From assembly GCA_019248085.1 (NCBI GenBank), contig JAEHHF010000006.1:1-31139 (forward strand): a stretch of DNA of 31,139 bases, in the 5' to 3' direction. The position numbers were made by a program, and so were the translations under genes. This DNA is from Candidatus Dojkabacteria bacterium S2_J21 (GTDB lineage Bacteria > Patescibacteria > Dojkabacteria > SC72). Shown one piece after another: positions 1 through 31,139 of the stretch. Every line of letters starts with the position of its first letter. Position 1 is the first letter of the stretch. The notes below the pieces were generated by a model. It saw nothing but the letters and a program-made list of their open reading frames with translations, had not been told where the DNA came from and did not search any database.

Positions 1-72
1 TCCGCTATCTCAACAGGAATCCCTAATCTCTTACACAAGTCCAACACCTCGTTTACCCCTTCACTCTCATCG
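1..72. repeat. Left-edge inverted repeat, copy A (72 bp)
   Basis: The reverse complement of these bases is identical to 690-761. Read on the minus strand it encodes the middle of a SpoU/TrmH methyltransferase, in frame with a plausible N-terminus that begins at 209. Copy B carries the same codons on the plus strand and continues into the rest of that enzyme. Identity stops exactly at 72 and 690. The two copies therefore mark a fold-back junction at 689/690 rather than a normal repeat family. Confidence 0.95.
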
Positions 73-209
73 TGCTTTGATTTAACCAATACCTTAATGA
101 GGTTCTCTCTTTGATAATTTATGAGATCAATCGTTGGATATGTGCCGAATGAATACGAATATTCGAATTTCTTTTGATATCTTTTTAATCTTGGATCAAA
201 TATGCTCAT
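1..209 (-). CDS. TrmH/SpoU rRNA methyltransferase, 5' fragment running off the left edge
   Basis: Translation from the ATG at 209 gives 69 residues starting MSIFDPRLKRYQKKF and ending in DLCKRLGIPVEIA. The last third is identical to the start of the open frame at 690 on the other strand. Joining residues 1-54 to the plus-strand part that begins at 715 gives a continuous protein of about 243 residues, a normal length for a SpoU-family enzyme with an N-terminal substrate-binding domain. This fragment is thus the true N-terminus, separated from its C-terminal half by the fold-back at 689/690. The start lies 2 bases after the stop of the upstream membrane-protein gene, with a GGGGAAG stretch just before it that could serve as a ribosome-binding site, so the two genes form an operon. 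Confidence 0.85.
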   Translation of the reverse strand, partial: MSIFDPRLKRYQKKFEYSYSFGTYPTIDLINYQRENLIKVLVKSKHDESEGVNEVLDLCKRLGIPVEIA

Positions 210-210
210 A

Positions 211-675
211 TTACTTCCCCTTCACTATATCCTTTAATATCGAGTCTGCGCTCCCCTTAGACCTCACCAAGCTCCACTTCTCCTCTCGGAGCATTAAGTA
301 TGCCTCTTCCACCTTTGCCTTCGTCTCATCGAGTTGTTTGTTTTTGTTCGCCAATTCCTTCTGGGTTATTATTTCCTTCTGGAACATGCCATAGATACTA
401 TTAAGGAACCCAACCAACAACCCTATGTATGCAAAGAATCTTGCCCATACCGAAAGATTCATCATGTTAGAATATTCAAGATTGAAGAAAGGGAGGTAGA
501 AAATTTGGGAAAGAACTAAAAATGAGAGGAGGAATATGATCCAGTAATTGAAATCATCGTACAGCCATCCCTTGTTGAGTAAATACCCCAGCAAAGCCAA
601 GAGCAAGAACATTAAAGATGCAAGTCCAACAATTATGACGAGCAGACTTTCGATCACAATGCCGCTCTTCGTCAA
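211..675 (-). CDS. Membrane protein with C-terminal coiled coil (5' end lost at junction)
   Basis: No family is recognised. The frame shows three to four strongly hydrophobic segments in the first 105 residues, then a charged helical tail of about 50 residues rich in K, E and Q (EIITQKELANKNKQ and onward) that looks like a short cytoplasmic coiled coil. The first codon available here is TTG at 675, but the frame stays open upstream to the fold-back junction at 689/690 and reads as more hydrophobic helix (GVFVFL). The real start is therefore probably missing. It sits directly upstream of the SpoU fragment in the same direction. A role as a small membrane sensor or scaffold would be a guess. 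Confidence 0.55.
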   Translation of the reverse strand: MTKSGIVIESLLVIIVGLASLMFLLLALLGYLLNKGWLYDDFNYWIIFLLSFLVLSQIFYLPFFNLEYSNMMNLSVWARFFAYIGLLVGFLNSIYGMFQKEIITQKELANKNKQLDETKAKVEEAYLMLREEKWSLVRSKGSADSILKDIVKGK

Positions 676-689
676 GAATACAAAGACAC

Positions 690-761
690 CGATGAGAGTG
701 AAGGGGTAAACGAGGTGTTGGACTTGTGTAAGAGATTAGGGATTCCTGTTGAGATAGCGGA
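690..761. repeat. Left-edge inverted repeat, copy B (72 bp)
   Basis: This is identical to the reverse complement of 1-72. The base before it differs (C at 689 here, A in the intact reading on the minus strand), so identity starts at 690. From here rightward the sequence reads as the native methyltransferase locus. The 617 bases at 73-689 are the upstream neighbourhood of the same gene in inverted orientation. Confidence 0.95.
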
Positions 762-1284
762 TAGGGCGATAGACAAGATCTCTACAAAAGAGAATACATA
801 TGTACTAGGTATTTTCCATAAATATGATTCAGCGTTAGATCCTCAAGTTAATCATTTGGTTTTGGTAGAGCCGAGGAATATGGGTAATCTCGGAACAATA
901 ATTCGTACTATGCTGAGTTTTGATGTTACAGATTTAGCAATTATTCGTCCTGCTACAGATATTTTTGATCCAATGGTGGTTCGTTCTACAATGGGAGCTA
1001 TATTCCAAATCAATTTTGAGTACTTTGAGAATATCCAAGAATATATGGCTAAGTACAGTCGAAGGAATATATATACCTTTATGCTTGATGGAGCTAAGGA
1101 TATCCGAGAGGTTAAGTTTGAAGAGCCATTTAGTATGGTCCAAGGGAATGAAAGCAAAGGATTGCCTAAGGAATTCGGGGAATTAGGACAAAGTATATTC
1201 ATACCTAATTCGGACAAGGTTGACTCTTTGAATCTTTCTGTAGCTACTGCGATAGGGCTATGGGAGGCCAGGAGAGGAAAATAA
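690..1284 (+). CDS. TrmH/SpoU family RNA 2'-O-ribose methyltransferase, 3' part
   Basis: The enzyme transfers a methyl group from S-adenosylmethionine to a ribose 2'-OH of rRNA or tRNA. All three SpoU motifs are present: VEPRNMGNLGTIIRT (motif 1, with the catalytic Arg), MVQGNESKGLP (motif 2) and IPNSDKVDSLNLSVATA (motif 3), which together form the knotted SAM site. The first plausible start here is GTG at 715. However, the frame runs back to the fold-back junction at 690, and the true N-terminal 54 residues are found on the minus strand at 209-48, so 715 is not the biological start. The rebuilt protein is about 243 residues. Which rRNA or tRNA position it modifies cannot be told from sequence. 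It lies upstream of tmRNA. Confidence 0.85.
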
Positions 1285-1297
1285 TCACTAAAAATGG

Positions 1298-1303
1298 TAT
1301 AAT
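1298..1303 (+). promoter_or_regulatory. -10 box of the tmRNA promoter
   Basis: A perfect TATAAT lies 42 bases before the mature tmRNA 5' end and 13 bases after the methyltransferase stop. No good -35 is visible at the usual spacing. Transcription would start near 1310, leaving a leader of about 35 bases that would be removed during 5' processing. Confidence 0.6.
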
Positions 1304-1345
1304 TTATGTAGGAATAGAGGTATTCCTAGCTCTTTTTCAATATAT

Positions 1346-1756
1346 GGGGACGTAAGGCTTTCGACAGGAGTCTGCGTTTAGTTGTCACAAACCGAGGGTT
1401 GTCTCGTTAATCAACGCACAATGATAAGTGTAAAAAACAAAATCGTCGCTTTTGCAGAGAATATTAAAGCAAGTTTGGCTATGCCAAATTTCAACTTTAA
1501 CTTTGCTTAAAGTCTAGCCAATTAAGTTTGACTAGTGTCTTTATCCTTATTCTTAGTTAGGGGTAAAAGATAGTCGTTACTAAGATATGTTATTACTACT
1601 TTGTCGGTAGAGTAGTATGTATGAATATAATTACTGAGTAGAGATATCTTTTTGCTGATCTTTTTAGATATTTCTAACTATACAGGATCAGATATGTTTG
1701 TACATGATGCTAGACAATGCTTATGGACGTGGGTTCAATTCCCACCGTCTCCACCA
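1346..1756 (+). ncRNA. ssrA: tmRNA (transfer-messenger RNA)
   Basis: This RNA rescues stalled ribosomes by acting first as tRNA-Ala and then as mRNA for a degradation tag. The 5' end GGGGACG pairs with CGTCTCC near the 3' end to form a seven-pair acceptor stem, followed by an encoded ACCA. The TGGGTTCAATTCCCA T-arm precedes it. The tag frame runs from about 1430 (GTA AAA AAC AAA) to GCT at 1505-1507, with a TAA stop at 1508-1510. It gives about 26 residues ending MPNFNFNFA, long and ending in FA rather than the common LAA. The exact resume codon is inferred. The partner SmpB is encoded at 18475. The 3' terminal A at 1756 is also the first base of the next gene's likely start. Confidence 0.95.
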
Positions 1757-2292
1757 TGAAAAAGAAGACAAGAGTTATTCCTAGATGTTATTCAATGAAT
1801 CACACACAAGAACTTTTTAGAAATGATCCCCCGTATATATATCTAACCGAAGCACCGTCGCATTTAGTTGGGCAAGCGGTTGGAGGCAAAGATCTCCGAG
1901 ATATCATATGTATCATAGACGATAAACTTTTCTATGAAGACCTGCTTATGGTTGAGGGCTCTCTCATTGAAGATACAGGTCTCTTTGTGAGCGCATTCTT
2001 TACTACAAAAGATGAAAAAATAGACTACTGTTTCCAATGTGGCCAAAATGGAAAAGGAGAAGTGCTCTCCACTCTTGTCAGAGTTGAAAATCTCGGCCCT
2101 GTAGATTCATATTCTTCTCTCTTTTACAAAAATAACCAGGCTATTGCAAGAAACGGAGATTTACTTGAAGCCCAGTATATGGCTACATACAAAGAAGGGA
2201 AGTGGTTTGTTCTAAGCAAGGACGACCGAGAAGGAAGATTAGATTGTGAATCTCAAGAAGTGCTTTCTAGGGCAAAAGAGTATGTCTTTTAG
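1756..2292 (+). CDS. Hypothetical protein, 178 residues
   Basis: No family is recognised. From the ATG at 1756 the protein begins MKKKTRVIPRCYSMNH. An alternative start is the ATG at 1795. It is soluble-looking, without a signal peptide or membrane helix, of mixed alpha/beta composition, with three scattered Cys in the body. The frame extends upstream through the tmRNA 3' end only by chance. The ATG at 1756 overlaps the last base of tmRNA, and no ribosome-binding site is possible there without using tmRNA sequence. Either translation occurs from an unprocessed transcript, or the start is 1795. It converges on the minus-strand gene at 2314 with only 21 bases between them and no visible terminator hairpin. 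Confidence 0.6.
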   Translation: MKKKTRVIPRCYSMNHTQELFRNDPPYIYLTEAPSHLVGQAVGGKDLRDIICIIDDKLFYEDLLMVEGSLIEDTGLFVSAFFTTKDEKIDYCFQCGQNGKGEVLSTLVRVENLGPVDSYSSLFYKNNQAIARNGDLLEAQYMATYKEGKWFVLSKDDREGRLDCESQEVLSRAKEYVF

Positions 2293-2313
2293 AGCAAAGC
2301 AGTCGTTGGAAGG

Positions 2314-3138
2314 TTATTCCACCACCACCATACTCTTCAAAATATCATCAACCTTTAATAACTCCTCTCCCGTTATTGCTGTATTAAAACCATAGAAATA
2401 TGCCTCATACGGATAGTTACTCTCGTCGGTATATGATAGCCCTTCAAAAGTAACAATAACATTAAAACATGGAGCTTCGAAATAGTTATTACCCTCTTCG
2501 TCATCTAGGTAGATCTTCGTAGCTATTCTTCTAACAGTTCTCCCAAGGACATCATATTCTGCATATGGCATATTACTAAAATCATTTATATTCATAGCAT
2601 CACCCATCTCATCTGCAGAAGCCTGTGCTTGTGCTCTATATGCTGGATTATCATCTGCGAAAGCATAGTACTCACTACAACCAGCAAAACCGATACCGTT
2701 AACACCCGCTAGATGAAAGAGTTCTGTATTGCTTGCATTAAATATCTTGATAGCTGTTAATCCAGTATAGATTGGCCCCTCTGAGAGATATTCTGTACCC
2801 TGTCCATTGTAATATTCTTGCATCGTCCAACCGATAGGCAGAGTAGCGGTAACTGTTTGCCCTGTAAATGTAGTAGTGGAAGCCGAAGTATCATTAGATT
2901 CTGTAGCATCGCTATCGTTCGTATTTGCATCTTCACTAGTATCCTCAGCAGAATTTGTTTTACTTAATAATGGGATCTGTATGTATTCCTTCTCATAAGC
3001 AATATATACAAGTAACCCAACAACGATAAGTGCTAGAAATATACACAAAGCGACGAGGCCTCCATGAGATTTAGGTTTTGAAGCGGGCTTAGGAGTAGTG
3101 GTTGGTGTTTCCGTCGTTCCGTTTGGGATGTTATCCAT
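2314..3138 (-). CDS. Membrane-anchored surface protein, 274 residues
   Basis: Not a recognised family. The N-terminus (about 1-26) is rich in Thr, Pro and Lys and should be cytoplasmic. One membrane helix follows (about residues 28-50, LVALCIFLALIVVGLLVYIA), then a Ser/Thr/Asp/Glu-rich linker (about 60-95) and an outer domain of about 175 residues with two Cys. This is the layout of an N-anchored extracytoplasmic protein. The membrane segment resembles that of the next gene upstream (3159-3404), suggesting a shared anchor joined to different outer domains. It is the last gene of the minus-strand run that includes the ABC exporter, so it could be a partner or cargo-related factor, but that is inference. 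Confidence 0.7.
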   Translation of the reverse strand: MDNIPNGTTETPTTTPKPASKPKSHGGLVALCIFLALIVVGLLVYIAYEKEYIQIPLLSKTNSAEDTSEDANTNDSDATESNDTSASTTTFTGQTVTATLPIGWTMQEYYNGQGTEYLSEGPIYTGLTAIKIFNASNTELFHLAGVNGIGFAGCSEYYAFADDNPAYRAQAQASADEMGDAMNINDFSNMPYAEYDVLGRTVRRIATKIYLDDEEGNNYFEAPCFNVIVTFEGLSYTDESNYPYEAYFYGFNTAITGEELLKVDDILKSMVVVE

Positions 3139-3158
3139 AATATATATAAATTAAAAAT

Positions 3159-3404
3159 TTAATTATTCTCTATACATGCCATTGCGGTACAGACAACCTG
3201 TCCGTTGCTACATGCACAGTAGTTGCAACCATCGGAGGATTTAAATGATTCTCCGTCGGCATATGACCAACCTGCATAATCACAGCGAGCTTTTTGTTGA
3301 GAGATAGTGTTGTAATATACAACGTAACTGATTAGTCCAACGACGATTATTCCAAGGGTAATACATAGTCCAATGAGAAAATCATGTTTCTTGGTTTCTT
3401 CCAT
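3159..3404 (-). CDS. Small membrane-anchored protein with pacifastin-like Cys pattern
   Basis: An 81-residue protein with a short cytoplasmic start, a membrane helix (about 10-30, GLCITLGIIVVGLISYVVYY) and an outer domain with six Cys. The last five follow C-N-x-C-x-C-x2-G-x3-C-T-x3-C, the spacing of the pacifastin light-chain (and broadly VWC-like) inhibitor fold. The first Cys is 18 residues before the second, longer than the usual 9-12. In animals such domains inhibit serine proteases. Whether this one does is unknown, and only the Cys/Gly/Thr spacing supports the match. A TATACT -10 ends 6 bases before the ATG. The gene lies between the ABC exporter and the 274-residue surface protein. 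Confidence 0.65.
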   Translation of the reverse strand: MEETKKHDFLIGLCITLGIIVVGLISYVVYYNTISQQKARCDYAGWSYADGESFKSSDGCNYCACSNGQVVCTAMACIENN

Positions 3405-3410
3405 ATGTCT

Positions 3411-3416
3411 AGTATA
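3411..3416 (-). promoter_or_regulatory. -10 box 6 bases before the 81-residue gene
   Basis: On the minus strand this reads TATACT and ends 6 bases before the ATG at 3404, so the transcript would begin at or next to the start codon. It also lies 2 bases beyond the stop codon of the upstream ABC gene. Confidence 0.5.
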
Positions 3417-3418
3417 TA

Positions 3419-5194
3419 TTATTTTCCTACAAAACGAGAATACATTTCAAAGTACAAACCTTTGAGTGCGAGGAGCTCTTTGTGGGTGCCTTTCTCAAGA
3501 ATAGTGTTATCTTTAATTAGTATAATTTGATCAGCATTAAAGATGGTACTTAACCTATGGGCGATGATAAATGTGGTTTTTCCTTTACATGCCTTTTCAA
3601 TTGCCCCTTGTAACATTTTTTCAGACTTAGTATCAATCCTAGCCGTAGCCTCATCCAGGATTAAGATCTTAGGATCTCTAAGCAATATTCTGGCCAGGGC
3701 AATTATCTGCCTCTGACCAGCGCTAATCTCACTACTTTCTGTACTTATGTTTGTATGTAAACCGTAAGGGAGGGCTTCTATAAAGGATGCCACACCTAAG
3801 TCGCTGAATATTTTAAGTGCTTGTTTCTCCCTTACTTTAGGATTGTTGTATTTCAAATTATTTAAGATTGTATCTTCAAATAAAAAAGTATCTTGGATGA
3901 GGTACCCAATGTTTTTCCTAAGTTTTTCTAAATCCCATTCTCGGATGTCTCTTCCATCAAGATATATAGTCCCGCTATCTATATCGTAAAGCCTAGCTAT
4001 GAGATTTACAAAGGTTGTCTTACCTGCACCAGTAGGTCCGACAATGGCGATTGTTTGACCAGCTTTAACTTCAAAATTTATATCCGAGAGAACTTTCTCG
4101 CTTTCAACATAGGAGAAATCTACATCTACAAATTCGATATTCCCCTCTACGGTTTTTGGCTTGTATGGGAGTGGAACTGTTGCGATATCGCTTTCTAACT
4201 CTAGTACATCACTTAGCCTTTCGGAAGATGCAAGGCCGGTCTTAATCGTTCTCCAGATCTCTGAAATGCTGACTACCTTCTGCAGGAGATCTTGGGTATA
4301 TGAAAGAATCAATATCACAGTACCAATTGTAATGATTTGTTTCTGATACAAGTTAAGAGAGGTTAGCAAAAGAGATCCGACTGCCAATACACTTAGGAAC
4401 GTAAGCATAGCCTTCGCGAAAGCGGTTAAAAATGAAACTTTCTTCATGGTATTAAAATATGTTTCTGTCTTCTTCTCGAAACTCTTTGTCCAACTCTTCT
4501 GCTGGTTTGTCGATTGTATTGCCACGAACCCATCTAAAGATTCCTGTACATTAGCACTTATATCACCCTCTTTCCTTAAGGATTCGGAGATTGGTTTCTC
4601 TATGATTCTTCCCTGAATAAGGATGTATATGACCATGATAAACGCTCCTCCAAGTGCAATTAAACCGATAATATCGTTTTGTAGGAAGATTGAAATCAGA
4701 ATAATGACAACTGAGAAAATAATATCCAGTAATCGGATAATACCTTCGGAGAAAAATGCGCTTAACGCATCGACATTTCCAGTCAGTCTTTGTATTATAT
4801 CTCCAGACTGATTGTCGGAGAAGAACTTACTAGGGAGCATCTGTATTTTGTTAAAGAGTTCTCTTCGTATATTGAAGAGAATTCTTTGACCAAGTTTTCC
4901 TGTAAAGAATAGTCTGACATAACTCAGGATTAGATAAACTAAAGCTAGGCCAACAAAGATCATTGTGGTTTGTGTTAGACCACTCAAATCGCGGTTTGTA
5001 ATGTTGATATCGATAGCTGTTTTAAGTAGTCGTGGAAGTATTGAATTCCCGAGAATTGTTGCTAAAAGAAGACCAAGGGATATCAAAATGAATGAAAATA
5101 TGTAAGGTTTTGTATGCCTGAGTATCAGTTTGATGCCCTTCTTGTAATCAACATCCCTGTCTAATTGTAAATTGTATGTTTGATTTTTACTCAT
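3419..5194 (-). CDS. ABC exporter subunit with canonical ATPase site
   Basis: A half-transporter of 591 residues: a six-helix membrane domain (about 1-345) followed by a nucleotide-binding domain. It shows Walker A VGPTGAGKTT (about residue 385), signature SAGQRQ (about 490), Walker B ILILDEATARID with the catalytic Glu, and the switch His in IAHRLST (about 541). The signature starts ISAGQ instead of LSGGQ. With the partner encoded just upstream it should form a heterodimer like TM287/TM288 or BmrCD, in which one ATP site is consensus and one degenerate. Its own Walker A/B would form the working site, and its altered signature would fall in the weak one. The ATG overlaps the partner's stop by 8 bases. 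The substrate is unknown (drug, lipid or peptide). Confidence 0.93.
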   Translation of the reverse strand: MSKNQTYNLQLDRDVDYKKGIKLILRHTKPYIFSFILISLGLLLATILGNSILPRLLKTAIDINITNRDLSGLTQTTMIFVGLALVYLILSYVRLFFTGKLGQRILFNIRRELFNKIQMLPSKFFSDNQSGDIIQRLTGNVDALSAFFSEGIIRLLDIIFSVVIILISIFLQNDIIGLIALGGAFIMVIYILIQGRIIEKPISESLRKEGDISANVQESLDGFVAIQSTNQQKSWTKSFEKKTETYFNTMKKVSFLTAFAKAMLTFLSVLAVGSLLLTSLNLYQKQIITIGTVILILSYTQDLLQKVVSISEIWRTIKTGLASSERLSDVLELESDIATVPLPYKPKTVEGNIEFVDVDFSYVESEKVLSDINFEVKAGQTIAIVGPTGAGKTTFVNLIARLYDIDSGTIYLDGRDIREWDLEKLRKNIGYLIQDTFLFEDTILNNLKYNNPKVREKQALKIFSDLGVASFIEALPYGLHTNISTESSEISAGQRQIIALARILLRDPKILILDEATARIDTKSEKMLQGAIEKACKGKTTFIIAHRLSTIFNADQIILIKDNTILEKGTHKELLALKGLYFEMYSRFVGK

Positions 5195-6908
5195 CGTAGT
5201 TACTTTGTGTTAATTCAATCTCTCTGTAAAGGGAAGATGTTTTTAGAAGGTCATCGTGTGTACCAGATTCTGAAATCCTTCCCTCATCGAAAATATATAT
5301 TTGATTACAATCTTTGAGAGAGGAGATCTTTTGGCTTACAAGTATCATTGAAAGATTTGGGTAGCTCTTTTTGATATTTTCGAATACTCTGCCTTCGGTA
5401 TTTGCATCTAACCTGCTTGTTACATCGTCCAATATGAGTAGAGAAGGATGATCTACCAAAGCTCTTGCAATCATGATTCTTTGTTTTTGACCACCAGAGA
5501 GGTTAGAACCTTTCTCCCCAGCTATTGTTTTATATCCCTTTTCTAACTTCTTTGTAAATTCATCTACATCTGCAATTCTTGCAGCTTTCAGAATGTCTTT
5601 TTCTTTGATATTCCTTCCGAACCGGATATTTTCATATATTGTTTCGTTAATGAGGAAATTTTCTTGGAAGCAGAATCCGATTTCTTTCCTTAAATCATTA
5701 ACTTTGTACTCCTTTATATCTCTCCCATTCACAAGTATTTCCCCTGAAGTCGGCTCGACCGCTCGAAGGAAATTCTTCAAGAAAAGGGTTTTCCCCGAGC
5801 CAGTCAAACCCATTATTCCAATCTTCTGTTCCTTTTCTAGGTCAAAATCTATGTTTTCTAAGATATTTATACCTTCGTCAAGGAAGGATAATTTCTTTAT
5901 ATGTATGTCGTTGATTTCTTTTAAGGGCTCTTTCCCATCTACAAAATCAATATTACGGTCCAATACATCACTTATTCTCTGTAATGAAGCCATGGACTGT
6001 CCTAGGATTGTCGCCATGAAGCTTAACGAAATGAGGGGCATCACAAATACGAGAACGTAAAGATTGAATGCAGAGATGTCTCCGATGGGCAATCGACCTG
6101 CGATGGATTCTTGTCCTCCAATTTGTATGATGAGTATGGAGCATATGTAGAAGAGGGCACTAATGGCAGGTATTGCGATTGCAAATATTTTCGTTACCTC
6201 TAGACCCAAGTTTCTTGAAAGCTCGTTTTGTTCTTTAAATTTCTTAATCTCCGCCTTTTCTGCAACAAAGACTCTAACTAACATGGACGCTTTGATATTC
6301 TCATTTATGACCTTGTTCAGGCTATCTCGAACCTTCTGTATCTCTTTAAATATTTTGAACTTGTTTTTAAGTATGAGAACTAGGATGGCGACAAAGGTTG
6401 GGACAGAGATGACCACATATGTGGCTAATTTAGCATTGAGGGAGAACATCATTATGACACTCCCTACGAGTAAAACTATTCCCGTGATTGCAAAGGCGAT
6501 AAATTGTATGAAAGAGGATTTGACATAGTTAACGTCGCTGAGGATCACGGTAAGTATCTTAGAGGGTTTTTCCTTGACTAGGTAGTTGTAGTCTTGTTTG
6601 AGCACTTTGGCCATGAGTCTGTTTCTCAAATCTGTGCCGATTTTCTCTCCTAGCAGGGCAAAAAGATACCCTTGGGTTAATGAGGCAATAGGGGAGAATA
6701 TTGCTAGACCACCCACTAAGTAGTAGAAAGTCTTTGGTACTTGTAATGTGGCTTGGTATTCATTAATGACCCCGGATATTATCTTTGGGATTGTAAGGTT
6801 TAGGAGATTGAGTATGACTAGGAATATGAATGAGCCTACAAAAAGCAAGACATATTCTTTCTTCGTCGCATATCTTTTTAATACTTTGAACGGATTTCTT
6901 CTCGGCAT
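5187..6908 (-). CDS. ABC exporter subunit with degenerate ATPase site
   Basis: A half-transporter of 573 residues with an N-terminal six-helix membrane domain and a C-terminal nucleotide-binding domain. Walker A is GLTGSGKT (about 364) and the signature LSGGQKQR (about 466) is canonical. Walker B reads LLILDDVTSRLD, with Asp in place of the catalytic Glu. The switch histidine is Gln (LVSQKISS, about 521). These two changes are the known marks of the non-hydrolysing site in heterodimeric type IV exporters. It is transcribed before its partner and overlaps it, which favours balanced synthesis. A TATAAT ending 7 bases before the ATG contains the stop of the DUF2177 gene. Confidence 0.93.
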   Translation of the reverse strand: MPRRNPFKVLKRYATKKEYVLLFVGSFIFLVILNLLNLTIPKIISGVINEYQATLQVPKTFYYLVGGLAIFSPIASLTQGYLFALLGEKIGTDLRNRLMAKVLKQDYNYLVKEKPSKILTVILSDVNYVKSSFIQFIAFAITGIVLLVGSVIMMFSLNAKLATYVVISVPTFVAILVLILKNKFKIFKEIQKVRDSLNKVINENIKASMLVRVFVAEKAEIKKFKEQNELSRNLGLEVTKIFAIAIPAISALFYICSILIIQIGGQESIAGRLPIGDISAFNLYVLVFVMPLISLSFMATILGQSMASLQRISDVLDRNIDFVDGKEPLKEINDIHIKKLSFLDEGINILENIDFDLEKEQKIGIMGLTGSGKTLFLKNFLRAVEPTSGEILVNGRDIKEYKVNDLRKEIGFCFQENFLINETIYENIRFGRNIKEKDILKAARIADVDEFTKKLEKGYKTIAGEKGSNLSGGQKQRIMIARALVDHPSLLILDDVTSRLDANTEGRVFENIKKSYPNLSMILVSQKISSLKDCNQIYIFDEGRISESGTHDDLLKTSSLYREIELTQSNYDE

Positions 6909-6915
6909 AGGTCAC

Positions 6916-6921
6916 ATTATA
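6916..6921 (-). promoter_or_regulatory. -10 box fused to the DUF2177 stop codon
   Basis: On the minus strand this reads TATAAT, ending 7 bases before the ABC exporter ATG at 6908. Its inner TAA (6919-6917) is the stop codon of the DUF2177 gene. A transcript from it would be leaderless or nearly so. Confidence 0.55.
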
Positions 6922-7318
6922 CCCTTAGGAGAGTAGCTATGTAATATCCTGCGATTGAGGTTATGGTCGAAACCGATGTCCCCCATATTATATCGATGAT
7001 TGTTATAGATACTGGCCAGCCTTTTAATGTCGCGAGATTGGTTAAATCGTATGTAGAGTAGGAGAGCATACCAAAAAGTGCTCCAAGCATTATGGTTTTC
7101 CAGAGGTTTTGTGATTCATATCCTGGTAATACCGCAAAGATAATTACACCTACTACAAAGATGAGGTAGAAAATAAGGGCTGGGAGGAGTTTAGGTTCCG
7201 AGGCCATTAGGTGTCCAATCTTTGTGGAGTAGAACCCCGAGGCTACGAATTTAAGCCAGATGAAATCTATGACAAAGAAAACGACAAAGGTTATGAGGTA
7301 GAGGTATATGTATTTCAT
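6917..7318 (-). CDS. DUF2177 family membrane protein
   Basis: A 133-residue integral membrane protein with four predicted helices. Family features seen are the early acidic/aromatic pair in FFVIDFIWLKF, the central SYSTYDLTNLATLKGWP segment and the late IIDIIWGTSVS segment. The function of DUF2177 is not established. Two -10 candidates lie upstream on the minus strand: TATAAT at 7352-7347, and GATAAT at 7329-7324, which ends 5 bases before the ATG. It precedes the ABC exporter pair in the same direction, and its stop codon lies inside the exporter's -10 box. Confidence 0.8.
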   Translation of the reverse strand: MKYIYLYLITFVVFFVIDFIWLKFVASGFYSTKIGHLMASEPKLLPALIFYLIFVVGVIIFAVLPGYESQNLWKTIMLGALFGMLSYSTYDLTNLATLKGWPVSITIIDIIWGTSVSTITSIAGYYIATLLRV

Positions 7319-7382
7319 TAGGATTATCAGTTAAATTTATCTTTTTATTATATCATCTGTGAACATTCTGGGTTGTTGAATA

Positions 7383-7471
7383 CGGAGAGGGCGGGATTCG
7401 AACCCGCGATAGGTTTTAAGGCCTATGCCTCGTTAGCAGTGAGGTACTTTCGGCCACTCAGTCACCTCTCC
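7383..7471 (-). tRNA. tRNA-Ser (anticodon GCU)
   Basis: On the minus strand it starts GGAGAGGTGACTGAGTGG. The acceptor stem GGAGAGG pairs with CCTCTCC and G is the discriminator. The anticodon loop is CTGCTAA (GCU, reads AGC/AGU). A long variable arm (ATAGG paired with CCTAT) marks the serine class, and the T-loop TTCGAAT is regular. No CCA is encoded. The closing pair of the anticodon stem (31-39) is an A-C mismatch. A TATAAT on the minus strand at 7490-7485 is the likely promoter. Confidence 0.95.
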
Positions 7472-7484
7472 ATACAACTTGGTA

Positions 7485-7490
7485 ATTATA
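7485..7490 (-). promoter_or_regulatory. -10 box for tRNA-Ser
   Basis: On the minus strand this reads TATAAT, 13 bases before the tRNA 5' end. No convincing -35 is seen. Confidence 0.5.
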
Positions 7491-7511
7491 ATCTATTTAA
7501 TCCATTTGTGC

Positions 7512-7517
7512 TACAAT
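7512..7517 (+). promoter_or_regulatory. -10 box 5 bases before endonuclease IV
   Basis: TACAAT ends 5 bases before the ATG at 7523, so the predicted transcription start coincides with the start codon. No ribosome-binding site fits in the gap. Confidence 0.5.
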
Positions 7518-7522
7518 AAACT

Positions 7523-8392
7523 ATGTATTACGGAATTCATGTATCCTCTGCAGGTGGGATAGAAAACACAATAAAAAATGCTCAAAAATATGGAGTAAAC
7601 GCTATCCAAATAATGCCAACGATACCCATGAGATGGGCGACCAAGCTTTTGTCAGATGAAATGATAATGAATTTCGTTAATGAATTGGAGAATTCTGATG
7701 TAAAAAAAATCCTCATACATGGAATATACCTTACCAATCTAGCCCGAGAGGACAAGCAATTGTTTCATCTTGGCAAAATGGGACTCGTTGTTTACTTAGA
7801 TTTTGCAGAAAGAGTTGCAAATGAAATTAGGAAAAGGAAGGTGGATGCAGAAATATTAGGAGTATGTTTCCACCCAGGAGCACAAAAAGAGCTATCATAT
7901 GAGGACAGCATGGAACGAATATCATATGGGATACAGTGGGTATTAGACGAAGTTCCAGGAACACAGAAGCTTCTCATCGAAAGTACTGCAGGAACTGGTG
8001 GAACTCTAGGAAGAAGCTTTACAGAATTGGGTATATTGAGAAATCAAGTTACAAACAAAGAGAGAGTAGGGTTTGTCATAGATACAGAGCATACATATGC
8101 CGCTGGATATGATTGGGTTAATAATTTTGAAGGGGTGGTGGAAGATCTAGACAGAGAAGTAGGTATTGAGAATATTAGGGCAATACATTTAAATGATTCT
8201 GCAGTAGATTTAGGCACGAACAAGGACAGACATGCGAATCTCGGTGAAGGGAAAATAGGGGAGGAAACCATTAGGAAAATACTCCACGAAAAGAAATTTA
8301 GAGAGATGCCTTTTATACTTGAGACCCCAGGGCTTAAAGATGATCAATCAACAATGTCCGAGGTTGAAATGTTAAAAAAATTAATTAATTAA
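7523..8392 (+). CDS. nfo: Endonuclease IV (AP endonuclease)
   Basis: This enzyme cuts DNA 5' to abasic sites in base-excision repair, using a trinuclear zinc centre in a TIM barrel. The 289 residues carry the family motifs in order: GIHVSSAGG at the start, LIHGIYL (His about 65), CFHPG (about 115), LIESTAG (Glu about 152), DTEHTYAAGYD (Asp and His about 187-190), IHLNDS, DRHANLGEG and ILETPG (Glu about 266). All nine metal ligands of the E. coli enzyme have a counterpart. The usual Cys of DTCH is Glu here. The gene appears to head a repair operon with the small membrane peptide and the helicase-nuclease. Confidence 0.95.
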   Translation: MYYGIHVSSAGGIENTIKNAQKYGVNAIQIMPTIPMRWATKLLSDEMIMNFVNELENSDVKKILIHGIYLTNLAREDKQLFHLGKMGLVVYLDFAERVANEIRKRKVDAEILGVCFHPGAQKELSYEDSMERISYGIQWVLDEVPGTQKLLIESTAGTGGTLGRSFTELGILRNQVTNKERVGFVIDTEHTYAAGYDWVNNFEGVVEDLDREVGIENIRAIHLNDSAVDLGTNKDRHANLGEGKIGEETIRKILHEKKFREMPFILETPGLKDDQSTMSEVEMLKKLIN

Positions 8393-8399
8393 AAACAAA

Positions 8400-8537
8400 A
8401 TGACAGACAAAACCAAAAGAGCCCTAGGTAATGCCCTTAAGAAAACACCAAGCCCGAAAGTCCTGTTTGGTGTTACTGTAGGAATGATATTAATATTGCT
8501 CACATACATAGCTATCTTACTTCTATCAACGAGATAG
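8400..8537 (+). CDS. 45-residue single-helix membrane peptide
   Basis: A short frame from the ATG at 8400 gives a basic N-terminus (MTDKTKRALGNALKKTPSPK) and one hydrophobic helix (about 21-42). The gene begins 7 bases after endonuclease IV, and its TAG shares a base with the GTG start of the helicase (8537). This tight fit between two genes is the main argument that it is real. No family is recognised. It may simply couple translation across the operon. Confidence 0.6.
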   Translation: MTDKTKRALGNALKKTPSPKVLFGVTVGMILILLTYIAILLLSTR

Positions 8538-11500
8538 TGTCTCAGATTAACCTCAATGAAAACCAACAGCAAGCTGTCCAATATACAGATGGAGACCTTT
8601 TGATTATTGCTGGGGCAGGAACCGGTAAGACCGCAGTTATTACACAAAGAATCTTGTATCTCATTAAGAAATGTAATGTAAAACCATCGGAGATATTGGC
8701 ACTAACGTTTACAGAAAAGGCAGCTGCCGAAATGCAAGAGAGAATAGACAAGGAGATGGAATATGGGTATGAAGAACCCAAGATTTCAACCTTTCATTCA
8801 TTTTGCGATGGGATATTGAGAGAAGGTGGTTACAACATGGGACTTGATGGGGGATATTCACTAATGACTACTGCACAGTCATATATATTTCTTCGCAAGT
8901 ACTACCATGATCTTCCCTTAGACACTCTAAAGCCAAGGGGACAGGTCACCAAAACATTGAATGATATATTGAAACACTTCTCTCGATTGCAAGACGAAGA
9001 TGTCTCCCCAGAAGACTATCTTAAATTTGTTAAGACCATACCAAAGAACACTTTGGAACAGAAAGCAGACCACCAGAAATACAAAGAACTTTCAGAGACA
9101 TACAAGATGTATTCCGATTTGAAGATGCAAGAATCTAAAGTAGATTTTGGAGACCTAATTATTCTTGCATTAAAGCTTTTCAGAGAGAGACCAAATATCC
9201 TTGAGAAATACAGAAACAAGTTTAAATATATTCTTGTAGATGAGTTCCAAGATACCAACTATACCCAAAATGTATTGGTAAATATCCTTACATTAGGGTT
9301 AGAAGGAAAGAAGAGAAATGGGGCTAAGGAAAAGAAAGTTGGGAAACAGAAAAGGCCCCTTCTTACAGTGGTCGGTGATGATGACCAAGCGATTTACAAA
9401 TTTAGAGGGGCCGCCATCTCAAACATTCTTCAGTTTAAGGAAACATATTCAGATGCAAAAGAAGTCGTATTAACAGAGAATTACAGATCGAAACAAGAGA
9501 TACTGGATGCTTCACATACTTTAATTAGCAAGAATAATCCCAATAGGTTGGAAATCACAGAGAAAATAGACAAGAAATTAGTAGCAAAAGCTGTTTTCGA
9601 GAAAGCCAATGGAAATGTAGTAAACCTAATTGCCGCGGGGAATGAAAATGCCGAAGCCGAACAAGTAGTAGAGGAGATTGCAAAGCTTACAGGATTCGGA
9701 GAATATTCGGAACAGGTCTCTACATCAGAGGTTTTTGATGAGAAAGGACAATCTTCTTTTGTTAAAACAGAAAACAAAAAGCAACCATATCGATTCTCTG
9801 ATATTGCCATATTAGTTAGGGCTAATGCTCATTCCGAGCAATTTGTACAAGCACTCCGAAATGCAGGCATTCCATACAAGCTTGGTGGTTCCAGAGGACT
9901 ATACTTTAGACCAGAGATCCAAAATCTCATTGCCTTTCTTAAAGTTTTAGTAGATTACTCTGATGAAATCTCAATGTACAAAATGTTAGCTATGCCGATA
10001 TGGAATCTAACGCCAAGGGAATATATGGATATTAATAGGCTGGCAAGGGAGGAGAGGCTGACGTTATTTGAGGAGTTAGAGAAACTTTGGGATGTGAAAT
10101 TAGGGCAGGAAGAGAAAGTCGACCTAGGAGAGATCAATAACCCAATTATCGAGAAGGTGTTTAGTGCTGAATCCATAGCAGGTGTTACAAATTTCTTAAT
10201 GATTTTGCAGAGTTGTATCCTCAAAGTTAAAGATGCCCGACCTATTACAGAGATATTGTATGAATTTGTGAAAAACAGTGGATACTTAGATTCATTCGTA
10301 AGGGAGGAAACAGCGGATAGTTTGTTCGCAGTCTCAAACATGCAAAAATTCTTTGAGTCGGTCAAAAAGTATGAGAAAGACAACTCAGATACCAATATAT
10401 ATGAATATGTTGATTTCATCGACTATTGTATTGAAGTCGGGGAGTCTCCAGTTGTTGACCAATCGGAGTTGGAAGACTTCAACGCAGTAAATATACTCAC
10501 GGTACACGGATCAAAGGGATTAGAATTCCCAGCAGTATTCTTGGTGAATCTTGTCGCTCAGAGGTTCCCGTCTAAGAATATGAGTGATTCGATTCCAATT
10601 CCTGAGGATCTAATTAAAGAAATGTTAGACAAGAAGATGAGTCCAGAGGAATCGCACATTCAAGAAGAAAGGCGTCTATTCTACGTTGGTGCCACTCGCG
10701 CGAAGGAGAAGCTGTTTCTTTCTGCCGCCAGTTTCTATGGAGATGCGAAGACAAAGAAAAAACCTAGTTTATTCTTGTATGAGATATTGGACAGGGATGT
10801 TCTCGAAGAGTTTAACTTTGAGAAAGGGAAGGTAGGGGTTGATAGTTACGAAGGGAAAGAAGATCTTTCTGTTGTGCCTAGGAATGTAAAAATTGAACTA
10901 ATGAAGAATTTCAGTTATTCACAGCTGGACACATATGAGCTATGTCCAAGAAAATATGAGTATGCATATGTATTACGAGTTCCACAGAAGCCTAATTCGG
11001 CTATGTCATTTGGAACAACCATTCACAATACGATGAAGGATTTCTATACATTGCTTAAGACATCAAAGGAAGGTATCGAGGGAATAGTTGGACAACCGAC
11101 GATGGATGATCTCTTAAGGTTATATAACAATAACTGGGTTCGAGCTGGATATGACAACAGTAAGCATGAAAACATGAAGAAAGAGCAGGGTGAGAAGATG
11201 TTAAGAAGATATTTTGAAAGAATATACTCAAAAGATGAAAGCCCATTAAATTTGGAAGAATCTTTTGTTATGCATTTAGGAGAAAGTACATTCGCAGGGA
11301 AGATAGACCGAATTGACTATGTGGGGGAGGAGGATGGTGTAAAACAAGTTTGTATAGTAGATTACAAAACAGGTAAGGTTAAAAAAGAAGCGGATATTAA
11401 GAAAGACCTGCAATTATCTTTGTATGCGATATTCGTTGAAGAAAAGCTCGGATATAAAGTTGTCAGTGCGCAATATATCTTCCTAGAAGATGGGGTGAAG

Positions 11501-11659
11501 GTCGATGTAGATATTTCTGCCAAACGAAGAGAGAAAGCCAAAGAAAGAATGGTGGAAATTATAGAGAAGATAAAGGATAGAGACTTCCGTGCTCTTCCAG
11601 ACATGTATAAATGCCATGGTTGTGACTATCGTACTGTGTGTGAATTCGCTAAATTGTAA
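8537..11659 (+). CDS. UvrD/AddA-like helicase fused to PD-(D/E)XK Fe-S nuclease
   Basis: A 1040-residue SF1A helicase-nuclease. The helicase part has Walker A GAGTGKTAVITQR (about residue 27), DEFQDTNYTQ (motif II), GDDDQAIYKFRG (motif III), ENYRSKQE (motif IV), LTVHGSKGLEFPAVF (motif V, about 654) and RRLFYVGATRAKEKL (motif VI). The C-terminal 240 residues are a RecB-type nuclease: CPRKYEY (about 803), GTTIHNTM, GKIDRID and VDYKTGK as catalytic Asp/Lys, and a terminal CHGCDYRTVC. The four Cys match the AddB/Cas4-type 4Fe-4S cluster. The expected role is double-strand break end resection or general repair. The start is GTG at 8537; no AddB partner is visible nearby. Confidence 0.93.
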   Translation: MSQINLNENQQQAVQYTDGDLLIIAGAGTGKTAVITQRILYLIKKCNVKPSEILALTFTEKAAAEMQERIDKEMEYGYEEPKISTFHSFCDGILREGGYNMGLDGGYSLMTTAQSYIFLRKYYHDLPLDTLKPRGQVTKTLNDILKHFSRLQDEDVSPEDYLKFVKTIPKNTLEQKADHQKYKELSETYKMYSDLKMQESKVDFGDLIILALKLFRERPNILEKYRNKFKYILVDEFQDTNYTQNVLVNILTLGLEGKKRNGAKEKKVGKQKRPLLTVVGDDDQAIYKFRGAAISNILQFKETYSDAKEVVLTENYRSKQEILDASHTLISKNNPNRLEITEKIDKKLVAKAVFEKANGNVVNLIAAGNENAEAEQVVEEIAKLTGFGEYSEQVSTSEVFDEKGQSSFVKTENKKQPYRFSDIAILVRANAHSEQFVQALRNAGIPYKLGGSRGLYFRPEIQNLIAFLKVLVDYSDEISMYKMLAMPIWNLTPREYMDINRLAREERLTLFEELEKLWDVKLGQEEKVDLGEINNPIIEKVFSAESIAGVTNFLMILQSCILKVKDARPITEILYEFVKNSGYLDSFVREETADSLFAVSNMQKFFESVKKYEKDNSDTNIYEYVDFIDYCIEVGESPVVDQSELEDFNAVNILTVHGSKGLEFPAVFLVNLVAQRFPSKNMSDSIPIPEDLIKEMLDKKMSPEESHIQEERRLFYVGATRAKEKLFLSAASFYGDAKTKKKPSLFLYEILDRDVLEEFNFEKGKVGVDSYEGKEDLSVVPRNVKIELMKNFSYSQLDTYELCPRKYEYAYVLRVPQKPNSAMSFGTTIHNTMKDFYTLLKTSKEGIEGIVGQPTMDDLLRLYNNNWVRAGYDNSKHENMKKEQGEKMLRRYFERIYSKDESPLNLEESFVMHLGESTFAGKIDRIDYVGEEDGVKQVCIVDYKTGKVKKEADIKKDLQLSLYAIFVEEKLGYKVVSAQYIFLEDGVKVDVDISAKRREKAKERMVEIIEKIKDRDFRALPDMYKCHGCDYRTVCEFAKL

Positions 11660-11669
11660 TGTGATATAG

Positions 11670-11675
11670 TATAAT
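11670..11675 (+). promoter_or_regulatory. -10 box 7 bases before the first pilin-like gene
   Basis: TATAAT ends 7 bases before the ATG at 11683, placing the likely transcription start at the start codon. No -35 at the normal spacing is obvious. Confidence 0.5.
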
Positions 11676-11682
11676 AACAGCT

Positions 11683-12027
11683 ATGAATATTGTAGAAACA
11701 TTCAACAACTTGGTAGCTCAGAAAGCATACGCATCGCTGGGTGCTACTCTTAATGAGAAATTAGGAACTCTCCAGAATACTGTTACAGATGAAAACGACT
11801 TCGTCAAACGTATCACAGAGATAGCAATTCCCCTAAGTGTTATATGTGTTGTACTCCTTTTGGTATACGGAGGCTTTATGCTAATGTCAAGTAAGGGAGA
11901 CCCAGACAAGCTTCAGGAAGCAAAGCAAGTTATCACGAATGCTATAATCGGTTTTGTTGTAGTTTTGTTATGTGTGGCGATACTATTATTAATTTCTAAC
12001 ACCCTAGGGTTAAAGATATATGAATAA
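11683..12027 (+). CDS. VirB2/TrbC-like two-helix membrane protein 1
   Basis: A 114-residue member of the tandem set at 11683-13361. It has a hydrophilic N-terminus of about 45 residues without a clear signal peptide, a first membrane helix (about 47-68), a short loop SSKGDPDKLQEAKQVI and a second helix (about 85-106). The shared motif is a Gly pair, then about 7 residues, then GD-x2-K-x3-A and a second helix starting AI[IV]G. Such small two-helix proteins resemble TrbC/VirB2 pilins of type IV secretion and are common in Patescibacteria. The pilin role is inferred, not shown. Its last 8 bases overlap the next gene. Confidence 0.75.
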   Translation: MNIVETFNNLVAQKAYASLGATLNEKLGTLQNTVTDENDFVKRITEIAIPLSVICVVLLLVYGGFMLMSSKGDPDKLQEAKQVITNAIIGFVVVLLCVAILLLISNTLGLKIYE

Positions 12028-12325
12028 CCTATTGGCAGTTAACATCTCGGATATATCAAGCTGGTTAAATACAGGGCCGTATAGTGATGTTAATACATTA
12101 GTTAATGGGAAAATTATTACAGCAATAAACTTCTTCGTCCTATTCTCTGCTGTAATAGCTGTAATAATGTTGATAGTTGCGGGCTATACATTTATCACTT
12201 CTGCAGGGGATGCCGACAAGGTCGACAAAGCGAGCAAAACGCTTACTGCGGCTATCGTTGGAATGGTAGTTGTGTTTGTTGCAAAGATATTAGTACAGTA
12301 CATATTGAGTATTGTTGGACAATAG
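12020..12325 (+). CDS. VirB2/TrbC-like two-helix membrane protein 2
   Basis: 101 residues with no cleavable signal: a polar N-terminal region of about 33 residues, helix 1 (about 35-58), loop TSAGDADKVDKASKTL and helix 2 (about 75-98). The loop is very close to that of proteins 3 and 5 in the set. The ATG lies inside the end of gene 1 (8-base overlap), which indicates coupled translation. The set probably arose by duplication, and its members differ mainly at the N-terminus. Confidence 0.75.
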   Translation: MNNLLAVNISDISSWLNTGPYSDVNTLVNGKIITAINFFVLFSAVIAVIMLIVAGYTFITSAGDADKVDKASKTLTAAIVGMVVVFVAKILVQYILSIVGQ

Positions 12326-12327
12326 AG

Positions 12328-12356
12328 TTGCATGTTGGGGTTTCTTTTTATATAAT
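12328..12356 (+). promoter_or_regulatory. Strong promoter before pilin-like gene 3
   Basis: TTGCAT (12328-12333), a 17-base spacer and TATAAT (12351-12356) form a near-consensus vegetative promoter. Transcription would start near 12363, with a leader of about 25 bases. It lets genes 3-5 be expressed apart from genes 1-2. Confidence 0.65.
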
Positions 12357-12387
12357 TAGTACATAAATTAAATATATCTATTGTTCT

Positions 12388-12741
12388 ATGAAGACTACAA
12401 AAATATTAGCAACAGCATCTTCTGTGTTCTCAGGGTTGTTTTTGACTTCTGCAGCTTATGCTCAGTCAGCAAATGATTACCTAGGTAAAATCACAGTTGG
12501 TAAAGATGGTGATCTTATGACCTTAATCTATAGCTTGATCAACTGGTCAATTGGTATCGCAGCTTTGGTGTGTGTAGTTGTATTGATCTTCAGTGGATAT
12601 AAATATATAACTGCAGCTGGTGATGAGAATAAAGTAGAAAGTGCTACAAAAACTCTAACATTCGCAATAATCGGACTAGTGGTCTGCTTCATAGCAGTAA
12701 TCTTGGTAAGGTTTGTATTGCAGAACTTGATAAAGGTCTAA
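12388..12741 (+). CDS. VirB2/TrbC-like two-helix protein 3 with signal peptide
   Basis: 117 residues. It starts with a typical cleavable signal (MKTTKILATASSVFSG, ending SAAYAQS, with cleavage likely after AYA). Then come a short polar region, helix 1 (about 52-73), loop TAAGDENKVESATKTL and helix 2 (about 88-112). Signal peptide plus two helices with a short GD-x2-K loop is the architecture of VirB2/TrbC propilins. It has its own strong promoter, so it may be the major subunit. That is inference. Confidence 0.8.
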   Translation: MKTTKILATASSVFSGLFLTSAAYAQSANDYLGKITVGKDGDLMTLIYSLINWSIGIAALVCVVVLIFSGYKYITAAGDENKVESATKTLTFAIIGLVVCFIAVILVRFVLQNLIKV

Positions 12742-12768
12742 TAGCTACTGATTTTAAAACCTTCAAAT

Positions 12769-13050
12769 ATGGATATGATAGTGGATTTGGGCCCTTTAAA
12801 TGGTACTAGTTTTGAAAGCTTGTCAGATTTTTTGTATTTCGTAATTAATTACGCTATTACAATATCTGCATTAGTAGCTGTTGGGTCTTTGATACTATCT
12901 GGGTTCAGATATCTCCTCTCCTTTGGAGATGAGAAGAAGATAAAGGTAGCTACAAGTTCTTTAGTTTATTCGTTGATAGGGTTGGGACTTGTATTTATAG
13001 CTCCAACAATTATAGAATTTGTTATTAATCAATTACTAAGTATAAAATGA
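12769..13050 (+). CDS. VirB2/TrbC-like two-helix membrane protein 4
   Basis: The shortest member, 93 residues. A polar N-terminus of about 20 residues is followed by helix 1 (about 24-46), loop LSFGDEKKIKVATSSL and helix 2 (about 66-88). The loop is more diverged than in its neighbours. It ends in TGA, overlapping the next ATG as ATGA. This stop shows that UGA is not a Gly codon here. An alternative start is two codons downstream at 12775. Confidence 0.7.
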   Translation: MDMIVDLGPLNGTSFESLSDFLYFVINYAITISALVAVGSLILSGFRYLLSFGDEKKIKVATSSLVYSLIGLGLVFIAPTIIEFVINQLLSIK

Positions 13051-13361
13051 AAATAGCTAATAAAATATTTTTCTCTTTACTTCCATTTCTAATAGCGTCT
13101 CCTGTATTAGCGGAGGAAGATATTCCTACAATAGGTGACCTAGGAAATGTCGTTGACAAGGTTGTTAGTTTAATACTCCCAATTGCAGGTATCGTATGTG
13201 TTGTATTCATAATAATAGGTGGATATATGTGGATTACATCTGCGGGTGATCCCTCAAAGATTAAACAGGCGCAAGGGACATTAACATGGTCGATTATTGG
13301 ACTTGTTGTAATCCTGATGGCTACAGCCATTATCAGTGTAGTTACAAAGTTCGTAGGGTAA
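13047..13361 (+). CDS. VirB2/TrbC-like two-helix protein 5 with signal peptide
   Basis: 104 residues. A signal peptide (MKIANKIFFSLLPFLIASPVLA, written here as MKIANKIFFSLLPF plus LIASPVLA) has cleavage likely after VLA. Helix 1 is at about 40-63, then loop TSAGDPSKIKQAQGTL and helix 2 at about 78-102. It overlaps gene 4 by 4 bases and ends 36 bases before the SpoIID-type gene. Like protein 3 it has a cleavable signal; proteins 1, 2 and 4 lack one, so the set may contain two functional classes. Confidence 0.78.
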   Translation: MKIANKIFFSLLPFLIASPVLAEEDIPTIGDLGNVVDKVVSLILPIAGIVCVVFIIIGGYMWITSAGDPSKIKQAQGTLTWSIIGLVVILMATAIISVVTKFVG

Positions 13362-13386
13362 GAAAAACCTCCTCCTGAGTATAGTG

Positions 13387-13392
13387 TATAAT
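13387..13392 (+). promoter_or_regulatory. -10 box 5 bases before the SpoIID-type gene
   Basis: TATAAT ends 5 bases before the ATG at 13398, predicting a leaderless mRNA. No matching -35 is seen. Confidence 0.5.
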
Positions 13393-13397
13393 GGGAT

Positions 13398-15239
13398 ATG
13401 GTCAAAAAGCCCCAACTTTTTCTACAATTATGTTTGGCAATTTTCTTAAGTATATATACCTTTTCTTTGTTTACATACCCAGTATATTCTGACGAAGCGT
13501 CTGATCTGCAACAGCAGATAGATCAGAAAAATCAAGAACTATTACAAAAACAAACAACACTTTCAAGTATAGAGGCAAAGATTAAAGAGATTAGTGGGAG
13601 TAACTATTCCGTTAGTCAGAAGATAAACTTGATTAATGCAGAGATTACAAAATTGAATGATAGTATTGCTCTGACAGATGGAGCATTAAATGCGAAGATT
13701 AAAGAGATAGAGGATAAGCAGGCTCTATTAGAGGCAAAGAAAACAGAGATGGATAGAATCTCTGGTGATCTGTATATGCAATCTAGGTATAGGATGGCAA
13801 CATTCTTCCTTTCTGGTGATAGCTGGGATACTTTGGTTAAGGAGTTCTTCATAAAGAAGAATACACTTTCCATATTAAAAAATGATGTTGAACAGATAAA
13901 TGGAGAGTTTAGTAGTTTGGCTGAGAGTAAGGCTGAGTTAGAAGGGCAGAAGTCTGTATTAGATGCTCAAAAGAAGGATATGGATGATTCATATGCATTG
14001 TTAGCTGCAGAGAAGGCAAAATTACAGAGAGAATTGAACAGTCAATATAGCAGCAAAAATAGTCTGAGTTCTCAGATCGGAAATCTAACCAAAGAAATCT
14101 CTCAACTACAACAATTCCTTTTAGTGGCAAAATCCGGAGGAACAATCATTGATGCAAACACAGTTCCCAACAGCTCTTCTGATCCAGCATCATCTTTAGC
14201 ATATTTTAGGAGCAATGCCCCAGGTGGTTCTTTTGCAGTCTTTGCTTTTGGTGCATACACGCATAGGAATGGTATGAGCCAATGGGGAGCAAGAGCGAGG
14301 GCTGAGGCTGGTCAGACATATGAACAAATCTTGGCATTTTACTATCCAGGGAAGACATTCAGAACTGGTACTGTTGTAAATAAATCTACCGGAGTAAGCG
14401 AAGCAATTATGACAAATATTTCTACAACAACATATGGAACTCTCAACTTCGAAGATGATTACCTATTAAGGCTTAATGAGATGCCAGAAAGTTGGGATAT
14501 GCAAGCATTGAAAGCCCAAGTAATAATTGCCAGAACCTTCGCTATCAACTATACAAATAACGGACGATCTTCAATCTGTACAACAGAATCTTGTCAGGTA
14601 ATTGGTGATGGACAAAAGACAGGTGCCTGGGCGGATGCGGTGCGATCTACAAGGGGAATTGTGCTTACTGACTCTGCGGGGAAGGTCTTCTCTGCCCAGT
14701 ACGCAGCAGTGCATGGAGGGTGGGGTAATGGAACTGGTTGGGATACTACAACTGGAACCGGAGACTATGCTAACTGGACTGGCGATGCATGGGAAAGCAT
14801 CTCAGGTGTTAGCTGGTTCTACAAAACATGGTTTAGAAAGGGATATGCTTTAAGCGGTAATGATTGTGGCCATACACCATGGCTATCTAACGCCGAAATG
14901 TCAGATATCTTGAATGCATACCTACTTTGGATTAGTAACGGAAAGACATCCAGTGATCCAAGGATAGTATCGACAGATGTTACTAGGTGTTGGGGACAAG
15001 CCGCAAATCCGTACAGTATGACAGAGTTAAGAAACATAGTATCTAATCCAGTCACATCAGTTTACAGTGCCGTCTCTGCGAATTCTGGAGGGACGACTTC
15101 GACAGTCTCATTTAATACAAATAGGGGTATTCTCGCTATCTCTGGAACAGATTTCAAAGCTATATATAATATGAGAGCTCCGAGTTATTTGAGTATTCCT
15201 CAAAATAGCTTCATAAATATTAATATTGAGTACAAGTAA
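13398..15239 (+). CDS. Secreted coiled-coil protein with SpoIID/LytB domain
   Basis: A 613-residue exported protein: signal peptide (about 1-30), a long coiled coil (about 33-235) like those of CwlO/EnvC-type cell-wall regulators, then a SpoIID-type domain. SpoIID enzymes are lytic transglycosylases acting on peptidoglycan glycan strands. NGMSQWGARARAEAG and ILAFYYPGKTF appear first (about 290-315), followed by LNEMPESW and ALKAQVIIARTFA (about 360-380, with the putative catalytic Glu). In B. subtilis SpoIID the GMSQ segment comes last, so this is the permuted order. Four Cys follow the catalytic region. In the cluster it could locally open the wall for an envelope complex (inference). Confidence 0.85.
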   Translation: MVKKPQLFLQLCLAIFLSIYTFSLFTYPVYSDEASDLQQQIDQKNQELLQKQTTLSSIEAKIKEISGSNYSVSQKINLINAEITKLNDSIALTDGALNAKIKEIEDKQALLEAKKTEMDRISGDLYMQSRYRMATFFLSGDSWDTLVKEFFIKKNTLSILKNDVEQINGEFSSLAESKAELEGQKSVLDAQKKDMDDSYALLAAEKAKLQRELNSQYSSKNSLSSQIGNLTKEISQLQQFLLVAKSGGTIIDANTVPNSSSDPASSLAYFRSNAPGGSFAVFAFGAYTHRNGMSQWGARARAEAGQTYEQILAFYYPGKTFRTGTVVNKSTGVSEAIMTNISTTTYGTLNFEDDYLLRLNEMPESWDMQALKAQVIIARTFAINYTNNGRSSICTTESCQVIGDGQKTGAWADAVRSTRGIVLTDSAGKVFSAQYAAVHGGWGNGTGWDTTTGTGDYANWTGDAWESISGVSWFYKTWFRKGYALSGNDCGHTPWLSNAEMSDILNAYLLWISNGKTSSDPRIVSTDVTRCWGQAANPYSMTELRNIVSNPVTSVYSAVSANSGGTTSTVSFNTNRGILAISGTDFKAIYNMRAPSYLSIPQNSFININIEYK

Positions 15240-15286
15240 ATCTTGTCCTGTCACTCATTCTATGTTATCGTTATACCATCAAACAT

Positions 15287-15907
15287 ATGACTACTAAACA
15301 AGAATCAAACAAAATACCAAAGAGATTTAGAAATCTAAAAAGATCATTCATGGACAATATCACCCTGAGAAATGATCATTCCTTCAATTCTTTCCCAAAG
15401 GGATTGAAATTTCATGGGCAAGAACAGGAAGAGCAAGTTATCCTGATTATCCGATCTCACTGGATTGTATATGTACCTCAGTTACTCCTAGCAATATTGG
15501 TTTTTGTATTACCATGGATATTAGGACTAATCTCTTCGGCTATTTTTCAAAGTACAGCAATATTCATCTCCTTGTTAGCAACATCTATTTTGATTGGGGC
15601 TAGTATCCTAGTATCTGCAATCATTAAATGGTATTACAATGTAGATATGATTACGGATCAGAGAGTGGTAGATTTAGATTTTCCAAATGTAATGGCTCAT
15701 ACAATGTCGGAAGCACAGCTAGAGCGTATTGAAGATGTAACACAGAAGCAATTAGGACTACTAGGAAGCGTTTTTGATGTTGGTACAGTATATATTCAAA
15801 CTGCAGGGTCCTCGCAAAACATAGAATTCACGAACATTCCAAGACCAAGAGATGTTCAAGAAATATTGTCAGATCTGTTAGAATCAAAAGATAAAGGAGA
15901 AATATAA
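15287..15907 (+). CDS. Membrane protein with bacterial PH domain
   Basis: 206 residues. A polar N-terminus of about 60 residues is followed by two membrane helices (about 64-86 and 88-112) and a C-terminal PH-like domain of the DUF304/bPH2 type. Visible family features are WYYNVDMITDQRVVDLD, the LERIEDVTQKQLGLLGSVFDVG stretch (read in two parts, LERIEDVTQKQ and LGLLGSVFDVG) and GTVYIQTAG. Such proteins are membrane-bound and of unclear role. A TACCAT -10 ends 7 bases before the ATG. The stop overlaps the next ATG, and an AAAGGAG ribosome-binding site for that gene lies in its last codons. Confidence 0.8.
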   Translation: MTTKQESNKIPKRFRNLKRSFMDNITLRNDHSFNSFPKGLKFHGQEQEEQVILIIRSHWIVYVPQLLLAILVFVLPWILGLISSAIFQSTAIFISLLATSILIGASILVSAIIKWYYNVDMITDQRVVDLDFPNVMAHTMSEAQLERIEDVTQKQLGLLGSVFDVGTVYIQTAGSSQNIEFTNIPRPRDVQEILSDLLESKDKGEI

Positions 15908-16179
15908 TGAATAGCGATATAAACAATATATTGGATAATTTAGGAAAGAATCCTTTCGGAGGACTAGGATTTAATGCTGCAAGCTTCCTTAAGTTACCAA
16001 TAGTACTAATCCTTGTGGGCAACGTCCTCTTTGCAGCTTTACTATTCCTACGGGTAAGAATACTCGCTGACACATTTGAATCTGCTAATAGCACCCTAAT
16101 TAGAGCTATTCTCTTCATATATCTCATTGTCACAATAATAGGTAGTATAATCGCTGTACTATTTCTTTTAGTCGGATAA
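15907..16179 (+). CDS. Small two-helix membrane protein, 90 residues
   Basis: No family is recognised. A Gly/Asn-rich start (NNILDNLGKNPFGGLGFN) is followed by two membrane helices (about 30-50 and 65-88) joined by a short loop. Unlike many genes here it has a textbook ribosome-binding site, AAAGGAG at 15893-15899, 7 bases before the ATG. It is wedged between the PH-domain gene (1-base overlap) and the PP2C-propeller gene (2-base gap), so it is clearly part of that operon. Its size recalls the two-helix set at 11683-13361, but it lacks their GD-x2-K loop. Confidence 0.7.
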   Translation: MNSDINNILDNLGKNPFGGLGFNAASFLKLPIVLILVGNVLFAALLFLRVRILADTFESANSTLIRAILFIYLIVTIIGSIIAVLFLLVG

Positions 16180-16181
16180 TT

Positions 16182-18467
16182 ATGAAAATCACTGCTCAAC
16201 AGTTCATCTCGAACGATAAGGAGAAGGGTACCTTCGTTACCATATTCAAGCATTATGCGGATAAATCAACGAAGACCACAGAAAAGGAAGGAGAGATTCA
16301 CTGCCTTCTTTCCATTCTTGGTAATACATCTCTCCCAGCTGAAAGAGTAAGTAAATTCGTATGGGACGGTATCCTAGATGGATATATATATTCCAACAGC
16401 AAGAGTACCAACGAATCGCTCAAGGATGGGATTACAGAGGGTGTAAAGAAGCTGAAAAGCTTGATGAGGAATGATAAGTCCCTCGAAGATTTAGGAATCA
16501 ATGTTAACTTCGTACTCATTGCACAGAGAAAAGAAGGTCTGTACATTGGTAATTTAGGTGAAAACGAAGTCTTTGTTTTTAAGGAAGGAAAGTTTGTAAA
16601 TATCACTGAAATATTAGGAAAGAGTAAGGCCAGCACAGCAGGAGTTGCGCTTAAAGAGGGCGATATCTTAGTGGTTTCTACGGTCGGAGTCATAACTCGA
16701 ACATTGAATGAGTTAGGAAAACTAACCAATATCGAAGCTGTTGTAGAGAGTTTGAAAGAAATAGGAAAGACATTAGGTGGCAATCAGGGTCTCATATTCT
16801 TCACATATGAAGATGAGAATGCACCAGTAACCAAACCAAATCCCGAGAGCCCCGAATCTTTACAGAAACAGTATGAGTCTGCAAAGCCGATTCAGTTACT
16901 TCCGGAAACTCCGGCTACCCAAGAGTCACCTGTTAAGAAACCAAGAATTAAGCTCCCAGGGAAGAGTCTAAATCTTCATGGCTTGGATAAATATGCTACG
17001 GAAGCAAAGTCATTCTTTAACAAAGTGAAGCATGCTGTAGTTGTATTGTTTAGAAAAATTGCTGACAAATACAAGCTTTTCTCTAAGAATATAGCTTCCA
17101 AACTTGCAGCTACGTTTGGGAACAAGAAATGGTTCAAGAAGGTCGCCTCCAGAGTCTCAGAAGTAAAGATCAATAGTTCTAACTATACTGGCAGGGGAAT
17201 GAGGATAGATGGTTACAGGACAAGAGATGTCCGTGCAAAGAGAATAAGGTTCGTACTCCTAATTGTTGTAGTAATAGTCCTACTGGCATTGGGGATAAAT
17301 TTAACGATTAAAGCGAGAAGGGCAAGTATCATACACAGGCAGGCAACCCTAGCTTTTACAAATGTTGATACTTTAATCAAAAAAGCAGAGAGTATGTCTA
17401 CATCAGATAAAGACTCTACAGAAGTTGCAGTATTCCAGGCGAAGAAGGCTTTGTCCGAATTGCCAACAACCATTTCTGAGAAAGATTTAGCCTTGAAAAC
17501 AGGTTTTGATATCCGAATCCTTGCGGTTGAAGATTTCCTTTACAAACGTACGGGAGTTTCTGAGACGGACGGGAAAATGACCAGTTTCGTAGACTCAAGA
17601 ATATCATTTGGTGATGGATCAGAACCGACAGATATCGAGGTATACTCAGATGATTCTGGAAATGAATATCTACTCGTTACAGACAAAGGTCTGAATGCAG
17701 TATTTAGAGTTTCTTTGTACGACAAGACATCTCAAAGGTTGGTAGATACGAGCAGTCTTCTGAAAGATCCACAATATATCTCTATGGGTAACGAGGGGGT
17801 CTTCGTATTTGATAGTAAGGTAGGTGTGTTAAAGGCACCATATGATACAGAGAAATGGTTTGGAACGTTTGTAACTCTTTCTGGATTAAGTAGGGAGAAT
17901 ATTAAACCTAAAGATATCGGAGAGTTCATAGTACTAACAGAAACGGATAATGTGTACTTACTAGCGAAGGATGATAACTCGATTCTCAAATCAGTATTCT
18001 CATACGAGAACAGGTATGGTTTGTACTACAAATATATAACAGATGATAGGTTCGCCAACGCGAATGATATATTAGCAGATTTGAGTGTATATGTACTTAC
18101 ACAGGATACACCAGGCCTAATTAGATATAGTTATGACTATGTTGAACAGAAACAGACAGAGAATCCTCTAACTATCAGTGGTGTAGATGGCGATTTGGGT
18201 AATTTAACCAAGGGTTTTACCAGGAGTAGCTTGGAGGATGGCCTATTTGTATTCGATCAAATTGCTAAAAGGTTTGTAATGTTTGAAAAGCCACAAGAGG
18301 GTGGGGGTGCGGTATTACATCCCAACGAGGTTCTATTGAAAAAACAGTATGTATACAGAGGGTCAAAAGGGGAGGTGTGGAATAATGTTAAAGATTTCGT
18401 AGTAGATTCAGCAAACTCTACAATGTATATACTCGACGGCTCGGTTATTTGGAAGGTCATGTTATAA
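16182..18467 (+). CDS. PP2C-like (pseudo)phosphatase with membrane helix and outer propeller-like domain
   Basis: 761 residues in three parts. Residues 1-215 follow the PP2C fold pattern: IGNLGENEVFVFKEGKFVNIT matches the family GDS-R-Y strand, and LKEGDILVVSTVGVIT matches the L-x-GD-LLLCSDG strand. The metal-binding Asp residues of PP2C are replaced (GENE for GDSR, STVG for SDG), so catalysis is unlikely. A Pro-rich linker and a basic region lead to one membrane helix (about 355-375). Residues 420-761 consist of repeated short strands and look like a beta-propeller outside the cell. This is the layout of an inside-out scaffold or sensor. The TAA stop lies inside the smpB -10 box. Confidence 0.7.
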   Translation: MKITAQQFISNDKEKGTFVTIFKHYADKSTKTTEKEGEIHCLLSILGNTSLPAERVSKFVWDGILDGYIYSNSKSTNESLKDGITEGVKKLKSLMRNDKSLEDLGINVNFVLIAQRKEGLYIGNLGENEVFVFKEGKFVNITEILGKSKASTAGVALKEGDILVVSTVGVITRTLNELGKLTNIEAVVESLKEIGKTLGGNQGLIFFTYEDENAPVTKPNPESPESLQKQYESAKPIQLLPETPATQESPVKKPRIKLPGKSLNLHGLDKYATEAKSFFNKVKHAVVVLFRKIADKYKLFSKNIASKLAATFGNKKWFKKVASRVSEVKINSSNYTGRGMRIDGYRTRDVRAKRIRFVLLIVVVIVLLALGINLTIKARRASIIHRQATLAFTNVDTLIKKAESMSTSDKDSTEVAVFQAKKALSELPTTISEKDLALKTGFDIRILAVEDFLYKRTGVSETDGKMTSFVDSRISFGDGSEPTDIEVYSDDSGNEYLLVTDKGLNAVFRVSLYDKTSQRLVDTSSLLKDPQYISMGNEGVFVFDSKVGVLKAPYDTEKWFGTFVTLSGLSRENIKPKDIGEFIVLTETDNVYLLAKDDNSILKSVFSYENRYGLYYKYITDDRFANANDILADLSVYVLTQDTPGLIRYSYDYVEQKQTENPLTISGVDGDLGNLTKGFTRSSLEDGLFVFDQIAKRFVMFEKPQEGGGAVLHPNEVLLKKQYVYRGSKGEVWNNVKDFVVDSANSTMYILDGSVIWKVML

Positions 18468-18468
18468 T
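18463..18468 (+). promoter_or_regulatory. smpB -10 box containing the upstream stop codon
   Basis: TATAAT ends 6 bases before the smpB ATG (18475). Its inner TAA at 18465-18467 is the stop of the preceding gene. Confidence 0.55.
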
Positions 18469-18474
18469 ATCCGT

Positions 18475-18918
18475 ATGAAAATTGTTAACAAAAAAGCATC
18501 TTTTAACTATGAAATATTAGAAACCTTCGAAGCAGGGGTTGTATTAACTGGTGCCGAAGTAAAATCTATAAAATCTGGACGTGCAAATATCGGAGATGCA
18601 TATGTTAAGGTCATAAATAATGAGATATGGCTTGTTAATGCAGATATACCTAAATATCAATTTACTACGGATAAGAACTATGATGCTGCAAGATCTAAGA
18701 AGCTATTAATAAATAGAGACCAACTAGCCAAATTAGAGAGTAAAATGAAGCAAGGAAACCTTACATTAATTCCTGTTAGCGTATATACTGTTAGAGGATT
18801 AATAAAGGTAGAAGTGGGACTGGCAAAGGGTAGGAGGTACCATGAGAAGAGGGAAAGAGAGAAGGAAAGGGACCTAGATAGAGACTTACATCTTGAAAAT
18901 AGAAAATATGTGGTATAA
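18475..18918 (+). CDS. smpB: SsrA-binding protein SmpB
   Basis: A partner of tmRNA in ribosome rescue; it binds the tRNA-like domain and reads the empty mRNA channel. 147 residues, normal length. Visible features are the OB-fold start NKKASFNYEILETFEAGVVL, GAEVKSIKSGRANIGDAYV, and the basic C-terminal tail KGRRYHEKREREKERD, which becomes a helix in the mRNA channel. The tail is richer in Arg/Glu than the usual GKKLHDKRE form. It follows the PP2C-propeller gene and has its own -10 box. It lies 17 kb from ssrA. Confidence 0.96.
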   Translation: MKIVNKKASFNYEILETFEAGVVLTGAEVKSIKSGRANIGDAYVKVINNEIWLVNADIPKYQFTTDKNYDAARSKKLLINRDQLAKLESKMKQGNLTLIPVSVYTVRGLIKVEVGLAKGRRYHEKREREKERDLDRDLHLENRKYVV

Positions 18919-18919
18919 T
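18914..18919 (+). promoter_or_regulatory. -10 box containing the smpB stop codon
   Basis: TATAAT contains the smpB stop TAA (18916-18918) and lies 11 bases before the next ATG. An overlapping TATTAT (18919-18924) ends 6 bases before that ATG and would give a leaderless message. Confidence 0.5.
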
Positions 18920-18930
18920 ATTATAGGACT

Positions 18931-19239
18931 ATGAGTAATATGACGGACATAGGAACAATTGAAAAGATAGGTAGCCAAGTTTCTATGGAAACGCCTACCA
19001 CTGTAGAGAATTTACTTCCTTCAACTTCTGTTGACCCAAGCGAGACCCAATCTCCCGATGAAACCTCTGAAACAACAGTATCTGTTGTCCCTCCTGCTAC
19101 AGTACAAGAACAACCAAGCTCAGAGCAAGCTTTTTCTCCAATAATAGGTTACCCCCCAATGACAAACTTGGCAAACCTTAACACGTTACAGGTACAAGCC
19201 ATAATTAATAAAGTAAAAGGGTTACCAGTAGAAGATTAA
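18931..19239 (+). CDS. Disordered acidic/Thr-Pro-rich protein, 102 residues
   Basis: No family is recognised. The composition is low in complexity: Thr, Ser, Pro, Glu and Val dominate residues 8-70, and only the last 30 residues (from PIIGYPPMTNLANL to the end) look able to fold into a helix. There is no membrane segment. It lies between smpB and the VirB4-like ATPase. A conserved C-terminal helix behind a disordered arm is typical of adaptors, but this is a guess. Confidence 0.6.
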   Translation: MSNMTDIGTIEKIGSQVSMETPTTVENLLPSTSVDPSETQSPDETSETTVSVVPPATVQEQPSSEQAFSPIIGYPPMTNLANLNTLQVQAIINKVKGLPVED

Positions 19240-19302
19240 CTCTCTTTGATATATATACCCCTGTGTGATATTCTTTAGACATAAGATTGTCATACTGCCA
19301 TT

Positions 19303-21834
19303 ATGAATTCTAATGAATTCACATACTCACAAGTAGTCGGTCCAGTACCAAATACTAATCAAGATACAGAGATTGAAACTGGTTCCAATGTAACATACCC
19401 CAAAGATACATATAACGATTTCTATGGTCAAAAAACCATAAATATCCCATGGGGATGGATCATTTTCGTTCTCGTCATTATTGGTGGATTAATAGGGGCG
19501 TATTTTGTGATTAGAAAAAAACTAGTGCATAAGGATAGAAATGAGAAAGCAAACGATGGTGTATTAATGGAAGTGAGAATGCCGAGGGATAACGAGGTCG
19601 AGATAGGCGTGGCAGAGCAGATGTTTGCGAACCTTTACAGTATAGGAGGAAAAGGAGATGGTTTGGCAGAAAATTTTACAGTAGGTAATGCTGTAAGCTT
19701 CGAAATAGTAGGATTACCGGGTGAGATAAGGTTTTTTGTACATTGTCCTAAAAAATTTGCGGAATTAGTAGAAAAACAGATATTAGGATCGTATCAAGAT
19801 GCGGATGTCTCAATCGTAAATGAATACAATATATTCGCACCACACACTCAGTCATCATATGCAAGGTTGATACTAGATGAAGAACCCTATGCGCCTTTGC
19901 GAGTTGCAGAAAACTTCACAGGAGATCCTTTGGCAAATGTACTAAGTACTCTGAGTAAGATGTCTGATAACGAGGGAGTTGTTGTTCAGTTAATAGTTAC
20001 TCCAACAGACTCGAAATGGCAGAAAAATGGTTCTAAATTTGTTCAGAAGGTTGAAAGTAACAATTCGGATTCTGAGAAAAAGAAAATAAGCATTTCGCAG
20101 GAGAAGCTACAAGGTATAGGAAAAAAGGTTGCGAAACCAGGCCTAGTAGGTGAGATCCGCATTATTACGAGTGCTCCTGATCAAGCAATAGCAAAAATGC
20201 ACCTTGATAATATCATTGGTGCTTTTGATCAGTACAATAATCCGGGTATTAACAAGCTTAAAAAGATTAAGATTGAAAAGAAAGATGAAAAGAAATTTAT
20301 ATATGATGTAGTGTATCGAAGAACACCTGAGTATGCAGGCTCAGTATTCAATGTAGAAGAGCTAGCAGCGTTGTATCATTTCCCGAGCAAAAACATCTCT
20401 ACACCAAATATTCATTGGCTGCTTTCCAGAGAATTCATAGCAGATAACTCAATTAGTTCAGATATCAAATCAAAGGATACAATATGGATAGGTAACAATG
20501 TGTTTAGAGGAAAGAAGAAGATAATATGCTATCAGCGTGATGACAGAAGAAGGCATTCGTACATATTGGGGCAAACAGGTACTGGAAAATCTTGGCTAAT
20601 GAAGAGGATGATATTGCAAGATATCTACAACGGAGACGGTGTCTGCTTCATAGATCCTCATGGTCAGACAGCGGAAGAGATTATTGACCTTATTCCTCCG
20701 GAAAGAGCAGAGGATGTAATCTATCTTGATGCGGGTGATTTCGAACGACCATTTGGTCTAAATATCATGGAATTTTACAATGAGCAGCATAAACACCAAA
20801 TCGTGAATAGCTTCATTGCTTTACTCATAAGGCTCTTTGACCCTCATAACCAGGGTTATGTAGGCCCAGCTATGCAACAGGCTGTTAGAAACTCTATGCT
20901 AACGGCTATGTCGAAGGAAGGTTCTACATTAATTGAGGTTGTTAGAATGTTGCAGGACGAGGAATGGGTCATGAGCTATTGGCTTCCAATGGTTAAGGAT
21001 GAATTAGTTAGAAGGTATTGGACAGACCAGGTTGCAAAGACAGATAAGAAGACTAAGTCAGAGTCTTTGACATACTTCATCTCAAAGTTTGATAAGTTTA
21101 CAACAAACTTGGCAGTAAGGAATATCATAGGCCAATCAAAATCATCCTTTGATTTTAGAGATGTGATGGATAACCAAAAAATCTTGATTATAAATCTTTC
21201 AAAAGGTTCCATTGGTGAGGATAATATGTCTTTCATCGGACTACTCTTAGTCCAGAAAATGTTGGCTGCCGCTTTAAGTAGGGAAAATATTCCAGAGAAA
21301 GAGAGGAAGGACTTCTTCTTCTATGCAGATGAGTTCCAGAACTTTGCTACAGAAGAATTCTCCTCTATCTTGTCAGAAGCTAGAAAGTACAGACTGGATT
21401 TAACGATTGCACACCAATATATTGGACAGTTACCCGAAGAGATAAGGAATGCAGTATTTGGTAATGTAGGATCATTATTTATAACCAGGTGTAGCGCTGA
21501 AGATGCTAAATTCTTAGAAACTCAGTTTGAACCATACATAAAGGCGGGAGATATAGTCAACCAAGCATCAGGACATTGGTATGTGAAGTTGTTAAATAAT
21601 GGTACATACCCAGCACCATTCTCGTTGGATAGTTTCTATGGTACGCGTTATCCTGAGAGTGGGTTCGATCTTCCTGAGCATAAGGAAGTATCGGATATTA
21701 TTAAGAAGTACTCTAGAGCAAAGTATGGTAGGGACGTGGCTGTGATTAATGAGGATATCAAGATTAGATCACAACTGGATAGGAAACCTGAGCCAGCTCC
21801 GGCTAATCCGGCTTTCCCACCAATGGGTTTTTAG
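19303..21834 (+). CDS. Membrane-tethered VirB4/TraD-like AAA ATPase
   Basis: 843 residues. One N-terminal membrane helix (about 48-70, WGWIIFVLVIIGGLIGAYFV) is followed by a central domain (about 85-380) of a type seen with type IV secretion ATPases. The motor domain has Walker A LGQTGTGKSWL (about 422) and Walker B DFFFYADEFQNF (about 675), plus a downstream IAHQYIGQL motif typical of the HerA/FtsK-VirD4 superfamily. The protein is expected to form hexamers that move DNA or protein at the membrane. CATACT ends 6 bases before the ATG. With the five pilin-like proteins upstream it suggests a reduced conjugation-like or secretion machine. No relaxase is present, so transfer of its own DNA is not implied. 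Confidence 0.85.
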   Translation: MNSNEFTYSQVVGPVPNTNQDTEIETGSNVTYPKDTYNDFYGQKTINIPWGWIIFVLVIIGGLIGAYFVIRKKLVHKDRNEKANDGVLMEVRMPRDNEVEIGVAEQMFANLYSIGGKGDGLAENFTVGNAVSFEIVGLPGEIRFFVHCPKKFAELVEKQILGSYQDADVSIVNEYNIFAPHTQSSYARLILDEEPYAPLRVAENFTGDPLANVLSTLSKMSDNEGVVVQLIVTPTDSKWQKNGSKFVQKVESNNSDSEKKKISISQEKLQGIGKKVAKPGLVGEIRIITSAPDQAIAKMHLDNIIGAFDQYNNPGINKLKKIKIEKKDEKKFIYDVVYRRTPEYAGSVFNVEELAALYHFPSKNISTPNIHWLLSREFIADNSISSDIKSKDTIWIGNNVFRGKKKIICYQRDDRRRHSYILGQTGTGKSWLMKRMILQDIYNGDGVCFIDPHGQTAEEIIDLIPPERAEDVIYLDAGDFERPFGLNIMEFYNEQHKHQIVNSFIALLIRLFDPHNQGYVGPAMQQAVRNSMLTAMSKEGSTLIEVVRMLQDEEWVMSYWLPMVKDELVRRYWTDQVAKTDKKTKSESLTYFISKFDKFTTNLAVRNIIGQSKSSFDFRDVMDNQKILIINLSKGSIGEDNMSFIGLLLVQKMLAAALSRENIPEKERKDFFFYADEFQNFATEEFSSILSEARKYRLDLTIAHQYIGQLPEEIRNAVFGNVGSLFITRCSAEDAKFLETQFEPYIKAGDIVNQASGHWYVKLLNNGTYPAPFSLDSFYGTRYPESGFDLPEHKEVSDIIKKYSRAKYGRDVAVINEDIKIRSQLDRKPEPAPANPAFPPMGF

Positions 21835-21866
21835 GTTAATGCCTTCTAAATTGGTCTATCTTTTGG

Positions 21867-21872
21867 TAGAAT
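21867..21872 (+). promoter_or_regulatory. Possible -10 box for tRNA-Ile
   Basis: TAGAAT lies 15 bases before the tRNA 5' end. TCTATC and GGTAGA around it could also pair into a weak hairpin ending the preceding transcript. Neither reading is secure. Confidence 0.35.
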
Positions 21873-21887
21873 AGGCTTACTTTATGT

Positions 21888-21960
21888 GGGAGTATAGCTC
21901 AGTTGGTAGAGCGCGGTTCTTATAAAGCCGTGGTCGATGGTCCGATTCCATCTACTCCCA
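21888..21960 (+). tRNA. tRNA-Ile (anticodon UAU)
   Basis: Acceptor GGGAGTA pairs with TACTCCC, and the D-arm is GCTC...GAGC. The anticodon stem CGGTT/AGCCG holds the loop CTTATAA, giving anticodon UAU with U33 in place. It reads AUA directly. Most bacteria use a CAU tRNA modified by TilS instead. The T-loop is TCCGATT, so the nearly universal U55 is C. No CCA is encoded. Confidence 0.92.
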
Positions 21961-22032
21961 TATTCTCATTTTCAACGGGATACGTTAATAGAAGACTTAT
22001 TTCTAAGCTATATACTTATATTCATAGTGGAA

Positions 22033-22920
22033 TTATAATTCCTTAAGATTCTTCTGCTCTTCCTTCTGCATCTTAACAAGGTTAAGATACTTTTCAGTAG
22101 TAGAGAGTCTTTTGTGTCCAACTAACTTGGAAACAACGACCAAGCTAACACCATTAGCTAAGTGATGAGCAATGAATGTATTTCTTAAGTCATTAACCTT
22201 TGCATTCTTAATACCACCTCTTTCAAATGCCTTATCTATTGCTGTTCTAATATTTCTTACTAACAAAGGTCTCCCGTTCTTAGTAACAAATAATGTATCA
22301 TCCTCAGTCTCTGGTCTAACATCTAAATATTCATCAATAGCTTTCTTTGCTGATTTGTTTAAAGGAACTTTTCTGAATGGGTGACTGCCAGCCGCTTTAA
22401 TGTAAAGATAATCAATCTTACCATCCTTAGATTTTCTAATATCTTCCAATGACAATGCAGCTAATTCACCAATCCTAATACCTGTTTGAAGTAATACCTC
22501 AACGATGGAGTAGAGTCTAATATCAATCCTACTTACATCTCTCAATGCCCTGTATTCCATCTCTGTTAAAACTCTAGGTGGCTTAGTTTCAAACTTCGGA
22601 TGCGCTAATTTCTCAGAAGGGTTATCGGATATGACAGAGTTATCTATGAGATATCTGTAGAATGTCCTAGTACTATTTATCTTTCTAGAAATACTCTTAG
22701 GCGTATAGTTGTTGTCTTGTAGGTACTGCTTGTACTTCTCTAGGTCTTCAATAGTTGTATCTTGTATTGTTGCGCATCCTTCCTTAGAGAAAAAGTTCAA
22801 AAGTTGTTCAATATCCTTAGCATAGGCTATAACGGTTGCTTCAGACCTACCTTTAGATCTTAAATCACCTATAAACTTGTTTCTTTTTTCCTCAAAATTT
22901 GGATTATTGATTGCTCCCAC
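22033..22920 (-). CDS. XerC/D-like tyrosine recombinase with altered active site
   Basis: 295 residues, the normal XerC/D length. It has an N-terminal SAM-like core-binding domain (about 5-95) and a C-terminal catalytic domain. The first catalytic Arg is in TGIRIGEL (about 145). The beta-hairpin Lys position reads SHPFRKVPL. The HxxR box is NDLRN (about 242), so the first His is Asn. The later His is in VGHKR (about 269) and the nucleophile Tyr in EKYLNL (about 279). It would be expected to resolve chromosome dimers, and no other Xer is in the window. The start is GTG at 22920. A TATAAT preceded by TG lies about 47 bases upstream on the minus strand. Bases 22212-22312 reappear inverted at the right edge. 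Confidence 0.85.
   Translation of the reverse strand: MGAINNPNFEEKRNKFIGDLRSKGRSEATVIAYAKDIEQLLNFFSKEGCATIQDTTIEDLEKYKQYLQDNNYTPKSISRKINSTRTFYRYLIDNSVISDNPSEKLAHPKFETKPPRVLTEMEYRALRDVSRIDIRLYSIVEVLLQTGIRIGELAALSLEDIRKSKDGKIDYLYIKAAGSHPFRKVPLNKSAKKAIDEYLDVRPETEDDTLFVTKNGRPLLVRNIRTAIDKAFERGGIKNAKVNDLRNTFIAHHLANGVSLVVVSKLVGHKRLSTTEKYLNLVKMQKEEQKNLKEL
22212..22312. repeat. Right-edge inverted repeat, copy A (101 bp, inside recombinase)
   Basis: The reverse complement of these bases is identical over all 101 positions to 31039-31139. Here the sequence sits in an intact recombinase gene, so this is the native copy. Confidence 0.97.
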
Positions 22921-22966
22921 AGTGTTAAATCATTAATTTAGTGATAGGCTCTGTGTCTATAGGAAA

Positions 22967-22972
22967 ATTATA
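22967..22972 (-). promoter_or_regulatory. Extended -10 box for the recombinase
   Basis: On the minus strand this reads TGATATAAT, an extended -10. Transcription would start near 22960, giving a leader of about 40 bases before the GTG at 22920. It is divergent from the FtsB-like promoter. Confidence 0.5.
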
Positions 22973-23047
22973 TCATTACTTTGGGGTAAGGGCAATAATA
23001 AATGTATATGGGTTTAATAATAACTTTCTTAATATCTCTCCCTGTTT

Positions 23048-23053
23048 TATAAT
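23048..23053 (+). promoter_or_regulatory. -10 box 6 bases before the FtsB-like gene
   Basis: TATAAT ends 6 bases before the ATG at 23060, again predicting a leaderless transcript. The region 22921-23059 between the divergent genes shows only these two promoters. Confidence 0.5.
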
Positions 23054-23059
23054 ATCTCC

Positions 23060-23506
23060 ATGGATAAAGTATCATATAGATCAAATAGGTCGCCTAGAAC
23101 AGAAATTAAAAGCAATATTGCCCCTGCCATATTTGGTAATACATTTGTAAAGGTTGGATTCCTCTTAATATCGGCTTTCCTTCTCTACAATGTATTCCAT
23201 TCAATAGACATTACTATACAAAAAGTAAATATTTTAGAAAATGCACGTGCAGAGGTAGAGACATTGAGGGTAACGAACCTTTTGTTAGCTACAGAGCTAC
23301 AGAATATGCAATCGCCGGAATATATAGAGGTAGAGGCGAGGGATAGGCTTAACTTCTCTGGGAACAGGGATATTGTATTTGTAATACCAGAGGGTTTGCT
23401 TGTTACTGCGGGTGAGAGGTTGGAGAGTATATTAGAGGAAAAGAAAGAGGTAAGTGAAAAAACAATTTTGGAACAATGGGTTGATTTAATTGTTCAAGGA
23501 GTATAG
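23060..23506 (+). CDS. FtsB/DivIC-like septum formation protein
   Basis: 148 residues: a basic cytoplasmic start, one membrane helix (about 31-50, GFLLISAFLLYNVF), a short outer coiled coil (about 52-90) and the FtsB/DivIC end motif YIEVEARDRLNFSGNRDIVF (about 93-112). In other bacteria these proteins join FtsL and FtsQ at the division site and help switch on septal wall synthesis. FtsB homologues are usually about 100 residues, so the acidic tail of about 35 is extra. It shares the divergent region with the recombinase. Confidence 0.82.
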   Translation: MDKVSYRSNRSPRTEIKSNIAPAIFGNTFVKVGFLLISAFLLYNVFHSIDITIQKVNILENARAEVETLRVTNLLLATELQNMQSPEYIEVEARDRLNFSGNRDIVFVIPEGLLVTAGERLESILEEKKEVSEKTILEQWVDLIVQGV

Positions 23507-23516
23507 GTTTTCAAGT

Positions 23517-23545
23517 TTGGAATATGTTGTTGTATGTAGTATAAT
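23517..23545 (+). promoter_or_regulatory. Promoter of initiator tRNA
   Basis: TTGGAA (23517-23522), a 17-base spacer and TATAAT (23540-23545). Transcription would start about 11 bases before the tRNA. Confidence 0.7.
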
Positions 23546-23562
23546 CCGTATTACTGTGTTAA

Positions 23563-23637
23563 CGCGGGGTAGAGCAGTGGCAGCTCGTCAGGCTCATAAC
23601 CTGAAAGTCGTTGGTTCGAGTCCAACCCCCGCAACCA
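23563..23637 (+). tRNA. Initiator tRNA-fMet (CAU)
   Basis: The acceptor CGCGGGG against CCCCGCA leaves the C1-A72 mismatch that defines bacterial initiators. The anticodon loop is CTCATAA. ACCA follows and is encoded. The anticodon stem is TCAGG/CCTGA, so the three G-C pairs (29-41, 30-40, 31-39) that favour the P site are reduced to two; pair 29-41 is A-U. It is the only one of the four tRNAs here with an encoded CCA. Confidence 0.96.
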
Positions 23638-23665
23638 GTTTTCATTAGTTCGTAATTCTCACATA

Positions 23666-23694
23666 TTGGATTTAACCATTTTTTGTGCTAGAAT
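23666..23694 (+). promoter_or_regulatory. Promoter of the EF-P gene
   Basis: TTGGAT (23666-23671), a 17-base spacer and an extended -10 TGCTAGAAT (TAGAAT at 23689-23694). Transcription would begin near 23701, about 50 bases before the ATG at 23750. The ATG-less upstream part of the open frame from 23666 is therefore not translated. Confidence 0.65.
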
Positions 23695-23749
23695 TACGCC
23701 GGAAACGACTGCAATACAGCATTTCTTAAATATTTTAATAAATACCAAT

Positions 23750-24310
23750 ATGCCATTAACAAACCAACCAGTTAAAGGAATGTACATCATAGAAGAGAAT
23801 AAAATATATTACCTTCTAGATAGACAATTAAAAACACAAGGAAGGCAAGGCGGATTAATAATCATGAGATTACAATCTATGGAAACAGGGAATCAGATTA
23901 CTAAGACTATCAAATCTGGTGCTAAGGTAGAGCATATTGAACCAGAGACTAAAGAAATGCAATATCTGTATTCCAATGAGAAAGGTTCTTACTTCATGGA
24001 TTCCGATACCTACGAAACAATGTTCATAGCTAAGGATGTCATCGGTAGCTATACCAATTTCCTCAAGGAAGGTTCTACAACCCTAATTCTCATGTACGAA
24101 GGAAAGATCTTGAGTATTAAGGAGATTCCAACAGTTGTATTAAATGTAACCGAGACCACAGATGCTGTTAAAGGTAATACCGCAAACAGTGCCACTAAGT
24201 TAGCAAAGGTAGAAACAGGATATGAGCTTCAGGTCCCCATGTTCATAAAGGCTGGAGATGAGATCAAGATTAATACAGATACAGGTACATATTCAGGAAA
24301 ATCTAATTAG
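23750..24310 (+). CDS. efp: Elongation factor P
   Basis: EF-P relieves ribosomes stalled on proline runs. 186 residues from the ATG at 23750, the usual length. The three-domain pattern is visible: KGMYIIEENKIYYLL, the tip loop KTQGRQGGLI, the S1-like QYLYSNEKGSYFMDSDTYE, and the C-terminal ETGYELQVPMFIKAGDEIKI and TGTYSG. An upstream in-frame start at 23666 lies before the predicted transcription start and adds residues foreign to the family, so it was rejected. The modified tip residue is Arg32 (GRQGG), not the Lys34 that EpmA modifies. Arg-tip EF-P proteins in other phyla are rhamnosylated by EarP. It is flanked by two tRNA-Met genes. Confidence 0.93.
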   Translation: MPLTNQPVKGMYIIEENKIYYLLDRQLKTQGRQGGLIIMRLQSMETGNQITKTIKSGAKVEHIEPETKEMQYLYSNEKGSYFMDSDTYETMFIAKDVIGSYTNFLKEGSTTLILMYEGKILSIKEIPTVVLNVTETTDAVKGNTANSATKLAKVETGYELQVPMFIKAGDEIKINTDTGTYSGKSN

Positions 24311-24317
24311 TTTTTGA

Positions 24318-24323
24318 TATAAT
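24318..24323 (+). promoter_or_regulatory. -10 box of elongator tRNA-Met
   Basis: TATAAT lies 11 bases before the tRNA and 7 bases after the EF-P stop codon. No clear -35 is visible. Confidence 0.5.
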
Positions 24324-24334
24324 CTTTAAGGCAT

Positions 24335-24408
24335 GGTGGAATAGCTCAGAAGGTTAGAGCATAGGATTCATAAACCTAAGGTCGGTGGTTCGATTCCACC
24401 TTCCACCA
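24335..24408 (+). tRNA. tRNA with CAU anticodon, probably elongator Met
   Basis: Acceptor GGTGGAA pairs with TTCCACC, and the discriminator is A. The D-arm is GCTC...GAGC, the anticodon loop TTCATAA and the T-loop TTCGATT. The perfect 1-72 pair rules out an initiator. A CAU tRNA can also be the lysidine-modified Ile type, but a tRNA-Ile(UAU) at 21888 makes that unnecessary, so Met is preferred. Pair 31-39 is an A-A mismatch. No CCA is encoded. Confidence 0.9.
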
Positions 24409-24431
24409 TATTCATATATATATTTCCCATA

Positions 24432-24851
24432 ATGAGCGAATCAGAGCCAACAATTTTTAATGTAGTAGAGTTAGGAGGTTTCGATAATTTTGCAAAAACT
24501 TTTTTCAAAATCGCTGAAGAGAAATATACGGAGAGGAATTTAGCGGTCGGTATGGCTGCGGGATATGTTGATGATCAAGGAATAGTCCACACCGTTGCGA
24601 AGGAAGGAAATCCTCTTGGGCGACATAGCTGGACTTCTCTATTACGTGGCGCGATGGGAAACCTAGTATCTACTCTGTCTCGACAGAATAATAGGCAATA
24701 TGGGGGAGTTATCCTCTTTAATGGCGCTATGCCTAGTGGCATAAGCATTTGTAGCAGTGATGGGAAGGGTCCTGAGGAAAAGGATTCTGCAAGAGACCTA
24801 GAACTCGTAACCGAGATAATGACTTTAACGATGGAGTCATTGGGGTCTTAG
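24432..24851 (+). CDS. Hypothetical protein, 139 residues
   Basis: No family is recognised. It is a soluble, probably alpha/beta protein without membrane segment or signal. A Gly-rich stretch (NLAVGMAAGYVDDQG, about 36-50), a Ser/Arg-rich helix in the middle and a strand-like YGGVILFNGAMPSGISIC segment can be seen. It begins 23 bases after tRNA-Met and could be read from the same transcript. A TATATT lies 8 bases before the ATG. It precedes ftsH in the same direction. Confidence 0.65.
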   Translation: MSESEPTIFNVVELGGFDNFAKTFFKIAEEKYTERNLAVGMAAGYVDDQGIVHTVAKEGNPLGRHSWTSLLRGAMGNLVSTLSRQNNRQYGGVILFNGAMPSGISICSSDGKGPEEKDSARDLELVTEIMTLTMESLGS

Positions 24852-24901
24852 ATATCTTTAAGACATATACAAAACTCCTTTAGAATAGTTAGACCTTTTG
24901 A

Positions 24902-24907
24902 TATAAT
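24902..24907 (+). promoter_or_regulatory. -10 box and long leader of ftsH
   Basis: TATAAT lies 80 bases before the ftsH ATG, giving one of the longest leaders in the window. ATTG at 24922-24925 can pair with CAAT at 24942-24945 around two ATATATA runs, forming a weak AU hairpin. A TAGAAT at 24971-24976 is a possible second -10. Confidence 0.5.
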
Positions 24908-24987
24908 AGGCATTGGGAATCATTGATATATAGATATATAGCAATCACTAACATATTTCCAAAAATAATTTAGAATATCATTTCAAA

Positions 24988-26844
24988 ATGGAGAATACAG
25001 ATACAAAGAAAAAGATAGTAAAAGTAGATATAAGAAAAATGCCTGTAAGGAAACTTAATCTCCCAAGTATAATCGTTTCGTTACTACTAACTGCAGCATT
25101 AGCAGCAGGATTCTTCTTCATTAGAAATATGAATACAAAAGGAACAGAGGTTTCCATTAGCCAGGTAGTCACAGATATCTCAGACAAGAAGTATGAAAAG
25201 ATCATCTTGAAAGACGGGATAGTTACATTAGAAGAGAAAGAAGAAAACATTACTGTAAAGAAATACGCATTGTTACCACAAGGTACAGACTTCTACCAGA
25301 TACTCTCAGACTCAGGATTAAATATTAAAGACATATCTAATGATTTTTACGAACCAGCAATGGGGGTTTCATTCAGTGACATAATCAGTATTGTATTCCT
25401 TGTCGTTGGTGGAGTTTTAGTCTTCATTATGATTAAGAACATGCAGGCCTCCGGAGGAAAGATTATGGATTTTGGAGAAAGCAAAGCTAGATTACTCTTT
25501 GGAAAGAAAACAGGCACTACATTTGATGATGTAGCAGGTATTGAGGAAGTAAAAGAGGAGTTAACAGAAATAGTAGATTTCCTTAAAAACCCTAAAAAAT
25601 ATCTAGCTGCAGGAGCAAGAATCCCTAAGGGAGTATTACTTGCAGGCGCACCAGGCACAGGAAAAACATTGTTAGCAAAGGCGGTCGCTGGAGAAGCAGG
25701 AGTACCATTCTTTCACACATCAGGATCAGAATTTGAAGAAATGCTTGTAGGTGCTGGCGCTTCAAGGGTGAGAGACCTTTTCAAGAAAGCTAAGAATGTA
25801 GCGCCATGTATCATCTTCATTGACGAGATTGATGCGGTAGCTAAGAAAAGAGGAACAGTCTTACATTCTGGAGCAGGAGAGCAAACATTAAACCAGATAT
25901 TGGTAGAGATGGACGGATTAGAAGGAAGGGAGAACGTTATTGTACTTGCAGCTACTAACAGACCGGACGTATTGGATCCGGCAATCTTAAGACCGGGAAG
26001 ATTCGACAGAATGGTTGTAGTGCATATGCCAGATATGAAAGGTAGAAAAGCAATTCTTGAAGTTCATGCTAAGAACAAGAAGTTTGATGATATCTCTGAT
26101 TTGGAAGTATTGGCGAAGAAAACTGTTGGATATTCTGGAGCGGACTTAGAGAATCTTTTGAACGAAGCAGCCATAATGGCAGCCAGAGAAGACAGAAAGA
26201 AGATAAGTCATGAGGACCTAATGGAATCTTACCTTAAGGTAAAACTTGGGAGAAAGAAAAAAGGTCAGAAGGATGACGATGAAATTAAAAAAACTGCATA
26301 CCACGAGGCAGGGCATGCAATTGTAGCAAAATTCACAGAAGGATCAGACCCAGTAGAGCAGGTCTCTGTAATTTCGAGAGGAATGACAGGTGGAGTAACC
26401 GTTTACCTCCCAGAGAAAGACAGAACATTCTTGTACAAGAAGCAGATGCTTGCATGGCTAAGGACAGGTGTCGCTGGTAGGGCAGCAGAAGAAATCTTCT
26501 TAGGGGATATTTCTTCGGGAGCATCAAATGATATTGAGCAGATAACTGAGACTGCGAAGGGGATGGTTATGGAATTAGGTATGAGTGAGAAACTAGGATT
26601 GATTAAATATGGTGACAGAGAAGAAACCAAAAATCTTGGATATTCATATGGCGGTGGCAAAGATTACAGTGAAAAGACTGCACAGATCATAGATGAAGAG
26701 ATAAAGAGATTAACGGATGAGGCATACGAAGATGCTAAGAAACTTCTTAAAGACAAAAAAGAATATGTTGAAAAACTTGTTGCAGTATTGTTAGAAAAAG
26801 AGGTGGTCACAGGTGATGAATTTGAAGCACTTTTTGTTAAGTAG
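24988..26844 (+). CDS. ftsH: ATP-dependent zinc metalloprotease FtsH
   Basis: A membrane-bound hexameric AAA+ protease for damaged membrane proteins and short-lived regulators. 618 residues: helix 1 (about 28-47), an outer domain, helix 2 (about 130-150), AAA module with Walker A GAPGTGKT (about 219), Walker B CIIFIDEID and the RPGRFDR arginine finger, then the zinc site HEAGH (about 438) with the third ligand Asp in SSGASNDIEQIT. The pore loop reads EEMLVGAGASRVRD, where most FtsH have MFVGVGA; the substrate-gripping Phe is Leu. There is no other protease gene nearby. DNA polymerase I follows after 14 bases. Confidence 0.97.
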   Translation: MENTDTKKKIVKVDIRKMPVRKLNLPSIIVSLLLTAALAAGFFFIRNMNTKGTEVSISQVVTDISDKKYEKIILKDGIVTLEEKEENITVKKYALLPQGTDFYQILSDSGLNIKDISNDFYEPAMGVSFSDIISIVFLVVGGVLVFIMIKNMQASGGKIMDFGESKARLLFGKKTGTTFDDVAGIEEVKEELTEIVDFLKNPKKYLAAGARIPKGVLLAGAPGTGKTLLAKAVAGEAGVPFFHTSGSEFEEMLVGAGASRVRDLFKKAKNVAPCIIFIDEIDAVAKKRGTVLHSGAGEQTLNQILVEMDGLEGRENVIVLAATNRPDVLDPAILRPGRFDRMVVVHMPDMKGRKAILEVHAKNKKFDDISDLEVLAKKTVGYSGADLENLLNEAAIMAAREDRKKISHEDLMESYLKVKLGRKKKGQKDDDEIKKTAYHEAGHAIVAKFTEGSDPVEQVSVISRGMTGGVTVYLPEKDRTFLYKKQMLAWLRTGVAGRAAEEIFLGDISSGASNDIEQITETAKGMVMELGMSEKLGLIKYGDREETKNLGYSYGGGKDYSEKTAQIIDEEIKRLTDEAYEDAKKLLKDKKEYVEKLVAVLLEKEVVTGDEFEALFVK

Positions 26845-26858
26845 TAGAATTTTGATAT

Positions 26859-29537
26859 ATGAATATACAAAGAACGTCTAAGGATGTATTTCTTGCCATA
26901 GATGCTAATGCAATTGTGCATAGAGCTTTCCACGCATACCCATCTACATTACAAACCGAAGACGGAGTTCAAGTAAATGCGGTATATGGATTTACTGTCA
27001 TGCTTCTTGCAGCATTGAAACTCTTTGAGCCAAAGTTTGTCCTTTGTGCATTTGATACTGCTGCTCCTACATTTAGACATGTAGAATTTGCAGAATACAA
27101 AGGTACTAGGAAGCCAACAGACCAATCATTGATTGATCAGTTTCCATTAGTTGAAGAAGTACTAAAAGCATTCAATATACCGATCATAAAGAAGGAAGGC
27201 TTTGAAGCAGACGATATCCTCGGAACAATATCTAAAATGGTAGATAGTGGAAAATGGAAAAATGAAAATCTTGATCTCTACATATTAAGTGGGGACCGGG
27301 ACTTACTTCAATTAGTGAAAAATGATATTAGAGTATGTTTACCTTCTGGTAATTTCAAGAACTTAGTTGCATATGATACAGACGAAGTATTTAAATATAT
27401 GGGGGTATATCCGCACCAGATTGTCGACTACAAAGCGATAGTAGGAGATGCCTCCGACAATATCCCTGGTATAAAGGGGATTGGTGGAAAGACAGCAACG
27501 GAATTACTAGGAGAATATGGAGAACTGGATAATATTTACAAAAACATATCTAAGCTCAAACCGAGGCTTCAAGTATTGTTTGGTGAAGGTATCGAACAAG
27601 CAGAGTTGAGTAGAATGTTGGCTAAGATAGACCAAGATATGGATATTAATGTACTTCTTGAATCCTGTCTAATGAGAGACTTTGACAGGGGAAATGTATT
27701 AGAGATATTCAAGAGATTTAGTTTTAGATCTCTCATGATCAAGCTGGATGATCTTTTCGGTAAAGAAGAACAATCCTCCTCTCCACAGTTGAGTATTTTT
27801 GGAACTAATTCTAACAGTGAGATAGATTGGAAAAGTATGGAAACATTCAAGGAACTCGCAGGTAGGTCGAATGAAATGGTAATAGGATATCTCTCCAAAG
27901 ATGAGTCCTACAGTGGAGAACCTTACTATATTGTCCGATTCAACCTTGTAGGGGGTGGCTCTCAGGATTGCCTCTTTAAAGATATTGATACCGAAATCCC
28001 GAATGATTGTATTACTACATTTTACAATTGGGAAGAATTAACAGCGCGAAAACATATATCACTAAACTATGAAAAATCTTTTGACGTACTGCTTTTCGCA
28101 CACAGTATAAGCTCTGGGAAGAAAACAACCTCATTCAAAGACCTGGCTTTTGACTATGCTGGAAAAATATCTGAAGAAAAGCTTTCTCCTCTGAAGATGA
28201 CAGATATATTGGATTCGATAGTTGAAATAAAGGAAAGAGAAATCAAGAAAGCAAACGATACTGAGTTGTATGAATATACTTTAAACAGTATCAAGGGGTA
28301 TCTGAAGGTAGAAGGGGATTACTTGGTTAATGTCCACAAGAAGGTGGAAATGCCAGTCTCTGAGATACTAGGAGAGATGGAAAGAAGGGGCATCAAGATA
28401 GATATTCAATATCTAGAGAAACTAAATACAGAAGTTAAAACTTCTTTGGACAAACTCTCTCAGGAAATCTTTGATTCGGTTGGGCATGAATTCAATATTA
28501 ATTCCCCAAAGCAGTTGGGAGATATCTTGTTTACTGAGCTACAGCTTCCGTATGTAGGGAAGCCATCAACCAGAGAAGATGTCTTAGATGGCCTCATAGG
28601 AGCCCACCCATGTGTAGAAAAGCTATTAGAATACAGGGAAGTCTCAAAAGTATATGGTACATACACATCCCCATTACTAGAAATGGCTCGGAATGATTCT
28701 AATGCTTCAATCCATACAGATTTTAAACAAACCGGTACTACCTCAGGTAGATTCTCTTCCGCGAATCCCAATATGCAAAATCTTCCGGCCTCAGGAAATT
28801 GGTCAGAGAAGCTTAGGAAAGCATTTGTCCCAAACGATGGATTCAAATTTGTAGGTATGGACTATGCGCAGATGGAATTGAGGATAATGGCGGATATGTC
28901 GAGAGATGATCTTTTGATTAAGGACTTTACGGATGGGCTAGATATTCACAAAGCTACAGCAGCAAGGATCTTAGAAAAAGAAGTAGAAGAGGTTACCAAG
29001 GCTGAAAGAAGTATTGGTAAGACAGTTAACTTCGCAATACTTTTCGGACAAACCTCTTTTGGACTCTCTAGATTGCTAAAGATAGACGCACAAAAGGCTT
29101 CTGAGTACATTCAGCACTACTTCGAGCATTATGTTGGGGTCGAAAATTACATCCGTATTCTGGAGAAAGAAGCCTACAAGAGAGGGTATGTACAAAGTAT
29201 GCTAGGAACAACAAGAAGAATAGCGGCTGTAAAATCTCGGAATATTACAGCTAGAAGAGCAGCATTAAGAGAAGCTGTGAATATGCCAATACAGGGTACC
29301 GAAGCTGATATCATGAAGCTAGGAATGGTAAAGCTTAATGAATTAATAGAAAAAGAGTTCAACGGAGATGCATACATCCTTCTTCAGATCCATGATGAAT
29401 TCGTATTTGAAGTCAAAGAAAACAGAGTAGAGGAATTCAAGGACAAAGCCTGTGATATCTTGAAAGGCGCAGCAGCACTGGAAACCACACTGGACGTGCA
29501 CGATAGTATCGGAAATGATTTGTCCGAATTGAAATAG
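26859..29537 (+). CDS. polA: DNA polymerase I
   Basis: 892 residues that fill gaps and remove RNA primers. The 5' nuclease (about 1-290) has LAIDANAIVHRAFHAYP, GFEADDILGT, LSGDRDLLQLV and AIVGDASDNIPGIKGIGGKT. The middle 3'-5' exonuclease fold (about 320-480) lacks the DxE motif, so proofreading is probably absent, as in Taq. The polymerase has TSGRFSSANPNMQNLP, motif A DYAQMELRIMADMS (about 667), motif B KTVNFAILFGQTSFGLS (about 715) and motif C LQIHDEFVFEV (about 842). In the O helix the usual Tyr of YG is Phe (LFGQT). TAGAAT follows the ftsH stop directly and ends 8 bases before this ATG. The neighbours ligase and FtsH face the same way. Confidence 0.97.
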   Translation: MNIQRTSKDVFLAIDANAIVHRAFHAYPSTLQTEDGVQVNAVYGFTVMLLAALKLFEPKFVLCAFDTAAPTFRHVEFAEYKGTRKPTDQSLIDQFPLVEEVLKAFNIPIIKKEGFEADDILGTISKMVDSGKWKNENLDLYILSGDRDLLQLVKNDIRVCLPSGNFKNLVAYDTDEVFKYMGVYPHQIVDYKAIVGDASDNIPGIKGIGGKTATELLGEYGELDNIYKNISKLKPRLQVLFGEGIEQAELSRMLAKIDQDMDINVLLESCLMRDFDRGNVLEIFKRFSFRSLMIKLDDLFGKEEQSSSPQLSIFGTNSNSEIDWKSMETFKELAGRSNEMVIGYLSKDESYSGEPYYIVRFNLVGGGSQDCLFKDIDTEIPNDCITTFYNWEELTARKHISLNYEKSFDVLLFAHSISSGKKTTSFKDLAFDYAGKISEEKLSPLKMTDILDSIVEIKEREIKKANDTELYEYTLNSIKGYLKVEGDYLVNVHKKVEMPVSEILGEMERRGIKIDIQYLEKLNTEVKTSLDKLSQEIFDSVGHEFNINSPKQLGDILFTELQLPYVGKPSTREDVLDGLIGAHPCVEKLLEYREVSKVYGTYTSPLLEMARNDSNASIHTDFKQTGTTSGRFSSANPNMQNLPASGNWSEKLRKAFVPNDGFKFVGMDYAQMELRIMADMSRDDLLIKDFTDGLDIHKATAARILEKEVEEVTKAERSIGKTVNFAILFGQTSFGLSRLLKIDAQKASEYIQHYFEHYVGVENYIRILEKEAYKRGYVQSMLGTTRRIAAVKSRNITARRAALREAVNMPIQGTEADIMKLGMVKLNELIEKEFNGDAYILLQIHDEFVFEVKENRVEEFKDKACDILKGAAALETTLDVHDSIGNDLSELK

Positions 29538-29548
29538 GCATGTATAAT
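29520..29548 (+). promoter_or_regulatory. Promoter of the membrane-HTH gene and ligase
   Basis: TTGTCC (29520-29525), a 17-base spacer and TATAAT (29543-29548), overlapping the end of polA. Leader of about 32 bases to the ATG at 29587. Confidence 0.65.
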
Positions 29549-29586
29549 TGTAACAGATTATAAATTAAGCCAATTGTGGATAACAC

Positions 29587-29982
29587 ATGGAAACTTCCCC
29601 TAAAAAGCAAAATCATACATTGAGTACAATCTTAACTCTCGGAGGAATTTTTCTTGGAGCATTTTTGATAACAAAACTTACACGCCAAGAGACATCGGAA
29701 CCCTCATCGAGTAAAGAAAGTGGTGTAGGGGAAAAAGAGAAAAAATCTGAAATCAAAATTGAAAAAGTTGAGGAAGAAATCCCTGGACTAAATAACAGAC
29801 AGGCTCGGATGCTAAAAGTAGTAAAAGAGCAGGGGATAATAACTCCAAAAGATATGCAGAAATTAATACCCGATGTCTCCTCCAGGACGCTTCGCAGGGA
29901 TATGGATGTCCTGGCAAAAGAAAAGTATATATCACAGAAAGGTAGCACCAAATCAACGTTTTACAAATACATAGGGAGGTAA
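29587..29982 (+). CDS. Membrane-anchored winged-helix (DeoR-like) protein
   Basis: 131 residues. A short polar start is followed by a hydrophobic segment (about 12-32, LSTILTLGGIFLGAFLIT), a charged Ser/Glu/Lys linker (about 33-62) and a C-terminal winged helix (about 66-131). In the last part, RQARMLKVVKEQG, PKDMQKLIPDVSSRTLRRDM and YISQKG match the DeoR-type helix-turn-helix with its RTLRRD recognition helix. No ligand domain is present. It could tether DNA or a promoter to the membrane, or regulate the ligase gene that starts one base after it. This is inference. Confidence 0.75.
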   Translation: METSPKKQNHTLSTILTLGGIFLGAFLITKLTRQETSEPSSSKESGVGEKEKKSEIKIEKVEEEIPGLNNRQARMLKVVKEQGIITPKDMQKLIPDVSSRTLRRDMDVLAKEKYISQKGSTKSTFYKYIGR

Positions 29983-29983
29983 T

Positions 29984-31139
29984 ATGGAAAGAGTAACTTT
30001 CAAAAAAGTATGTGAACTTTTTCAACAACTTGAAATAACAGGTTCGAGAAATGATATGACGAGAATCTTGTCGGAATTCCTTAAAGGACTCGAGAGTAAG
30101 GATGCCCAAATAGTGTCTTACCTTGTCCAAGGAAGAGTGGCTCCATTCTTTGTATCCAATGAATTTAATTTTTCAGAGAAGAGTCTTACATCTCTTTTTG
30201 ATGCTCTAGGTAAGCTAAAAGGACATAAGCTCAATATGCAAGAAAAACGATCTGAGCTTGGGGATATTGGAGATGCTGCAGAATTTCTTTCCAATGAACT
30301 AGAATTTAAGTCTGAAGAAATAGCATTGGAAGAGATCTACAATAGGTTGTGGGAAGTAGTCAAAGCAATTGGCACAGGTTCGATAGAGAAGAAGAAAGCC
30401 TTAGTAATGAGTCTACTTCAATCAATGAACTCTGTAGAAGCAAAATATCTTAGTAGGATAATATGTGGAGAGCTAAGATTAGGCCTTAACTCCAAGACAG
30501 TATTAGATGCGTTCTCGTTTGTATTAAATGGGGACAAAAGCTTAAGAGAGAGATTAGATAGGTCATATGGAGTAAGCGCGGACCTTGGATATATATGCTC
30601 ACTCATAATGAAGGTAAGAGACGGTGCGAAAGGGGAGACTCTTGATTTACATATAACCCCGGGAGTGCCTGTACTATCTAGGCTAGTTGAGAGAGTGGGG
30701 TCATTTGAAGAAGTTATAGAAAGATTCGGAGAGGAATTCTTGGTTCAGCCAAAATTCGACGGACTCAGATGCCAGATTCACAAATTTAAAAAGGGTGAGT
30801 CAAGGTACCAAGAGAGCATGATGTGGGAAAACTTTGTTGAGAAGTCCTCTCAGGAGGGCCTGTTTGAATCTGCAAAGAAGGAATATGAGGTTAAATTATT
30901 CACTAGGAATCTGGAAGATGTAACGGAAATGTTCCCTGAAATCGTTGATGCAGCAATGGGATTGGAGCAAGAGTCGTTTGTATTGGATTCAGAGGTATTA
31001 GGGTGGAACTACAAAGAGAATACATTCTTGAGTTACCAAGAGACTGAGGATGATACATTATTTGTTACTAAGAACGGGAGACCTTTGTTAGTAAGAAATA
31101 TTAGAACAGCAATAGATAAGGCATTTGAAAGAGGTGGTA
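29984..31139 (+). CDS. ATP-dependent DNA ligase, truncated and fused to inverted recombinase sequence
   Basis: Seals DNA nicks using ATP. The start ATG at 29984 has a GGGAGG ribosome-binding site. Residues 1-230 are the helical DNA-binding domain of archaeal/eukaryotic-type ligases. The nucleotide-binding domain has motif I QPKFDGLR (adenylated Lys about 257), motif III VKLFTRN and motif IIIa SFVLDSEVLGWN. Native sequence ends near residue 352 (YQ, at 31038). From 31039 the frame continues into residues of the recombinase (DTLFVTKNGRPLLVRNIRT) to the edge. Motifs IV, V and the OB-fold domain are missing. Archaeal-type ligases are uncommon as bacterial housekeeping enzymes. No NAD-dependent LigA is in the window, so which one seals Okazaki fragments cannot be told. 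Confidence 0.88.
   Translation, partial: MERVTFKKVCELFQQLEITGSRNDMTRILSEFLKGLESKDAQIVSYLVQGRVAPFFVSNEFNFSEKSLTSLFDALGKLKGHKLNMQEKRSELGDIGDAAEFLSNELEFKSEEIALEEIYNRLWEVVKAIGTGSIEKKKALVMSLLQSMNSVEAKYLSRIICGELRLGLNSKTVLDAFSFVLNGDKSLRERLDRSYGVSADLGYICSLIMKVRDGAKGETLDLHITPGVPVLSRLVERVGSFEEVIERFGEEFLVQPKFDGLRCQIHKFKKGESRYQESMMWENFVEKSSQEGLFESAKKEYEVKLFTRNLEDVTEMFPEIVDAAMGLEQESFVLDSEVLGWNYKENTFLSYQETEDDTLFVTKNGRPLLVRNIRTAIDKAFERGG
31039..31139. repeat. Right-edge inverted repeat, copy B (101 bp)
   Basis: Perfect inverted copy of 22212-22312 at the extreme right edge, reading in frame from the ligase into recombinase codons. The preceding base differs between the two copies (A at 31038 against C in the recombinase reading), which sets the boundary at 31039. 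Confidence 0.97.

Follow-up and report, generated by a model that had tools for sequence, protein, structure and literature searches.

A conserved row of pilin, wall-enzyme and coupling-type ATPase genes in Dojkabacteria as a possible second half of a chromosomal type IV secretion system

Introduction

Type IV secretion systems (T4SS) with arrays of VirB2 genes have already been published for Patescibacteria (Quinonero-Coronel 2025, PMC12102498; Wang 2023, PMC10633639). According to these two papers, the systems are chromosomal and have in common arrays of PF18895 VirB2-like pilins and a VirB4-TrsD-PrgI core; they usually have no relaxase, and their VirD4 homologues lie mostly away from virB4. 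In PMC12102498, a pilin gene is near virB4 in 1,135 of the 1,948 assemblies holding both, VirB6 is scarce in Microgenomatia, perhaps through divergence, and the membership of the abundant VirD4-like ATPases of Patescibacteria in the T4SS is left open. In Southlakia, an essential pilin series lies inside a T4SS cluster without a recognisable coupling protein (PMC10633639), and a distant coupling-protein homologue is not essential (PMC12102498). Essentiality of the T4SS gene cluster has been examined in one strain and was confirmed there (PMC10633639, PMC12102498). The terms SpoIID, PP2C, phosphatase and DUF5657 are absent from the main text of PMC12102498.

Here we describe a gene row in a 31,139-nucleotide stretch of DNA (hereafter, the window) from Candidatus Dojkabacteria bacterium S2_J21. 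Unlike in the systems above, a pilin array, a SpoIID-type enzyme and a VirD4-like ATPase are encoded together, at a distance from the VirB4 core. We report the content, order and family assignments of its genes, its conservation across the class, the positional orthology of its pilins and its separation from VirB4.

Results

As shown in Table 1, the row comprises 12 genes, all on one strand, with intergenic gaps of -8 to 63 bases. Its GC content equals that of the window (0.380), and housekeeping genes assigned with Pfam (an XerC-type recombinase, DivIC, an FtsH-type peptidase and PolA) lie on either side. The tyrosine recombinase is kept beside the row in 32 of 57 class loci, like a chromosomal Xer gene, and the gene for the UvrD helicase is present at 14 of 57; the latter is a neighbour in some relatives and may at most be a candidate member of the machine. 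A Pfam scan of 23 proteins of the window, some small open reading frames excepted, matched neither a relaxase nor VirB6, VirB8, VirB9 or VirB10; subsets of the proteins were also run against other libraries. A scan for promoters and terminators was uninformative, with 35 promoter-like sites (48.8 expected) and 8 terminators (8.2 expected), and PADLOC, run on a subset of window proteins, returned general UvrD, HerA and 'mad8' ATPase likeness together with a weak coiled-coil match.

Table 1. Positions of the features in the window, with the evidence for each (scores in bits, cut-offs in brackets)
Feature	Position	Strand	Evidence
tmRNA gene (same window as smpB)	1346-1756		
UvrD helicase with PD-(D/E)XK nuclease domain	8537..11659	+	Pfam; ends 23 bases before pilin 1
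Pilin 1 (VirB2-like, two TM helices)	11683..12027	+	PF18895 36.3; TM prediction; positional orthology
Pilin 2	12020..12325	+	PF18895 35.3; positional orthology
Pilin 3, signal-peptide-like N-terminus (judged by eye)	12388..12741	+	PF18895 53.6; positional orthology
Pilin 4	12769..13050	+	PF18895 39.7; positional orthology
Pilin 5, signal-peptide-like N-terminus (judged by eye)	13047..13361	+	PF18895 53.4; TrbC/VirB2 PF04956 32.4; both above cut-off
Coiled-coil SpoIID/LytB-type wall enzyme, N-terminal hydrophobic helix	13398..15239	+	PF08486 49.8 (23); TIGR02669 109.6 (83.3)
bPH_2 membrane protein, two TM helices	15287..15907	+	PF03703 23.1 (22); TM prediction
DUF5657 small membrane protein	15907..16179	+	PF18901 31.9 (25)
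PP2C-fold/NHL-propeller membrane protein	16182..18467	+	model pLDDT 80.7; Foldseek, VIA-align; motif count; TM prediction
smpB	18475..18918	+	PF01668 165.2
Small disordered-looking protein directly before ATPase	18931..19239	+	positional counterparts in relatives
Coupling-protein-family (VirD4/TrwB/DotL-like) ATPase, one N-terminal TM helix	19303..21834	+	PF10412 22.7 (20.5); profile search; model pLDDT 82.5; TM prediction

Most of the individual calls of the first-pass annotation, which had been made from the sequence alone, were borne out. The five tandem pilin-like proteins (11683-13361) are VirB2-type pilins, each of them exceeding the 26.6-bit gathering threshold that Pfam sets for PF18895 (T4SS_pilin), and we find here for the first time that they are position-specific orthologues, not variable copies. 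The proposed coiled-coil wall enzyme carries a SpoIID/LytB family domain behind a coiled-coil stretch, the PH-domain membrane protein matches bPH_2, and the small two-helix membrane protein encoded after it matches DUF5657. smpB is a class-wide neighbour and is probably the bystander it had been taken for. The 102-residue protein preceding the ATPase looks disordered by composition, as proposed, and has no Pfam match; in relatives, the small protein in this place often ends in a C-terminal tryptophan motif, which is a new observation.

The SpoIID-type protein would, judging from its family, be a putative glycan-cleaving wall opener. VirB1-type lytic enzymes are likewise wall-cutting enzymes encoded with pilins (wall cutting being a prediction for the enzyme here), whereas the window enzyme belongs to the SpoIID/LytB family, has a coiled coil and gave no VirB1 family match. 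The coiled coil presumably recalls that of EnvC/PcsB. A three-TM gene found between the pilins and the SpoIID gene in some relatives (loci L002, L003, L004, L009, L117 and L145) was considered as a VirB6 candidate and rejected, the L009 copy, the sole one scanned, being a diacylglycerol kinase (PF01219, 114.1 bits). Two extra genes of other lineages (at L116, L124 and others), considered as machine parts, were likewise set aside as neighbours only; at L116, the sole locus scanned, they encode a metallophosphoesterase and an SMC/Rad50-like ATPase. The latter has two TM helices.

The gene after DUF5657 in the row encodes a protein in which a PP2C-like domain had been proposed to be linked through the membrane to a propeller-like region, and the model agrees: a PP2C fold (~1-210) is followed by one TM helix (~358-376) and a six-bladed NHL-type propeller (~456-761). 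The PP2C fold matches tPphA (9.3e-09) and PstP (1.5e-08) in Foldseek, the only source for the assignment of this part, the VIA-align rows being filled by the propeller. DGxG and SDG are the metal-binding motifs of PP2C phosphatases. In two alignments of PP2C-NHL proteins, of 25 and 37 members, DGxG is absent throughout; the SDG string is present in 2 of the 25, both times away from the position where the motif aligns, and in none of the 37. Counted as strings anywhere, place disregarded, DGxG is found in 2 and SDG in 1 of 40 further PP2C-NHL loci. The protein is a probable pseudophosphatase receptor. PknD of Mycobacterium, compared for its sensor domain, is a kinase, whereas the window protein has in place of the kinase a PP2C fold that lacks the metal motifs; the sequence match of PknD to the window protein is not significant (E 0.23). 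No study of a PP2C-NHL pseudophosphatase was named among the literature matches listed.

The PP2C-NHL protein is not confined to this set. It occurs in 146 of 192 genomes of the phylum, and across the 40 loci examined there, smpB is present in 12, SpoIID, bPH_2 and DUF5657 together in 3 and pilins in 2, while profiles of VirB4, TrsD, PrgI and the row ATPase gave 0 of 40. With no pilin near it in 38 of 40 loci and no VirB4 in 40 of 40, its use as a T4SS marker was dropped; that most of the loci examined hold it apart from T4SS genes weakens a reading of the row as one machine. The 24 class PP2C proteins that were aligned share only 15-42 percent identity with the window protein, and when the class-wide PP2C alignment was used as a query against proteins, 60 were retrieved, 1 of them new.

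The last gene of the row had been described as encoding a membrane-tethered VirB4-like ATPase, in a set without coupling protein. The tether stands: a single hydrophobic helix is predicted at 52-70, and the model has a helix at 50-84. The family does not: the profile of the ATPase family matches TrwB (2e-06) and DotL (1e-05) and none of the VirB4 chains at E<=1, and relatives carry VirB4 as another gene, whose own family matches 4ag5 at 2.6e-66. The core fold fits both families, and alignments of the whole model to VirB4 chains span its full length, if loosely (rmsd 13-15). By sequence profile, then, the ATPase is a member of the coupling-protein (VirD4/TrwB/DotL) family and not a VirB4, so the row does hold a component of coupling-protein type. 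It differs from TrwB, VirD4 and DotL in having one TM helix and a ~300-residue N-terminal domain before the motor domain, and no relaxase partner was seen for it among the scanned window proteins.

We compared the ATPase neighbourhoods of 57 class genomes. The ATPase has pilins nearby in 41 of these (40 without one doubtful call), so that the refuting condition of the first-pass annotation, genes scattered in relatives, was not borne out. All four of pilins, SpoIID, PP2C and ATPase are grouped in 36. Gene order is identical in all five related Dojkabacteria-like loci long enough for the whole set (L003, L004, L005, L007 and L009), a recurrence beyond chance, the DUF5657 of L007 being detected only in a further profile search. 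Outside the close group, the ATPase is mostly in other neighbourhoods among the loci listed (L016-L046). Profiles of VirB4, TrsD and PrgI had no match at E<=1e-3 in the 57 neighbourhoods, whereas positive controls matched; in relatives, VirB4 lies with PrgI and a TrsD-like gene at another locus, ~26-430 kb from the row ATPase in the 13 genomes that have both on one contig. VirB6 (PF04610) had no match above the cut-off in 18 genomes.

In eight close genomes (G001-G007 and G009), no pilin was seen beside VirB4, which makes the array pilins the candidates if VirB4 uses pilins there. PF18895 matches of these genomes are in this array or on a separate 7-10 kb contig, which holds all matches of G006 and G009 and 3 of 7 of G001 and may or may not continue the array. 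Conversely, at least five of the class genomes (G011, G012, G031, G043 and G051) have a pilin also within 5 kb of VirB4, so the array may not be what that VirB4 works with. In G014 (record title: Levyibacteriota), the VirB4, TrsD-like and PrgI genes have five PF18895 matches no more than 8 kb away. Three genomes (G019, G022 and G064) have VirB4 yet no PF18895 match, G019 and G064 having only another ATPase paralogue; joint loss of pilins and ATPase was dropped as an explanation because all three lack an smpB match and the region may be missing from the drafts.

Discussion

On balance, we lean towards the row being the pilus, wall-opening and coupling locus, that is, the second half, of the published chromosomal T4SS found in most Patescibacteria, split in two in this class. 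We infer that the two loci would form one machine, to which the other locus would contribute PrgI/VirB3, the TrsD-like protein and the inner-membrane motor VirB4. The five specialised pilins would form a filament or conduit, the SpoIID-type enzyme would cut glycan locally so that the filament passes the wall, and the ATPase would supply the channel with substrate; the product of the small gene preceding it may be its adaptor or the first substrate. For the PP2C-NHL protein we propose the role of a membrane sensor, its outer propeller binding something outside or in the wall and its dead phosphatase domain relaying the signal inside. The class-wide grouping of pilins with the ATPase, the coupling-protein family of the ATPase, the pilin placement in the eight close genomes, the VirB4, PrgI and TrsD-like genes at another locus, the pilin genes near virB4 in other assemblies and the Southlakia pilin series count in favour of this two-locus T4SS, as does the G014 array, which is a bridge; the dispensable coupling homologue of Southlakia and its cluster without a coupling protein count against it, as do the ATPase neighbourhoods free of VirB4, TrsD and PrgI, the genomes with a further pilin close to VirB4, the PP2C-NHL loci without pilins or VirB4 and the missing PF04610 matches. 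Of the original proposal of a minimal T4SS-related transport apparatus, the relation to T4SS and the conservation thus stand, and the self-containment does not.

The row could instead be a conserved neighbourhood and not one machine, in which the T4SS contributes the pilins and possibly the ATPase, while SpoIID, bPH_2, DUF5657, PP2C-NHL and smpB are envelope and housekeeping genes sharing transcription in reduced genomes. The phylum-wide spread of PP2C-NHL apart from T4SS genes, the changing neighbourhoods of the ATPase and the housekeeping genes flanking the row all speak for this. However, four of the components stay together in 36 of 57 genomes despite the low PP2C identity, and we regard such an explanation as unlikely, if a serious competitor. 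Quite improbable, in our judgement, is an independent machine for pilus formation or transport that does without VirB4, its pilins being powered directly by the coupling-protein-like ATPase. It would accord with the VirB4-free neighbourhoods, the distance to VirB4, the separate pilins beside VirB4 and the loose full-length structural alignment, and would resemble the archaeal Ced system in its economy, a comparison drawn in part from the introduction of PMC12102498; against it stand the sequence family of the ATPase, the array beside VirB4 in G014, an arrangement also published for other Patescibacteria (PMC12102498), and the lack of a recognised VirB6-like protein in the row. Very improbable, and offered as speculation, is a class-specific contact-sensing injection device, in which five non-interchangeable pilins would build a hetero-oligomeric filament of defined order. 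Independently of VirB4, the coupling-type ATPase would drive or feed this filament, and it would be gated by the outer NHL propeller reading host contact via the dead phosphatase, with the small protein as first delivered substrate or adaptor. The T4SS-family genes beside a tyrosine recombinase might also suggest a remnant of a conjugative element, to which we give hardly any credence: no relaxase was matched in the scanned window proteins, the GC content is that of the window, the recombinase is itself a conserved neighbour, and the class-wide position among housekeeping genes largely refutes the idea.

The T4SS is among the leading candidates for the means by which these epibionts affect their hosts. 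Because the pilins are orthologous position by position, a filament of specialised subunits is favoured over the host-directed variation that has been suggested, and the PP2C-NHL pseudophosphatase, being widespread, may serve as a general surface sensor. Finally, the class-wide link of one VirD4-like ATPase to a pilin array makes the question of its T4SS membership testable.

A conserved same-strand gene row encodes pilins, SpoIID, a PP2C-NHL protein, and a coupling ATPase

The same-strand gene row proposed by the first-pass annotation is real and conserved: it comprises twelve genes in the window, and pilin, SpoIID, PP2C, and ATPase genes are found jointly in 36 of the 57 neighborhoods that we surveyed in the class of the related genome G007. 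In the window, the genes of the row are separated by intergenic gaps of -8 to 63 bases, and its flanks are ordinary genes; a UvrD match near the row was also found by profile scan in 14/57 class loci.

Features of the row and its flanks in the window
Feature	Position	Strand	Remarks
Upstream flank genes			SpoU methylase, two ABC transporters, AP-endonuclease-like protein
UvrD helicase	8537-11659		fused to a PD-(D/E)XK nuclease; 23-base gap to pilin 1
Gene row	11683-21834		twelve genes, single strand
PP2C-NHL	16182-18467	+	PP2C fold, one TM helix, NHL-type propeller; metal-site motifs missing
Small protein	18931-19239	+	directly before ATPase
ATPase	19303-21834	+	coupling-protein family
tRNA-Ile			52 bases 3' of ATPase
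Downstream flank genes			Xer-type recombinase, DivIC, FtsH-type peptidase, PolA

All five window pilins passed the Pfam T4SS_pilin cut-off, and the SpoIID, bPH_2, DUF5657, and SmpB assignments were each above their own cut-off. The PP2C-like protein had no Pfam match at E ≤ 1 and a weak Stp1-type PP2C match in NCBIfam (13.2 bits, far below the cut-off), and the small protein, whose apparent disorder was judged from composition, had no Pfam match at E ≤ 0.05. The ATPase, previously described as VirB4-like, is by sequence a coupling protein (VirD4/TrwB/DotL family) instead. One of its nearest relatives, at locus L001, is 90 percent identical across 843 residues, and the records that contain these relatives are labeled Candidatus Dojkabacteria, Patescibacteria group bacterium, or simply "bacterium"; statements on the remainder of the window's genome were read from the genomes of relatives.

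A search for relatives of the ATPase returned 46 loci. The complete set was present in identical order in all five close loci of sufficient length (L003, L004, L005, L007, and L009), with DUF5657 of L007 detected by profile only; locus L010 deviates by a 1231-aa gene between PP2C and smpB. Among the 57 class genomes, PF18895 (pilin) matches were present in 54 and an ATPase family match in all, with the window type at >700 bits in 53 by manual count; G019 and G064 had only another ATPase paralogue, and G040 and G052 had ATPase pieces. One ATPase neighborhood of about 4 to 22 kb per genome was scanned with profiles, and for G033 and G036 a second overlapping stretch was added, the pilins of which are some 24-26 kb away from the ATPase. 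Using profiles that were built iteratively from the same class and may over-call, we found matches to PP2C in 47, smpB in 45, pilins in 41, SpoIID in 40, XerC-type recombinases in 32, bPH_2 in 31, and DUF5657 in 15 of the 57 neighborhoods. Because the pilin of G022 is supported by the class-built profile alone, in a genome that has no PF18895 match, a more careful pilin count is 40/57. Part of the neighborhoods were positioned to include nearby PF18895 matches and the remainder around the ATPase; by a rough estimate, chance alone would place a given array inside a stretch of ∼20 kb of a 0.8-Mb genome in a few percent of cases. No pilin was found within the stretch examined in G028, G029, G038, and G050. 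True conservation counts may be higher because the contigs of eight genomes (G012, G024, G046, G048, G057, G060, G061, and G063) stop inside or just past the row.

SMC-like and metallophosphoesterase genes each occurred in 16 of the 57 neighborhoods, and a metallophosphoesterase and a Rad50-like ATPase with two TM helices lie between pilins and SpoIID in L116 (4963-8144), L124, L114, L125, and others. A membrane protein that joins a PP2C fold to an NHL propeller and lacks the metal motifs is encoded in 146/192 genomes of the phylum, and its gene adjoins smpB in 12 of the 40 loci read (L173-L212). The ATPase reads as two neighboring ORFs on a draft contig (L011:5677-8186), and in several other lineages (L030, L032, L037, L039, L042, L045, and L046) its N-terminal and motor parts are separate neighboring ORFs.

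A small ORF precedes the ATPase

An ORF lies between smpB and the ATPase in 44 of the 45 class loci having both, although those counted in G023 and G051 are probably another gene. A simple pattern for a C-terminal tryptophan motif, (S/T/A/G/K)..W..hydrophobic, matched 25 of the 44 ORFs, and five more (G011, G032, G033, G036, and G039) have the tryptophan but do not fit the pattern; the window protein lacks the motif. Classified by eye, 19 of 32 loci from several classes (including L013-L032) have a small ORF immediately 5' of the ATPase, with C-terminal parts that differ group by group, and in the other 13 the ORF at this position is unrelated or absent. We suggest that the small protein may serve the coupling ATPase as an adaptor or be its first substrate.

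The pilins keep their order

We compared 56 pilins from 12 Dojkabacteria-like loci (the window and 11 others). The best match was the window pilin of equal position in 54/56 cases; L143 and L146 each contain one exception, the runners-up are close in both cases, and the tree assigns both pilins by position. Tree support was 0.998 for pilin 1, 0.996 for pilin 4, 0.952 for pilin 2, and 0.895 for pilin 5, with pilin 3 forming a paraphyletic remainder. Pilin 3 is duplicated in L009 and L146, and L143 has four pilins. Identity among the five window pilins is 28-44 percent over the aligned part. From these sequences, the pilins look like specialized subunits retained since the ancestor of these species. 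PMC12102498 describes high variability within pilin arrays, suggested as a possible aid to host-strain adaptation; positional orthology does not support fast pilin variation, at least in these loci.

VirB4 lies at a separate locus

The row had been viewed as a minimal type IV secretion-like apparatus; the results point instead to half of a known machine, with VirB4 encoded elsewhere. Across the 57 ATPase neighborhoods, the VirB4, TrsD, and PrgI profiles had zero matches at E ≤ 1e-3, and the positive controls worked. In 13 genomes VirB4 and the ATPase share a contig, separated by about 26 to 430 kb (manual subtraction). At least five genomes (G011, G012, G031, G043, and G051) carry an additional pilin <5 kb from VirB4, and G034 has pilins adjacent to a second VirB4 match, which is weaker. 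A polytopic 337-aa protein that adjoins the VirB4-side pilin of G011 may be VirB6, although it has no Pfam match and PF04610 (VirB6) gave nothing above cut-off across 18 genomes. At locus L102 (G011:C1:42000-61500), two VirB4-type ATPases are accompanied by a pilin, PrgI/TrsD-like genes, and a polytopic 8-TM protein.

Patescibacterial T4SS are treated in PMC12102498 and the review PMC12857230. Among listed papers concerning SpoIID, PP2C, NHL, or these bacteria, only these two treat this T4SS as judged from titles and the beginnings of abstracts, where the row is unnamed; it may be drawn in subscription papers, figures, or supplements. We infer all functions of the row. Because five PF18895 matches in G014 lie no more than 8 kb from VirB4, PrgI, and a TrsD-like gene, and because pilin genes near virB4 are already published for Patescibacteria (PMC12102498), our reading is that the row represents one of two halves of a split T4SS and not a separate machine.
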